A stretch of 64,000 nt of DNA from Occultella kanbiaonis (GTDB lineage Bacteria > Actinomycetota > Actinomycetes > Actinomycetales > Beutenbergiaceae): assembly GCF_009708215.1 (NCBI RefSeq), contig NZ_CP046175.1:1178001-1242000 (forward strand). The letters run 5' to 3'. Shown here in pieces: positions 1 to 64,000 of this stretch; the stretch's first letter is position 1, and each line of letters starts with the position of its first letter. Position numbers and translations under genes: made by a program. The notes beneath the pieces are model-generated. The model was given only the letters and a program-made list of their open reading frames with translations, was not told where the DNA came from and did not search any database.

Positions 1-641
1 TCCACGCGGGCGACCGTGCGGATGTCGACGCCGAGGGGGAGCGAGGGCTGGTTCGCGTGGGTGACCAGGAACCGGTGCGCGGCGGACGCGGAGACCGGGT
101 CGAGCTGGGCCAGCGGCGACGTCTGCGGCGGCTCGAGGGTCAGGGACAGCGGCTGCGTGGACCGGCCGATCCTGGTGCGGAGCAGGTTCTGCTCACCGCC
201 GAGCCGTTCCCAGACCCGGGCGCCCTCCTCGGCGACCACCGGCAGCGCCGCCGGATCGGGCATCAGCCACTGCGTGTGGTGCCGCTGACGCTTCGCCGCG
301 CCACGGACGGTGGTGCGCATCTCGGACAGGTAGGCCAGGTACTCGCGCCGGGCCGAGACCACGTCCGCGGTGTGTTGCGACTTCTGCCGCCAGATGTTCA
401 TGCCCACCATGGACAGCGCCATGAACAGGAACATCCCACCCATGAGGAAGGTTCGGCCGCTCGGACCGCCCTGGCTGAACGTCAGGACGGCGATCGATCC
501 CATCGAGCCCAGCATCGGCAGGGCCGTGGTGAGGGTGTTGCTGGCGCCCTCCGGCTTGATCAGCTCCGGCGGTGGCTGCAGGGGCAGTTGACCGGTGGGA
601 ACCTTCGGCGGCGCAAGGCGTGAGGCCGGGCCTGCGGACAT
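1..641 (-). CDS. eccC: Type VII secretion ATPase EccC, N-terminal part (cut by window edge)
   Basis: Only the first 213 codons are inside the window; the gene continues past base 1 and has no stop here. EccC is the FtsK/SpoIIIE-like motor ATPase that drives export of WXG100 proteins. The visible part starts MSAGPASRL, has two closely spaced hydrophobic segments at about residues 38-80, then a charged stretch (SARREYLAYLSEMR) and PDPAALP..VWERL, which match the pre-ATPase region of actinobacterial EccC. The ATPase domains are not visible. I chose the ATG at 641 because GAGGAG lies 6 nt upstream; another ATG at 645 opens a frame without this similarity. The gene is divergent from the eccD at 876. 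Confidence 0.85.
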   Translation of the reverse strand, partial: MSAGPASRLAPPKVPTGQLPLQPPPELIKPEGASNTLTTALPMLGSMGSIAVLTFSQGGPSGRTFLMGGMFLFMALSMVGMNIWRQKSQHTADVVSARREYLAYLSEMRTTVRGAAKRQRHHTQWLMPDPAALPVVAEEGARVWERLGGEQNLLRTRIGRSTQPLSLTLEPPQTSPLAQLDPVSASAAHRFLVTHANQPSLPLGVDIRTVARV

Positions 642-801
642 GCATGACTCCTCGGGTGCTGGTGGCCGGTCCAGCCTACTGGGCGGATCCCGGCCCGCGG
701 CGGGGCGAGGCCCGGAGGACTCCGCGCCACGATGGGCACCTCAGCCCATTCCAGGAGACCCGCGGGGGTGGCCGGCGGGCGAGCCGACGGGGCGGGATGG
801 C

Positions 802-807
802 TACTAT
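802..807 (+). promoter_or_regulatory. Possible -10 element (TACTAT) before first eccD
   Basis: TACTAT fits the actinobacterial TANNNT -10 pattern and lies 69 nt before the GTG start of the first eccD, in the 234-bp gap between eccC and eccD. No good -35 hexamer is visible upstream, so this is a weak call. Confidence 0.3.
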
Positions 808-875
808 GGCGGAAGTCAGCAGGCACCGGTGGACCCTGCCACCAGGCCCACCGATCGGAGCGCACCGGGGGGACA

Positions 876-2288
876 GTGAGCACCACCGCACCGGCTCGTC
901 TCTTCCTCGCGGTCGTCGACGGCGACGAACGGGCGGACATCTCCGTCTCACCGGATGCGCTCGTCGGCGAGGTGCTGCGTGCGCGGGGTGCGGACCCTGC
1001 CCGGGTGCTGGCGGTGTCATCGTCGGGCGTCGTCCTCGATCCCGACCACGCCATCGGCCGACACCTCGGCAACGGGAGCGTGCTCTGGTTGGTGACCGGC
1101 GATGCCACCGAGTCCACGGACGGCGCCGGCGGGCCCGCCCGGAAGCGGAACCAGGCGGTGCGCCGGCGGACCCCCTCCGGCAGCGCCGGTTGGCTGGCCT
1201 GCATCGCGGTCACCGCGGCGTGCGCACTCCTGGTCGTGACCCACTCCATCTCGGTCGGAGCGGGAGCGGGCGTGCTCACCGACCCGTTCCGGTACGCCGT
1301 CGCAGCCCTGCTCGGCGCGGGCGCCGTGGTGCTCGCGCTACGCCGCAGCGGTGATCAGGGCGGGACCACCGTGGCCGGCTCCCATCTGGTCGACGAGACG
1401 ATCCTGGGCCCGATCCTTGCGTTCACCGCCGGCTTCCTGCTCGCCCCACCGGACGCGTTCGCGGTGCTGCGGCTGGCCGTCGTGATCGGGCTTGTGGCCG
1501 GTGCCTCGATGGCCGCGCTCAGGCTCGCGGTGAGCACCTACCACCAGGACCCTTCCACGTCCGTGGCGTCGGTGCTCACGATGGCCTGGGTGGTGCTCGC
1601 AGTGCTGTTCGGGCTGGCGCTCATCCTCGACCTGCCCGTGCATGTGGCACCCGCCCTGATCCTCGGCGCCGTGCCCCTGGTGCTGCGGGCAATGCCGAGC
1701 GCGTCGATCGCCGTCCCCGACGAGCAGCTGCTGGACCTGTCCTTCGTGGCCCGCACCGCCACGTCGGTGCGCGGACGGGCGCCGCGGCCACCGGGGCGGG
1801 TGCAGTGGCTGCAGGTAGAGCGCACGGTGCGGTACGCCGAGCGTCGCAAGGCGGCCGGGCTCGCGGTGGCGAGCGTGCTGGTGATGGTTATGGCGCCTCC
1901 GGTCCTGGCGGCGTACGAACCGGGGACCATCACCGGTTGGGCCACCCTCGCGCTGTTCACGTTCCTGGTGATCACGCTCGGCCTCGGGCCCCGCTCCTAC
2001 CGCGGGGTCATCGAGAAGTCCGCCCCACGGTTCGCGCTGCTGGTACTGCTCATCGAGATCGCGCTCGCCGCCCGGGTGACACCGGACGCGGGCCTGTGGG
2101 CCCTGGTCGGGATCGGCGGGGGCCTCGGCATCGCGCTGCTCACCATGGCGATCGTGACCGGCTGGCGCTCCGTGAAGTGGTCGCGCGCCGGGGACATCAT
2201 CGAAGGAATCGCGATCATCTTCGTGATGCCCGCGGCGCTGCTCGCTGCCGGGGTCATCGAAGGTCTTCAGACCGTGGCCGCCGGATAG
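876..2288 (+). CDS. eccD: EccD-like type VII secretion membrane protein (first copy)
   Basis: EccD forms the transmembrane vestibule of the type VII secretion complex. This 470-residue protein has a YukD/ubiquitin-like N-terminal domain (about residues 5-75, RLFLAVVDGDERADISV...), a basic linker, then about eleven hydrophobic segments to the C-terminus. The last segments (RAGDIIEGIAIIFVMPAALL) look like the conserved EccD end. I chose GTG 876 because GGGGGGA lies just upstream and the ubiquitin-like domain begins immediately after it. The stop is followed 37 bases later by the RDD-FHA gene, so the two are probably one operon. A second EccD-like gene lies at 8473; the two are clearly diverged, so this is not a recent duplication. 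Confidence 0.75.
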   Translation: MSTTAPARLFLAVVDGDERADISVSPDALVGEVLRARGADPARVLAVSSSGVVLDPDHAIGRHLGNGSVLWLVTGDATESTDGAGGPARKRNQAVRRRTPSGSAGWLACIAVTAACALLVVTHSISVGAGAGVLTDPFRYAVAALLGAGAVVLALRRSGDQGGTTVAGSHLVDETILGPILAFTAGFLLAPPDAFAVLRLAVVIGLVAGASMAALRLAVSTYHQDPSTSVASVLTMAWVVLAVLFGLALILDLPVHVAPALILGAVPLVLRAMPSASIAVPDEQLLDLSFVARTATSVRGRAPRPPGRVQWLQVERTVRYAERRKAAGLAVASVLVMVMAPPVLAAYEPGTITGWATLALFTFLVITLGLGPRSYRGVIEKSAPRFALLVLLIEIALAARVTPDAGLWALVGIGGGLGIALLTMAIVTGWRSVKWSRAGDIIEGIAIIFVMPAALLAAGVIEGLQTVAAG

Positions 2289-2325
2289 ACTGCGGCGGGC
2301 AGGCAAGCGGATTGAGGGGACGTTG

Positions 2326-4128
2326 ATGTCGGTCGAGGTAACCGAACGCCCGACCTGGGCTGTCCAGAACGGCGCCGGTGGGGCCGCGTCGGATCCGGCG
2401 CGCGAACGTTCGGGCCGGCGGGTGGCGTCCGGGGTACTCCGACGCCTCGCCGCGTACGCGGTGGACCTGGCTGCCGTCGCCGCGCTCATCGCGGCCGTCT
2501 ACCTGCCGACCCGTAGCCTTGTGCTCGGCGGCATCGTCGGAGCCGAGGCGATCGGTGCCCTGGTGCTCTGGGAGGCGCGGACCGGGCGCACGCTGGGCAA
2601 GAGCCTGCTCGGGATCAGAGCCGCGCGATCCGACGGCCGGTACGCCCCCGGACTGGGTCGGGAACTGATCCGGGCCGCCCTGCTCGGTGCCGCACACCTG
2701 GTGGCGTTCGTGGGCCAGTTCGCGCTGATCGCGACCGCCGCCGCGGACCGGTCCGGTCGTGGCCAGGCGCTGCATGACCGGGTGGCCCGCACCGCCGTCC
2801 TCGACCTTCGTCCGGACGCGGTCGGCAAGTCGGCACCCGTGCCAGGACTCGCGCCGATGCCCTCGACGCGGGCTGTTCCCGGCGGAACGGCCGGCGGCCG
2901 TGACGGCGGCGCCCAGGGCCTGCCGCCGACGGGTGCGCCTGCATGGGCCGCGCATGGCTCACCGACGACCACCCCGGCCGGGTACGCCCCCGGCAGCGCC
3001 GCGACGTCCGCGCAGGGCATGCTGGGCGCGACGCCCGGACCGAACGCGGCACCACGCCAGCCCGCGGCAGCGCCCGGCCCAGCCCCGGTGGCACCGTGGG
3101 AACGGCCACGTGGACCGGTGCCCGCTCAGGCGGGAGTACCGGCCGAGCGCAGTCCCGCGGCGGGTGCGCCGTCGATGCCATCGTCGCAGCCACAGCCACA
3201 GCCGCAGCCGCAGCGGTCACCGGTCCAGGGCGGATCCGCGCCGGGAGCCCCGTGGGCGGCCGCTCCGCCGCAGTACGGGCAACAGGGCGGCCAGGCGCAG
3301 CAGAGTGCTCCGCAGGGCCGAGGCCCGCAGCAACCGACGCCTCAGGGACAGCCAGGTCTACACGGGCACCCGCCGCAGCCGGGGCCGGTGGCCCAGCACG
3401 GCCAGCTCCCACCGCAGCAGGGACAGCCAGATCAACAAGGGCACGCGCCCCAGCAAGGTGGGGCGGCGCCGCAGCTGCCACCCCAGCAGTACGGTCGGCC
3501 CGCCGCTCCAGGGCAACAGGCCCCGGTCACCGGTGCGCCCGCAGGAGCAGCGCCGGTCGCCGGGTACGCACCTGCGACCGGCCGGCCCGCCGGACCCGAG
3601 CCCGAGAGCCGTCGGGCCCGACGGGTCGCCGAGGCGGCGGCACCGGAGGCTCCCGGCCAGCAGGCCGCGGCGTCCGCGCAGCTCCCCGAGCACACGTTCT
3701 ATCCCCGCGCCGTCGAGCCGGCCCGGGTGCCGGGTCTCACCGACGCGCCCGCACCCGGCGGCGGTTCCGAGCGGCGCGGCGCCGCGCCGTCGGCGGTGTA
3801 CGTCCTCACCATGGACGACGGCGCGACGGTCACCGTGACCGGCTCCGGCCTGCTCGGGCGGCGTCCGCAGGCACCCGCGGGCGAGCGTTACGACCACCTC
3901 GTCGCGATCGACGACCCGGGCCGCTCGCTCTCGCGCACACACGCCCGGATCGGGATCGAGGACGGCGAGCTCTGGGTGGAGGACCGCGGCTCGGCGAACG
4001 GCACGCTGGTCGTGGCCGCTGACGGCACCCAGACGCGGGCGTTCCCAGGCAAGCGGGTGACCGTCCCGGAGGACGGATCGATCGAGCTCGGCGAGCGCGT
4101 CATCACGGTCGCCCGCTGGGAGAGCTGA
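2326..4128 (+). CDS. RDD-family membrane protein with C-terminal FHA domain
   Basis: A 600-residue protein in three parts: an RDD-type membrane domain (about residues 25-165, RRLAAYAVDLAAV.., GRTLGKSLLGIRA); a long Pro/Gln/Gly-rich linker (about 166-480, with poly-PQ runs); and an FHA domain (about 490-598) with the expected LLGRRP, SLSRTHARI and SANGTL motifs. FHA domains bind phosphothreonine, so a link to Ser/Thr kinase signalling is likely but not shown here. Its position right after eccD suggests a regulatory or assembly role in the secretion system. ATG 2326 is preferred over the adjacent TTG 2323; GAGGGGA lies upstream. The substrate of the RDD part is unknown. Confidence 0.75.
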   Translation: MSVEVTERPTWAVQNGAGGAASDPARERSGRRVASGVLRRLAAYAVDLAAVAALIAAVYLPTRSLVLGGIVGAEAIGALVLWEARTGRTLGKSLLGIRAARSDGRYAPGLGRELIRAALLGAAHLVAFVGQFALIATAAADRSGRGQALHDRVARTAVLDLRPDAVGKSAPVPGLAPMPSTRAVPGGTAGGRDGGAQGLPPTGAPAWAAHGSPTTTPAGYAPGSAATSAQGMLGATPGPNAAPRQPAAAPGPAPVAPWERPRGPVPAQAGVPAERSPAAGAPSMPSSQPQPQPQPQRSPVQGGSAPGAPWAAAPPQYGQQGGQAQQSAPQGRGPQQPTPQGQPGLHGHPPQPGPVAQHGQLPPQQGQPDQQGHAPQQGGAAPQLPPQQYGRPAAPGQQAPVTGAPAGAAPVAGYAPATGRPAGPEPESRRARRVAEAAAPEAPGQQAAASAQLPEHTFYPRAVEPARVPGLTDAPAPGGGSERRGAAPSAVYVLTMDDGATVTVTGSGLLGRRPQAPAGERYDHLVAIDDPGRSLSRTHARIGIEDGELWVEDRGSANGTLVVAADGTQTRAFPGKRVTVPEDGSIELGERVITVARWES

Positions 4129-4320
4129 GCCACCAGCGACGAGCCCGGTCGCGATCCGTCGGCTCCGGGCACCCGACCAGGGCCGTCGGCTCGACGATCG
4201 ACGCGCCGTCCGCGCGCCACCGGCCCCGCCGCAGAGCGGGTGAGGCCTCCGCGGCCGCAGCGCCGGCCCGGGACGGCGGCGGGGGACCCGACGATCAGTG
4301 GAACGCCCCGACGACAGCAG

Positions 4321-4353
4321 AACGCCCCGACGGCCGGTGGCCGTCGGGGCGTT
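4321..4353. terminator. Bidirectional intrinsic terminator hairpin
   Basis: Perfect 15-bp inverted repeat (AACGCCCCGACGGCC, loop GGT, then its complement) in the gap between the convergent RDD-FHA gene and the Gly/Pro-rich gene. A second partial copy of the left arm (GAACGCCCCGACG) lies just upstream at 4301-4313. The rest of the 269-bp gap (4129-4397) shows no gene. Confidence 0.75.
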
Positions 4354-4397
4354 CGGTGTGGCCGGACTCGCTCAGACGCTCTGATCGCCTCGGCGCC

Positions 4398-5816
4398 TCA
4401 CCACTTCGGGTCGAAGTCCTCCTCCGGAGGCAGCTCCGGGAGCTGGGCATCCCGGGAGCCGGCGCTCGCCGCAGCGCCGAGGTCGGGCGTGACTGCCTCG
4501 TCCTCGAGCTCCTCGGCGACGAGGCCGAGCCCCTGGCCGTTCTTGCGCTTCTTGTCCTTGCCTCCGCCGGCTCCGGCGCCACCCATCATGCCAGCGCCGG
4601 CTCCGCGGCCACCTGCGCCACCACCGGCGTTGGTTCCGGAGCGGCCACCCGGGGCGCCGCGGCCACTGCGACCACCGGCTCCGCCTGCGGCGCCACCCAT
4701 CGGCACGCCGCCGATGCCGCCGGCTCCACCGGCTCCGCCCACGCCGCCGGCGAGACGCCCGGCCGCGCCGGCCGCACCGGCGCCGAGCGCACCGCCGACA
4801 CCGAGGCCGCCACCGACACCTCCGCCGACGCCGCCGGGACCGCCGATCGCGCCGGGCCCGAGGCCGCCGCCGATACCTCCGCCGGGGCCGCCGATCGCGC
4901 CGGGCCCGAGGCCGCCGCCGAGGCCACCGTCCGCAGAGGTGTCATCGTCGCCCGGGTTCCAGGTGTCATCGGGGTTCCACACGTCGTCCCCGGGACCACC
5001 TGGGTAATTCGGGTCGGTGGGGTCGTACGTCGGGGGCGGGTCGTACGTCGGGGGCGGGTCGTACGTCGGCGGTGGGTCGAACGTCGGCGGGTCGGTGTCG
5101 ACCGTCGGGGGGTTGGTCACCACGGGCGGGTTCTCAAGGACGGGCGGCTCGGGAACCCGGTCCCCGGGACCGGGCAGTTCGCCGGGGCCAGGCACGTTCG
5201 TGTTCGTGGTCGGGTTCGTCGTCGACGGCGGGGTGTGTGTGCCGGGCGGGGTCTCGGGGGTCGTCCGCCGATCACCGGGGTTGAACTCCTCCGGAGTGGT
5301 GTTGGTCAGGTAGGTGCTGCCCAGGGAGGTGTCCAGGTTCGTCATCGCCTGCGTGGCGGCGTCCTCGCGAGCCTGGTCCCAGCCCTCCAGCCAGTGGTTC
5401 GTCGCCGCCGCTGCGGTCACGGCGCCGACGCCACCGAGGACGATCATGCCGCCGGCGGCCGCCGCGGCCTCGATGGCCCGCTTCTGCCACCAGTTCAGTT
5501 CCTGCGGTGGGAGGTTGTTGTAGGCCTCGCGGGCCGTGTCGATCGCATCGAGCGCAAAGGAGGTGCTGGTCTTGGCGTTGGTGAGGTCCGCCGAGGTCTG
5601 GTTCAGGTTGGACGCCAGGGTGATCATCTGGGTCCACGCGGCCAAGCCGGTCTCGCTCTCGGCACCGCTGTCGGCGCCGATGTTCTGCACGCTCTGGGAC
5701 GCCTCGGTCAATGAGGTTGAGTGTGTCCCAAGCGTTTCCAGGTCGGTCCTGGCGGTGGTGAGCTTATCCGCAGGAATCTGACTGATCTGTTCCAGATTGT
5801 CGGTGTTCGCACCCAT
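4398..5816 (-). CDS. Type VII secretion-associated protein, helical N-terminus and Gly/Pro-rich repeats
   Basis: A 472-residue protein of unknown function, last gene of the reverse-strand secretion operon. The N-terminus (about 1-100) is predicted helical and has the size and feel of a WXG100/PPE-like helical pair, but no clear WXG. A WW dipeptide and a hydrophobic Ala/Gly segment follow at about 110-140. Then come a Pro/Thr region with DPPPTY hexapeptide repeats, a long Gly-rich region (GGLGPGAIGG repeats), a basic patch (KDKKRKN) and an acidic tail. I chose ATG 5816 rather than 5831: GGAGG lies 8 nt upstream, and the start sits one base after the mycosin stop, so translation is probably coupled. 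It may be a large secreted substrate or a wall-linked component. Confidence 0.65.
   Translation of the reverse strand: MGANTDNLEQISQIPADKLTTARTDLETLGTHSTSLTEASQSVQNIGADSGAESETGLAAWTQMITLASNLNQTSADLTNAKTSTSFALDAIDTAREAYNNLPPQELNWWQKRAIEAAAAAGGMIVLGGVGAVTAAAATNHWLEGWDQAREDAATQAMTNLDTSLGSTYLTNTTPEEFNPGDRRTTPETPPGTHTPPSTTNPTTNTNVPGPGELPGPGDRVPEPPVLENPPVVTNPPTVDTDPPTFDPPPTYDPPPTYDPPPTYDPTDPNYPGGPGDDVWNPDDTWNPGDDDTSADGGLGGGLGPGAIGGPGGGIGGGLGPGAIGGPGGVGGGVGGGLGVGGALGAGAAGAAGRLAGGVGGAGGAGGIGGVPMGGAAGGAGGRSGRGAPGGRSGTNAGGGAGGRGAGAGMMGGAGAGGGKDKKRKNGQGLGLVAEELEDEAVTPDLGAAASAGSRDAQLPELPPEEDFDPKW
5022..5093 (-). repeat. Tandem 18-bp repeats encoding DPPPTY/DPPPTF
   Basis: Four consecutive 18-base units, the first two identical and the others diverged, all in frame inside the Gly/Pro-rich secretion gene. 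They encode the hexapeptide DPPPTY and variants. This is a coding repeat, not a separate element. Confidence 0.8.
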
Positions 5817-5817
5817 G

Positions 5818-7173
5818 TCACATTCCTCCATGCTGGGTAGGTGGTGGCTGTCGTGGTGGTGACTGTGGTTGCCCGGCCTGCTGGCCGGGCGGTGGATAGG
5901 GCTGCCGGCCAGCAGGCTGGTACGGCTGCTGACCGGGCGGCCCCGAGATGGGCCGGTTCTTACGTCTCCCGCGCGCGGCGCCGATGACCAGGCCGACGAT
6001 GAGGAGGAGCACCAGGACCCCGGCGACCCCGGCGATGACCGGGACCAGACTGGACGTCTCGTCGGTGTCGCTGCCCTCCGACGTAGCGGCCGGGTCGGGA
6101 TCGGTGGGGTTCTCGCCGGCCGTGCCCGCGATCTGCGCGGCGCTGGGCACCGCGTCCGGGTCGTCGCGGATCAACGGATTCACGTCCTCGAACGTGGTCG
6201 GATCCGTCGCCATCAGGGCCGGTACCGAGATCAAGCCGTAGCCGGTGTTGTCGTTGCGGGCGGGTTCGTGCGCGCTCCCGCCAGTGGTGCGGATCAGCGA
6301 CTGGATGAGCTGGTTGCCGGTCGCTTCCGGATACGCCGACTTGACCAGGGCCAGTGCCCCGGACGTGAACGCGGTCGCCTCGGAGGTCCCCGACGAGAGC
6401 CACTGGGCGTTCCAGGCGCCGCCCTCCCAGCCGGTACGGACGATCTCCGTACCGGGGGAGACCACGGTGAGCTGCGGGCTCACCACTGGGTTCTCGAGGA
6501 TCTCGGAGTTGATGTCATGTGCCTCGACCGTCACGATCCCGTTCGCGGTCGCGGGCCAGCCGAGCTCGCTCGGCGGGTCGTTCGGCATGGCGTTCACGAT
6601 CACGACCCCTGCGCGAAGCGCCTCCGCGAACGCCTCACCGTTATCCACGTTGAATGCGCCGCTGAACGACATGCTGATGATGTCGGCGCCGGCCGCCACG
6701 GCGGCCCGGATCGACTCGTCGACCCGTCCGCTGCAGCCCCGGTCGTTCACGACGGTCACGTAGCTGAGGATGGTGGCGTCCGGAGCGACTCCCTGAGAGC
6801 TCGGGAACCCGCCCACCTCTGCTCCGTTGCCGACCAGCAGCTCCGCCATCGCGGTGCCGTGCTCGGCCTCCTCCCCGGAACTCGTGCCCGGGAACGCCGT
6901 GCCATCGTCGGGGCACACGTAGTCGGGCTGGGTCTGGATGTCCGCGCCGGCCAGGGTGGGGACCTCCAGGTTCACCGGGCTGTCGAGCAGCGCGATCGTC
7001 ACGCCCGCGCCGGTCGCGGTCTGATGCGCCTGCGAGACACCCGTCTCGCTGTAGTACCAGAGGCCACCGAGGCTCGTGTCCCAGTCCGCCGACGCCGACG
7101 GCGCGGCGAGCCCGACGAGGAGCGCGGCCGTCGCGGCCGCGGCCAACGCCGGGCGGGTTCTGCTCAGGTTCAT
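5818..7173 (-). CDS. mycP: Mycosin (MycP-like subtilisin protease), first copy
   Basis: Membrane-anchored S8 serine protease of type VII secretion. The 451-residue protein has a signal peptide (about 1-29, ending SASAD), the Asp motif ALLDSPV (D64), the His motif EHGTAMAE (H105), an oxyanion Asn in AMPND (N198, with Pro in place of the usual Gly before it) and the Ser motif SSGTSEATAF (S264). A C-terminal transmembrane segment (about 373-397) is followed by RGRRKN and a Pro/Gln-rich cytoplasmic tail of about 45 residues, an unusual addition. The ATG overlaps the upstream stop by one base (TGATG). All catalytic residues are present, so it is likely active. A second mycosin lies at 11215. Confidence 0.88.
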   Translation of the reverse strand: MNLSRTRPALAAAATAALLVGLAAPSASADWDTSLGGLWYYSETGVSQAHQTATGAGVTIALLDSPVNLEVPTLAGADIQTQPDYVCPDDGTAFPGTSSGEEAEHGTAMAELLVGNGAEVGGFPSSQGVAPDATILSYVTVVNDRGCSGRVDESIRAAVAAGADIISMSFSGAFNVDNGEAFAEALRAGVVIVNAMPNDPPSELGWPATANGIVTVEAHDINSEILENPVVSPQLTVVSPGTEIVRTGWEGGAWNAQWLSSGTSEATAFTSGALALVKSAYPEATGNQLIQSLIRTTGGSAHEPARNDNTGYGLISVPALMATDPTTFEDVNPLIRDDPDAVPSAAQIAGTAGENPTDPDPAATSEGSDTDETSSLVPVIAGVAGVLVLLLIVGLVIGAARGRRKNRPISGPPGQQPYQPAGRQPYPPPGQQAGQPQSPPRQPPPTQHGGM

Positions 7174-7505
7174 CAGGCCGCGTCGAGCGCCGTCTTGATG
7201 GCCTGCAGCCGCGCCGTGACGTTCTCGTCGAGGTCCTTCATGTCCTTGGCGTAGGCCGCGAGCTCCTCGTGCATGGTCACCATGGTCGCCACGTACGTGT
7301 CCAGGCTGGTCTCCATGGTGGTCAGCGTCTGGCGCAGCTGGCCGGAGTACGTGGTCGGTGACTGGACCGCTGACCAGGTCTGCGCGTCCTGCCGGTCGCG
7401 GATCTCGACGACGTCCGGCCGAAGCTTGCTCACCTCGTCCACGAGCGTCTCCAACTGCCCGAGTCGGTGTGTGAGGACCTCAGGGGTGATCTCGGTCTGT
7501 CCCAT
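7173..7505 (-). CDS. Small helical protein of the type VII secretion operon
   Basis: A 110-residue protein starting MGQTEITPEVL, predicted mostly helical and charged, with no signal peptide, membrane segment or WXG motif. Its place between the WXG100 genes and the mycosin and its size suggest an ESX partner or chaperone-like component, but I do not recognise a named family. ATG 7505 is chosen over the upstream in-frame ATG at 7559 because the latter adds a basic, non-conserved-looking leader. The ribosome binding site is weak (AGAGAGA). The stop overlaps the mycosin start, so the two are translationally coupled. Confidence 0.7.
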   Translation of the reverse strand: MGQTEITPEVLTHRLGQLETLVDEVSKLRPDVVEIRDRQDAQTWSAVQSPTTYSGQLRQTLTTMETSLDTYVATMVTMHEELAAYAKDMKDLDENVTARLQAIKTALDAA

Positions 7506-7621
7506 GACGGTGATCGTCTCTCTGTGTCGTGATCGGTGGTTCTGTCGGGGTGTCGCCAAGAAGGGCGGCGCACGCCGAAGCCTGTCGGGGCTTCGGCGCG
7601 ACCGTCAAGCGTGGCGTCGGC

Positions 7622-7906
7622 TCACTGGAAGCGAGCGGCGTTCTGGTTCTCGGTGGACTGGTAGTCCTGCCCGCCCTGACCCACGGCGGTACCGATCTCG
7701 GTCAGCAGAGCCTTCATGTCCGTGATCGCGGTGGACCACTGCGACTTCGCGGTCTGGTAGGACTCGGCGGCCGCACCGGTCCAGTCCGCGCGCAGCGGCT
7801 GGAGCTGGGAGTCCATGTCTGCGAGCTGCTGCTCGATCTTGTTCGCGCCGCCGACGATGTCGGCGCCAGCGGTGGCGATGCCCTCGAAATTGGCCTTGAA
7901 CGTCAT
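7622..7906 (-). CDS. esxA: WXG100 (ESAT-6-like) secreted protein
   Basis: A 94-residue protein of the size expected for ESAT-6-like substrates, with a helix, the turn motif WTG at about residue 42, and a second helix. Proteins of this family are exported by EccC as dimers. The C-terminal half contains the kind of YxxxD/E export signal seen in the family (YQSTE near the end). It is 30 bases downstream of the other WXG100 gene, so the pair probably makes a heterodimer. The esxA/esxB labels are positional, not orthology claims. Confidence 0.85.
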   Translation of the reverse strand: MTFKANFEGIATAGADIVGGANKIEQQLADMDSQLQPLRADWTGAAAESYQTAKSQWSTAITDMKALLTEIGTAVGQGGQDYQSTENQNAARFQ

Positions 7907-7936
7907 ATCTGTTCCTCAGTTCCTAGTGAGAGAGCG

Positions 7937-8266
7937 TCAGCCGAGACGGCCCTGGAGGCGGGACATGGCCGAGCTCGCCTGCTCGTCGGAGGCGGTGTAG
8001 CTGCTCTGCGACGACTGCAGGTTCTGCTCGAACGTGTCGAGGCTGCTGATGATCTTGCGAGCGTCCGTGCGCCAGCGCTCCATGAGCGAAGCGAACGCGG
8101 TGGCGGCCTGACCCTGCCACTGGGCGCCGATGCCGGAGAGGCGACCCTCGAGCGAGGAGAGCTCACCGTTCAGCGTGACCTTCGATTCGGCGACGATCCT
8201 CGCGCCGCGCGCCAGTGCACCGTCTGCTGCGGAGACTTCCTGTCCCACAGTCACCTCCAAGTTCAT
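7937..8266 (-). CDS. esxB: WXG100 family protein, first gene of the esx operon
   Basis: A 109-residue helical protein with a WQG turn motif near the middle (IGAQWQGQAA) and a C-terminal helix rich in Ser/Gln, typical of WXG100 proteins. It opens the reverse-strand secretion operon. ATG 8266 (preceded by GAGGGG, close spacing) is given as start; GTG 8248 is an equally good choice because GGAGG lies 5 nt before it, and would give 103 residues. It probably pairs with the next WXG100 protein. An ATG further upstream at 8311 is unlikely. Confidence 0.82.
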   Translation of the reverse strand: MNLEVTVGQEVSAADGALARGARIVAESKVTLNGELSSLEGRLSGIGAQWQGQAATAFASLMERWRTDARKIISSLDTFEQNLQSSQSSYTASDEQASSAMSRLQGRLG

Positions 8267-8307
8267 GGGCCCCTCGGCCCGTGTGTGAACCGCCGGTTGG
8301 CAGTCCA

Positions 8308-8327
8308 TCACCGATTACCCCCGGTGA
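8308..8327. promoter_or_regulatory. Inverted repeat TCACCG-N8-CGGTGA between esx operon and eccD
   Basis: A perfect 6-bp inverted repeat in the 206-bp gap between the divergent esx operon and second eccD. It could be an operator controlling the secretion operons, but there is no regulator gene nearby to link it to. Confidence 0.3.
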
Positions 8328-8434
8328 ATGACTTCACCCTACGAAACGTGACGGTGTGCGTCGATGGGGAGAGGTCCCCGCAGGGCTGCCGCCCGAACCG
8401 TCGGTGGTGCGGTGGGAGCCGCCTCGGTCGTGGC

Positions 8435-8440
8435 TATGCT
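8435..8440 (+). promoter_or_regulatory. Probable -10 element (TATGCT) of the eccD-eccB-mycP operon
   Basis: TATGCT, the same hexamer as in the rpoB promoter, 32 nt before the ATG at 8473. No strong -35 is visible, but this is the most AT-rich spot in the upstream gap. Confidence 0.4.
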
Positions 8441-8472
8441 GAACCGGGCCACCAGTAGGTAGAGGGATATCG

Positions 8473-9834
8473 ATGACCGAACTTTCCAGCGGCGAGCGCG
8501 CGCTCGGCCAACTCCTGCGCGTCTCGGTCGTAGCCGGCGATCGGCGGCTCGACCTCGCGGCGCCCGGGGGTGTCCCGGTCGCCGAACTCGTGCCCGGTCT
8601 CGCCCGGAACCTCAACCTCCTCGACGCCGCGACCGTGTTCGGTGGCTATCGCCTGGTGCGGCAGCAGGGCGGCCCCCTGGAGGACGCTCGGAGCCTGCAG
8701 GCCCAGGGGGTCCAGGACGGTGACGTGCTCACCCTGACCTCCGGCGCGGACATCGACGAGCACCGCGTCTACGACGACCTCGTCGAGGCGGTCGCGGACG
8801 TCGTCGAGAGCGACGACAAGCCGTGGACGCCGAAGGACGCGGCGACGACGGCGGTGCTCGCCGCCGTCGCGCTGCTCGTCACCGGCGCGATCCTGCTCTT
8901 CGGCGCCGGGCCCGGCTCGGGCAGCAGCGCCGTCTTCGTCCCGGTGACGGCGGCTCTGGCCGCGGTGCTGCTGCTGGTCAGCGCGCTCGTGGTGGAACGC
9001 GTCGGCGGCCCGCCGGCGGCACCTGTAGCGCTGGTCCAGGTCGCGGCGGTCTACGGTGCGCTCGCGGGCTTCAGCGCCCTCGGTGCGACCGACCCCTGGG
9101 GCGCGGGCGCCGCCGGCGCCGGCGGCGGCGCGTTCGTCGCCGGCCTGCTCGGCCTGATCGCCCTGCGCGAGAGGCGTGAGTACGCGATCATCCCGGTGAC
9201 CGTCGGGGCCGTGATCGGGGTTGCCGGCGCGGCCATGTGGTTCGTCGACACGCCCCCTCCCGCCGCGTTCGCCGTCGCCGTAGCGGTGGCGGGCGTCGCC
9301 GGGATCGGCGTGCCCTGGGTGGCGCTGGCGACCACGCCTCTGCAGATCGTGAGCGCCCGGGACGATTCCGAGATCCTGGCCGACCCCGGCGAGATCGACC
9401 GGGCCCAGGTCTCCCGCGAGTACGTCCGCGGCCACCGGTACCAGGTCGGCCTGCGGATCGCCGTCGGTGTGGTGATGCTGATCGCCGCGCCGGTCGTGGT
9501 GGGCTCCGGGCTGCTCGGGACCCTGCTGATGGTCGTGGCGTTCGGCGGCATGATCCTGAGCGTGCGTGAGACGTACTCCCGCTCGGACATCGTCGCGGTC
9601 ATGACGATCGCGATCGTCGGGGTGGTCGTCACGGGGGTGTCGGCCGCCGTGCTGCACCCCGAATGGCGGACGGGGCTGACCGTGGCGGTCGGTGTCGTCG
9701 CCGCAGCCGTGGTCGGCCTGACGCTGATCTCGCCGAAGCCGCGGTTGTGGCTCGGCCGACTCGCCGACGGGGCCGAGCTCGGCTGCCTGGCCGCGCTGCT
9801 GCCGCTGGCGGCGCTCGCCTCCGGATTGGCGTGA
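8473..9834 (+). CDS. eccD: Type VII secretion membrane protein EccD (second copy)
   Basis: A 453-residue EccD: a ubiquitin-like N-terminal domain (about residues 15-95, with LLRVSVVAGDRRLDLA and GVQDGDVLTL), a linker (HRVYDDLVEAVADVVES) that resembles the EccD cytosolic helix, and about eleven transmembrane segments from residue 115 on. It starts the forward operon eccD-eccB-mycP; eccB begins 4 bases after its stop. In the mycobacterial ESX complexes EccD is present as a dimer in each protomer. With two different EccD genes in this locus a heterodimer is possible, but that is inference. Confidence 0.85.
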   Translation: MTELSSGERALGQLLRVSVVAGDRRLDLAAPGGVPVAELVPGLARNLNLLDAATVFGGYRLVRQQGGPLEDARSLQAQGVQDGDVLTLTSGADIDEHRVYDDLVEAVADVVESDDKPWTPKDAATTAVLAAVALLVTGAILLFGAGPGSGSSAVFVPVTAALAAVLLLVSALVVERVGGPPAAPVALVQVAAVYGALAGFSALGATDPWGAGAAGAGGGAFVAGLLGLIALRERREYAIIPVTVGAVIGVAGAAMWFVDTPPPAAFAVAVAVAGVAGIGVPWVALATTPLQIVSARDDSEILADPGEIDRAQVSREYVRGHRYQVGLRIAVGVVMLIAAPVVVGSGLLGTLLMVVAFGGMILSVRETYSRSDIVAVMTIAIVGVVVTGVSAAVLHPEWRTGLTVAVGVVAAAVVGLTLISPKPRLWLGRLADGAELGCLAALLPLAALASGLA

Positions 9835-9838
9835 TCGC

Positions 9839-11218
9839 GTGGCCACCAAGAAGGAACTGATCGCTGCCCAGAACTTCAGCCGACGGCGGCTGCTCACCGC
9901 GTTCGTGAGCGGCGCCCCGGGTGGGCGCGAGCTCGAGCCGGCGAAGCCGCTCGTCGGTGTCGTCGCCGGCGCCGTGCTCAGTGTGCTGGTGGTGGTCGGG
10001 TCCCTGATCGCAGGCTTCTTCACCGGCAGTCTCCCGGACGGGTGGGAGGACAGCTCGCTCGTCGTGGTGGACACCGGGGCCAGGTACGTCGCCCGCGGCG
10101 GCACCCTGTACCCGGTCGCCAACATCACCAGCGCGCAACTGCTCGCCACCGGTGAGGACGGGGAACTGCTCGTGGTGCAGGCCAGCGAGGACGACCTCGC
10201 CGGTCTGCCGCGCAGCTCGGTGATGGTCGGGATCGAGGGTGCGCCCGATGCGCTGCCCACGCCCGACTCGCTCATCAACGTCGGCTGGTGGGCGTGCGCG
10301 CTCGACGTCGAACGCACCTGGGTGGATCTGGACTCCGCGCACGCCGGGGTCGAGGACCCCCGCGGCGCCCTGGTCGTCGTCGACGGCGCCTACTACTACA
10401 TCAGCGGCGGCTACCGGTATCTGGTCGCCGAGCAGGACCTCACCGCGCTCAGCCTGTTCCTCGGGTTCTCCGCCACCGGCGCCTACGAGGTCTCCGCCCG
10501 GTGGCTCAACCTGTTCACGGAGGGCACCCCGATCGAGCGGCTCAGTGTGCCTGGTGCCGGTGACCCGCTGCCCGGCCCGGCCGCCGAGATCGGCGGTGAG
10601 CTCGAGGTGGGCAGCGTGGTGCGGTTGCGCAGCGCCAGCGGCGACACCGGCGCGGTGCACGTGTTCACCGCGGACGGCGCCCTGGTCGAGCTGAGCGCCG
10701 TGGCCCTCGAGCTGTACTACATGGGCACCGGGCTCACCCCGGACGACGTCGTCACCCTGGACAACTCCGAGGTGCAGCAGGTGCCGATCGAGGACTCGGC
10801 CGGACTGGTGCCGGTGGACTGGCCCACGCAGCCGCTGCCGGCGGTGGAGGGCGAGCTGCAGCCGTGCGCCCAGCTCGTGGCCGAGGACGACCCAGCCGCC
10901 GCAGGCGCGCCGAGCAGTGTCGCGCTCGTGGCCGCGCCGCCGCCGGAGGACGGTGATGGCGAGGTGAGCGTCGCGCCCGGCGCCGGCGCGCTGGTCCAGC
11001 TGGACGGTGGCGGCACCCAGGGTGGCTACGCCCTGATCGACGAGCGTGGCCGGATGTACCCGATCCCGGTGACCAGCACGGACGTGATCCTCCTGCTCGG
11101 CTACGGCGAGGTGGAGATCCCGCGCGTCTCCCAGTTCTGGGCGGCGCTGTTCCCCGCCGGGCCCACGCTCACCGTGGAGGCCGCCAGTGAGGGCATGAGC
11201 GCCGCCGGGCCGTCGTGA
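9839..11218 (+). CDS. eccB: Type VII secretion protein EccB
   Basis: EccB is a single-pass membrane protein with a large periplasmic-side repeat domain that helps assemble the secretion complex. This 459-residue protein begins with the family's cytoplasmic helix (TKKELIAAQNFSRRRLLTAF), has one membrane span at about 37-62, and ends in a long extracytoplasmic domain with RYVARGGTLYPVANITSAQLL-like repeats and paired Cys residues. The start is GTG 9839, four bases after eccD stops. The stop overlaps the next gene's GTG (GTGA), so coupling is likely. The length is close to the family norm. Confidence 0.9.
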   Translation: MATKKELIAAQNFSRRRLLTAFVSGAPGGRELEPAKPLVGVVAGAVLSVLVVVGSLIAGFFTGSLPDGWEDSSLVVVDTGARYVARGGTLYPVANITSAQLLATGEDGELLVVQASEDDLAGLPRSSVMVGIEGAPDALPTPDSLINVGWWACALDVERTWVDLDSAHAGVEDPRGALVVVDGAYYYISGGYRYLVAEQDLTALSLFLGFSATGAYEVSARWLNLFTEGTPIERLSVPGAGDPLPGPAAEIGGELEVGSVVRLRSASGDTGAVHVFTADGALVELSAVALELYYMGTGLTPDDVVTLDNSEVQQVPIEDSAGLVPVDWPTQPLPAVEGELQPCAQLVAEDDPAAAGAPSSVALVAAPPPEDGDGEVSVAPGAGALVQLDGGGTQGGYALIDERGRMYPIPVTSTDVILLLGYGEVEIPRVSQFWAALFPAGPTLTVEAASEGMSAAGPS

Positions 11219-12465
11219 GCGCCTCCCTGTTCCGGCGCGGGCTCACTGCCGCGGCCGCCCTGACACTCGGCGCAACCCTGCTGATAGCGGCGCCGGTGGC
11301 ACCCGTGTACGCCACCAGCACCAGCGAGAACTGCTCGACGGACTCGCCGGCGCTCGTGGCCGCGTCGCCACCCGCGTTCGACGCCCTCGGGGTGCGGGAG
11401 GCCTGGGAGCTGGCCACGGGCGCCGGGGTGGTCGTGGCCGTGGTCGACTCGGGCGTCAACGTGGCCAACGTCCACCTCCGTGAGGGCGTGCTGCCCGGGG
11501 TGAACCTGGTCCGGAGCACGGACCCCGCGACCACCGACGCCGAGGGGCACGGCACCGTGGCCGCCAGCATCATCGCCGCCCGGGGGGTCGAGGGATCGGG
11601 CCTGGTGGGTGTGGCCCCCGAGGCAGAGATCCTGCCGGTCCGGGTCTACTACGCCTCCAGCGACGAGGCCCAGGAACAAGGGGTGTCGCTCACCGCGGAC
11701 CGGATCGCCGCGGGGATCCGATGGGCGGCCGAGAACGGTGCCGACGTCATCAACGTCTCGCTGAGCACCACGGAGAACATCCCCGCGATGGAGGAAGCCG
11801 TTGCGGTCGCGACGGCGAACGGTGCCCTGGTCGTGGCCAGCGCGGGCAATCGGGACACCAGCACGGTGTCCGAGGACGTGCCCCGGTACCCGGCGGCCTA
11901 CCCGGGCGTGCTCGGCGTCAGCGCGGTCGACGTGAACGGAGCCTGGGTGGCGGGTGCCTCGTTCGCCGGGGAGTGGGTGGACGTGGTCGCCACCGGCCAG
12001 CAGGTCCCGTCGGCCTTCCACTGGGCCGGTGACTGTGTGCAGGCACCGGGCGACGCGCTGCCGTCCTCGAGCTGGGCCACGGCCTACACCGCTGGCACGG
12101 CCGCTCTCGTGGCGCAGGCCCACCCCGACGAGACCCCTGCGCAGTGGGCGCACCGGCTCATGGTGACCGCGTCCCGACCGCAGCCCGCCGCCCGCGACGA
12201 CCAGATCGGCTGGGGCCTGGTGCAGCCTGTCGCCGCCATCGAGTTCATCGACGACGGTTCGGCGCCCGGCCCACCCTCCCCGATCCACCCGGCGCCCGAA
12301 CCGGCGCCCGCGCCCACCTCCGGCATCGACCTCAGCCCCATCGACGACCCGATGGCACCCACCCGCCAGATCGCGCTGTGGTGGCTGATCGGCGGCGTCG
12401 CGTTCGGTGCCCTTGTGGTGCTCATCGCTCGCCTCGGGACGGCCCGCCGCCCCGGCCGCCGCTGA
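11215..12465 (+). CDS. mycP: Mycosin (MycP-like subtilisin protease), second copy
   Basis: A 416-residue S8 protease with a signal peptide (about 1-33), VVDSGV (D78), GHGTVAAS (H112), oxyanion Asn in ASAGNRD (N212), and a Ser motif SSSWATAYTAG (S286). The usual GTS before the catalytic Ser is SSS here; the nucleophile itself is kept. Two Cys pairs typical of mycosins are visible (C40, C274). A C-terminal span (about 383-405) is followed by a short basic tail. It is less like the first mycosin than expected for a recent copy, so the two probably have separate roles. GTG start overlaps the eccB stop. Confidence 0.88.
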   Translation: MSASLFRRGLTAAAALTLGATLLIAAPVAPVYATSTSENCSTDSPALVAASPPAFDALGVREAWELATGAGVVVAVVDSGVNVANVHLREGVLPGVNLVRSTDPATTDAEGHGTVAASIIAARGVEGSGLVGVAPEAEILPVRVYYASSDEAQEQGVSLTADRIAAGIRWAAENGADVINVSLSTTENIPAMEEAVAVATANGALVVASAGNRDTSTVSEDVPRYPAAYPGVLGVSAVDVNGAWVAGASFAGEWVDVVATGQQVPSAFHWAGDCVQAPGDALPSSSWATAYTAGTAALVAQAHPDETPAQWAHRLMVTASRPQPAARDDQIGWGLVQPVAAIEFIDDGSAPGPPSPIHPAPEPAPAPTSGIDLSPIDDPMAPTRQIALWWLIGGVAFGALVVLIARLGTARRPGRR

Positions 12466-12469
12466 GGCC

Positions 12470-13045
12470 GTGCAGGTGGGCCGGGTCCTCCTCATGTGTG
12501 GCCCGGCCGGGTCCGGCAAGTCGACCCTGGCCCGAGCCCTCGAGGAGCGGGGCCTGGTGCGGCTGTCGTTCGACCAGACCGCCTGGGACCGTGGCCTCCG
12601 CGCCATGCCGTTGCCGGAGCGGGCGCACCGGGAGATCGAGTCGCAGTTGCGGGATCGGCTTGTCACCCTGGTGGGCCGTGGCGACGCCGTGGTCCTGGAC
12701 TTCTCGTTCTGGTCACGTCGGATGCGCGCGGACTACCGGGCGCTGCTCCGCCCGCTCGGGGTGGAGCCGGTGACGATCCACGTGGCCACGGACCGGGCCA
12801 CCGCGCTCCAGCGGGTCCGAGACCGCCTCGCCGGGCACGGTGACGACTTCCGACTGTCCGAGGGCCTGGCGGCCGCCTACTTCGACCAGTTCGAGGCCCC
12901 GACGCCCGACGAAGGGCCGCTCGTGATCACGGCGGGCGACGACCCTCCGGAGCGGCAGCTCGCGGCGATCGAGGAGGTCATCGGCCAGGTGCCGAGGTCA
13001 GTCGCTCGCGCCTCGGCGCGGGGAGTTGCGCCGGGCGAGCCGTAG
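12470..13045 (+). CDS. P-loop kinase-like ATPase
   Basis: A protein of 191 residues with Walker A GPAGSGKST near the N-terminus and the size and layout of small nucleotide/zeta-like kinases (AAA_33 type): an acceptor-site motif DQTAWDRG, DFSFWSRRMR, and a lid-like RVRDRL. The substrate is unknown. Start could be GTG 12470 or GTG 12476; the second has GAGG 8 nt upstream. It follows the mycosin stop by 4 bases, so it may be co-transcribed with the secretion operon, although nothing in it suggests a secretion role. Its 3' end overlaps the convergent rarD by 48 bases. Confidence 0.7.
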   Translation: MQVGRVLLMCGPAGSGKSTLARALEERGLVRLSFDQTAWDRGLRAMPLPERAHREIESQLRDRLVTLVGRGDAVVLDFSFWSRRMRADYRALLRPLGVEPVTIHVATDRATALQRVRDRLAGHGDDFRLSEGLAAAYFDQFEAPTPDEGPLVITAGDDPPERQLAAIEEVIGQVPRSVARASARGVAPGEP

Positions 13046-13960
13046 CCCGTCCGTGGTGAGGATCACCAACGCGACCCAGACGAGCGCGAACCCGGCCCAG
13101 CGGCTCGGGGCCATCTCCTCGCCGAACAGCAGCACCCCGCTCAGGAACTGCATCGTCGGGGTGATGTACTGCAGGAGGCCGAGTGTCGCCAGCGGCAACC
13201 GGCGGGCCGCGGCGGCGAACAGCAGCAGCGGGGCCGTCGTCGCGACGCCCGAGGCGACCAACAGCGCGGCGTGCCCGGCCGGCCCGACCCGACCTCCGCC
13301 GTCGGCCCCGAAGGTGCTCGCCCCGGTCGCGGTCAGGTACACCAGATAGCCGAGCGCGGGTGCGGTGAGGGCGAGGGTCTCCACGCCGAGGCCCGGCAGT
13401 GCGGGAACCTTCGCCCCGACGGTCTTCTTCACGAGGCCGTAGCCGGCGAAGGTCAGCGCCAGGACGGTCGCGATCCACGGGAACGAGCCAAGCCCGACGG
13501 CGATCACGACCACCCCGGCACCGGCGACGCCGACCGCCGCCCACTGGGCCGGGCGCGGTCGCTCGCGCAGCACCAGCACGGCCAGCAGCACGGTGATGAT
13601 CGGGTTCACGTAGTAGCCAAGGGCGGCGTCCACCACCCGGTCGGTGAGGACGCCGAAGAGGAAGGTGATCCAGTTCACGGCGAGCAGGACCGCGGCGAGG
13701 GTCAGCCGGCCGGCTGTGCGACGGTCCCTGAGCAGGGTTGTGAAGGTGCGCCACTGGCCGAGGACCGCCAGCAGGAGCAGGCAGAGCAGCATCGACCAGA
13801 CCACCCGGTGGGCCGTGATCTCCAGCGCACCAGCGGACGCGAGGAGGCTGAAGTAGATCGGCAGCACGCCCCAGAGGAAGTATCCGCAGGCACCCGCGAT
13901 CAGTCCGCGACGGTGCTCGGACGTCGCGACGCCGTCCGGCGTGGGCTGGGCGGTCGACAC
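12998..13960 (-). CDS. rarD: RarD-like EamA family transporter
   Basis: A 320-residue membrane protein with ten hydrophobic segments in two EamA/DMT repeats. The opening GLIAGACGYFLWGVLPIYF and the motif AAARRLPLATLGLLQYITPT are characteristic of RarD. Members are drug/metabolite-type permeases; the transported compound is unknown. The GTG at 13960 is placed 6 nt after a TAGGTT -10 element, so the mRNA is probably leaderless. Its stop lies inside the 3' end of the kinase gene on the other strand. Confidence 0.85.
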   Translation of the reverse strand: MSTAQPTPDGVATSEHRRGLIAGACGYFLWGVLPIYFSLLASAGALEITAHRVVWSMLLCLLLLAVLGQWRTFTTLLRDRRTAGRLTLAAVLLAVNWITFLFGVLTDRVVDAALGYYVNPIITVLLAVLVLRERPRPAQWAAVGVAGAGVVVIAVGLGSFPWIATVLALTFAGYGLVKKTVGAKVPALPGLGVETLALTAPALGYLVYLTATGASTFGADGGGRVGPAGHAALLVASGVATTAPLLLFAAAARRLPLATLGLLQYITPTMQFLSGVLLFGEEMAPSRWAGFALVWVALVILTTDGLRLARRNSPRRGASD

Positions 13961-13966
13961 ACGGCG

Positions 13967-13972
13967 AACCTA
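13967..13972 (-). promoter_or_regulatory. -10 element (TAGGTT) for leaderless rarD
   Basis: On the reverse strand TAGGTT is followed by six bases and then the GTG start, the spacing expected for a leaderless transcript. Confidence 0.45.
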
Positions 13973-14085
13973 TCCCAGTCCGTGGCTCACCCCGGGCACG
14001 GGTGAGGCGACCCTTACACTGGAGGGGTCTGTGCTGCCCGCGAGAGCGTGGCAGCCCCCAATCCGTTGAAAGAGGCGTCTCACCC

Positions 14086-15465
14086 GTGCCCAGCAACACC
14101 AGGCTGCGTGTCGCCATCGTGGGAGCCGGCCCCGCCGGGATCTACGCGGCCGACATCCTCTCCAAGACCGACCTCGACGTCGACATCGACCTGTTCGAGC
14201 GGTTGCCCGCCCCGTTCGGTCTGGTGCGCTACGGCGTCGCCCCGGACCACCCCCGGATCAAGGCCATCATCGTGGCCCTGTACAAGGTGCTTCAGCGCGG
14301 GGACATCCGCCTGATCGGCAACGTGGACTTCGGCGCCGACGTCGACCTCGCGGAACTGCGCGAGTACTACGACGCGATCATCTTCTCCACCGGGGCGATC
14401 AAGGATGCCGACCTGCGGATCCCGGGTGTCGAACTGGACGGCAGCTACGGCGCCGCGGACTTCGTGTCCTGGTACGACGGGCACCCGGACGTGCCCCGGA
14501 CGTGGCCGCTGGAGGCCCAGAAGGTCGCCGTGCTCGGCGTCGGGAACGTGGCGCTCGACGTCGCCCGGATCCTGGCCAAGCACGTCGAGGACCTGATGCC
14601 CACCGAGGTGCCGGACAACGTCGTCGAGGGTCTGCGCACCAGCCCCGTCACCGACGTGCACGTGTTCGGGCGCCGTGGGCCGGCACAGGTGAAGTTCACA
14701 CCGCTGGAGCTGCGCGAGCTCGGCCACGTGCCGGACGTGGACATCGTGGTCTACCCCGAGGACTTCGACTTCGACGCCGGCTCGGAGGAGGCGATCCGGT
14801 CCTCGAACCAGACCAAGCAGGTCGTCAAGACCCTCACGGACTGGACCCTGCGCGAGGAGTCGGAGCTGACCGCGTCCCGCCGGATCCACCTGCACTTCCT
14901 GCACCGGCCGGCGGAGATCCTCGGTGCCGACGGGAAGGTCACCGGTATCCGTACCGAGCGCACCGAACTCACCGGTGACGGTTCCGTTCGCGGCACCGGG
15001 GAGTTCGTGGAGTTCGATGTGCAGGCCGTCTACCGCGCGGTCGGGTACTTCGGCTCACCGCTGGCCGGGCTGCCGTTCGACGAAGCCGCCGGGGTGATCC
15101 CCAATGACGGTGGCCGGGTCCTCGACAACCACGGCCGGCACATCCCCGGTACCTACGCGACCGGTTGGATCAAGCGCGGCCCGGTCGGGCTGATCGGGCA
15201 CACGAAGTCCGACGCCAACGAGACCATCCGGCACCTCGTCGACGACGTGGCCGGCGGCGCCGTGCCGAGTGCCCCGAAGCGTGACCCGCGGGCCATCCTG
15301 GACCGGCTCGAAGCGGACGGCGTGCCCTTCACCACCTGGCAGGGCTGGGAACTGCTTGACGCCTACGAGCGTTCTCTGGGTGAGGAGCAGGGCCGGGAAC
15401 GGATCAAGGTCGTGCCGCGCGAGCACATGACCGAGATCTCCCGCCAGGCCCACGCCCCCGCCTGA
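14086..15465 (+). CDS. fprA: Ferredoxin/ferredoxin-NADP reductase FprA
   Basis: Flavoenzyme that moves electrons between NADPH and ferredoxin. The 459-residue protein has the N-terminal FAD motif VGAGPAGIYAAD, the APFGLVRYGVAPDHP segment shared with adrenodoxin reductase-type enzymes, an NADP motif GVGNVALDVARIL, FGRRGPAQ, and the late GWIKRGPVGLIGHTKSDA segment. The family in actinobacteria is FprA. GTG 14086 is preceded by AAAGAGG ten bases upstream. In-frame sequence further upstream (14002) has no family similarity. The enzyme is cytosolic; its partner ferredoxin is not in the window. Confidence 0.9.
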   Translation: MPSNTRLRVAIVGAGPAGIYAADILSKTDLDVDIDLFERLPAPFGLVRYGVAPDHPRIKAIIVALYKVLQRGDIRLIGNVDFGADVDLAELREYYDAIIFSTGAIKDADLRIPGVELDGSYGAADFVSWYDGHPDVPRTWPLEAQKVAVLGVGNVALDVARILAKHVEDLMPTEVPDNVVEGLRTSPVTDVHVFGRRGPAQVKFTPLELRELGHVPDVDIVVYPEDFDFDAGSEEAIRSSNQTKQVVKTLTDWTLREESELTASRRIHLHFLHRPAEILGADGKVTGIRTERTELTGDGSVRGTGEFVEFDVQAVYRAVGYFGSPLAGLPFDEAAGVIPNDGGRVLDNHGRHIPGTYATGWIKRGPVGLIGHTKSDANETIRHLVDDVAGGAVPSAPKRDPRAILDRLEADGVPFTTWQGWELLDAYERSLGEEQGRERIKVVPREHMTEISRQAHAPA

Positions 15466-15536
15466 CGCTGCCCGGGACCGGCGGCGCCGATGGGCCGAGC
15501 CCGGGTCCCGTGCCGAGGTAAGGGAGAGCGCCGCAG

Positions 15537-16439
15537 GTGATGGGTCACCGGTACTTGAACGGCGTCAAGACCGTCGCACTCTTCAGCCTGCTCTGGGTCG
15601 TGATCCTCGGCGTCGGCGCGATCGTCGCCGCCGGGACCCGGCGACCGGGCGCGATCTGGCTCTTCGCGGGCCTCGGGCTGGTGATGACGTTCGTCAGCTA
15701 CTGGAACTCGGACAAGATCGCCATCCGCGCCATGGCCGCGCGACCCGTCTCGGAGGCGGAGGCACCGGCGATGTACGCGATCGTGCGCGAGCTGTCCTCG
15801 AAGGCCCGGCAGCCGATGCCGCGGCTGTACATCTCGCCGACCGAGGCCCCGAACGCGTTCGCCACCGGGCGGAACCCGCGTAACGCGGCGGTCTGCTGCA
15901 CCGTCGGGATCCTGAAGATCCTCAACGAGCGGGAGCTGCGGGGCGTGCTCGCCCACGAGCTCTCGCACGTCTACAACCGGGACATCCTGACGTCCTCCAT
16001 CGCTGCCGCGATGGCCGGGTTGATCACCTCCGCCGCGCAGTTCCTGCTGTTCTTCGGAGGAGGGCGCAGCCGCGACGCCGGACCGCTGGCCCTGGTCGGG
16101 TCCCTCGCGATGGCGCTGCTCGCGCCGTTCGCCGGATCGCTGATCAAGCTGGCCATCTCCCGCACGCGGGAGTACGACGCCGACTCCGACGGCGCCAAAC
16201 TCACCGGCGACCCGCTCGCCCTCGCCAGCGCCCTGCGCAAGCTGGAGCGGGGTACCGCCGCGGCGCCGCTGCGGGCCGAGGGCGAGGTGGCCGACGTGTC
16301 CCACCTGATGATCGCCAACCCGTTCCGGGCCGGCTCCGTCAAGAAGATGTTCAACACCCATCCGCCGATGGCCGAACGGATCTCCCGCCTGGAAGGCATG
16401 GCGGGCAGCACCGGGCTCAGCGACCCCAGCACCTGGTGA
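15537..16439 (+). CDS. htpX: Zinc metalloprotease HtpX
   Basis: Membrane-embedded M48 protease that degrades misfolded membrane proteins. The 300-residue protein has two N-terminal spans (about 12-60), the cytosolic zinc site HELSH (in [13 protein letters not shown]), two more hydrophobic segments, and the third zinc ligand in [12 protein letters not shown]. The C-terminus has [11 protein letters not shown], typical of HtpX. The start is GTG 15537 or ATG 15540; GGGAGAG lies upstream at slightly long spacing for both. It stands alone after fprA. Confidence 0.9.
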
Positions 16440-16502
16440 CGGCGGCCGGACCGGGCGAGGCACCCTGGCCCAGGTGAGGGCGCAGGACCGGGTCGAGCCC
16501 GC

Positions 16503-17006
16503 CTACCGGTAGTTCACGAACTGCAGCGCGGCGTCGATGTCCTCGGCGCCCTTGAGGAGCGCGATCACGGTCTGCAGGTCGTCGCGGTTCTTCGAGGAGA
16601 CGCGGACCTCGTCGCCGGTGATCTGGGTCTTGACGCCCTTGGGGGCCTCGTCCCGGATCAGCTTCGTGATCTTCTTCGCGTTCTCACCGGACAGGCCCTC
16701 CTTGAGGGTGCCGGCGAGGCGGTACTCCTTGCCGGACAGCTGCGGCTCCTTCTCGGCGGTGTCGAACGCCTTCAGGGAGACGCCACGGCGGATGAGCTTG
16801 CTCTGGAACACGTCCAGCACGGCGAGCACCCGCTCCTCGGAGTTGGCGACCATCACGATGGCCTCCTCGCCGCTCCAGCTGATGGAGGCACCGACGTTCT
16901 TGAAGTCGTACCGCTGCGAGAGTTCCTTGGCGGCCTGGTTCAACGCGTTGTCCACCTCCTGGCGGTCGACCTTGCTGACGACGTCGAACGAGGAATCGCT
17001 GGCCAC
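16503..17006 (-). CDS. yajQ: YajQ family nucleotide-binding protein
   Basis: A 167-residue cytosolic protein with the family opening ([20 protein letters not shown]) and RYDFKNV, followed by the alternating alpha-beta pattern of two RNP-like folds. Family members bind nucleotides, in some species cyclic di-GMP; the role here is unknown. GTG 17006 is chosen because AGGAG lies 6 nt upstream; the frame stays open further upstream to 17099 but without similarity. The gene is divergent from tRNA-Tyr. Confidence 0.88.
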
Positions 17007-17117
17007 AGGGGGCTCCTTCTGGAGTGTGCTTGACCACACCGCGGCCGCGGGCGGGCTCGCGATGGTCACGGGACGGTCCCGGACTTGGTATTGTTCCATC
17101 CGGTCCTTCGACCATAC

Positions 17118-17202
17118 GGCGGGTTGCCCGAGCGGCCAAAGGGAGCTGACTGTAAATCAGCCGCGTTACGCTTCGCAGGTTCGAATCCTGCACCCGCCAC
17201 CA
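17118..17202 (+). tRNA. tRNA-Tyr (anticodon GTA)
   Basis: 85 nt with 7-bp acceptor stem GGCGGGT/ACCCGCC, anticodon loop CTGTAAA with GTA, a long variable arm as expected for tRNA-Tyr, T-loop TTCGAAT, and encoded CCA at the end. Confidence 0.95.
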
Positions 17203-17208
17203 GCGCCT

Positions 17209-17234
17209 GGGGCGCCTCCCATCGGAGGTGCCCC
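17209..17234 (+). terminator. Hairpin after tRNA-Tyr
   Basis: Stem GGGGCGCCTCC / GGAGGTGCCCC with loop CATC and one wobble pair, starting seven bases after the tRNA end. The remaining gap up to tRNA-Thr has no other feature that I see. Confidence 0.6.
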
Positions 17235-17377
17235 TTCGCCGTTCTCGGCGTCGGAGCGTCCGGCCGTGTGATGTTCGCCATGTTGGGGCCGATCCGGCCC
17301 GCTTGCGGCTCGTGTGAGCAGGACCTCGCGCTAGGATTTCGTCTGCAGGCGCACGAGCATGTAACCTCGTTCCCGCT

Positions 17378-17450
17378 GCCCCGATAGCTCAGTCGGTAGA
17401 GCGTCTCCATGGTAAGGAGAAGGTCTAGGGTTCGATTCCCTATCGGGGCT
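17378..17450 (+). tRNA. tRNA-Thr (anticodon GGT)
   Basis: 73 nt: acceptor GCCCCGA/TCGGGGC, anticodon stem TCTCC/GGAGA around loop ATGGTAA (anticodon GGT), T-loop TTCGATT, discriminator T. CCA is not encoded. Confidence 0.95.
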
Positions 17451-17500
17451 CTGCTCCACAGGTTGCCCGCCGCCCCGGCGGCGGGACGCCCGTGGGTCGA

Positions 17501-17574
17501 GGCGGGGTAGCTCAGTCGGTCAGAGCGCACGACTCATAATCGTGAGGTCGCGGGTTCGAGCCCCGCCCCCGCTA
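17501..17574 (+). tRNA. tRNA-Met (anticodon CAT)
   Basis: 74 nt: acceptor GGCGGGG/CCCCGCT with a G-T first pair, anticodon stem ACGA/TCGT around CTCATAA (CAT), T-loop TTCGAGC. The sequence resembles actinobacterial elongator tRNA-Met. CCA is not encoded. Confidence 0.93.
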
Positions 17575-17630
17575 CCGCATTCGAGAAGCAAACATCCGCA
17601 CCAGCGCGGGTGCCAACGTGAGGAAGACCA

Positions 17631-17801
17631 GTGGCCAGCAAGTCTGCGGATGTCCGCCCCAAGATCACCCTTGCCTGTGAAGTCTGCAAGGAGCGCAACT
17701 ACATCACCAAGAAGAACCGTCGGAACAACCCCGACCGGCTCGAGCTGGGCAAGTTCTGCCCCCGCTGCAACGCCAAGACGACGCACCGCGAAACGCGCTG
17801 A
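17631..17801 (+). CDS. rpmG: 50S ribosomal protein L33
   Basis: A 56-residue protein (starts [19 protein letters not shown]) with both CxxC pairs (CEVC and CPRC), so it is the zinc-binding C+ type of L33. It ends in THRETR, typical for the family. GTG 17631 follows GAGGAAGACCA. It stands between tRNA-Met and the MaoC pair, the same order found in mycobacteria (rpmG2 - hadA - hadB upstream of secE-nusG). Confidence 0.92.
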
Positions 17802-17811
17802 TCACGGCGAC

Positions 17812-17817
17812 TAGCAT
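17812..17817 (+). promoter_or_regulatory. -10 element (TAGCAT) for leaderless MaoC gene
   Basis: TAGCAT is followed by 7 bases and then ATG 17825, fitting a leaderless start. No clear -35 is seen. Confidence 0.4.
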
Positions 17818-17824
17818 GACGGGC

Positions 17825-18277
17825 ATGACTGAAGTCAATGCCGACCTCGTAGGGCGGGTGTTCTCCGGAACCCCGCCCTGCGTCGTGTCCGCCGTCAAGA
17901 TCGCCGAGTTCGCCGAGGCTGTGGGTGCGCACTCTCCGCTGCACCACGACACCGCCGCCGCCCGGGCCGCGGGCCACACCGACGTGATCGCCCCGGTCAC
18001 CTTCGCCGTCGTGATCGCCCAGCGCGCCGAGGCCGAGTACATCAACTCGCCGGAGGCCGGCATCGACTTCTCCCGCGTGGTGCACGCCAACGAGGCGTTC
18101 ACCGCGCACCGCCCGATCGTGGCGGGGGACCGGCTGCACGCGGCCGTCCACGTGGACGCGGTCACCGAGCGGGCCGGCATCGCGATGGTCAGTACCCGGT
18201 GCGAGATCACCGACGACGCCGGCGACCCGGTCTCGTCCGTGACCTCCACCCTCGCGGTGCGGGGGGCGGACGCGTGA
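17825..18277 (+). CDS. MaoC-family dehydratase subunit, HadA-like
   Basis: A hot-dog fold protein of 150 residues, similar to the N-terminal MaoC domain of HadA. It lacks the Asp/His hydratase motif (it has GAHSPLHHD where the active protein has SGDFNPIH), so it is probably the non-catalytic, substrate-binding half. The partner is the next gene, whose GTG overlaps this stop (GTGA). In mycobacteria the pair acts in fatty acid elongation for mycolates; this organism need not make mycolates, and a general FAS-II-type dehydratase is as likely. Start ATG 17825 fits a leaderless mRNA; ATG 17816 is an alternative. Confidence 0.8.
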   Translation: MTEVNADLVGRVFSGTPPCVVSAVKIAEFAEAVGAHSPLHHDTAAARAAGHTDVIAPVTFAVVIAQRAEAEYINSPEAGIDFSRVVHANEAFTAHRPIVAGDRLHAAVHVDAVTERAGIAMVSTRCEITDDAGDPVSSVTSTLAVRGADA

Positions 18278-18696
18278 GCGCACTCGCCGCAGACGTCGGC
18301 GTCGGCGCCGAGCTGTTCTCCGCCACCCGCAGCGTCGACCGGGCCGCCCTGGTGCGCTACGCCGGGGCCAGCGGCGACTTCAACCCGATCCACTGGAACG
18401 AGCGGTTCGCGCTCGAGGTGGGCCTGCCCGGCGTGATCGCGCACGGGATGCTCACCATGGGCGTCGCCGGATCCGCGCTGACGGACTGGCTCGACGACCC
18501 GACCGATGTGCTCTCCTACGGCGTGCGGTTCACCCGCCCGGTGCCGGTGCCCGACCCGGGCGCTGTCGAGCTGCTGATCGTGGCCACCGTCGGCGCCGTC
18601 GATGCCGGTGCGGGTACCGCCCGCGTGGACCTGCGGGTCACCGTCGAGGACAAGACCGTGCTCGGCAAGGCGCAGGCGCAGGTGCGGCTGCACTGA
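18274..18696 (+). CDS. MaoC-family dehydratase catalytic subunit, HadB-like
   Basis: A 140-residue hot-dog fold protein with the hydratase-2 motif YAGASGDFNPIHWNE, giving the catalytic Asp35 and His40, and the following GVIAHGMLTMG. It should dehydrate 3-hydroxyacyl thioesters as a heterodimer with the preceding protein. Start GTG 18274 is fixed by the GTGA overlap. Length is normal for the family. Convergent with the LacI-type gene that follows. Confidence 0.85.
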   Translation: MSALAADVGVGAELFSATRSVDRAALVRYAGASGDFNPIHWNERFALEVGLPGVIAHGMLTMGVAGSALTDWLDDPTDVLSYGVRFTRPVPVPDPGAVELLIVATVGAVDAGAGTARVDLRVTVEDKTVLGKAQAQVRLH

Positions 18697-18745
18697 GCGC
18701 CGCTGCACGGCCCGACGGCGGCCGCTCGCCTCGGTCGCGGACGGC

Positions 18746-19795
18746 TCAGGCCGGGGCCGGTCCGGTCGTGGTACCCGGCCGCAACGCGACCGCCAGGACG
18801 GCGGAGCGCGCGCGCCCGCCGGCGGCGAGCGCGATCGCGGCCGCGGCGGCCAGGCGGCCCTTCTCCTGGATGGGCTGCGTCACCGTGGTGAGCACGTCCT
18901 CGCCGAGCCAGGGCAGGTCCACGCCGTCGAACCCTGCGATCGAGACGTCCTGCGGCACCCGCAGCCCACGCTCGCGGGCAGCGAGCAACAGACCGGCGGC
19001 GAGCAGGTCGCTGAACCCGACCAACGCCGTCGGGCGGGGCGTGGCATCGAGCAGGGCGTGTCCGGCGCGGATGCCCTCCTCCACCCAGGACCCGCGGGCC
19101 ACCTGCGCCGCCACGGGCAGCACGCCGCCCTCGAGCAGCCCAGCCCACCGGGCCGCGGTGTACGGAGCGGTGGAGCGGCCCGGCCGGGCCGGGTCCAGTG
19201 GGCCGGGCTCGACGCGCGGCCCCCATGGCAGGGTGACCACCCCGACGGCGGTGTGGCCGAGCCCGCGCAGGTGCTCGGCGACGGCCCGCATGCCCGCGGC
19301 GTCCGTGACCCGGATCGACACCGAGCCGCGCACGGCCATGTCCACGTGCACGGCCGGGACCGCGCGATCGCGCAGGACCTGCACCGAGGGGGCGCCCGCG
19401 GCGGCGCCGTTGAGCAGGATCGCCGCGTCCATCGCCGCGTGCCGGAGCAGGTCCGGGGCCTGGCCGGACGCGTCGTCGGTGGGCACGAGCAGCATGCCCA
19501 GATCCGACTCTCCGAGCGTGGTGGCGACGCCGTCGAGGGTCTGGATGGCCACCGGATCACGGAAGTTCTGACGCAGATCCTTGCGGACCACGACGCCGAT
19601 CACGCCGCTGCGGCCCCGCCGAAGCGACCGGGCCACCGGGTTCGGCCCGGAGTAGCCCAGGTCCGCGGCGGCCGCGAGCACCTTGGCCTTGGTGGCTGCC
19701 GAGATCGGACCGGCGCCGGAGAACGCGAGCGACGCCGTCGAGATCGAGACACCCGCGGCGCGGGCCACGTCGGTCAGTGTGGCGCGAGTGGTCAC
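18746..19795 (-). CDS. LacI/GalR family transcriptional regulator
   Basis: A 349-residue repressor-type protein: N-terminal helix-turn-helix (TLTDVARAAGVSISTASLAF), hinge region with NPVARSLRRGRSGVIGVVV, then a periplasmic-binding-protein-like effector domain ending GFDGVDLPWLGEDVLTTVTQP. The effector is unknown; the sugar-like domain and the divergent MFS gene suggest control of that transporter. GTG 19795 is preceded by GGAGGAAGG; the open frame further upstream has no similarity. A near-perfect 16-bp palindrome that fits a LacI operator lies in the shared upstream gap. Confidence 0.88.
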   Translation of the reverse strand: MTTRATLTDVARAAGVSISTASLAFSGAGPISAATKAKVLAAAADLGYSGPNPVARSLRRGRSGVIGVVVRKDLRQNFRDPVAIQTLDGVATTLGESDLGMLLVPTDDASGQAPDLLRHAAMDAAILLNGAAAGAPSVQVLRDRAVPAVHVDMAVRGSVSIRVTDAAGMRAVAEHLRGLGHTAVGVVTLPWGPRVEPGPLDPARPGRSTAPYTAARWAGLLEGGVLPVAAQVARGSWVEEGIRAGHALLDATPRPTALVGFSDLLAAGLLLAARERGLRVPQDVSIAGFDGVDLPWLGEDVLTTVTQPIQEKGRLAAAAAIALAAGGRARSAVLAVALRPGTTTGPAPA

Positions 19796-19891
19796 GGACG
19801 CCCTTCCTCCTCGACGACATCGGCTGTACTGCTCCGCCGGCGGACGCGGCCGGGTCCCGTAGGGCCGGACGGCACACGATAGCCTAGGCCG

Positions 19892-19907
19892 GTCGAAACG
19901 TTGCGAC
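19892..19907. promoter_or_regulatory. Probable LacI-family operator
   Basis: GTCGAAACGTTGCGAC is a 16-bp palindrome centred on CG with one mismatched pair, the form expected for a LacI/GalR operator. It lies between the LacI-type gene and the MFS gene, 17 bases before GTG 19924. Confidence 0.6.
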
Positions 19908-19929
19908 ATCCGTACTTCCGAGAGTGACC

Positions 19930-21186
19930 ATGACCCCCTCCTCCGAGCCAGGCGCCGCCGTGTCAGTCCAGTCGGTGCACGCCCGCCGCGGCGCCGCGGC
20001 CGTGTTCGCCACCTTCGTCCTCAACGGCTTCACGTTCGCCAACTGGCTGGCACGGATCCCGACGATCAGGGACGAGCTCGGCCTGCGGCCCGAGCAGCTC
20101 GGCCTGATCATCCTGGTGGGCTCACTCGGCTCGCTGACCGCGCTGCCCGTCACGGGCCGGATCCTGTCCCAGATCGGGGCAGTGCGGACCGTCATCGCGG
20201 CCTCCGTGGTGGCGGCCGCCGGCCTGGTCGTAGCCGTCACGGGGGTGGCCCAGATCAACCCGCTGCTGGTGGGGGCCGGCCTGTTCCTGTCGACGATGGG
20301 CATCGGGGCCTGGGACGTCGGCATGAACTTCGAGGGGACCCGGGTGGAACAGGCACTCGGGCGGGCGATCATGCCCTGGTTCCACGGGGGCTTCTCGATC
20401 GGCACCGTGCTCGGCGCTGCCGCCGGTGGTCTGGCGATCCGCCTGGGCGTGCCCGTGCCGACCCACATGCTCGTGGTGGTCGGGGTCGCCGTCGTGCTGG
20501 TTGTGGTGATGACCCGCGGGTACCTTCCGGAGACCGCCGAGCAGCGCCGGGCCGCGGCACTCCAGGGCCAGCACCACGGCACTCGCTCCTACCTCCGGTT
20601 CTGGCTCGAGCCGAGGACGCTGATGGTGGGCCTGGTGGTGCTCGCGGCGGCGCTGACCGAGGGAGCGGCCAACGACTGGCTCGCGCTGGCGGTCATCGAC
20701 GGCTTCGAGACCCCGAACGAGACGGGCGCGTTCGGACTCACCGTGTTCCTGACCGCGATGACTGTGATGCGCTTCCTCGGCACGTTCCTGCTCGACCGGT
20801 TCGGGCGTGTGGTCGTGCTCCGGCTGTGCACCGGCCTGGCCATCGTCGGCCTGCTCGTGTTCACCCTCTCGCCCACGCTGCCCCTCGCGCTCGTCGGTGC
20901 GGTGCTCTGGGGGATGGGTGCCGCGCTCGGCTTCCCGGTCGGGATGAGCGCGGCGTCCGACGACCCCGCGAAGGCCGCGGGTCGGCTGTCCGTGGTGGCC
21001 ACGATCGGCTACACCGCGTTCCTGGTAGGACCGGGACTGCTCGGCCTCCTCGCCAGCCACGTCGGCTATCGGCACGCCCTGCTGGCGATCCTGGTGCCGC
21101 TCGTCGTCGGCCTGCTCGTGATCCCCGCGGCACGGCCGCTGGCGCGCCCCGATGAGGACCCCGACGGCGCAGCACGGGCCGCATAG
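19930..21186 (+). CDS. MFS transporter (YbjJ-like)
   Basis: A 418-residue major facilitator with about twelve spans; the opening GFTFANWLARIPTIRDELGL and later GIGAWDVGMNFEGTRVEQ and GFPVGMSAAS are typical of the YbjJ-type branch. The substrate is unknown. Start is ATG 19930 or in-frame GTG 19924; TACTTC five bases before GTG would make that one leaderless. The gene is divergent from, and probably controlled by, the LacI-type regulator. Confidence 0.8.
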   Translation: MTPSSEPGAAVSVQSVHARRGAAAVFATFVLNGFTFANWLARIPTIRDELGLRPEQLGLIILVGSLGSLTALPVTGRILSQIGAVRTVIAASVVAAAGLVVAVTGVAQINPLLVGAGLFLSTMGIGAWDVGMNFEGTRVEQALGRAIMPWFHGGFSIGTVLGAAAGGLAIRLGVPVPTHMLVVVGVAVVLVVVMTRGYLPETAEQRRAAALQGQHHGTRSYLRFWLEPRTLMVGLVVLAAALTEGAANDWLALAVIDGFETPNETGAFGLTVFLTAMTVMRFLGTFLLDRFGRVVVLRLCTGLAIVGLLVFTLSPTLPLALVGAVLWGMGAALGFPVGMSAASDDPAKAAGRLSVVATIGYTAFLVGPGLLGLLASHVGYRHALLAILVPLVVGLLVIPAARPLARPDEDPDGAARAA

Positions 21187-21235
21187 GTCGCTCCCGGCAC
21201 GCCGTACGCACCCGGGCTCGGCCGCCTCCGCGGCG

Positions 21236-21241
21236 TAGATT
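21236..21241 (+). promoter_or_regulatory. -10 element (TAGATT) for leaderless murB
   Basis: TAGATT is followed by six G residues and then ATG 21248, the spacing of a leaderless transcript. Confidence 0.45.
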
Positions 21242-21247
21242 GGGGGG

Positions 21248-22354
21248 ATGACGACCGCCGCCCAGTCCAACTCCCTGCGTACCCCGGCGCCGGTGCCGCT
21301 CGCCGACGCCACCACGCTACGGGTGGGCGGACCGGCCCGGCGTGAGGTCGAGGCCGCGACCGAGGCGGAGTTCATCGACACGATCCGCGCCGCTGACGAC
21401 GCCGGCGAGCCGCTCCTGGTGCTCGGCGGCGGTTCCAACGTGCTGATCGCCGACGACGGCTTCGACGGCGTGGTGCTGCGGGATGCCCGGCGCGGCGTCG
21501 TCGTGGAGAGCGAGGACACCTGCGGCGGCAGCTCCGCCCGGGTACCGGCCGGGCACCCCTGGGACGAGTTCGTGGTGCGGGCCATCGAGGAGGGCTGGAT
21601 GGGCGTCGAGGCGCTCTCCGGGATCCCCGGTTCCACGGGCGCCACGCCGGTCCAGAACGTGGGCGCCTACGGCCAGGAGGTCAGCGACGTGATCTCCTCC
21701 GTGCGGACCTGGGACCGCGCGCAACACCGGGTCCGCACCCTGGCCCGGGTGGACCTGGGGTTCGGCTACCGGGACTCCCTGCTCAAGCGGACCCTGCATG
21801 CCCCGTCCGCGGACCGGACCTGGGGGCCCACGCCGCGGTACGTGGTCCTCGACGTCGGCTTCCAGATGGTGCTCGCCACACGCTCGGCCCCGATTCGCTA
21901 CGGCGAGCTCGCCGGGGCACTCGGCGTGGAACTCGGTCAGCGGGCGCCCTCGGTCGAGGTCCGCGAGGCGGTGCTGGGGCTGCGCCGGCGCAAGGGCATG
22001 GTCCTCGACGCCGACGATCACGACACGTGGAGCGCCGGCTCGTTCTTCACGAACCCGATCCTGGCGGCCGACGACGCGGCCCGGCTGCCCGAGGGTGCGC
22101 CACGCTTCGACGCGGGTGACGGGCGGGTCAAGACCAGCGCCGCGTGGCTGATCGACCACTCCGGCTTCGGCAAGGGCTACGGCCTGCCCGGGCCGGCGGC
22201 ACTGTCAACCAAGCACGTGCTCGCCCTCACCAACCGCGGTGGTGCGCGTGCCGCGGATCTCGTCGCATTGGCGCGGGAGGTGCGCGCCGGGGTGCAGGCG
22301 GCGCACGGCATCACCCTGGTCCCGGAGCCGGTCCTGGTGGGACTGACCCTCTGA
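21248..22354 (+). CDS. murB: UDP-N-acetylenolpyruvoylglucosamine reductase MurB
   Basis: Second step of peptidoglycan precursor synthesis: NADPH reduction of the enolpyruvyl group to give UDP-MurNAc. The 368-residue protein has TTLRVGGPA, the FAD-binding LGGGSNVLIADDGFDG, GIPGSTGATPVQNVGAYGQEV, the catalytic SAGSFFTNP, and the final PEPVLVG with the active-site Glu. The length fits the actinobacterial type I enzyme. A TAGATT -10 six bases before ATG suggests a leaderless mRNA. It is convergent with the hydrolase that follows. Confidence 0.95.
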   Translation: MTTAAQSNSLRTPAPVPLADATTLRVGGPARREVEAATEAEFIDTIRAADDAGEPLLVLGGGSNVLIADDGFDGVVLRDARRGVVVESEDTCGGSSARVPAGHPWDEFVVRAIEEGWMGVEALSGIPGSTGATPVQNVGAYGQEVSDVISSVRTWDRAQHRVRTLARVDLGFGYRDSLLKRTLHAPSADRTWGPTPRYVVLDVGFQMVLATRSAPIRYGELAGALGVELGQRAPSVEVREAVLGLRRRKGMVLDADDHDTWSAGSFFTNPILAADDAARLPEGAPRFDAGDGRVKTSAAWLIDHSGFGKGYGLPGPAALSTKHVLALTNRGGARAADLVALAREVRAGVQAAHGITLVPEPVLVGLTL

Positions 22355-22367
22355 GGCACTCGGGACG

Positions 22368-23075
22368 TCAGGTGGCGTAGTCGGCGACGGCCGCCACGAT
22401 CGTGTCCTGGACCCGGGGGTCCCCGAGGATGCGGAAGTGGCCGCTGACCGGGACCCGGACGTTGCGGGCACCGGGCAGTTCGCTGCCGCCCGGGATGTGC
22501 GGGTCCCAGGAGGCATGCACCGAGGTGATCGCGGCGTCGACGGCGCGTTGCCGGCCGAGGCTGCGCACGCCGGCGGGGGAGAGCGCCCGCACGGCCGCGA
22601 CCGGCAGGTAGCGCGCGTAGGACGAGCCCGCGAACGGCGTGTTCACGGCCACCATGCCCAGCACCCGGGGCGCGCCGGGCACGCCAACCGTTGCGACGCC
22701 GTCGAGCATCACCTGTTTGCCGATCAGGCCGCCCTTGCTGTGTGCCACGAGGACCACGCCGGGCAGGGCGAGCCTCGCCAGGTGCCTCGCGACGACGTCG
22801 GCGCCGGTCCGCACGTCCGCATGGTTGAGGCCGAGCTCGCGCACGACGTGGACGGGGTGTCCGGCATCGTGCAGACGCCCGGCCAGCGGTTCCAGGAACC
22901 GCCAGGACTCGTAGACGCCTGGCACCAGGACCACCGGAACGCCAGCTCCGCGCCGTGGCGTCCGTGCCCACCGGGGCTCGCGCGTCACCAGCGAGTGGGC
23001 GATCCGGCCGACGGCGTAGGCGTAGTCGGCGGCCCAGGCCGCCGCCCGGCGTGCTGCGAGGGGTAGGCGCCTCAT
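22368..23075 (-). CDS. Alpha/beta hydrolase, lipase/esterase type
   Basis: A 235-residue alpha/beta hydrolase with oxyanion region VVLVPGVYESWRFLEPLA, nucleophile elbow VLVAHSKGGLIG (Ser113), and a C-terminal VSGHFRI that supplies the likely catalytic His. The sequence resembles triacylglycerol lipase/esterase-like proteins; substrate unknown. ATG 23075 overlaps the stop of the upstream deaminase gene (ATGA), so the two are one operon. The frame is open far upstream but only over the antisense of the deaminase gene. Confidence 0.78.
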   Translation of the reverse strand: MRRLPLAARRAAAWAADYAYAVGRIAHSLVTREPRWARTPRRGAGVPVVLVPGVYESWRFLEPLAGRLHDAGHPVHVVRELGLNHADVRTGADVVARHLARLALPGVVLVAHSKGGLIGKQVMLDGVATVGVPGAPRVLGMVAVNTPFAGSSYARYLPVAAVRALSPAGVRSLGRQRAVDAAITSVHASWDPHIPGGSELPGARNVRVPVSGHFRILGDPRVQDTIVAAVADYAT

Positions 23076-24148
23076 GCCGTGCCCGGGCCGTCGCCCCCGG
23101 CTGGACGACGGGTCGGCTCCGGCGCGGCCAACCAGGCGGCCACGTCGGCGAGCATGGCGCGCTTCGAGGAATCGGAGGCGCGGGAGGCCCGGATCGAGCC
23201 ACGCGCGAGCTCGGCCACCTCGGCGTCGTCGAAGCCGTGCACCGTCCGTGCGCTCTCGTACTGGGCCAGCAGCCTCGAGCCGAACAGCAACGGGTCGTCC
23301 GCACCGAGGGCGATCGTCGCGCCGGCGTCGACGAGGGTGCGCAGCGGCACCTCGGCCGGGGTCGCGTACACCCCGAGGGAGACGTTCGAGGCCGGGCACA
23401 CCTCGAAGGCGATTCCGTCGGCGACCACCTTCTCGAGCAGAGCCGGGTCCTCGCTGACCCGGACCCCGTGACCGAGGCGGTCCGGGTGCAGGTGGGCCAC
23501 GACCTGAGCGGCGTGCTCGGGCCCGAGGAGCTCGCCACCGTGGGGGACCAGGGCCAGGCCGGCGCGGGCCGCGATGTGGAAGGCCGCGGCGAAGTCCGAC
23601 GTCTCCCCGCGCCGCTCGTCGTTGCTGAGACCGAAGCCGATCACCCCGCCGGGACCGTCGTCGGCGTGCCGTGCCGCGAGCCTGGCCAAGGTCCTGGCCT
23701 CCAACGGGTGCCTCATCCGCGAGCACGCGATGATGATCGCGACCTCGACCCCGGTCGCCGCGCTCGCGGCCGCGGCCTCGTCGGTGACGATCTCCAGGGC
23801 GGGGGTGATGCCGCCCACGAACGGGGCGTAGGAGGTCGGGTCGACCTGGAGCTCGAGGCGCCTGGATCCCTCGGCGGCATCGGCCGCGGCCGCGTCCCGG
23901 ACGATCCGGCGCATGGCCGCTTCGCTGCGGACCACGGCCCGGGCCGCGTCGTACATGCGCTGGAACCGGAACCAGCCGCGCTCGTTGGCCGGGAGCCGGA
24001 GCGGGTCACCGGCGACGGTCTCCCGCAGCGCCTCCGGCAGTTGCATGCGACGCTCCGCGGCGAGCTCGGTGAGGGCCGCCGGGCTCATCGAGCCGGTGAA
24101 GTGCAGGTGCAGGTGCGCCTTGGGCAGGAGACGGAGATCGCGGGGCAC
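23072..24148 (-). CDS. add: Adenosine deaminase family protein
   Basis: A metal-dependent amidohydrolase of 358 residues. The zinc site is LPKAHLHLHFTG; further motifs are VPHGGELLG (HAGE equivalent), HLGHGV-like LGHGVRV, CPASNVSLG, and ALGADDPLLFG with the paired Asp. It should deaminate adenosine or a related purine, but HLHLHFTG and PHGGE deviate from classical adenosine deaminases, so the substrate is not certain. GTG 24148 is 7 nt after TAGAGT (24161-24156) and fits a leaderless start; GTG 24157 is the alternative. Its stop overlaps the hydrolase start. Confidence 0.75.
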   Translation of the reverse strand: MPRDLRLLPKAHLHLHFTGSMSPAALTELAAERRMQLPEALRETVAGDPLRLPANERGWFRFQRMYDAARAVVRSEAAMRRIVRDAAAADAAEGSRRLELQVDPTSYAPFVGGITPALEIVTDEAAAASAATGVEVAIIIACSRMRHPLEARTLARLAARHADDGPGGVIGFGLSNDERRGETSDFAAAFHIAARAGLALVPHGGELLGPEHAAQVVAHLHPDRLGHGVRVSEDPALLEKVVADGIAFEVCPASNVSLGVYATPAEVPLRTLVDAGATIALGADDPLLFGSRLLAQYESARTVHGFDDAEVAELARGSIRASRASDSSKRAMLADVAAWLAAPEPTRRPAGGDGPGTA

Positions 24149-24155
24149 GTTCGTC

Positions 24156-24161
24156 ACTCTA
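24156..24161 (-). promoter_or_regulatory. -10 element (TAGAGT) for the deaminase operon
   Basis: On the reverse strand TAGAGT is followed by seven bases and GTG 24148. The palindrome at 24170-24185 lies where the -35 and spacer should be, so a bound regulator would affect this promoter. Confidence 0.45.
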
Positions 24162-24169
24162 GGACGAGG

Positions 24170-24185
24170 ATGAGAGTTCTCTCAT
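24170..24185. promoter_or_regulatory. Palindrome ATGAGAGTTCTCTCAT, copy 1
   Basis: Perfect 7-bp arms around TT. The same 16 bases recur at 25479 and 26685. This copy lies between the divergent deaminase and phosphotransferase genes. Confidence 0.6.
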
Positions 24186-24222
24186 GCGGACCTCACGTCG
24201 ACGTCGATCGGGAGGTGGTGAG

Positions 24223-25482
24223 ATGGGCGGCATGGAGACGTCGGAGCCGAGCACGGCCGCCCGTGAGTCACGCGATCTCGAGGATCTCACCGGCCCGGGT
24301 CGCGTCGACATCGTGCGGGCCGCGCTGCTCGGGATCACCCCCGCCGACGGCGCGGCTCCGGTGACCGTGCAACTGCACCTGTCCGTGGAGGTCGACCGGG
24401 TCCACCACCGCCCGGGCGCCGGGGTCTCCGTCGGCTACCGCGTCGGTTACGACGGGGGCGGCGGTCGCGTCAACGAGTACCTCGTCGCGAGCACGGCGCC
24501 GCGGCTGCCCGAGTCCGATCAGGTGGCCCTGCTCGAGGACGGCGACAGGCAGGTGCGGGTCTGGCGCCATCCGCACGACCCGGCACTGCCGGGCCTGGCG
24601 CAGGCGTGCGACGCCGAGACGGTGGGGCGGTGGCTCACCGACATCGGACGCGATCCGGCCGGTCCGGTCCGGCTCGACCTGGTCAGCTACCGGCCCAGCC
24701 GGCGCGCGGTGCTGCGCGCGGGTGCCGGCACCGACGCCGTGTTCGTGAAGGTGCTGGCGCCGCGGCGGGTCGACGCCCTGCGTCGCCGGCACGAGGTGCT
24801 GACCGAGGCGGGCGTGCCCGCGCCGCGGGTCCTGGCTCAACCAGGGCCGGGGGTGCTCGTGACCGAGCGGGCACCGGGTCATGCCCTGGCCGAGGCGATC
24901 GCCGGGGCGCTGAGCAACCCGGCCGGGCTGCCCGGACCCGAGGTGCTCGAGTCCTGGCTGGATTCGCTCCCGGCTGCGGTCACCGACCTTCCGGCCCGCC
25001 CGTCCTGGGCGGATCGGATCGACTTCCACGCCGAGGCCGCCCGGGCCGCGCTGCCGGGAGAGGCGGACCGGATCACCCGCCTCGAGACCGGTGTCGCCGG
25101 CCTCCTCGCGCGGAGCCCGGACCGGCCACCGGTACCCACGCACGGCGACTTCTACGAGGCGAACGTGTTCACGGCCGACGGTGAGGTCACCGCCGTCATC
25201 GACGTGGACTCGCTCGGTCCCGGGCGGCGCGCGGACGACCTGGGCACCCTGCTCGGCCACGTGGCCGTGCTGCCCGCGCTCGCGCCGCGCGTCTACGCGC
25301 ACGTACCCGGGATCCTCCAAGAGTGGACGGCCTACTTCGAGACGCGGGCGGATCCCGTGGAGCTGCGGGCGCGCACCGCGGCCGTGGTGCTCTCCCTCGC
25401 GGCCGGGACCTCCCCGGAACAGGGGGTGGCGCGGCTCGCGGTCGCGGAGGAGTGGCACGCCGAGGCACGGCAGCGAACATGA
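24223..25482 (+). CDS. Aminoglycoside phosphotransferase-like (APH) family kinase
   Basis: A 419-residue protein. The N-terminal part (about 1-110) is not recognised; the C-terminal two thirds is an APH/choline kinase fold with HGDFYEANVF (catalytic Asp and Asn) and VIDVDSLGPGRRADDLG (metal site). N-lobe marks include FVKVLAPRR. The N-terminal segment VNEYLVASTAPRLPESDQVALLEDG resembles part of maltokinase-like or other two-domain kinases, but the substrate is unknown and no resistance role should be assumed. ATG 24223 follows GGGAGG by 7 nt; an ATG at 24184 lies inside the palindrome and is rejected. The stop codon is inside the next palindrome. Confidence 0.7.
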   Translation: MGGMETSEPSTAARESRDLEDLTGPGRVDIVRAALLGITPADGAAPVTVQLHLSVEVDRVHHRPGAGVSVGYRVGYDGGGGRVNEYLVASTAPRLPESDQVALLEDGDRQVRVWRHPHDPALPGLAQACDAETVGRWLTDIGRDPAGPVRLDLVSYRPSRRAVLRAGAGTDAVFVKVLAPRRVDALRRRHEVLTEAGVPAPRVLAQPGPGVLVTERAPGHALAEAIAGALSNPAGLPGPEVLESWLDSLPAAVTDLPARPSWADRIDFHAEAARAALPGEADRITRLETGVAGLLARSPDRPPVPTHGDFYEANVFTADGEVTAVIDVDSLGPGRRADDLGTLLGHVAVLPALAPRVYAHVPGILQEWTAYFETRADPVELRARTAAVVLSLAAGTSPEQGVARLAVAEEWHAEARQRT

Positions 25483-25494
25483 GAGTTCTCTCAT
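25479..25494. promoter_or_regulatory. Palindrome ATGAGAGTTCTCTCAT, copy 2
   Basis: Identical to the copy at 24170. Its right half is the first unit of the direct-repeat element before the first small exported protein; its left half carries the stop codon of the phosphotransferase gene. Confidence 0.65.
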
Positions 25495-25517
25495 CCGGGG
25501 CTCAGCGAGTTCTCATC
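25489..25517 (+). promoter_or_regulatory. Pho-box-like direct-repeat element B
   Basis: TCATC at 25491, TCAGC at 25502 and TCATC at 25513 are exactly 11 bp apart. Nine bases after the last unit is CAGGCT (25527-25532), an xANNNT -10 candidate. This is the layout of OmpR/PhoB-type activator sites. Confidence 0.55.
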
Positions 25518-25564
25518 CTCGCGTGGCAGGCTGGATCCGTCCGAGGAGGAGAGCGAGGCGACGC

Positions 25565-25921
25565 ATGCGCAAGCGAGCGGCATGGATGGTGACCGGAGCC
25601 CTTGGCCTCGCCGGGATGGCCGGAGGGTCGATCGCACTCGTCTGGGACCCGATCGGCGACGAGTCGTTGCCGGGCGTCGGCATCACGGCGCCGGAGCACG
25701 GTCAGGCAGTGACGGGTGACCTCACCGACCCTGCGTCGCAGGACCCGGCGACCGTGGCCCCACTCAGCGCCGTGACCGCGATCACCGCCGCGTCGGCGTC
25801 CGATCCGGCGGCCACCGACGACGAACCGTCCGCGCCGTCACCGGTGGCTCAGGCCTCACCGGTCTCGGCCCAGACCCCCGCCTCGGTCGAGTCGGCTCGG
25901 TCCGCGGGCTCCGCCGACTGA
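25565..25921 (+). CDS. Small exported Ala/Pro/Ser-rich protein, paralog 1
   Basis: A 118-residue protein of unknown function. The first 27 residues (MRKRAAWMVTGALGLAGMAG..) are a basic, then hydrophobic signal-type leader, followed by a low-complexity tail with DPATVAPLSAV, SPVAQASPVSA and an acidic end. No Cys, no lipobox and no LPXTG. It is the most diverged of four paralogs (26120, 26788, 27378); the shared core is KR.AW.VTG.LG and DPAT. It has its own ribosome binding site (GAGGAGGAG region) and the direct-repeat element upstream. The tail looks like a mucin-type region that could be O-mannosylated. Confidence 0.7.
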   Translation: MRKRAAWMVTGALGLAGMAGGSIALVWDPIGDESLPGVGITAPEHGQAVTGDLTDPASQDPATVAPLSAVTAITAASASDPAATDDEPSAPSPVAQASPVSAQTPASVESARSAGSAD

Positions 25922-25959
25922 CCCGGATCAACCCACCCCCGCGCAGGCGCCCGACCAGG

Positions 25960-25989
25960 AACGCTCGACGGCACCCGCCGTCGGGCGTT
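25960..25989 (+). terminator. Terminator hairpin after paralog 1
   Basis: 13-bp stem AACGCTCGACGGC / GCCGTCGGGCGTT with loop ACCC and one wobble pair. Confidence 0.65.
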
Positions 25990-26011
25990 CGTGGTTCGCG
26001 GGTGAGAGAGC

Positions 26012-26040
26012 TTTCATCTTGGTCTCCTTGTGGCCTCATC
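26012..26040 (+). promoter_or_regulatory. Pho-box-like direct-repeat element C
   Basis: TCATC at 26014, TCCTT at 26025 and TCATC at 26036, each 11 bp apart, with AACTGT (26050-26055) nine bases after the last unit as -10 candidate. It is preceded by a degenerate palindrome GTGAGAGAGCTTTCAT (26002-26017). Confidence 0.55.
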
Positions 26041-26119
26041 GGTGCACGGAACTGTGATGGGTGTCAGCAAGTGGATCTGGGTCCTGTTGTGGGATCTCGG
26101 GAACGTGGAGGAGAGCATC

Positions 26120-26578
26120 ATGAACAAGCGCACCGCATGGATCGTCACGGGGACGCTGGGTGTTGTGGCTGTGGCCGGTGGGGCGGTCGCTGCGTCGGCC
26201 GACTCGATGGGTCCGGCTCCGGCTCCGGAGCAGTCGGTGACGCAGACCGGGTCGGCGGTGTCGGCGGCGGCTCCTTCGGCGGCTTCTCCAGCGGCGCCGG
26301 CTGCTCCGGCGCCGGCGTCTCCTGCGCCGGTCGCGACGGATCCGGCGACGGTGGATCCGGGTAGTGCGGTCTCGGCGGTGACCGCGATCAGCGCGGTGTC
26401 GGCCCAGTCGGCGCCGGCGAGCCCGGTTTCGGCTCCGTCGCCGGTGTCCGCTCCGTCGCCGGTGGCGAGCCCGGTCTCGGCTCCGTCGCCGGTGTCCGCG
26501 GCGAGTCCGGTGTCCGCGCAGAGCCCGGCCTCACCGGCCAGCCCGGCCAGCGCCCCGTCGGCCAACTCCGGCGACTGA
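26120..26578 (+). CDS. Small exported Ala/Pro/Ser/Val-rich protein, paralog 2
   Basis: A 152-residue protein with signal-type leader MNKRTAWIVTGTLGVVAVAG (likely cut after AASA at about residue 27), a Thr/Val DPATVDPGSAVSAV core, and a tail built of SPVSA pentapeptides ending in NSGD. It has no recognised domain. GGAGGAG lies 6 nt before ATG 26120. In-frame ATGs upstream (26030) overlap the regulatory element and are rejected. Identical to the protein at 27378 except one residue. Exported low-complexity wall or matrix protein is my best guess. Confidence 0.72.
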   Translation: MNKRTAWIVTGTLGVVAVAGGAVAASADSMGPAPAPEQSVTQTGSAVSAAAPSAASPAAPAAPAPASPAPVATDPATVDPGSAVSAVTAISAVSAQSAPASPVSAPSPVSAPSPVASPVSAPSPVSAASPVSAQSPASPASPASAPSANSGD

Positions 26579-26619
26579 CCCCGGCGCCGGCCGGCGCACA
26601 CACCAGGACTTCACCGACG

Positions 26620-26651
26620 AACGCCCGACGGCACCCACGCCGTCGGGCGTT
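26620..26651 (+). terminator. Terminator hairpin after paralog 2
   Basis: Perfect 13-bp stem AACGCCCGACGGC / GCCGTCGGGCGTT, loop ACCCAC. Confidence 0.7.
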
Positions 26652-26684
26652 CCGCATGGCCGCTGTGGTGCCCGGGTCCCGAAG

Positions 26685-26700
26685 ATGAGAGTTCTCTCAT
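26685..26700. promoter_or_regulatory. Palindrome ATGAGAGTTCTCTCAT, copy 3
   Basis: Third identical copy of the 16-bp palindrome; its right arm is the first unit of direct-repeat element D. Confidence 0.65.
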
Positions 26701-26723
26701 CATCTGCTCCTCAACGTCTCATC
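26695..26723 (+). promoter_or_regulatory. Pho-box-like direct-repeat element D
   Basis: TCATC at 26697, TCCTC at 26708 and TCATC at 26719, again 11 bp apart, followed nine bases later by GAGACT (26733-26738) as -10 candidate. Confidence 0.55.
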
Positions 26724-26787
26724 AACCGTCCCGAGACTTGACGCAGTCGAGAGCCGCCGATCGCGGCGCACGAACGAGGAGCGAGAG

Positions 26788-27177
26788 TTGAACAAGCGAA
26801 CCGCATGGATGGTCACCGGGGCACTGGGCGTCGTGGGTGTGGCTGGTGCGTCGATCGCCGCGGCGGCCGACAACCGCACCGAGGACGACCTGCCCGGCGT
26901 GAGCATCACAGTGCCCAGCCAGTCGCCCTCGCCGGTGGAGACACCGGCACCGGCGCCCGCCCCCACCGACCCCGCAACGGTGGATCCGGGCAGTGCCGTG
27001 ACCGTCGTCAGCGCGCCAAGTCCCGCCGCACCGGCCACGGTGGCCCCCGCCCCCGCCCCGGCACCGGCACCGGCACCGACGAACTCCGCGCCGTCGCCGG
27101 TGGCACAGGCCTCACCGGTCTCGGCAGTGTCCGCCGCATCCGCGGTCTCGGCCGTGTCCGCCGACTCGGGGGACTGA
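26788..27177 (+). CDS. Small exported Ala/Pro/Ser-rich protein, paralog 3
   Basis: A 129-residue protein, start TTG 26788 (GAGGAG lies 6 nt upstream; the leader MNKRTAWMVTGALGVVGVAG matches its paralogs exactly at the TTG). The mature part has EDDLPGVSITVPSQ, shared with paralog 1 (LPGVGITAP), DPATVDPGSAVTVV, an Ala-Pro run, SPVAQASPVSA and the tail SADSGD. It therefore links the diverged paralog 1 with the duplicated pair. No Cys or sorting motif. Function unknown. Confidence 0.7.
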   Translation: MNKRTAWMVTGALGVVGVAGASIAAAADNRTEDDLPGVSITVPSQSPSPVETPAPAPAPTDPATVDPGSAVTVVSAPSPAAPATVAPAPAPAPAPAPTNSAPSPVAQASPVSAVSAASAVSAVSADSGD

Positions 27178-27189
27178 GGTTCATCACGA

Positions 27190-27222
27190 CGTCGGGTGGC
27201 CACCCGTCGGGGCCACCCGGCG
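27190..27222 (+). terminator. Terminator hairpin after paralog 3
   Basis: 12-bp stem CGTCGGGTGGCC / GGCCACCCGGCG with one wobble pair and a nine-base loop. Confidence 0.55.
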
Positions 27223-27269
27223 TTCGTGTGCCCGGCGCCGGCCTGAGCCCTCGTCGCGGGTGAGAGAGC

Positions 27270-27298
27270 TTTCATCTTGGTCTCCTTGTGGCCTCATC
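27270..27298 (+). promoter_or_regulatory. Pho-box-like direct-repeat element E
   Basis: Duplicate of element C (TCATC units at 27272 and 27294), carried within the 663-bp repeat. Confidence 0.55.
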
Positions 27299-27377
27299 GG
27301 TGCACGGAACTGTGATGGGTGTCAGCAAGTGGATCTGGGTCCTGTTGTGGGATCTCGGGAACGTGGAGGAGAGCATC

Positions 27378-27836
27378 ATGAACAAGCGCACCGCATGGAT
27401 CGTCACGGGGACGCTGGGTGTTGTGGCTGTGGCCGGTGGGGCGGTCGCTGCGTCGGCCGACTCGATGGGTCCGGCTCCGGCTCCGGAGCAGTCGGTGACG
27501 CAGACCGGGTCGGCGGTGTCGGCGGCGGCTCCTTCGGCGCCTTCTCCAGCGGCGCCGGCTGCTCCGGCGCCGGCGTCTCCTGCGCCGGTCGCGACGGATC
27601 CGGCGACGGTGGATCCGGGTAGTGCGGTCTCGGCGGTGACCGCGATCAGCGCGGTGTCGGCCCAGTCGGCGCCGGCGAGCCCGGTTTCGGCTCCGTCGCC
27701 GGTGTCCGCTCCGTCGCCGGTGGCGAGCCCGGTCTCGGCTCCGTCGCCGGTGTCCGCGGCGAGTCCGGTGTCCGCGCAGAGCCCGGCCTCACCGGCCAGC
27801 CCGGCCAGCGCCCCGTCGGCCAACTCCGGCGACTGA
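27378..27836 (+). CDS. Small exported Ala/Pro/Ser/Val-rich protein, paralog 4
   Basis: A 152-residue protein from the second copy of the duplicated segment, identical to the protein at 26120 except that SAASPAAP is SAPSPAAP. It has the same signal-type leader, SPVSA repeats, start, ribosome binding site, upstream element and terminator, so both should be expressed. It is the member closest to the two-component genes, which are convergent with it. Confidence 0.72.
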   Translation: MNKRTAWIVTGTLGVVAVAGGAVAASADSMGPAPAPEQSVTQTGSAVSAAAPSAPSPAAPAAPAPASPAPVATDPATVDPGSAVSAVTAISAVSAQSAPASPVSAPSPVSAPSPVASPVSAPSPVSAASPVSAQSPASPASPASAPSANSGD

Positions 27837-27877
27837 CCCCGGCGCCGGCCGGCGCACACACCAGGACTTCACCGACG

Positions 27878-27909
27878 AACGCCCGACGGCACCCACGCCG
27901 TCGGGCGTT
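27878..27909 (+). terminator. Terminator hairpin after paralog 4
   Basis: Same 13-bp stem as at 26620. Two short perfect palindromes CCGACGCCGTCGG follow at 27964-27976 and 28001-28013 in the gap before the response regulator stop and may end the opposite transcript. Confidence 0.7.
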
Positions 27910-28042
27910 CCGCATGCGGTACGGACCGCAGACGGTCGCATCGTCAGCCTCAGGCGCACGGCACCGACGCCGTCGGGCCCTGCGCCTCGTGTGTGCGGCA
28001 CCGACGCCGTCGGACGGCATCCGCCGGAGCGCCGCCGCGGCG

Positions 28043-28702
28043 TCAGCGCAGCCGGTAGCCCATCCCGCGCACCGTCTCGAAGCGCTCCGCACCGAGCTTC
28101 TTGCGCAGATAGCGCACGTACACGTCCACGACGTTCGAGCCCGGATCGAAGTCGTAGCCCCAGACCCGGGAGAGCAGCTGTTCGCGGGTCAGTACCTGCC
28201 CGGGATTGCGCAGGAACGTCTCGGCGAGGGTGAACTCCCGCGCCGAGAGGTCCACCTCGGTGCTTCCGGCGCGGGCACGACGGGAGCGCAGGTCCAGGGA
28301 GAGGTCGCCGTGCACGAGCGTCGTGGGCTCGGCGGCACCACCCTCGGACCGCAGCCGCAGGCGGACCCGCGCGAGGAGCTCCTCGAACCGGAACGGCTTG
28401 GCCATGTAGTCGTCGGCGCCGCTCTCCAGGCCGGCCACCGTGTCGGTGACCGAGTTCCGTGCGGTCAGGATGATCACCGGGAAGGTGACGTTCATCGCGC
28501 GGACCTGGCGCAGCACCGCGAAGCCGTCCATGTCCGGCAGGCCGAGGTCGAGGATCATGAGATCGAAGTCGCCGGTGCTCGCGAGGTCCACCGCCTCCCG
28601 CCCGGTGGTGACGGCGGTCGGCGCGTACCCGGCCGACCGCAGCCCCTTCGCGACGAACGACGAGATCCGGGTCTCGTCCTCAACGATCAGGATCTGGCTC
28701 AT
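28043..28702 (-). CDS. OmpR/PhoB-family response regulator
   Basis: A 219-residue two-domain regulator. The receiver has ILIVEDE (Glu8/Asp9), phospho-acceptor Asp52 in ILDLGLPDMDG, Thr80 and Lys102 (AKPF). The C-terminal winged helix (about 130-219) has VDLSAREFTLAE, LTREQLLSRVWG and VDVYVRYLRKKLG. Its ATG overlaps the histidine kinase stop (ATGA), so kinase and regulator are made together. The family binds tandem 11-bp direct repeats, which fits the four elements before the neighbouring exported-protein genes. Confidence 0.92.
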   Translation of the reverse strand: MSQILIVEDETRISSFVAKGLRSAGYAPTAVTTGREAVDLASTGDFDLMILDLGLPDMDGFAVLRQVRAMNVTFPVIILTARNSVTDTVAGLESGADDYMAKPFRFEELLARVRLRLRSEGGAAEPTTLVHGDLSLDLRSRRARAGSTEVDLSAREFTLAETFLRNPGQVLTREQLLSRVWGYDFDPGSNVVDVYVRYLRKKLGAERFETVRGMGYRLR

Positions 28703-30231
28703 CGGCGCTCCAGGGCGGTGGTGCTCGGCGCGTCGCCGGCGGGGGAGGGGGGCTCGGGCGGTTCGTGGGTGACGTCCGAATCGGCCGACTCGGAGTCGGC
28801 CTTCTCGGACTCTGCCACGAGGGGCAGGTAGATGCTGACCGTGGTGCCCTTGGCGAGCCTGGACTCGACCGCCGCGCGGCCACCGTGCGCGACGGCGATC
28901 GAGCGCACGATGGTCAGGCCGAGACCGGAGCCCTCGGCGGGGCTACCGGCGCGTTCGAAGCGGTCGAAGATCCTGTCCAGGTGTTGCGGTGCGATCCCGA
29001 CGCCCTCGTCCCGGACCCAGAGCCGGACCTCGGTGTCCGTCGCCGAGCTGCCCAGGGCGATGGTGGACCCCGGCTCGGAGAACTTCACCGCGTTCGACGC
29101 GAGCTGGAGCAGTGCCTGGGTGGTCCGGCGGGGATCGATCTCGGCGGTGACATCCGCGAGACCGTCGAGGACCCAGCGGCGGTCCGCGAGCGTGCGGGCC
29201 TTGGTGAGGACCTCGTCGGTGAGGAGCGCGATGTCCGTGGGTTCGGCCATGACGAAGTCGGGTCGGCCCGCCTTCGCCAGCGTGACCAGGTCCTCCACCA
29301 GGCCGTTCATCCGGTCGAGCTCGTCGAGGACGAGCTCCTTGGTGGCGGCGGCGTCCGCGGGGTCCGTGGGATCCATGAGTTCGAGGTGACCGCGGACGAT
29401 GGTCAGCGGCGTGCGCAGCTCGTGCCCGACGTCGTCGAGCAGCTGGCGCTGGGACCCGAACGCATCCTCCAGGCGAGCCAGCATGCTGTTCACGGTCTCG
29501 GTCAGCACGGCTAGGTCGTCGTTGCCTACCACCGCTATCCGCCGCGAGAGGTCGCTGGAACTGGAGATCTCGGCAGCGGTCGTCCGCAGGAGCTTGATCG
29601 GTTCGAGGAGGCTACCGACCACGAACCAGCCGATGATGGCCATCCAGACGATCGCGCCGAGCGCGACCAGGGCGTAGGTGCGGAACGTCTCTCCCAGCGC
29701 CGCCGTCTCTGCATCGAGGTCCCAAGCGAGCACAAGCGCACCGGGCACGCCACCAGGCTCGGGTGCGACCGGCACCGTGGCAACCATGTAATTGCGCGCA
29801 TCGGTAGCAACCTGGCGGATCGGCTGCTCCTCCCAGCTTGCAGTTTCAGCGATCGCGGCGACGAGACCAGGGTCCTCAGCAAGCCAGCGCTGGGTAGGAC
29901 CGACATCGGCAACCTGGTCCACTTCGGAGCCGAGCATCGCGAACATGGCTTCGTTCTCCTGCACCACCATTCGGCTCAGAGCCGTGTGGAGTAGGGAGCG
30001 GGCGGTTGCGAAGGGTTCCCCGGTCGCGGGGTCGATGCCTTCCCGGGACAGGGTCTCGAATTCCGTCATCGAATCCTTCAAGACAGCCTCGATGCGACCG
30101 TCGATGCGCTGCGACTCGAGGATGTAGGCCGTCGTGCCGGCCAAGGCCACGGTGAGGGTGGTCAGCAGCACGAGGGCGACCAGAACCCGGGTGCGCACCG
30201 AAGCGCGCAGGCGGGAGCGTCGGGTGGCCAT
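28699..30231 (-). CDS. Sensor histidine kinase
   Basis: A 510-residue membrane kinase: span 1 at about 17-38, an extracytoplasmic sensor of about 145 residues, span 2 at about 186-207, a HAMP domain, dimerisation helix with phospho-acceptor His270 (DDVGHELRTPLT), and a HATPase with QLASNAVKF, DEGVGI and GSGLGL. The C-terminus has an extra acidic Ser/Pro tail of about 45 residues. The kinase comes first in the operon, ahead of the regulator, the reverse of the commoner order. GATAAT six bases before ATG 30231 suggests a leaderless mRNA. The sensed signal is unknown. Confidence 0.9.
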   Translation of the reverse strand: MATRRSRLRASVRTRVLVALVLLTTLTVALAGTTAYILESQRIDGRIEAVLKDSMTEFETLSREGIDPATGEPFATARSLLHTALSRMVVQENEAMFAMLGSEVDQVADVGPTQRWLAEDPGLVAAIAETASWEEQPIRQVATDARNYMVATVPVAPEPGGVPGALVLAWDLDAETAALGETFRTYALVALGAIVWMAIIGWFVVGSLLEPIKLLRTTAAEISSSSDLSRRIAVVGNDDLAVLTETVNSMLARLEDAFGSQRQLLDDVGHELRTPLTIVRGHLELMDPTDPADAAATKELVLDELDRMNGLVEDLVTLAKAGRPDFVMAEPTDIALLTDEVLTKARTLADRRWVLDGLADVTAEIDPRRTTQALLQLASNAVKFSEPGSTIALGSSATDTEVRLWVRDEGVGIAPQHLDRIFDRFERAGSPAEGSGLGLTIVRSIAVAHGGRAAVESRLAKGTTVSIYLPLVAESEKADSESADSDVTHEPPEPPSPAGDAPSTTALERR

Positions 30232-30237
30232 CGGTCG

Positions 30238-30243
30238 ATTATC
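30238..30243 (-). promoter_or_regulatory. -10 element (GATAAT) for leaderless histidine kinase mRNA
   Basis: On the reverse strand GATAAT is followed by CGACCG and then ATG 30231. Confidence 0.5.
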
Positions 30244-30295
30244 CCGTAGGCGCGGCTCTGGCGCTGGCGGGCGAGGGTGAGGCGCGGCACACGGG

Positions 30296-30325
30296 TTCGA
30301 CCCATGGCGCGGACTCCCGTACACT
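30296..30325 (+). promoter_or_regulatory. Probable promoter of tRNA-Trp/secE
   Basis: TTCGAC and TACACT separated by 18 bases, about 80 bases before the tRNA. Confidence 0.4.
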
Positions 30326-30407
30326 CGTCCGAGGTGGTTGACGCCCACCATGATGGAACACGCCCGCGAGGGGTCGTGGTCCGCAGTCCGGGCGGCTCGC
30401 ATCGCAA

Positions 30408-30480
30408 AGGGTAGTGGCGCAATTGGTAGCGCACCGGTCTCCAAAACCGGCGGTTGAGGGTTCGAGTCCCTCCTGCCCTG
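30408..30480 (+). tRNA. tRNA-Trp (anticodon CCA)
   Basis: 73 nt: acceptor AGGGTAG/CTGCCCT, anticodon stem CCGGT/ACCGG around CTCCAAA, T-loop TTCGAGT, discriminator G. CCA is not encoded. A tRNA-Trp directly before secE is the usual actinobacterial order. Confidence 0.95.
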
Positions 30481-30537
30481 CACTTCTCGCTCGATCGCCG
30501 GTCGAGCCAGCACACACGAACGAGTTGGGGAACATCT

Positions 30538-31161
30538 GTGAGCACACCCACGAACCCGGAGTCGGGCGAACCCGACAGCGGCGAACGTGGCGACGTCACC
30601 GACCCCACGGAGGGCGTCACCTCGGGTGACGCCGTCGGCTCTGCGGACGCGAGCGAGGACTCGGTGGACGAGCCCAGCGACGTCGAGGTCCCCGCTGACG
30701 ACGAGTCCGAGGTCCCCGCCGAGGACGAAGCCGAGGACGCCGGTACGAGCGACGACGAGACCTCCACCGAGCAGGCCGCGGCCACCTCGAGCCGCAGCAG
30801 CCGGGCCAAGCGCGCCGCATCGGACTCCGCCGAGAAGACGGCGACCGGGTCCGGCTCATCGAAGTCCCCGGTTCGGTCCTCCTCGAGCAAGGCCGTGGCC
30901 GCGTCGGCGAGTGCCGGCAAGGGCCGCGCGACTCGCAGTCGCGCGGAGGCCGAGCGTGAGGTGCGGCCGAACGTGTTCGCGAGGATCGCACTCTTCGTCC
31001 GCCAGGTCATCGCCGAGCTCAAGAAGGTCGTCACCCCGACCCGGTCGGAGCTGCTGACGTTCATCGCCGTTGTCGTGGTGTTCGTGCTGATCGTCATGGC
31101 ATACGTCGGTGTGCTGGACTTCGCGATCGGCAAGTTGGTGCTCTGGGCGTTCGGCGCCTAG
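30538..31161 (+). CDS. secE: Preprotein translocase subunit SecE
   Basis: Core SecYEG subunit. Only the last 65 or so residues are the conserved protein: VFARIALFVRQVIAELKKVV, then PTRSELLTF and one membrane span. Before it lies a 135-residue extension, acidic in its first half and Ser/Ala/Lys-rich in the second, so the protein has 207 residues against about 65-130 usual. GTG 30538 is preceded by GGGGA. An in-frame ATG within the tRNA end (30454) is rejected. Confidence 0.9.
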   Translation: MSTPTNPESGEPDSGERGDVTDPTEGVTSGDAVGSADASEDSVDEPSDVEVPADDESEVPAEDEAEDAGTSDDETSTEQAAATSSRSSRAKRAASDSAEKTATGSGSSKSPVRSSSSKAVAASASAGKGRATRSRAEAEREVRPNVFARIALFVRQVIAELKKVVTPTRSELLTFIAVVVVFVLIVMAYVGVLDFAIGKLVLWAFGA

Positions 31162-31308
31162 CGCAGCGGCCACCCCGGCTGCCCGGAGACAACTCCGGTA
31201 TGGCGCCGGCGGTACGAAGCGGGACAATGGCGAGGTCGGGAAGGTTCCGATCTCGACGAAGCATGCAGGATCATCGAGCAGGACAAGACGAGGGAAGCAG
31301 GTCAGGAC

Positions 31309-32118
31309 GTGTCTGAAGAGACCCGCGACGTGGACGAGACGGTCGACGTCGTCGAGGAGGTCGGCGCCGAGGGCGTGGACTCCGGCGACGGTGCGGACTC
31401 CGCGGACATCGCCGAGGACTCGGCCGTGTCCGACGGCGAGGCCGACGCAGTGGACGAGGCTGACTCAGTGGATGAGGCCGACGCAGTGGACGAGGCCGCA
31501 GTCGAGGACGAGGACGAGGACCCGCTGGTCGCGTTCCGCCGTGAGCTGCGCTCGCTTCCCGGTGACTGGTACGTGATCCACTCCTACGCCGGCTACGAGA
31601 ACCGCGTGAAGGTCAACCTCGAGTCCCGGATCCAGTCCCTCAACATGGAGGACTACATCTTCCAGGTCGAGGTGCCCATGGAGGAGGTCGTCGAGATCAA
31701 GAACTCCGTGCGCAAGGTGGTCCGCCGGGTGCGGATCCCCAGCTACGTGCTGGTGCGGATGGATCTGACCGACGAGTCCTGGGGCGCCGTGCGGCACACC
31801 CCGGGTGTCACCGGCTTCGTGGGGCACACCCACTCCCCGGTCCCGTTGAGCCTCGACGAGGTCATGTCGATGCTTGCCACGACGGTGGAGCAGAAGGCCC
31901 CGACCGCTACCGGTGGACGCGCCCCCGCCGCCAGCCCAGCCGTGCAGGTCGACTTCACCGTCGGCGAGTCGGTCACCGTCACCGACGGCCCGTTCGACAC
32001 CCTGCCCGCCACCATCTCCGAGATCAACGCCGAGGGCCAGAAGCTCAAGGTGCTGGTCTCGATCTTCGGCCGCGAGACTCCCGTCGAACTGTCGTTCAAC
32101 CAGGTCGCCAAGATCTGA
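31309..32118 (+). CDS. nusG: Transcription antitermination factor NusG
   Basis: Binds RNA polymerase and couples it to Rho and the ribosome. Of 269 residues, the first 80 are a very acidic extension; the NGN domain follows ([16 protein letters not shown]), then the KOW domain ([21 protein letters not shown]). The extension holds three 18-bp DNA repeats encoding DAVDEA-type hexapeptides. GTG 31309 has AGGA close upstream. It stands between secE and rplK as in other actinobacteria. Confidence 0.93.
31444..31497 (+). repeat. Three tandem 18-bp repeats in nusG
   Basis: Units start at 31444, 31462 and 31480 and encode [12 protein letters not shown] and DAVDEA in the acidic N-terminal extension. 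Confidence 0.8.
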
Positions 32119-32224
32119 GCCCGCTCACCCGAGCAAGGGCCCCGCCATCGTGGGTCCTGACCGCAAGGTCGTGCAACCGGGTCATCGCCCAAGGCGTCGG
32201 CCCACCAACAGGAAGCAGTAGAGC

Positions 32225-32656
32225 ATGCCCCCCAAGAAGAAGGTCACCGGCCTCATCAAGCTCCAGATCCAGGCCGGCGCGGCCAACCCCGCGCCGCCGA
32301 TCGGCCCCGCGCTCGGTCAGCACGGCGTGAACATCATGGAGTTCTGCAAGGCCTACAACGCGGCGACCGAGTCGCAGCGCGGCAACGTCATCCCGGTCGA
32401 GATCACCGTGTACGAGGACCGCTCGTTCACGTTCATCACGAAGACGCCGCCGGCCGCCGAGCTCATCAAGAAGGCCGCCGGCGTGGCCAAGGGCTCCGGT
32501 ACCCCGCACACCACCAAGGTCGGCTCGCTGACCAAGGATCAGGTCCGCGAGATCGCCCAGACGAAGTTCGAGGACCTCAACGCCAACGATCTCGACGCCG
32601 CGTCGCTGATCATCGCCGGCACCGCCCGTTCCATGGGCATCACCGTCAAGGACTGA
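32225..32656 (+). CDS. rplK: 50S ribosomal protein L11
   Basis: 143 residues, full length. Begins [18 protein letters not shown] with the [20 protein letters not shown] signature of the GTPase-associated centre and ends in the RNA-binding domain (AGTARSMGI). GGAAGCAG precedes the ATG. First gene of the rplK-rplA pair. Confidence 0.97.
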
Positions 32657-32759
32657 ACCCCCGTCCCTGATCCATCCCCGCGGTGAGCGTCACGCGCACC
32701 GCACAGTGGAAGGGCCCGCGCGGGCCCGCACCACGACTGCTCACATGAAGGAGAAGCAG

Positions 32760-33464
32760 ATGACTACGCGCAGCAAGGATTACCGCAAGGCCGCCGAACT
32801 CGTGCAGGCCGACCACGTCTACGCCCCGGCGGAGGCCATCGAGGTTGCCCGCAAGGGTGCCGCGACGAAGTTCGACTCGACCGTCGAGGTCGTGTTCCGG
32901 CTCGGGGTCGACCCCCGTAAGGCCGACCAGATGGTTCGCGGCACCGTGAACCTCCCGCACGGCACCGGCAAGACCGCTCGGGTCCTGGTGTTCGCCACCG
33001 GTGACCGCGCGGAGCAGGCCATCGCGGCCGGCGCCGACGAGGTCGGTGGCGACGAGCTCATCGAGAAGGTCGCCGGCGGCTACACCGACTTCGACGCGGC
33101 CGTGGCCACGCCGGACCTGATGGGCAAGGTCGGTCGTCTGGGCCGCGTGCTCGGGCCCCGTGGCCTGATGCCGAACCCGAAGACCGGCACCGTCACCATG
33201 GACGTCACCAAGGCCGTGACCGACATCAAGGGCGGCAAGATCGACTTCCGGGTGGACAAGCACGGCAACCTGCACTTCATCATCGGGAAGGTCTCGTTCG
33301 ACCAGGCGCAGCTGCTGGCGAACTACACGGCCGCCTACGAGGAGGTCATGCGCCTCAAGCCCGCGTCCTCCAAGGGCCGCTACATCACCAAGGCCGTGCT
33401 GAGCACGACCATGGGCCCCGGTATCGCGATCGACCCGGGGAAGCTGGCGGTCGAGACCGCCTGA
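32760..33464 (+). CDS. rplA: 50S ribosomal protein L1
   Basis: 234 residues. [15 protein letters not shown] opens the protein; [16 protein letters not shown] and the [11 protein letters not shown] segment are L1 signatures. L1 forms the E-site stalk and represses its own operon in many bacteria. ATG 32760 follows AAGGAG by 6 nt. A strong terminator follows. Confidence 0.97.
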
Positions 33465-33524
33465 GCCCCGCCGCGGTGATCCGCAGGTCTGATCGCCGGC
33501 CGGATCCCCGTACGTCGCACCCGC

Positions 33525-33555
33525 GGCCCGGTCCCTCCATCGGAGGGACCGGGCC
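33525..33555 (+). terminator. rplKA terminator
   Basis: Perfect 14-bp stem GGCCCGGTCCCTCC with its complement, loop ATC, 60 bases after the rplA stop. Confidence 0.8.
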
Positions 33556-33617
33556 GTCTGCGTCCGGACCACCAGGCGGCCGGGGCGGTCGGTGATGCAT
33601 CACACAGGCCCCGCGAT

Positions 33618-33646
33618 TTGGTCGGGCACGAAGGGCTGTGTAGAGT
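33618..33646 (+). promoter_or_regulatory. rplJL promoter
   Basis: -35 TTGGTC (33618-33623), 17-bp spacer, -10 TAGAGT (33641-33646). It lies after the rplKA terminator and about 190 bases before rplJ. Confidence 0.65.
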
Positions 33647-33652
33647 GGCACC

Positions 33653-33839
33653 TGCCCAAGACCGCCGGTCGCCCGTCACACGACGGGGCCAAGTCCGCAG
33701 ATGCGGAGCCAGCGCAGGTGAACGAGTTCGATCAAGTGCCGGAGCGTCAGCGTTCCGAATCCGAACCCCGTGCATCTGCGCGGGGTTCTTTCCGTATGTG
33801 CGCCCTCGACCTTCGCGGCACATCTCGGAAGGAGGGCCC
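33653..33839 (+). promoter_or_regulatory. L10-type ribosomal protein leader with attenuator hairpin
   Basis: A 187-nt leader between promoter and rplJ. It holds a terminator-like hairpin GAACCCCG (33763-33770) / CGGGGTTC (33781-33788) followed by TTTCC, and upstream stretches that can fold with each other. Position and layout fit the L10(L12)4-binding leader that represses rplJL. Confidence 0.55.
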
Positions 33840-34367
33840 ATGGCACGGCCTGACAAGGCGGCAGCAGTTGCCGAACTGACGGAGAAGTTCCGCCAGTCCA
33901 CGGCCGCTGTGCTGACCGAGTACCGCGGGCTCACGGTGGCCCAGCTCAAGGCGCTGCGCACCGATCTCGGCGGTACCACCAGCTTCGCCGTGGTGAAGAA
34001 CACGCTCACCGGCATTGCGGCCAAGGAAGCCGGCATCGACGCGTTCGATGGCGAGCTCACCGGGCCGTCGGCCATCGCCTTCATCTCCGGTGACCCGGTC
34101 GAGGCGGCGAAGAGCCTGCGTGACTTCGCCAAGGCGAACCCCAAGCTGGTCATCAAGGGTGGTGTCCTCGACGGGCGCGCCCTGACGTCCGCGGACGTCA
34201 CCAAACTCGCGGACCTCGAGTCCCGCGAGGTGCTCCTGGCCAAGGCGGCCGGCGCGTTCAAGGCGAAGCTGCACCAGGCGGCCTACGTCTTCAACGCTCC
34301 CGCTGCCAAGGCGGTGCGCACCATCGAAGCCCTGCGTGAGAAGCAGGCGACGGAGTCCGCGGCCTGA
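33840..34367 (+). CDS. rplJ: 50S ribosomal protein L10
   Basis: 175 residues. [18 protein letters not shown] and [17 protein letters not shown] are typical; the C-terminal helix that carries L7/L12 dimers is at about 135-170. GGAGGG precedes ATG 33840. Transcribed from its own promoter with a regulatory leader. Confidence 0.96.
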
Positions 34368-34433
34368 GGCCCGGTCTTCGACCAACCACACACTGCTTCT
34401 CCGCAAGCAGGACCAACAGGAAGGAACGCCATC

Positions 34434-34823
34434 ATGGCGAAGCTCAGCACCGACGAGCTCATTGACGCTTTCAAGGAGCTCACCCTGATCGAGCTCTCCG
34501 AGTTCGTGAAGCAGTTCGAGGAGACCTTCGAGGTCACCGCCGCCGCTCCGGCCGCCGTTGCGGTCGCCGCCGGCCCCGCCGCCGGTGGCGGCGAGGACGA
34601 GGCCGAGGAGCAGACCGAGTTCGACGTCATCCTCGACTCCGTCGGCGACAAGAAGATCCAGGTCATCAAGGAGGTGCGCGCCCTCACGAGCCTCGGCCTG
34701 AAGGAGGCCAAGGACCTCGTCGACAGCGCCCCCAAGGCGATCGTCGAGGGCGTGGCGAAGGACGTCGCCGAGAAGGCGAAGGAAGCCCTCGAAGGCGCCG
34801 GCGCCACCGTCACCGTCAAGTGA
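34434..34823 (+). CDS. rplL: 50S ribosomal protein L7/L12
   Basis: 129 residues: N-terminal dimerisation domain ([21 protein letters not shown]), Ala/Gly hinge, and C-terminal domain ([35 protein letters not shown]) that contacts elongation factors. GGAAGGAAC lies before the ATG. Closes the rplJL unit. Confidence 0.97.
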
Positions 34824-34939
34824 TCTGACGGCGGGTGCTCAGTTCCGCCGGTTCGCGCCGCAAGGCAACGACACCGGGCACACGGAGCCGGGCAGCTCGC
34901 CCGCGTTACCCGGCCACGCCAATAACGAGGCCACAATGA

Positions 34940-34971
34940 CGAGGCCCGCACCGATTCCGGTGCGGGCCTCG
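34940..34971 (+). terminator. Terminator after rplL
   Basis: Perfect 14-bp stem CGAGGCCCGCACCG with its complement, loop ATTC. Confidence 0.8.
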
Positions 34972-34978
34972 TCGCCAC

Positions 34979-35007
34979 TGGACAGACGTAGCCAAAGTGG
35001 CTATGCT
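34979..35007 (+). promoter_or_regulatory. rpoBC promoter
   Basis: -35 TGGACA (34979-34984), 17-bp spacer, -10 TATGCT (35002-35007), directly after the rplL terminator. The 5' untranslated region is then about 150 nt. The rest of the 341-bp gap holds no gene. Confidence 0.7.
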
Positions 35008-35164
35008 GTCGCTTTGCGCTGTCTTCTGCCCCCAGCACACGCTTCCCGAACCGGGTCCATCTCACACGTCCGCGTGCGCGATGTCTGGCCCGGGCGAAGT
35101 TCGGGCGGGGTTTGTTCGGGGTGGTCCGGCGCGCGTGCACACAATTCGTAGGGAAGGACCCCTC

Positions 35165-38683
<3,519 letters not shown>

Positions 38684-38689
38684 GCGGCC

Positions 38690-38728
38690 CCGTCAGCGGT
38701 CGGGTCCACGTGACCCGACCGCTGACGG
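38690..38728 (+). terminator. Hairpin between rpoB and rpoC
   Basis: Perfect 17-bp stem beginning CCGTCAGCGG (38690-38706 with 38712-38728), loop CACGT. It looks like a terminator but lies inside the rpoBC operon, so partial termination or RNA processing is more likely. Confidence 0.55.
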
Positions 38729-38781
38729 CCCCCTCATCCTGATTGGTTCCACACGGTGTTACACCGAAGGAAGTAGGAAAA

Positions 38782-42672
<3,891 letters not shown>

Positions 42673-42695
42673 GTCGTACGACCTGATCGACCACT

Positions 42696-42733
42696 GAATG
42701 GTCCGGCATCCCGCGAAGGATGCCGGACCATTC
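42696..42733 (+). terminator. rpoBC terminator
   Basis: Perfect 16-bp stem GAATGGTCCGGCATCC with its complement, loop CGCGAA, 24 bases after the rpoC stop. Confidence 0.85.
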
Positions 42734-42855
42734 GTGTGTCCGGAGCCGGACGGTTGACCGCCTGTTCGGAGTGGATCGTCAGCTGCGGTGAAGTGACGCC
42801 TCCCATATCCGGCGGAGCCGGGAATGTTATTGAAACTTCACTCATTGAGGGATGC

Positions 42856-43401
42856 ATGACCTCTCACAAGATCGGCATCGTCGTCAGTTCCTCCCGCCCG
42901 ACCCGCATCGGCACCAAGGTCGCCCAGTGGGTCCGTGACCAGGCGCCGAACGACACCGAGGTCGACATCATCGACCTTGCCGAGGTGGACCTGCCCTTCC
43001 TCGCGGAGCCCGAACTGCCGTCCGCCGGCAACTACACCCAGCCCAGCACCCTCGCGTGGTCGGAGCGGGTGCGAACCTACGACGCGCTCATCGTCACCCT
43101 GCCCGAGTACAACGCCGGCTATCCGGCCGTCGTCAAGAACGCCGTCGACACGCTGCACGCCGAGTGGACCGACCTGCCGATCGGCATCATCGGCTACGGC
43201 TGGGGTGCGGCCGCCGGGTCCGCCCGTCAGTTCGGTGAGGTGCTCGACCGCGTCAAGGCCCTGCGTCTGGACGGCCCGGGCCTGAGCTTCGGCCAGGACC
43301 TGACTCCGGAGGGCGACATCCTCGAGGCAGCCCCGTCCGACGAGGTGCGCGGCCTCTACGACCAGATCATCGCTGCCGTGCGCGAGAAGGTCGCGGCCTG
43401 A
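42856..43401 (+). CDS. NADPH-dependent FMN reductase family protein
   Basis: A 181-residue flavodoxin-fold protein with the phosphate-binding loop VVSSSRPTRIGTKVAQW and the flavin site PEYNAGYPAVVKNAVDTL. The family reduces FMN, quinones or chromate with NAD(P)H; the physiological substrate is not evident. ATG 42856 follows GAGGGA. The gene stands alone between two terminators, with an AT-rich upstream stretch (42825-42840) that may hold its promoter. Confidence 0.85.
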   Translation: MTSHKIGIVVSSSRPTRIGTKVAQWVRDQAPNDTEVDIIDLAEVDLPFLAEPELPSAGNYTQPSTLAWSERVRTYDALIVTLPEYNAGYPAVVKNAVDTLHAEWTDLPIGIIGYGWGAAAGSARQFGEVLDRVKALRLDGPGLSFGQDLTPEGDILEAAPSDEVRGLYDQIIAAVREKVAA

Positions 43402-43434
43402 CCCTCTGACCCACACCCGGTCCTCCCCGGCCGC

Positions 43435-43465
43435 AGAGGCGGTGGCGCGCGGCGCCACCGCCTCT
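43435..43465 (+). terminator. Terminator after FMN reductase gene
   Basis: Perfect 14-bp stem AGAGGCGGTGGCGC with its complement, loop GCG. Placed between convergent genes, so it may work in both directions. Confidence 0.75.
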
Positions 43466-43535
43466 CGTGTGCCCGGGGCACCTGTGCGGACGCTCACCTC
43501 CGGTGATCCGGGCCAGCGCCGACTCGCCGGTACCG

Positions 43536-44504
43536 TTACGCGCCGCTCGCGTACAGCCGCCGGACCACGTCCTCGATGTCCGGCTCCTCGATCGTGAGGT
43601 CGCGCACCTCGGCCCGAGCCGACACCTGCGCGAGGACCGCGGCCGCCGTCGTCGATCCGGGGGTGAAGGCGAGCCGCTGACGCAGCCCGTCCGCCTCCAC
43701 GCCGAGCAGCCGGGTGCCGGTGACGTCCGCCAGCGGCGCAGTGGTCTGCTCGAGGTCGACGACGATCACCCGGTCCGCGCCGACCCGCTCCACGAGGCCG
43801 GGCAGGGACCCGTCGTAGGCCATCCGGCCGTGGTCGACCACGATGATGCGGTCGGTCAGGCGCTGCACGTCGTCCATGTCGTGCGTGGTCAGAAGCAGGG
43901 TGGTGTCCCCGCCGGCCCGCTCCTCGAGCAGGAACTGGCGCAGGCGCTCCTTGCTCAGCACGTCCAGACCGATGGTGGGCTCGTCCAGGATCAGCAGCTC
44001 GGGGGAGTGCAGCAACGCCGCCGCGATCTCGCCCCGGATGCGCTGTCCGAGACTGAGCTGCCGCACCGGGGTCTCGAGGAAGTCACCGAGGTCGAGGCGT
44101 TCGACCAGGGTGGCCCGGCGGGTCCGCAGGGTGTCCGGGCCGAGCCGGTGGATCGCCGCCAGGGCGCGATAGGACTCGGCGAGCGGCAGGTCCCACCACA
44201 GCTGCGACCGCTGCCCGAAGACCACGCCGATCCGCCGCGCCAGCTCGCGACGGTGGCGGTGCGGGTCCAGGCCGCAGGTCTGCACGCGGCCGCTGGTCGG
44301 TACCAGGATGCCGGTGAGCATCTTGATCGTGGTGGACTTCCCGGCGCCGTTGGCGCCGATGTACCCGACGGCGGCCCCCGCCTCGATCGTGAAGTCCAGG
44401 TCGGCGACGGCGTGGGTGATACTGCGCCTGCGGCGCAGCCCGCGACCGGTCCGGACCACGAAGTCCCGGCCGAGGCCGGTGGCACTGATGATCGTTTCGG
44501 TCAT
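43536..44504 (-). CDS. ABC exporter ATP-binding protein
   Basis: A 322-residue ABC ATPase: Walker A GANGAGKSTT, signature LSLGQRIRGE, Walker B LLILDEPTIGLD, switch His in TTHDMDD. It has the NatA-like layout with a C-terminal extension of about 90 residues, as in DUF990-type exporters. With the two permeases upstream it forms a three-gene exporter; the cargo is unknown. Its ATG overlaps the stop of the permease gene (ATGA). Confidence 0.9.
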   Translation of the reverse strand: MTETIISATGLGRDFVVRTGRGLRRRRSITHAVADLDFTIEAGAAVGYIGANGAGKSTTIKMLTGILVPTSGRVQTCGLDPHRHRRELARRIGVVFGQRSQLWWDLPLAESYRALAAIHRLGPDTLRTRRATLVERLDLGDFLETPVRQLSLGQRIRGEIAAALLHSPELLILDEPTIGLDVLSKERLRQFLLEERAGGDTTLLLTTHDMDDVQRLTDRIIVVDHGRMAYDGSLPGLVERVGADRVIVVDLEQTTAPLADVTGTRLLGVEADGLRQRLAFTPGSTTAAAVLAQVSARAEVRDLTIEEPDIEDVVRRLYASGA

Positions 44505-45304
44505 GAGCCCGCTCCCGTGTAGTGACGTAGGCCCGCCCGCCAACCGAGCAGGGCGACCGTCCAGATCCCCGCGGCCGCGACCGGTGCGAACCACCCCAGG
44601 ACCGCCGGTGTCCACGCCGGCCCCGCGTGGCCGAGGAGCACGAGGGTGGGCAGGTACGCGGTGAACGCGGCCGGGACCACGAACGTGAACAGCACCCGCA
44701 TCGGCAGACTGAAGATCGAGGTCGGGTAGGACGCTGCATACGAGCCGCCGTACGTGAAGGCGTTCGCGAACTCGCCGCCCTCCACCAGCCAGAACTGCAC
44801 CGCGGCCGCGCACACGAACAGCGCGGCGAAGATGACCGCGCTGAACAGCGGCGTCAGGACGGCGAGGATCACGAGTGCCGGCGTCCACACGATCGTGTTC
44901 ATCGTCAGCGCGATCACCAACACCACCGCCGCGACCGCCGTGCGACCGAGTCGGCGCAGCTGCAGGTCGCTGGTGATCAGCTGGGCCAGGACCGGCAGCG
45001 GACGCAGCAGGAATGCGTCCAGGGTGCCCGATCGCAGGTACGTCGGCAGCGAGTCCACGTGCCCGACCGCCATGTCCGCGAGGGAGAAGCCGATCCCGGC
45101 GAACGCGAACAGCAACAGCGCACCGGCGAGGTCGAGCTCACCCAGGACGGTGATCGAGGAGAAGATCACGAGCACCTCGGCGAGCTCGAGCACCCCGATA
45201 CCGACCGCGCCGGCGAGGTCGAGGACGAACGAGCGCCGATAGGTCAACTGCGAGCGCAGCCGGGAAGCGAGCAGAGCCCGGTACGGTGCGAGGGCCTCAG
45301 CCAC
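44501..45304 (-). CDS. ABC-2 type permease (DUF990-like), second subunit
   Basis: A 267-residue protein with about six membrane segments, start GTG 45304 overlapping the upstream permease stop by eight bases. HVDSLPTYLRSGTLDAFLLRPLP is the recognisable segment of this ABC-2 subfamily. It pairs with the other permease and the ATPase encoded on either side. Confidence 0.85.
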   Translation of the reverse strand: MAEALAPYRALLASRLRSQLTYRRSFVLDLAGAVGIGVLELAEVLVIFSSITVLGELDLAGALLLFAFAGIGFSLADMAVGHVDSLPTYLRSGTLDAFLLRPLPVLAQLITSDLQLRRLGRTAVAAVVLVIALTMNTIVWTPALVILAVLTPLFSAVIFAALFVCAAAVQFWLVEGGEFANAFTYGGSYAASYPTSIFSLPMRVLFTFVVPAAFTAYLPTLVLLGHAGPAWTPAVLGWFAPVAAAGIWTVALLGWRAGLRHYTGAGS

Positions 45305-46091
45305 CCTGCACCACCACCCTCCGCGCCCCGAGTTCGAACACGGCGCGGCCGACCACGAGCAGGCCGAGCGCCCACGCGACCTGCTCGCCGAGCAGCACCA
45401 ACGCGTCCGGTCCCGCAGCGCGCCCCATGATGATGTCGATCGGGTGCTGCAGCATCGCCGGGAACGGGGTCCACGCCGCCACCGCGGCGAGCCAGGGCGG
45501 GAACCAGTGCACGGGCACCACCAGACCGCACAGCAGGTTCGAGGCGACGAGGTAGAGCGTCATGACGCCCCGGAGGTCCAACAGCCAGAACGCCGCCAGG
45601 TTCACCAGCCACCGGCAGGCGAACGAGACCACGACGGCGAGCGTCACCGACACCAGACCGAGCAGATAGGGCAGCACCTGGCCGGGCAGTGCCAGCCCGG
45701 TCACGAGTGCGCCGACCATCAGCGGCGGCGCGGCGCGGGGCACCAGCTGGAACGCGGCCCTTCCGAGGTCAGCCGCGAGGTAGCCCGCCTGCGGATCGAT
45801 CGGGCGCGCCAGGTCGATCGCGATGTCCCCGGACCGGATCCGCTCCGCGAGCTCGGACCAGGTGAAGACGTTCACCGGACCGATGAGTGCCTGGGCGAGC
45901 CAGGCGTAGGTGGCCCCGGTCAGGGCGTCGTAGCCGGCCAGTATCCCGCCGGCGGCCCCGATCGCCCCCATCGTGATCGCCGCCTTGATGAGGCCGAAGA
46001 CCGTGTTCGTGAACGCACCCGCGGCGGCCGCGGTGCGGTACGCGGACCATCGCCGCCAGCCGAGACCGGCATACACGGCGAGGGCGGACAC
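45297..46091 (-). CDS. ABC-2 type permease (DUF990-like), first subunit
   Basis: A 264-residue six-span protein beginning MSALAVYAGLGWRRWSAYR. The SGDIAIDLARPIDPQ segment corresponds to the matching loop in the partner permease and is typical of the subfamily. GTG 46091 starts the three-gene operon; it is divergent from the P-loop protein gene. Confidence 0.83.
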   Translation of the reverse strand: MSALAVYAGLGWRRWSAYRTAAAAGAFTNTVFGLIKAAITMGAIGAAGGILAGYDALTGATYAWLAQALIGPVNVFTWSELAERIRSGDIAIDLARPIDPQAGYLAADLGRAAFQLVPRAAPPLMVGALVTGLALPGQVLPYLLGLVSVTLAVVVSFACRWLVNLAAFWLLDLRGVMTLYLVASNLLCGLVVPVHWFPPWLAAVAAWTPFPAMLQHPIDIIMGRAAGPDALVLLGEQVAWALGLLVVGRAVFELGARRVVVQGG

Positions 46092-46152
46092 AAGAGCGAG
46101 AACTTACTCGCCGCTCGGGTGGGAGTCAATCATGACCGGCACCCCCCCGGGC

Positions 46153-46158
46153 TATCAT
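46153..46158 (+). promoter_or_regulatory. -10 element (TATCAT) for leaderless P-loop gene
   Basis: TATCAT followed by CGCGGG and ATG 46165, a leaderless layout. Confidence 0.5.
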
Positions 46159-46164
46159 CGCGGG

Positions 46165-46734
46165 ATGGGCCGGGGGAGTGTCGCTGATCTGCGTCGGGCT
46201 CGCCGGGTGCTCTGCTACGGCGTGACCGGTTCGGGCAAGTCCACCCTGGCGCTGCGCCTCGGGGCGGAGCTCGCACTGCCCGTCACCCTGGTGGACGAGC
46301 ACTACTGGGAGCCCGGCTGGGTGCCCGCGCCGCAGGAGCAGTTCGAGGAGTACATCGCCTCGACCGTGAGCGGCCCACGCTGGGTGGTCGACACCGCGTA
46401 CGCCCGGCACCTGGACGCCATCTTCCAGCGTGCGGACGTGATCGTCGCGTTGGACTACCCACGGCTCGTCTCCCTGACCAGGCTGGTGTGGCGCACCTGC
46501 CGCAACATCGTCACCAGGGCGCCGCTCTGCAACGGCAATGTCGAGACCCTCCGCAACGCGCTGTCGGGCGACTCCATCATCCGCTGGCACTTCCGGTCGT
46601 GGCGGAGCAAGCGCAGCAGGATGCGCGCGTGGGCCGCGGACCCGGGGGTGCCGCCGGTGCTGCTCCTGGGCCGGCCAGCGGACACCGAGCGCGCCCTTGC
46701 CCAGCTCAGATCCTCGCCCAATCGGTCGTCGTGA
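46165..46734 (+). CDS. P-loop NTPase, adenylate-kinase-like/topology modulation type
   Basis: A 189-residue protein with Walker A YGVTGSGKST, DEHYWEPGW after the second strand, VVDTAY, and LDYPRLVSLTRLVWRT, the pattern of small FlaR/adenylate-kinase-like ATPases. Substrate unknown. ATG 46165 fits a leaderless mRNA. The 3' end overlaps the convergent deacetylase gene by 29 bases. Confidence 0.78.
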   Translation: MGRGSVADLRRARRVLCYGVTGSGKSTLALRLGAELALPVTLVDEHYWEPGWVPAPQEQFEEYIASTVSGPRWVVDTAYARHLDAIFQRADVIVALDYPRLVSLTRLVWRTCRNIVTRAPLCNGNVETLRNALSGDSIIRWHFRSWRSKRSRMRAWAADPGVPPVLLLGRPADTERALAQLRSSPNRSS

Positions 46735-47437
46735 CGCCCGTGTCCGCGAGGACCGTCAGCAGGACGCCGCTGCGCAGCAACTGGTACTCCCAGACGCGTT
46801 TCGCACCGAGACCATCGGTGGCCACGTCCGCCGGGTGCAGGAAGATCTCGCAGACGCCGGCCGGGAGGGTGGCCACCAGGTCGGCGTAGTAACGAGCCGT
46901 GTCGTCCGGGCCGTCGATCGCCGCGGTCGGCCGCGGATCCGTGCGGATCGACTCCGGGAGGCGGACGCCGGAGTCGTCAGCCAGTGCGACGGCGAGCCGA
47001 TGCGCCTCGCCGACGCCGGCGCCGTCGGGCGCTCGCCTGGGCAGCCGCAGCGGCAGGCGGTGCCGGGCGGCCACCGCGATCGCCTCCACGAGCACCCCGC
47101 CGGGACGGGTTGCCTCCGGACCGAGCCCGTAGAGCGCCCCGGTGTGCAGGTCCAGGTGCGTGGGCACGGCACCGCGGGTGCGCATCCAGGCCACCTGGTC
47201 CTCGATCGCGGCCTCGATCTCGTCGTGGCTCGCGGTGGCGAGCAGGGTCGGGTCGAACTCCACGTGGAGCCCGACGGCGATCGGCAGGTCGAGCTCAAGG
47301 GCCGCCTCTGCGTGTGGTCGCCCGACGAGCAGGGACGTGGCGGTCACGGCACCGGCGTCGGCCAGGGCTGCGACGGCGCGGTTCACGGCAGGGGAGAGGC
47401 CGAGGTCGTCGGCGGTGACGATGACGGACGTGGTCAT
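46706..47437 (-). CDS. ChbG/YdjC-type carbohydrate deacetylase
   Basis: A 243-residue protein with the YdjC metal site VTADDLGLS (Asp pair), GLHVEF, THLDLHTG and EIFLHPAD. Characterised relatives remove an acetyl group from chitobiose-type sugars. The ATG overlaps the stop of the upstream GPH transporter gene, so the deacetylase probably works on what that transporter imports. The enzyme is cytosolic (no signal peptide). Confidence 0.85.
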   Translation of the reverse strand: MTTSVIVTADDLGLSPAVNRAVAALADAGAVTATSLLVGRPHAEAALELDLPIAVGLHVEFDPTLLATASHDEIEAAIEDQVAWMRTRGAVPTHLDLHTGALYGLGPEATRPGGVLVEAIAVAARHRLPLRLPRRAPDGAGVGEAHRLAVALADDSGVRLPESIRTDPRPTAAIDGPDDTARYYADLVATLPAGVCEIFLHPADVATDGLGAKRVWEYQLLRSGVLLTVLADTGVTTTDWARI

Positions 47438-48984
47438 GGCCGCGGTCGAGGTGCGTCGTCCGTGGCGCCGGGTGGGTCGGCGTCGTCGGCGTCCGGCGCG
47501 TCCGCGCCGGGGCTGCGGATCGCAGCCGCCTCGGCGACGTCGTCACCCGCGCCGCCCGCCGGGCCGCCCACGGCGACCGTCGGGAGGATCTCCGCTGCGG
47601 CGCCGCGATCGAAGCGGACGAAGTGGGACATGATCGCGGCCAGGCTGACCAGGACGAACGGGAACACCGAGAGCAGGAACCGCGCGGCCTCGTCGGGACG
47701 GGTGCCGGTGTCATCGCCGCTGTGGAACCCGAACAACATCGCCACGGCGAGGAAGCCGAGCGACTTCACGAACGCGTTCAGCCGGTTGAAGAACCCGAAC
47801 GCGGACAGGAACATGCCCTCGCGGCGCACTCCCGTGCGGGCGGTGTCCTCGTCGAGGAGTCGCGCCACGATCAGGTCCATGGTGGCCATCACTCCGCTGT
47901 ACCCGAGCCCCACGAGCGCCCCGCAGACGATGGCGAGCACGAGCGTGTCCGCCAGGTACATGGTGGCCAGCGCCCCGGCCAGGACGATCAGTGCGATCCG
48001 CCAGATCCGCTCCGGGCCGTACCGGCGTACCAGCCGGGTCCACAACGCCAGGCACAACGCGGACACGAGGATCACCGTGGCGAGCAGGTAGGTGGAGTCA
48101 CCAGACGGTAGCCGCAGCGTGTACTCGACGAAGAACGCCACCGCGGCGATCACCAGGGCCATGCCGGCCGAGTACAGGCCACTTGTCACGGCGATCATCC
48201 AGAACTTGCGGTTACCGACGATCACCTTGAGGGAATCCAGCAGACGGGGCTGCTCCGCGGTCAGCACGCGCGGATCCTCGCGGGCTCCGAGCGCGCAGTA
48301 GATGATCACCACAGCGGCCACGACTCCGAAGATGATGGAGGTGCGGCTGTATCCGATCGCCTCGGCGATCCGGGGAGTGAGTGCCACCGAGATGATCATC
48401 GCCACGAGCTGGAAGCCCTGGCGCAGCGAGTTCGCCACCGCGCGCCGCTTCTCGTTCGGGAACAGCTCCGGGAGCAACGCGCCGTAGTTCGCGTTCACGA
48501 GTGAGTCCGACGTGCCGGTGAGGACGGTGAACACCGCGAACCAGGCGATCAGGCTGGCACCCTCGAGGGTGTCCGGAGGGGAGAAGAACGCGATGAAGGA
48601 GATCGCCAGCAGTGGTGCCGCCAGGATCATCCACGGCCTGCGCCGACCCCACCGGGTCCTGGTGCGATCGGAGAGGTAGCCGTAGACCGGGTTGTCGATC
48701 GCGTCGATCACCGCGTACAGGGCCAGCACGGCGGCGTACGCGCGCGCGTCCATGCCGAGATCGTTGATGTAGTAGAACGCCATGAACGCGAGAAACATGT
48801 TGATCGGGATCGACGTCCCGAACATCCCGACCGCGTATCGGACCGGGCGGGTGGTGCGCCCGGTCGTACCGGCGCCGGGAGCGGACCGGCCCGGCTCGAC
48901 GCCGCCGGGAGCGGACCGGCCAGGCTCGATGCCGTCGGCGGTGGCGGGCCCGACGGCAGCGTCCTGATCGCCCTGTGTCGTCAT
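47434..48984 (-). CDS. GPH-family (glycoside-pentoside-hexuronide) sugar transporter
   Basis: A 516-residue MFS-type symporter with twelve spans. AVIDAIDNPVYGYLSDRTRTRWGRRRPW is the GPH signature region, and NANYGALLPELFPNEKRRA follows. The N-terminus (about 1-45) is cytosolic with a repeated GRSAPG motif; the C-terminal tail is Asp/Ala/Pro-rich. ATG 48984 follows AGGAGAG by 6 nt. Overlap with the deacetylase gene (ATGA) suggests a two-gene disaccharide operon. Confidence 0.85.
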   Translation of the reverse strand: MTTQGDQDAAVGPATADGIEPGRSAPGGVEPGRSAPGAGTTGRTTRPVRYAVGMFGTSIPINMFLAFMAFYYINDLGMDARAYAAVLALYAVIDAIDNPVYGYLSDRTRTRWGRRRPWMILAAPLLAISFIAFFSPPDTLEGASLIAWFAVFTVLTGTSDSLVNANYGALLPELFPNEKRRAVANSLRQGFQLVAMIISVALTPRIAEAIGYSRTSIIFGVVAAVVIIYCALGAREDPRVLTAEQPRLLDSLKVIVGNRKFWMIAVTSGLYSAGMALVIAAVAFFVEYTLRLPSGDSTYLLATVILVSALCLALWTRLVRRYGPERIWRIALIVLAGALATMYLADTLVLAIVCGALVGLGYSGVMATMDLIVARLLDEDTARTGVRREGMFLSAFGFFNRLNAFVKSLGFLAVAMLFGFHSGDDTGTRPDEAARFLLSVFPFVLVSLAAIMSHFVRFDRGAAAEILPTVAVGGPAGGAGDDVAEAAAIRSPGADAPDADDADPPGATDDAPRPRP

Positions 48985-49179
48985 CGTCGACTCTCCTGTT
49001 CTCCGCCCACGGATGCGGCTCACCACCCGCATCGAGCGTAGTGCGCGTCCGGATCGTGGACTTCTCGATTGCGGGTCCCACCATGACGACCCGATCGGCG
49101 CTACCGTTGGGTGGGAACTTCACCGGCACGGTCCAGCCCGGCACAGGGAGTGTTTCGCACCACACCGTGCCGATCGGCT

Positions 49180-49209
49180 TTGACGCTTCCGTCGCGCGGA
49201 GAGTACTCT
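49180..49209 (+). promoter_or_regulatory. Probable str operon promoter
   Basis: -35 TTGACG (49180-49185), 18-bp spacer, -10 TACTCT (49204-49209), about 300 bases before rpsL. The 523-bp gap (48985-49507) holds no convincing gene. Confidence 0.6.
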
Positions 49210-49389
49210 GGTCGGCAGTGCCCGCTCTGTCGGGCTCTCGCGTGCGCGCTGTGACCTGGACGTCGCCCCGAAACGGGCTCGGACGAGGATGAGCGTGCGG
49301 TGGGTCACCCCCGTCCGGCACGCACACCGACCACCACAACACCCGTGATGGGCCTGTGATGGGCGAAGTGTGCGTGAAGAACCGGGGGA

Positions 49390-49412
49390 CGACACGCCCG
49401 AGCGCGGGGGTC
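49390..49412 (+). promoter_or_regulatory. 23-nt leader element shared with rpsJ operon, copy 1
   Basis: The 23 bases beginning CGACACGCCCGAGCGCGG occur identically at 54903-54925. Both copies lie in the long leaders of ribosomal protein operons, here 95 bases before rpsL. Confidence 0.6.
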
Positions 49413-49507
49413 ACGTCGGGGTGGAATACGCCGGGCACCAGCAGTGTTCCGGTCCTGATCGCACCCCGATCACCATGAGCAGTCAGACTTTTCGAGACGG
49501 AGATGTA

Positions 49508-49882
49508 GTGCCCACGATTCAGCAGCTGGTCCGCAAGGGTCGCAGCGCCAAGGTCGGCAAGTCCAAGACGCCTGCCCTCAAGGGCAGCCCTCAGCGTCGC
49601 GGCGTGTGCACCCGCGTGTACACGACGACCCCCAAGAAGCCGAACTCGGCCCTGCGCAAGGTGGCCCGGGTGAAGCTGTCCAGCCAGATCGAGGTCACGG
49701 CGTACATCCCCGGCGTCGGTCACAACCTGCAGGAGCACTCCATCGTGCTCGTGCGCGGTGGCCGTGTGAAGGACCTCCCGGGTGTCCGTTACAAGATCGT
49801 GCGTGGCGCCCTCGACACCCAGGGTGTCCGCGGCCGTCAGCAGGCTCGCAGCCGTTACGGCGCGAAGAAGGAGAAGAAGTAA
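49508..49882 (+). CDS. rpsL: 30S ribosomal protein S12
   Basis: 124 residues. [12 protein letters not shown] opens at GTG 49508 (ACGGAGA upstream); Lys43 ([17 protein letters not shown]) and Lys88 ([10 protein letters not shown]) are present, so the usual streptomycin-sensitive form is expected. An upstream in-frame ATG at 49475 has no similarity. First gene of the str operon; its stop overlaps the rpsG start by one base. Confidence 0.97.
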
Positions 49883-50352
49883 TGCCTCGTAAGGGTCCGG
49901 CCCCGAAGCGGCCGCTCGCGATCGATCCCGTCTACGGTTCGCCGACAGTCACGCAGCTCGTGAACCGGGTGCTCATGGACGGCAAGAAGTCCACCGCTGA
50001 GCGGATCGTCTATGGCGCCCTCGAGGGTGTCCGCGAGAAGACTCAGTCCGACCCGGCCGTCGTGCTGAAGCGCGCGCTGGAGAACGTCCGCCCGACCCTC
50101 GAGGTCCGGTCCCGCCGCGTCGGTGGCGCGACCTACCAGGTCCCGATCGAGGTCCGCGCCTCGCGTCAGACCACGCTGGCCCTGCGCTGGCTCGTGGACT
50201 ACGCCCGCGCCCGCCGCGAGAAGACCATGACCGAGCGCCTCATGAACGAGATCCTCGACGCCTCGAACGGCCTCGGTGCCGCGGTGAAGCGACGCGAGGA
50301 CACCCACAAGATGGCCGAGTCGAACAAGGCCTTCGCGCACTACCGCTGGTAG
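49882..50352 (+). CDS. rpsG: 30S ribosomal protein S7
   Basis: 156 residues, [21 protein letters not shown] to the conserved end [14 protein letters not shown]7 starts assembly of the 3' domain of 16S rRNA and in some bacteria represses the str operon. The ATG shares one base with the rpsL stop (TAATG). Confidence 0.97.
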
Positions 50353-50431
50353 TCGCCCCGGTCATGGCGCCGCCTCACCCCGGCGCCATGACCCACCTGA
50401 TCACGCTCGTATCGACCAGAAGAGAGCAACT

Positions 50432-52546
50432 GTGGCACTCGACGTGCTGACCGACCTCACCAAGGTCCGCAACATCGGCATCATGGCCCACATCGACGCC
50501 GGCAAGACCACCACGACGGAACGCATCCTGTTCTACACGGGGGTCAACCACAAGCTCGGCGAGACGCACGATGGCGCGTCGACCACCGACTGGATGGAGC
50601 AGGAGAAGGAACGCGGCATCACCATCACCTCCGCCGCGGTGACCTCCTTCTGGGACGGCAACCAGATCAACATCATCGACACCCCGGGTCACGTCGACTT
50701 CACGGTCGAGGTGGAGCGTTCGCTGCGCGTCCTCGACGGTGCCGTTGCCGTGTTCGACGGCAAGGAGGGTGTCGAGCCGCAGTCCGAGACGGTGTGGCGC
50801 CAGGCCGACAAGTACGACGTGCCGCGCATCTGCTTCGTCAACAAGATGGACAAGCTCGGTGCCGACTTCTACTACACGGTCGAGACCATCGTGAAGCGCC
50901 TCGGCGCGAAGCCGCTGGTCATGCAGCTGCCGATCGGCTCCGAGAGCGAGTTCGTCGGCGTCGTCGACCTGGTCACCATGAAGGCCTTCGTGTGGCCCGG
51001 TGACTCCAAGGGCGACGTGACGATGGGTGCTGCGTACGAGACCCAGGAGATCCCCGCCGACCTGCTCGAGCGAGCCGAGCAGTACCGCGCCCAGCTGGTC
51101 GAGGACGTCGCCGAGGCGTCCGACGAACTCATGGAGAAGTTCCTGGAGGGCGAGGAGATCAGCATCCCCGAGCTCAAGGCCGGCATCCGCAAGATGACGA
51201 TCAACTCCGAGGCCTACCCGGTGTTCTGTGGCTCCGCCTTCAAGAACCGTGGTGTGCAGCCGATGCTCGACGCGGTCATCGACTACCTGCCGTCCCCGAT
51301 CGACGTGCCGCCGATGATCGGCCACGACCCGAAGGACGAGACGGTCGAGCTGACCCGCGCGCCGTCGGAGTCCGAGCCGTTCTCCGCGCTCGCGTTCAAG
51401 ATCGCGTCGCACCCCTTCTTCGGGACCCTGACCTTCATCCGCGTGTACTCCGGTCTCGCCCACCCCGGCGACCAGGTCATGAACACGACCAAGGGTCGCA
51501 AGGAGCGCATCGGGAAGCTCTTCCAGATGCACGCCAACAAGGAGAACCCGGTCGACGAGGCCCACGCGGGCCACATCTACGCCGCGATCGGGCTCAAGGA
51601 CACCACCACCGGTGACACCCTGGCCGCCCTTGACGCGCCGATCGTGCTCGAGTCGATGTCCTTCCCGGACCCGGTCATCTTCGTGGCGATCGAGCCGAAG
51701 ACGAAGGGTGACCAGGAGAAGTTGTCCACGGCCATCCAGAAGCTCTCGGCCGAGGACCCGACGTTCACCGTCTCCCTCAACGAGGACACCGGCCAGACCG
51801 AGATCGGCGGCATGGGCGAGCTCCACCTGGACATCCTGGTGGACCGCATGCGTCGCGAGTTCCGCGTCGAGGCGAACGTCGGCAAGCCGCAGGTCGCCTA
51901 CCGCGAGACGATCCGCCGCAAGGTGGACAAGCTCGACTACACCCACAAGAAGCAGACCGGTGGCTCGGGCCAGTTCGCCAAGGTCCAGATGTCCTTCGAG
52001 CCGCTCCAGAGCGAGGCCGGCGAACTCTACGAGTTCGACAACAAGGTCACCGGGGGCCGCATCCCGCGGGAGTACATCCCCAGCGTCGACGCCGGTGTGC
52101 AGGACGCCCTGCAGGTCGGCGTGCTCGCCGGCTACCCGCTCGTGGGCATCAAGGCGACCCTGTTGGACGGCGCGTACCACGACGTCGACTCCTCGGAGAT
52201 GGCCTTCAAGATCGCCGGCTCGATGGCACTGAAGGAAGGCGTCAGGCGCGCCGACCCGGTGCTCCTGGAGCCGGTCATGGACGTCGAGGTGCGCACGCCC
52301 GAGGAGTACATGGGCGACGTCATCGGCGACCTGAACTCCCGCCGCGGCCAGATCCAGTCGATGGAGGACGCGAGCGGCGTTAAGGTGGTTCGCGCCTTGG
52401 TGCCGTTGTCGGAGATGTTCGGCTACATCGGCGACCTGCGGTCCAAGACCCAGGGTCGTGCGGTGTACTCGATGCAGTTCAGCAACTACGCCGAAGTGCC
52501 TCGGAATGTCTCCGAGGAGATCATCAAGAAGACCCGGGGCGAGTAG
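50432..52546 (+). CDS. fusA: Elongation factor G
   Basis: 704 residues, full-length EF-G. GTPase motifs [33 protein letters not shown] and NKMDK are all present, followed by domains II-V ([18 protein letters not shown] near the end). GTG 50432 has AGAGAG upstream. Catalyses translocation. Third gene of the str operon, 79 bases after rpsG. Confidence 0.98.
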
Positions 52547-52565
52547 TCCCACAGGTCGACCCTGT

Positions 52566-52594
52566 TTCACCATCACCAAACCGACCCGTAGGAT
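52566..52594 (+). promoter_or_regulatory. tuf promoter
   Basis: -35 TTCACC (52566-52571), 17-bp spacer, -10 TAGGAT (52589-52594) in the 123-bp gap between fusA and tuf. It would give tuf transcription apart from the str operon. Confidence 0.5.
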
Positions 52595-52669
52595 CGCTCA
52601 GCCTCAGTGGGGCGACAGCCAGTCACCCCAGATGCTGCGTACAACTACCCAAGTTCCAGGAGGAACCAA

Positions 52670-53860
52670 GTGGCGAAGGCCAAGTTCGAGCGGACCAAGC
52701 CGCACGTCAACATCGGCACGATCGGTCACGTCGACCACGGCAAGACGACGCTGACCGCTGCCATCTCCAAGGTGCTCGCTGACAAGTACCCCGATCTCAA
52801 CACATTCGCCTCGTTCGAAGAGATCGACAACGCTCCCGAGGAGCGTCAGCGCGGTATCACGATCAATGTCTCCCACCAGGAGTACCAGACGGAGAAGCGC
52901 CACTACGCGCACGTTGACGCCCCCGGTCACGCTGACTACATCAAGAACATGATCACCGGTGCCGCGCAGATGGACGGCGCGATCCTCGTGGTCGCGGCGA
53001 CCGACGGTCCGATGGCCCAGACCCGCGAGCACGTGCTGCTCGCCCGCCAGGTGGGCGTGCCCTACCTGCTCGTCGCGCTCAACAAGTCCGACATGGTCGA
53101 CGACGAGGAGATCCTCGAACTCGTCGAGCTGGAGGTCCGCGAGCTGCTGTCGAGCCAGGAGTTCGACGGCGACAACGTGCCTGTCGTGCGGGTCTCCGCG
53201 CTGAAGGCCCTCGAGGGCGACCCGGTCTGGGTCAAGTCCATCGAGGAGCTCATGGACGCCGTGGACGAGAACGTCCCGGACCCGGTCCGCGACATCGAGA
53301 AGCCCTTCCTCATGCCGATCGAGGACGTCTTCACCATCACCGGGCGCGGCACCGTCGTCACCGGTCGTGTGGAGCGTGGCCAGCTCAAGGTCAACGAGGA
53401 GGTGGAGATCGTCGGTATCCGTGCGCCGCAGAAGACGATCGTCACCGGCATCGAGATGTTCCGGAAGCTGCTCGACACCGCTGACGCGGGCGAGAACGTC
53501 GGTCTGCTGCTCCGCGGCACCAAGCGCGAGGACGTCGAGCGCGGCCAGGTCGTCGCCAAGCCGGGTTCGATCACCCCGCACACCGACTTCGAGGCTCAGG
53601 TCTACATCCTGGCCAAGGACGAGGGCGGCCGTCACAACCCGTTCTACGCGAACTACCGTCCGCAGTTCTACTTCCGTACCACGGACGTCACCGGCGTCAT
53701 CACGCTGCCCGAGGGCACCGAGATGGTCATGCCCGGTGACAACACCGAGATGACGGTCGCGCTGATCCAGCCGATCGCCATGGAAGAGGGCCTCGGCTTC
53801 GCCATCCGCGAGGGTGGCCGGACCGTCGGCTCCGGTCGCGTGGTCAAGATCATCAAGTGA
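52670..53860 (+). CDS. tuf: Elongation factor Tu
   Basis: 396 residues. [36 protein letters not shown] and NKSD are the GTPase motifs; domain 2 begins [18 protein letters not shown], and the end [14 protein letters not shown] is typical. Delivers aminoacyl-tRNA to the ribosome. GTG 52670 follows CAGGAGGAA. It is closed by a strong terminator. Confidence 0.98.
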
Positions 53861-53889
53861 TCCTCCGCTGGGCGTGAGCCCAGCACCGA

Positions 53890-53922
53890 CGAAGGGCCCG
53901 CCGGTCACCGGTGGGCCCTTCG
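53890..53922 (+). terminator. tuf terminator
   Basis: Stem CGAAGGGCCCGCCGG with its complement, one wobble pair, loop TCA, 30 bases after the tuf stop. Confidence 0.8.
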
Positions 53923-54006
53923 TCATGCCGCCGTCGTGGCCGCGGCCGCCACGGGGAGAAGCAGAGGTGCCCATCCCCGGCCCCGCCACGGAGCGGTCCA
54001 TGCCAG

Positions 54007-54012
54007 TACGCT
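54007..54012 (+). promoter_or_regulatory. -10 element (TACGCT) for leaderless gene after tuf
   Basis: TACGCT, then seven bases, then ATG 54020: a leaderless layout. Confidence 0.45.
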
Positions 54013-54019
54013 GGCCCGC

Positions 54020-54391
54020 ATGGGATGGTTCACACAGGGGAATGACGTCAAGGGACCGACGCCGGCAGAGGCGGAGTCGCTATGGGACGCCGAGGCGCCC
54101 GAGGCGGGCCTCGGCTCGGCGACGCTGAAGCTCATGGACGCGTTCCAGGTCCCCGGCAGCGGCACCGTGTTCACCGGCCAGGTGGTCAGTGGCACGTTCC
54201 GGGTGGGGCAGCAGGTCATCATCACCGGTAGGGCCGGCTTCGCGCGGGGCACCATCGGCGAGATCTCGGTGGGGCAGGAGCGCCCCGAGTCTGCCGGGGT
54301 CGACAAGTACATCAGTTTCAATGTCGCGAACCTGAGCCTTCGGGTCGAGATCCTCGGCCTGGACGAGAACGCGACGGTCACCGGACTCTGA
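54020..54391 (+). CDS. Small protein resembling EF-Tu domain 2
   Basis: A 123-residue protein of unknown function. Residues about 37-115 ([31 protein letters not shown]..) align by eye with domain 2 of EF-Tu ([26 protein letters not shown]), a beta-barrel, without any GTPase domain. The first 35 residues are charged and lack similarity. It follows tuf and its terminator, and has its own leaderless-type start, so it is expressed apart from tuf. It could bind RNA or a translation partner; that is a guess. The frame upstream to 53936 is open but has no similarity. Confidence 0.6.
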
Positions 54392-54661
54392 GCCGGCGGG
54401 CTCGACCCGGCCGCTGCCCTCGCGCGCAGGCGGGTGCGGGACGGCTGACCCGACGCAACCACACCGCGCACCGTGTGAGGGCACCACGAGGCGCCGTGAC
54501 GGTGCCGTGCGCACCGCGGGACCGCCGCACGCCGTGGGCGCGCCCACCAGCGGCGCCGCAGGCACGCTGGTAGCGTGTCGGGAACGACCCGAGAGGCGAC
54601 CGGCACTGCCAGCGGTGACCTCCGCCGTCGGGCCCTGTGGCGTAGCCCACCGGGGCCCGAC

Positions 54662-54691
54662 TTGGGATCTGCCCCTGACCTGTGGCAGACT
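54662..54691 (+). promoter_or_regulatory. Possible S10 operon promoter
   Basis: TTGGGA (54662-54667) and CAGACT (54686-54691), 18 bp apart, in the 571-bp gap (54392-54962) before rpsJ. No gene is visible in that gap, so a long leader is likely. Confidence 0.35.
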
Positions 54692-54902
54692 GTTCAGGTT
54701 GCCTCGTGCGAGGGGTGCAGGACACGCGTGTGCGTAGGTCGGTGAAGCCGGCCCGTCGCAGACACGGCGAGTTCGGCTCTCGACCGGGCATCCGACCCAG
54801 ATCGATTCGATTGACTGGCCCACGGGGCAGGCGGACGGATCACACAAGTCATCTTCCGACCCACACCAACCGGTGTACGGCGGTGGGGTGCGTCGCCAAG
54901 CG

Positions 54903-54925
54903 CGACACGCCCGAGCGCGGGGGTC
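54903..54925 (+). promoter_or_regulatory. 23-nt leader element shared with rpsL operon, copy 2
   Basis: Identical to 49390-49412. Here it ends 37 bases before the rpsJ ATG. Confidence 0.6.
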
Positions 54926-54962
54926 GGTCAGTTGGTACTAAGAGAGAGAGTCAGACGACGCC

Positions 54963-55271
54963 ATGGCGGGACAAAAGATCCGCATCCGGCTCAAGTCCTA
55001 CGACCACGAGGTCATCGACAGTTCGGCGCGCAAGATCGTCGACACGGTGACTCGCGCTGGTGCGACGGTCGTGGGCCCGGTGCCGCTGCCAACCGAGAAG
55101 AACGTGTTCTGCGTCATCCGTTCTCCGCACAAGTACAAGGACAGCCGCGAGCACTTCGAGATGCGCACGCACAAGCGGCTGATCGACATCGTGGACCCGA
55201 CGCCGAAGGCCGTGGACTCGCTCATGCGACTCGACCTGCCGGCTGACGTCAACATCGAGATCAAGCTCTGA
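54963..55271 (+). CDS. rpsJ: 30S ribosomal protein S10
   Basis: 102 residues, [21 protein letters not shown], with the [18 protein letters not shown] core. Also the partner of NusB in antitermination. AGAGAGAGAG lies upstream of ATG 54963. First gene of the S10 operon, preceded by a long leader. Confidence 0.97.
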
Positions 55272-55281
55272 GGACTCAGTC

Positions 55282-55947
55282 ATGACTTCAACTCCCCAGC
55301 AGTCCGAGCGCGCCGTCAAGGCCATCCTCGGCACGAAGCTCGGCATGACCCAGGTGTGGGACGACGCCGGTCGTCAGATCCCGGTCACCGTCGTGCAGGT
55401 GGGCACCAACGTCGTGACCCAGATCCGCACGGTGGACAAGGACGGCTATTCGGCCGTTCAGCTCGGCTTCGGCCAGATCGACCCGCGCAAGGTCACGCAG
55501 CCCCTGCGGGCACGTGCCGACCAGGCGGGCATCACCCCGCGTCGGCACGCGGCCGAGTTCCGCACCTCCGACGCCGAGTCCTACGAGGTCGGCCAGGAGC
55601 TGACCGCGCAGACCTTCGAGTCCGGTACCCGTGTCGACGTGATCGGCACCACCAAGGGCAAGGGCTTCGCCGGTGTGATGAAGCGTCACGGCTTCCACGG
55701 CGTCGGCGCCTCCCACGGTGCGCACCGTAACCACCGCAAGCCCGGCTCGATCGGTGGGGCCTCCACCCCGTCGCGCGTGTTCAAGGGCGTGCGGATGGCC
55801 GGCCGGATGGGCCACGACCGCCAGACCACCCAGAACCTGACCATCCACGCCGTGGACGCCGAGAAGGGACTGCTGCTCATCACGGGCGCCGTCCCCGGCC
55901 CCAAGGGCGGGCTCGTCGTGGTTCGCACCGCCGTGAAGGGGGCGTGA
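55282..55947 (+). CDS. rplC: 50S ribosomal protein L3
   Basis: 221 residues. [15 protein letters not shown] near the start and the tip loop [19 protein letters not shown] identify it. The first dozen residues ([12 protein letters not shown]) are a short variable tail. Ten bases after rpsJ. Confidence 0.97.
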
Positions 55948-55952
55948 GCGTC

Positions 55953-56645
55953 ATGACCGACGCAACCGTGATCGACGTCATCGACGCCAAGGGCAAGAAG
56001 TCCGGCTCGGTGGATCTCCCCTCGGAGATCTTCGACGTCCAGACGAACGTGCCGCTGATCCACCAGGTCGTCGTCGCGCAGCTCGCCGCGGCCCGCCAGG
56101 GCACGCACAAGGTCAAGACCCGCGGCGAGGTCCGCGGTGGTGGCCGCAAGCCGTACAAGCAGAAGGGCACCGGCCGCGCCCGTCAGGGTTCGACCCGCGC
56201 CCCCCAGTTCGCCGGTGGTGGCGTCGTGCACGGGCCGGTCCCGCGCGACTACAGCCAGCGCACCCCCAAGAAGATGAAGGCCGCCGCCCTGCGTGGCGCG
56301 CTCTCCGACCGGGCCCGCGCGCAGCGTGTGCACGTGGTGAGCTCCTTCGTCACCGACGGGACGCCGTCGACCGCCACCGCGGTCGCCGTGCTCGCAGGTG
56401 TCGCCTCCTCGCGCCACGTCCTCGTGGTGCTCGAGCGCCAGGACGAGCTGAGCTGGAAGAGCCTGCGCAACGTGCCCACGGTGCACCTGATCTACCCGGA
56501 CCAGCTGAACACCTACGACGTGCTGGTGAGCGACGACGTGGTCTTCACGTCGGGCGCCTACGACGCCTTCGTGGCCGGCCCCGCACAGGGCCGTGGCGCG
56601 ACCGCCGTCGCCAGCTCGACCGAGGTCGAGGAGGAGCAGAAGTGA
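55953..56645 (+). CDS. rplD: 50S ribosomal protein L4
   Basis: 230 residues. [20 protein letters not shown]-type loop ([20 protein letters not shown]) and [22 protein letters not shown] are typical. ATG 55953 has GGGGG about 11 nt upstream; GTG 55944, which overlaps the rplC stop, is the alternative but is too close to that site. A C-terminal Ala/Glu tail is slightly longer than usual. Confidence 0.95.
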
Positions 56646-56944
56646 GCGCAGCACTCAAGGACCCGCGCGACGTCGTGATCTCCCCGGTCGTCTCCGAGAA
56701 GAGCTACAACCTTCTCGACGAGGGCAAGTACACCTTCCTGGTGGACCCGCGCTCGAACAAGACCGAGATCAAGATCGCCATCGAGCAGATCTTCAACGTC
56801 AAGGTCGAGTCCGTGAACACGATCAACCGCAAGGGCAAGACGCGCCGGACGCGTTTCGGGACGGGCAAGCGCAAGGACACCAAGCGCGCCATCGTCACGT
56901 TGCGTGAAGGCAGCATCGACATCTTCGGCGGAGCGGTCGGCTGA
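56642..56944 (+). CDS. rplW: 50S ribosomal protein L23
   Basis: 100 residues, with [20 protein letters not shown] and [16 protein letters not shown]. Lines the exit tunnel and docks trigger factor and SRP. GTG 56642 overlaps the rplD stop (GTGA). Confidence 0.96.
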
Positions 56945-56984
56945 CGCCGGCGGTCGCACCAGAACAGATTGAGGATCTAATCCC

Positions 56985-57821
56985 ATGGGAATCCGTAAGT
57001 ACAAGCCGACGACGCCGGGCCGCCGCGGTTCGTCCGTTGCCGACTTCGTCGAGATCACCCGCACGACGCCGGAGAAGTCGTTGGTCCGTCCGCTCACCAA
57101 GAGCGGTGGCCGCAACTCCTCGGGCCGGATCACGGCACGGCACATCGGTGGTGGACACAAGCGCGCCTACCGCGTGATCGACTTCCGTCGTCACGACAAG
57201 GACGGCGTGCCGGCGAAGGTCGCGCACATCGAGTACGACCCGAACCGGACCGCGCGCATCGCGCTGCTGCACTACGCCGATGGGGAGAAGCGCTACATCC
57301 TCGCCCCGGTCAAGCTGAAGCAGGGTGACCGCATCGAGAACGGCGCGGGCGCCGATATCAAGCCAGGTAACAACCTGCCGCTGCGCAACATCCCCGTCGG
57401 TACCGTCATCCACGCGGTCGAGCTCAAGCCGGGCGGTGGCGCGAAGATCGCTCGTTCCGCCGGTTCGTCGGTCCAGCTCGTCGCGAAGGACGGCCCGTAC
57501 GCACAGCTGCGGATGCCCTCCGGCGAGATCCGCAACGTCGACCTGCGCTGCCGCGCCTCCATCGGTGAGGTCGGCAACGCCGAGCAGTCCAACATCAACT
57601 GGGGCAAGGCCGGCCGGATGCGGTGGAAGGGCAAGCGCCCGACCGTCCGTGGTGTCGCCATGAACCCGGTCGACCACCCCCACGGTGGTGGTGAAGGTAA
57701 GACCTCCGGTGGACGTCACCCGGTCAGCCCCTGGGGCCAGACCGAGGGCCGTACCCGCCGTCCGAACAAGCCGAGCGACAAGCTCATCGTGCGCCGTCGC
57801 CGTACCGGCAAGAAGCGCTGA
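56985..57821 (+). CDS. rplB: 50S ribosomal protein L2
   Basis: 278 residues: [32 protein letters not shown], and the peptidyl-transferase-proximal [18 protein letters not shown] with its conserved His. Full length, 40 bases after rplW. Confidence 0.98.
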
Positions 57822-57839
57822 TAGGGAGACGACGACGAG

Positions 57840-58121
57840 ATGCCTCGCAGTCTGAAGAAGGGTCCCTTCGTGGACGGCCACCTGCAGAAGAAGGTGGACG
57901 TACAGAACGAGAAGGGCACGAAGAACGTCATCAAGACCTGGTCACGTCGGTCGGTCATCACCCCCGACTTCCTGGGTCACACCTTTGCGGTACACGACGG
58001 TCGCAAGCACGTCCCGGTGTTCGTCACCGAGTCGATGGTCGGCCACAAGCTGGGGGAGTTCGCCCCGACGCGCACGTTCCGTGGGCATGAGAAGGACGAC
58101 CGCAAGGCGCGTCGTCGCTGA
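57840..58121 (+). CDS. rpsS: 30S ribosomal protein S19
   Basis: 93 residues, [19 protein letters not shown] with [20 protein letters not shown] and the [13 protein letters not shown] end. AGGGAGACGACGACGAG precedes the ATG. Confidence 0.97.
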
Positions 58122-58173
58122 TCTCGTGACACGCGAACTCACCAAGCACACTCTTTGAGAAGGCAGGACATCG

Positions 58174-58542
58174 ATGGAAGCCAAGGCGCAGGCGCGGTTC
58201 GTGCGCGTCACGCCCCAGAAGGCCCGGCGCGTCGTGGACATCATCCGCGGCAAGCAGGCCGATGAGGCCGTGGCCGTGCTCCGATATGCCCCCCAGGCGG
58301 CGGCGGAGACCGTACGCAAGGTAGTGGAGAGCGCGGTCGCCAACGCCCGCGTGAAGGCCGAGCTCGCCTCGGTCGCATTCAACGAGGGCGACCTGGTCAT
58401 CGCAGAGGCGTTCGTGGATGAAGGTCCCACGCTGAAGCGGTTCCGGCCGCGTGCCCAGGGACGGGCCAACCAGATCCTCAAGCGCACGAGCCACATCACC
58501 GTGATCGTGGCTGAGCGACAGACCAAGGGAGGGGCTCGCTGA
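58174..58542 (+). CDS. rplV: 50S ribosomal protein L22
   Basis: 122 residues: [20 protein letters not shown] and the beta-hairpin region with [20 protein letters not shown]. Its stop overlaps the rpsC start (TGATG). Confidence 0.97.
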
Positions 58543-59354
58543 TGGGCCAGAAGGTCAACCCCACAGGGTTCCGGCTCGGCATCACCACCGACCACCGGTC
58601 CCGCTGGTTCGCTGACTCCACCAAGGAGGGGCAGCGTTACCGCGACTACGTCCGCGAGGACGTCGAGATCCGCAAGCTGATGGCCACCGGCCTCGAGCGC
58701 GCCGGCATCTCCAAGGTCGAGATCGAGCGCACCCGCGACCGGGTCCGCGTCGACCTGCACACCGCTCGCCCGGGCATCGTCATCGGGCGTCGCGGCGCGG
58801 AGGCCGACCGCCTGCGCGGTGAGCTGGAGAAGCTCACGGGCAAGCAGGTGCAGCTGAACATCCTCGAGGTGAAGAACCCCGAGATCGACGCTCAGCTCGT
58901 CGCCCAGGGCATTGCCGAGCAGCTCGCCTCCCGCGTCTCCTTCCGTCGTGCGATGCGCAAGGGCATGCAGTCCGCGCAGCGCGCCGGTGCCAAGGGCATC
59001 CGGGTGCAGTGCTCGGGCCGCCTCGGTGGCGCCGAGATGAGCCGTAGCGAGTTCTACCGTGAGGGTCGGGTGCCGTTGCACACCCTCCGGGCGTACGTGG
59101 ACTACGGCTTCTTCGAGGCGCGCACCACCTTCGGTCGCATCGGCGTGAAGGTGTGGATCTACAAGGGCGACATGACCGAGAAGCAGTTCGCTGCCGACCA
59201 GGTCAACTCCGGCCCCCGCGCCCCCCGTGGTCGTGGCGACCGTGGGGACCGTCCGCGTGGCCGTCGCACCGACGCACCTTCGACGCCAGCCGCCGAAGCC
59301 CCCGCATCCACCCCCGCCGCGGCTCCGGCCGGCGGCACCGAGACGGAGGCCTGA
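58542..59354 (+). CDS. rpsC: 30S ribosomal protein S3
   Basis: 270 residues: [22 protein letters not shown] domain with [18 protein letters not shown], and [25 protein letters not shown]. The C-terminal 50 residues are an Arg/Pro/Ala-rich extension common in actinobacteria. Part of the mRNA entry tunnel. Confidence 0.97.
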
Positions 59355-59357
59355 GCC

Positions 59358-59777
59358 ATGCTCATCCCCCGGCGCACCAAGCACCGTAAGCAGCACCACC
59401 CCACCCGGCGTGGCGCGGCCAAGGGCGGCACGAACGTCACCTTCGGTGACTTCGGCATCCAGGCCGTCGAGCCCGCCTACGTGACGAACCGCCAGATCGA
59501 GGCTGCTCGTATCGCCATGACCCGCCACATCAAGCGTGGCGGCAAGGTGTGGATCAACATCTTCCCCGACCGTCCTATCACCAAGAAGCCGGCCGAGACC
59601 CGCATGGGTTCCGGTAAGGGTTCGCCCGAGTGGTGGGTCGCCAATGTCAAGCCCGGCCGAGTTCTGTTCGAGCTCGCCGGTGTGAACGAGGAGCTTGCTC
59701 GCGAGGCCCTGCGCCGCGCGCAGCACAAGCTCCCGATGAAGACGCGTTTCGTGCGTCGCGAGGGTGGTGACGCGTGA
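59358..59777 (+). CDS. rplP: 50S ribosomal protein L16
   Basis: 139 residues, [19 protein letters not shown] with the [20 protein letters not shown] segment that orients the A-site tRNA. Three bases after rpsC. Confidence 0.97.
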
Positions 59778-60019
59778 TGGCTATCGGATCCAAGGAACTG
59801 GCGCCGTCCGAGCTCGACGGCATGGACAGCGAGCGCCTGGTCGCCGAACTGAAGAAGGCCAAGCAGGAGCTGTTCAACCTGCGCTTCTCCTCGGCCACCG
59901 GTCAGCTCGAGGACCACGGTCGGCTGAAGACGGTGCGTCGCGACATCGCACGCATCTACACGATCCTGCGCGAGCGTGAGCTCGGCATTCGTACCGAGCC
60001 CACCGCCGACGCGAAGTGA
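59777..60019 (+). CDS. rpmC: 50S ribosomal protein L29
   Basis: 80 residues: [16 protein letters not shown], then [20 protein letters not shown] and the second helix. ATG 59777 shares a base with the rplP stop; GTG 59774 is an alternative start one codon earlier. Confidence 0.95.
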
Positions 60020-60033
60020 ACGAGGCAACGACA

Positions 60034-60324
60034 ATGAGCACTCCCACCACCCCCGAGACCGGGGCCGAGACGGCACGCGCCGATCGCAAGGTTCGCCGCG
60101 GCTACGTGGTCAGCGACAAGATGGACAAGACCGTCGTGGTCGAGGTCGAGGACCGGGTCAAGCACCCGCTCTACGGCAAGGTCATGCGTCGCACCAACAA
60201 GGTCAAGGCCCACGACGAGGCGAACGAGGTCGGCATCGGTGACCTCGTGCTGATCATGGAGACTCGTCCGCTGTCCGCCAGCAAGCGGTGGCGGGTCGTC
60301 GAGATCCTCGAGAAGGCCAAGTAG
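60034..60324 (+). CDS. rpsQ: 30S ribosomal protein S17
   Basis: 96 residues: after a variable Thr/Glu N-terminus comes [20 protein letters not shown] and [16 protein letters not shown] 60034 has GAGG 8 nt upstream; GTG 60016, overlapping the rpmC stop, is possible. Last gene of the S10 operon. Confidence 0.95.
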
Positions 60325-60326
60325 GA

Positions 60327-60363
60327 CTGCCGCAGCCCGGGTGCACGCACCCGGGCGCGGCAA
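60327..60363 (+). terminator. Hairpin between S10 and spc operons
   Basis: Stem CCCGGGTG / CACCCGGG around CACG, extended by TGCCGC and GCGGCA on the outside, in the 109-bp gap between rpsQ and rplN. Confidence 0.55.
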
Positions 60364-60433
60364 CTGACAACCCATCCGTTCGGCAAGGCTCGCCCGAGTG
60401 CGAGAACCGGCACGACAACAGGAGTAGATCCAC

Positions 60434-60802
60434 ATGATCCAGCAGGAGTCGCGACTCAAGGTCGCCGACAACACGGGTGCCAAGGAGATCCTTTGCATCC
60501 GCGTTCTCGGCGGTTCCGGTCGTCGCTACGCCGGCATCGGCGATGTCATCGTCGCCAGCGTCAAGGACGCGATCCCCGGCGGCAATGTGAAGAAGGGCGA
60601 CGTCGTCAAGGCGGTCGTGGTTCGTACGGTGAAGGAGCGCCGGCGTCCGGATGGCTCCTACATCCGTTTCGACGAGAACGCAGCGGTGATCCTCAAGGCT
60701 GACGGCGAGCCGCGTGGCACGCGCATCTTCGGCCCGGTGGGTCGCGAGCTGCGCGATAAGAAGTTCATGCGCATCGTCTCGCTCGCACCGGAGGTGCTGT
60801 AA
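60434..60802 (+). CDS. rplN: 50S ribosomal protein L14
   Basis: 122 residues, [20 protein letters not shown] with [21 protein letters not shown] and the end [10 protein letters not shown]. First gene of the spc operon; AGGAGTAG lies upstream of the ATG. Confidence 0.98.
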
Positions 60803-60804
60803 CC

Positions 60805-61149
60805 ATGGCAAAGGTCAAGAAGGGCGACCTGGTGGTCGTCATCGCAGGCCGCGACAAGGGCCAGCAGGGCCGTGTCCTCGAGGTCCTGGTCGACTCCGAC
60901 CGGGTGATCGTCGAAGGTGTGCAGCGCGTTCAGCGCCACACGAAGGTCGCGCAGTCCCAGCGGGGCTCGCGCACCGGCGGCATCGAGACCATCGAGGCCC
61001 CGATCCACATCAGCAACGTGATGGTCGTGGACCCGGAGACCAAGAAGGGCTCAAGGGTCGGCTACCGCACGGAAGAGGTCGAACGTGACGGCCGCACCCG
61101 CACGCAGCGGGTCCGCGTCGCCAAGCGTTCCGGTAAGGACATCTCATGA
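60805..61149 (+). CDS. rplX: 50S ribosomal protein L24
   Basis: 114 residues with the KOW motif [21 protein letters not shown]. Initiates large-subunit assembly. Two bases after rplN; its stop overlaps rplE. Confidence 0.97.
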
Positions 61150-61730
61150 GCACCGTCACCGAATCGGGCACGGACAGCACCGTCGTGCTGCCGCGGCTCA
61201 AGCAGAAGTACCGCGAGGAGATCGTCGCGGGCCTGCGCGAGGAGTTCTCCCACGGGAACGTCAACCAGGTGGCCGGTCTGACCAAGATCGTCGTCAACAT
61301 GGGTGTGGGGGACGCCGCTCGTGACTCCAAGGTCATCGAGGGCGCCATCCGCGACCTGACCGCGATCACAGGGCAGAAGCCGCAGACCACGCGAGCGCGC
61401 AAGTCGATCGCCCAGTTCAAGCTGCGCGAGGGCCAGCCGATCGGCGCACACGTCACGATCCGTGGCGACCGCATGTGGGAGTTCCTGGACCGCCTGCTCA
61501 CGTTCGCGCTGCCCCGGATCCGCGACTTCCGCGGCCTGTCCCCGAAGCAGTTCGACGGGAACGGCAACTACACCTTCGGCCTCACGGAGCAGTCCATGTT
61601 CCATGAGATCGACGTCGACAAGATCGACCGGGTGCGCGGCATGGACATCACGGTCGTGACGACCGCAACCACGGACGAAGAGGGTCGCTCGCTGCTGCGT
61701 CGGCTCGGCTTCCCGTTCCAGGAGGCCTGA
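61146..61730 (+). CDS. rplE: 50S ribosomal protein L5
   Basis: 194 residues: [28 protein letters not shown], and [20 protein letters not shown]. Binds 5S rRNA. ATG 61146 overlaps the rplX stop (ATGA). Confidence 0.97.
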
Positions 61731-61735
61731 GTCGG

Positions 61736-61921
61736 ATGGCGAAGACCGCCCTGATCCAGAAGGCGAACCGCAAGCCGAAGTTCGGCGTGCGGGCCTACAC
61801 CCGGTGCAACCGTTGCGGTCGTCCGCACTCGGTGTACCGCAAGTTCGGCCTGTGCCGAGTGTGCCTGCGGGAGATGGCCCTTGCCGGCCAGCTCCCCGGC
61901 GTGACCAAGAGCAGCTGGTAA
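61736..61921 (+). CDS. rpsN: 30S ribosomal protein S14, zinc-binding type
   Basis: 61 residues, the short S14 with four zinc cysteines in [20 protein letters not shown] and the end LPGVTKSSW. Five bases after rplE. Confidence 0.97.
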
Positions 61922-61978
61922 AACGACTACGTCGCAGGTCCCGATGAGGAAACCGCGACGAGGAAGGGCAACAGCCCA

Positions 61979-62377
61979 ATGACAATGACAGACCCGATCG
62001 CCGACATGTTGACGCGTCTGCGCAACGCGAACTCGGCGTATCACGAGTCGGTTTCGATGCCGTACTCCAAGCTCAAGTCCCACATCGCGGAGATCCTCCA
62101 GGCGGAGGGTTACATCACCGGTTGGTCCGTCGAGGACGCCGAGGTGGGCCAGACCCTGAACCTCTCGCTCAAGTTCGGCCCGAACCGGGAGCGCTCGCTC
62201 GCCGGTGTGCGCCGTGTCTCGAAGCCGGGTCTCCGGGTGTACGCGAAGTCGACCAACCTGCCCAAGGTGCTCGGCGGCCTGGGCGTGGCCATTCTGTCCA
62301 CGTCCTCCGGCTTGCTCACCGACCGTCAGGCGGCCAAGAAGGGCGTGGGTGGGGAAGTCCTCGCCTACGTCTGGTGA
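61979..62377 (+). CDS. rpsH: 30S ribosomal protein S8
   Basis: 132 residues: [20 protein letters not shown], and [12 protein letters not shown] at the end. ATG 61979 or ATG 61985 may start it; AGGAAGGG lies upstream. S8 represses the spc operon in some bacteria. Confidence 0.96.
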
Positions 62378-62401
62378 CCAGGGAATCAGGAGGAGAACCC
62401 C

Positions 62402-62941
62402 ATGTCTCGAATCGGTAAGGTTCCGGTCACCGTTCCGAGCGGCGTCGATGTCAACATCGACGGCGCCGAGGTCACGGTCAAGGGGCCCAAGGGCACCCTT
62501 GCGCACGTCATTCCCGCGCCCATCACCGTCGCTCGCGACGATGACGGCGCCATCGTGGTCAGCCGTCCCAATGACGAGCGCGAGTCGCGTTCGTTGCACG
62601 GCCTGACCCGCACGCTGCTCGCCAACCTGGTGCAGGGCGTCACGCAGGGCTACGAGAAGAAGCTCGAGATCGTCGGTACCGGGTACCGCGTGGTCGCGAA
62701 GGGCTCGACCCTCGAGTTCGCGCTCGGCTTCTCCCACCCCGTCTCCGTGACGGCCCCGGAGGGCATCACCTTCGCCGTCGAGTCCCCGACCAAGTTCTCG
62801 GTCGCGGGTATCGACAAGCAGCAGGTCGGCGAGGTCGCCGCGAACATTCGGAAGATCCGCAAGCCCGAGCCCTACAAGGGCAAGGGTGTGCGGTACGCGG
62901 GCGAGCAGGTCCGCCGCAAGGTCGGAAAGGCTGGTAAGTAG
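62402..62941 (+). CDS. rplF: 50S ribosomal protein L6
   Basis: 179 residues: [17 protein letters not shown], and the C-terminal signature [19 protein letters not shown]. Sits near the sarcin-ricin loop. AGGAGGAGA precedes the ATG. Confidence 0.97.
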
Positions 62942-62943
62942 CC

Positions 62944-63315
62944 ATGGCTCTGTCCATCAAGGGAACGGGTAAGCGCGTCGCCCGGTCGCGGCGTCACCTC
63001 CGGGTGCGCAAGCGCGTCACCGGCACGGCCGAGCGGCCCCGCCTGGTGGTGAACCGCTCCGCGCGCCACATGGTGGCGCAGCTGGTCGACGACACCACCG
63101 GCACCACGCTGGTCTCCGCCTCGACGCTCGAGGCCGACCTGCGCAGTGCGGACGGCGCGAAGACCGACAAGGCTCGCAAGGTCGGCGAACTGGTCGCCGA
63201 GCGGGCGAAGGCCAAGGGCGTGGACGCGGTCGTGTTCGACCGCGGTGGCAACAAGTACCACGGACGGGTCGCTGCGGTCGCCGAAGGCGCCCGCGAGGGG
63301 GGACTGTCCCTGTGA
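62944..63315 (+). CDS. rplR: 50S ribosomal protein L18
   Basis: 123 residues: [21 protein letters not shown] and [20 protein letters not shown]. Binds 5S rRNA with L5. Two bases after rplF. Confidence 0.97.
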
Positions 63316-63349
63316 CCACGCCCCAGCATTCCGACAAGCAAAGGATCGC

Positions 63350-64000
63350 ATGATGGCTGCTCCACAGCGCAGCAGGACCGGCACGACCGCCGGCACCGCC
63401 GGTGGCGGCACCGGTGAGCGTTCGAACGAGCGCTCCAACGACCGTCGCGACCGTCGCGGCGGGGACAACCGCCGTGGGAACGACGCCGACAAGAACGCCT
63501 ACGTCGAGCGCGTCGTGACCATCAACCGCGTCTCGAAGGTCGTCAAGGGTGGACGTCGGTTCAGCTTCACCGCCCTGGTGGTCGTCGGCGACGGTGAAGG
63601 CACGGTCGGCGTCGGCTACGGCAAGGCCAAGGAGGTGCCCGCGGCGATCGCCAAGGGTGTCGAGGAGGCCAAGAAGAACTTCTTCAAGGTTCCGATGATC
63701 CAGCGCACCATCCCGCACCAGGTGCAGGGTGAGGCAGCGGCCGGCGTGGTCTTCCTGCGCCCAGCCTCGCCGGGTACCGGTGTCATCGCCGGCGGTCCGG
63801 TTCGCGCCGTCCTCGACTGCGCCGGGATCCACGACATCCTGAGCAAGTCCCTCGGTTCCGAGAACGCGATCAACATCGTGCACGCCACGGTCGCCGCGTT
63901 GCAGGGACTCGAGCAGCCGGAGGCGGTCGCCGCCCGGCGTGGGCTGCCGCTCGAGCATGTCGCCCCCGCGGCCCTGCTGCGGGCGCAGGCCGCCGGACGT
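63350..64000 (+). CDS. rpsE: 30S ribosomal protein S5 (3' end outside window)
   Basis: 217 codons are visible and no stop is reached before base 64000. After a basic Gly/Arg/Asn-rich N-terminal tail of about 45 residues comes [40 protein letters not shown], and the late [20 protein letters not shown] 63350 or 63353 may be the start; AAAGGA lies upstream. The missing part is probably a short tail only. Confidence 0.95.

Follow-up and report, generated by a model that had tools for sequence, protein, structure and literature searches.

A compact 11-bp-repeat operator predicted to link an OmpR/PhoB-type two-component system to exported low-complexity proteins in Actinomycetes

The gene cluster and its operators

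The window analyzed here is a 64,000-nucleotide stretch of Occultella kanbiaonis (NZ_CP046175.1, positions 1,178,001 to 1,242,000), and all coordinates refer to positions within it. On its forward strand, four small predicted exported low-complexity proteins are encoded one after another: paralog 1 (25565..25921, 118 aa), paralog 2 (26120..26578, 152 aa), paralog 3 (26788..27177, 129 aa, TTG start), and paralog 4 (27378..27836), which is near-identical to paralog 2. As an earlier first-pass annotation of this DNA had stated, all four share a leader and an Ala/Pro/Ser/Val-rich tail; by eye, no AxA cleavage motif was seen in paralog 1. That annotation had missed two features: paralogs 2 and 4, including their promoters, are the products of a single duplication (1 mismatch in 661 bases), and the tails, as in paralog 2, carry Ser or Thr at each third residue. 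A Pfam search of the four paralogs, paralog 1 included, returned zero families, and NCBIfam gave sub-threshold matches only, in three of the four (PepSY_MTB leader, GltJ, SrfA). The NF051432 profile matched N-terminal residues only in three of the four paralogs, at 10–15 bits against a cut-off of 60. Because Pfam finds no PepSY domain in the paralogs, an origin from PepSY-domain exported proteins was dropped.

On the reverse strand, an OmpR/PhoB-type response regulator of 219 aa (28043..28702; PF00072 and PF00486 over cut-off) adjoins a sensor histidine kinase of 510 aa (28699..30231; HAMP, HisKA and HATPase) in which two membrane segments can be read. All five domains of the pair exceed their Pfam gathering scores. 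The regulator scored below the cut-offs of the equivalogs for PhoB (179 bits against 296, TIGR02154), MtrA (185 against 300, NCBIfam) and CseB (184 against 350, NCBIfam). Among the matches listed, its top-scoring curated NCBIfam profiles were TIGR01387 (CopR/CztR/SilR heavy-metal regulators) and NF007928 (the PmrA/BasR equivalog), and because it reached 205 bits against 279 for the former and 198 against 330 for the latter, we do not count it a member of either. The nearest solved relatives in the PDB are PrrA, PhoP and BasR. A conserved neighbor on the forward strand encodes an APH-like phosphotransferase with an N-terminal extension (24223..25482).

Each of the four small genes is preceded by a compact operator consisting of an inverted TGAGA half site, three TCTCAT-type units in 11-bp steps and an AnnnT element nine bases on. 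The TCATC units 22 bp apart, the weaker unit at 11 bp and the xANNNT hexamer nine bases past the last unit, all described previously, are present at 4/4 genes; the inverted half site 5′ of unit 1 had been overlooked. All four operators lie on the forward strand. Operator 1 (25480..25532, −10 CAGGCT) and operator 3 (26686..26738, −10 GAGACT) have 0 mismatches to a 17-letter pattern, and operator 2 (26003..26055) and its copy, operator 4 (27261..27313), both with the −10 AACTGT, have 1 mismatch each. A fifth such element had been claimed. The corresponding site (24171..24208, forward strand), between the divergent ADA and APH genes and 5′ of the APH-like gene, is partial: it comprises the inverted half TGAGAG and units 1 and 2, with no −10 at the canonical spacing, and it is retained in three relatives of the same genus.

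In the 5.65-Mb genome, TGAGAGNNCTNTCATC has 6 exact matches, all at 24169–27276 of the window, against 0 for the reversed control; allowing one mismatch adds 6, of which two fall in the cluster and the other four at three places outside it. TCTCATC-N16-CTCATC with at most 1 mismatch recovers the four promoters and two other places, with 1 control match. The 17-letter operator with up to 3 mismatches recovers the four promoters (0, 0, 1 and 1 mismatches), the palindrome of operator 3 read backwards (2), and two sites elsewhere (2 and 3), with 0 control matches; at 0–1 mismatch, none was found in the genome beyond the four cluster promoters. The 2-mismatch site outside the cluster precedes a PIG-L (GlcNAc de-N-acetylase) gene. 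These counts confirm that the repeat pattern is more than chance. At 107 sites gathered without requiring any −10, AnnnT stood at the expected spacing in 71, whereas none of 35 other offsets had it in more than 9. The middle unit at 11 bp is real: T is kept in 98% and C in 93% (103 of 134 order-sample sites), although the search pattern left this unit free; TTCAC or GTCAC occurs in some middle units. Together, the 11-bp repeats and the fixed −10 spacing fit activation by a regulator of the OmpR/PhoB type.

Recurrence of operator and regulator across genomes

The first-pass annotation had proposed that the kinase-regulator pair activates the four genes, a claim to be judged by co-occurrence in related genomes. 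In the order sample, the operator (at most 1 mismatch) was found in 81 of 297 genomes, and 72 of these 81 also hold the regulator (Fisher 1e-27, kinship ignored); 85 of 134 operator sites are no more than 5 kb away from the regulator. In the class sample of 296 genomes, 26 have the operator and 23 of these the regulator as well (Fisher 2e-11, kinship likewise ignored), and 22 of 35 operator sites are within 3.5 kb of it. Presence was scored at E ≤ 1e-75 on at most 10 candidates per genome, a setting at which the regulator was missing from 9 of the 81 order and 3 of the 26 class operator genomes. The operator, at the stringency used, was not found in 45 of 117 (order) and 60 of 83 (class) regulator genomes. 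Linkage and co-occurrence thus support the proposed activation, and by genome comparison the regulator-operator-paralog link is strongly supported.

Gene order is largely conserved within the family. Paralog copies number from one to at least four per genome, and some are unlinked; the operator also precedes unlinked paralogs in three genomes, on another contig (G003), 0.7 Mb off (G022) and on two other contigs (G023), while one unlinked copy in G003 has no operator at the thresholds used. These searches place the module at other loci and beyond this order as well. The operator can be searched for exactly, with 0 reversed-control sites found in the 296 class genomes and 1 in the 297 order genomes, so that the regulon should be listable genome by genome and the signal findable by reporter.

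Protein tails and targets in other genera

Of the 52 small ORFs in the operator-linked set, 51 were examined for Ser/Thr periodicity; a period of three was detected (z > 2) in 38, and it is missing in most Asp-rich forms among the 51. Four ORFs judged by eye to be wrong or of another type were kept in the 51 and dropped for a count of 48 operator-controlled small ORFs, of which 40 have D or E within the last three residues, versus 44 of 172 control proteins. We think that the window's proteins are probably rod-like surface elements whose triplet Ser/Thr tails would be O-glycosylated. The O-mannosylated exported proteins and linkers of actinobacteria, as described in PMC12757957, likewise have Ser/Thr in Pro/Ala-containing exported stretches; the proteins here differ in having Ser/Thr at every third residue. 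The presence of two PF02366 loci in the genome counts in favor of this explanation; that PF02366 is also matched in 8 of 14 control genomes counts against it.

An operon encoding an exported acidic protein, the kinase and the regulator has an operator, exact or degenerate, at its 5′ side in genera such as Streptomyces, Rhodococcus and Nocardioides; 30 of 35 such operons exceed the 99th percentile of the scores from 1200 control windows. A filter placed a small predicted exported Pro/Ser/Thr-rich protein, usually with an Asp-rich end, just 5′ of the kinase and often overlapping it at 36 of 53 loci; one of the 36 is the wrong ORF by eye. Further operator targets are glycosyltransferases, a DUF4956-VTC pair, an APH-like kinase and an anion symporter, and by eye APH-like genes are preceded by the operator in other genomes of the class. 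A clear target was lacking by eye in 2 of 20 stretches and in 5 of 29 other loci that were read. One search, run without a positive control, found no GT28 relative in the O. kanbiaonis genome. Because of this, and because the genome has no 0–1 mismatch operator beyond the cluster, support for the glycan link comes mainly from other genera. The other targets lean toward an envelope role, and the place of the exported-protein gene within the operon elsewhere leaves feedback on the kinase as a candidate function.

Possible roles of the module

In the mechanism that we propose, the kinase would phosphorylate the regulator, which would then bind the one inverted and three direct half sites, set in 11-bp steps, and recruit RNA polymerase to the −10 nine bases downstream, switching on the four exported proteins. 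The same regulator-operator pair recurs over Actinomycetes, where its outputs would be exported, extended low-complexity proteins, plus other targets in other genera, and the pathway may answer an envelope condition by altering the cell surface. The reading that we favor, and consider reasonably probable, is a widespread uncharacterized two-component system running a surface program, whose products here would be exported rods with Ser/Thr every third residue.

It is possible, if rather doubtful, that the exported proteins instead assist the kinase or feed back on it, spanning the wall with an acidic end exposed and modulating or reporting the signal. Their position directly 5′ of the kinase, the matching operator at most of those operons and the excess of acidic ends all speak for such a role, but copy number varies, some copies are unlinked, the tails change fast and the other targets are not sensors. 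CseA is an exported protein that acts with the kinase-regulator pair CseBC. HbpS-SenS-SenR likewise resembles the present module in that a kinase and its regulator work together with an exported protein. Unlike in both of these systems, the exported protein here is low-complexity, often multi-copy and itself a target. A more speculative variant would join the two roles: the exported rod, as the main product of the system, with its leader, extended Ser/Thr-triplet or Pro-rich spacer and acidic tip, would serve both as surface material or glycan acceptor and as the kinase's input. If so, the cell would be monitoring the quality of its own coat.

Alternatively, the tails could be neutral expansions of short-repeat DNA without selected structure, so that the leader and promoter alone would matter. 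The tail DNA is indeed repeat-rich and tail lengths differ between relatives, but a period of three persists with differing fillers (SPA, SAQ, NTP and TAN) in separate genera, and 44 of 49 ORFs use both AGY and TCN serine codons (at least two each), which makes this improbable. It is less likely still that the operators are PHO boxes through which the genes respond to phosphate limitation under the control of PhoP instead of the neighboring regulator. In PMC6754071 (citing Sola-Landa 2008), the PhoP unit is a GTTCAC-type 11-nt direct repeat, so that an OmpR-family regulator and 11-nt direct repeats are shared, and a DUF4956-VTC pair is among the targets here. By sequence, however, the units are TCTCAT-type and the first half is inverted, the regulator is below the PhoB cut-off, the operator is linked to and co-occurs with the neighboring regulator, the targets are other ones, and no pst or phosphatase gene was noticed by eye among those read. 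The original description of the elements as pho-box-like therefore holds for their 11-bp architecture and not for their unit sequence or regulator. PolS-PolR was also considered for polyphosphate; its regulator is DevR-like.

By gene order, SCO2142/SCO2143 of Streptomyces coelicolor is presumably the orthologue of the Streptomyces loci found here. In PMC9739842 and PMC3498368 it is likewise an unnamed OmpR-type pair, reported (data not shown) to be unaltered by α-amylase overproduction in S. lividans. No account of the present module was found in the literature searched, a search that most subscription journals lie outside. The findings would give an orphan two-component system, in a class with antibiotic producers among its members, an operator that can be read from the sequence, a set of targets and an output that can be tested, and would tie many otherwise unannotated low-complexity exported proteins to one control system. 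The arrangement, sometimes together with sugar-chain-building enzymes, hints at an uncharacterized program for dressing the cell surface. The operator core also adjoins relatives of the regulator in some cyanobacteria.

The paralog cluster and its relatives

The locus lies in a 5.65 Mb genome whose closest named relative found, Occultella aeris (Ruaniaceae, Micrococcales), encodes a regulator that is 99% identical. The cluster is flanked on one side by an adenosine deaminase/APH-like phosphotransferase pair (APH, 24223..25482, plus strand) and on the other by tRNA-Trp, secE and nusG (the latter two assigned by reading). Between these flanks are four small plus-strand genes (25565, 26120, 26788 and 27378) and, convergent to them, a response regulator (28043..28702, minus strand) and histidine kinase (28699..30231, minus strand). 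The four products (118, 152, 129 and 152 amino acids) share a leader of the type MNKRTAWIVTGALGVVGVAG and tails rich in Ala, Pro, Ser and Val, and none matched a Pfam family. Genes 2 and 4, including their promoters, represent a duplication (25996-26658 and 27254-27916; 1 mismatch in 661 bases). Since a close gene pair is present also in O. aeris, the duplication may have recurred, or gene conversion may have acted.

Our first protein search, which overlooked some paralogs (as in genome G008), placed them in 20 of 39 genomes, our own included. Where contigs reach, gene order is largely kept (murB, adenosine deaminase, APH, paralogs, regulator/kinase, nusG); two loci (L042 and L043) have the regulator pair in the opposite orientation.

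The operator and its association with the regulator

The promoter element has the form TGAGA-N4-TCTCAT-N17-CTCA-N12-A-NNN-T: an inverted half site is followed by three units at 11-bp steps, with AnnnT nine bases after the last unit. The first-pass annotation had described a paralog cluster with repeat elements, and this cluster is real: a search of the genome allowing up to 3 of 17 mismatches recovered its four promoters at 0, 0, 1 and 1 mismatches, and the control gave none. The remaining hits were operator 3 read backwards (2 mismatches) and two places outside the cluster, one with 2 mismatches and one with 3. The palindromic half alone has six exact matches in the genome, every one within 24169-27276. 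The 2-mismatch place (4745288 on contig C1; stretch L215, 1501-1553) lies ~100 bases before a gene for a membrane-type PIG-L (GlcNAc de-N-acetylase) domain protein, a possible further target.

Two tests did not depend on the search pattern. Among 103 sites typed out of 134 in the order sample, the middle unit was nearly fixed at positions left free in the pattern (T 98%, C 93%). We also collected 107 unique sites in the window and 100 relative loci, allowing 2 of 15 mismatches and requiring no -10; AnnnT stood at the expected offset in 71 of them and at each of 35 other offsets in at most 9; sites lacking it there include backwards-read palindromes and sites between the adenosine deaminase and APH genes.

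The exact operator occurred at 35 sites in 26 of 296 class genomes (reversed control, 0), and with up to 1 mismatch at 134 sites in 81 of 297 order genomes (control, 1 site). The regulator, called at E<=1e-75, was found in 83 class and 117 order genomes, including 23 of the 26 and 72 of the 81 that bear operators (Fisher, 2e-11 and 1e-27, both overstated since relatedness is ignored). In the class, 22 of 35 sites lay within 3.5 kb of the regulator; in the order, 85 of 134 lay within 5 kb, spread over 66 of the 72 genomes having both. At these settings, no operator turned up in 60 of the 83 class genomes and 45 of the 117 order genomes that have the regulator. Unlinked paralog copies also carry the operator (G003, contig C18; G022, 0.7 Mb from the regulator; G023, contigs C14 and C38); at one such copy, in L038, no operator was found at the thresholds used.

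The earlier proposal that the pair controls the four genes is sound. The operator, its geometry, its linkage to the regulator and their co-occurrence were observed directly; binding of the operators by the neighbouring regulator and activation of the genes are what we infer. We hypothesize that the products would be exported and serve at the cell surface.

The regulator scored below the cut-off of every NCBIfam profile among the 25 listed of 104 matches. By gene order, we take SCO2142/2143 to be the probable Streptomyces orthologue of the pair. SCO2142/2143 is given without a name in one paper (PMC9739842) and was reported to be unaltered under alpha-amylase overproduction in another (PMC3498368); the accessible portions of the literature searched yielded no account of this module.

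At 24140-24190, a TAGAGT element precedes the adenosine deaminase GTG by a few bases, as in a leaderless transcript, and the partial operator palindrome is immediately upstream of this element; TACAGT-GTG arrangements were seen by eye in L046, L050 and L052.

A proposed wider operon and its predicted exported proteins

The module is much wider than could be seen from the window sequence. In 53 of 80 regulator loci the kinase start was set and scanned, and in 36 of these the ORF directly upstream of the kinase encodes a small exported protein that is rich in Pro, Ser and Thr and usually ends in an Asp-rich stretch (one, L113, is a wrong ORF). A Pro-rich spacer and poly-Asp end, in an ORF often overlapping the kinase gene, recur in L084, L085, L089, L091, L093, L094, L098, L111, L135 and others. 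We scored 35 of the regions upstream of these operons with an operator matrix for which 60 order sites were the training set. Thirty passed the 99th percentile of 1200 control windows, and in 21 of the 35 the match fell 59-61 bases ahead of the assigned start; none exceeded the control maximum, which is itself probably a true site in these loci. Streptomyces half sites are often TGAAGA and TTCAT. These upstream ORFs and matching operators suggest a wider self-regulated operon, of which the window would hold a version that has been displaced and multiplied.

We examined the tails of 51 operator-controlled ORFs (identical sequences counted once, close orthologues kept). The peak of Ser/Thr autocorrelation fell at lag 3 or 6 in 42 of them, and 38 had z>2 at lag 3. 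The triplet filler varies (SPA, SAQ, NTP, TAN), both Ser codon families are used in 44 of 49, and the register is absent from most Asp-rich forms. D or E occurs among the last three residues in 40 of 48 operator-controlled small ORFs versus 44 of 172 control proteins. Because a polyproline II helix has three residues per turn, a tail with Ser/Thr at every third residue could form a rod with one hydroxyl face. The genome has two PF02366 loci, so O-mannosylation of these proteins is at most a possibility.

Other predicted targets

In 29 class loci read by eye (two overlap), an APH-like kinase, an exported small protein or both lay downstream of the operator in 24, the APH-like kinase in 11, and no clear target in 5. 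Twenty order stretches, hand-chosen from the operator scan with Pfam run on ten proteins, held (i) a GT28-like gene in 7, with a group-1 glycosyltransferase beside it in 5, (ii) an exported low-complexity or acidic protein in 8, (iii) DUF4956 with a VTC-like neighbour (by eye), APH, and a sodium:sulfate-type symporter (by Pfam) with glycerate kinase (L262) in 1 each, and (iv) no clear target in 2. L098 was confirmed to encode DUF4956 and VTC, and G009 a group-2 glycosyltransferase.

A sodium:sulfate-type symporter is also under the operator in L136 and L159 (by eye), and one lies beside the regulator in L111. In Rathayibacter sp. SD072 (L155, 7727-10202), a GT28-like and group-1 glycosyltransferase pair lies at least 5.6 kb from the regulator. 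In L182 (genome G262), an operator 0.36 Mb from the regulator precedes a gene whose exported product carries regular glycine/aspartate repeats and looks bactofilin-like by eye.

Seven cyanobacterial loci were scanned. The operator core occurs near regulator relatives, as an exact match in L106 (11865) and L127 (1197) and at two mismatches in L134 (13253), L150 and L157 (in L157 inside the kinase gene); the cores of L106 and L134 precede GT28-like genes.
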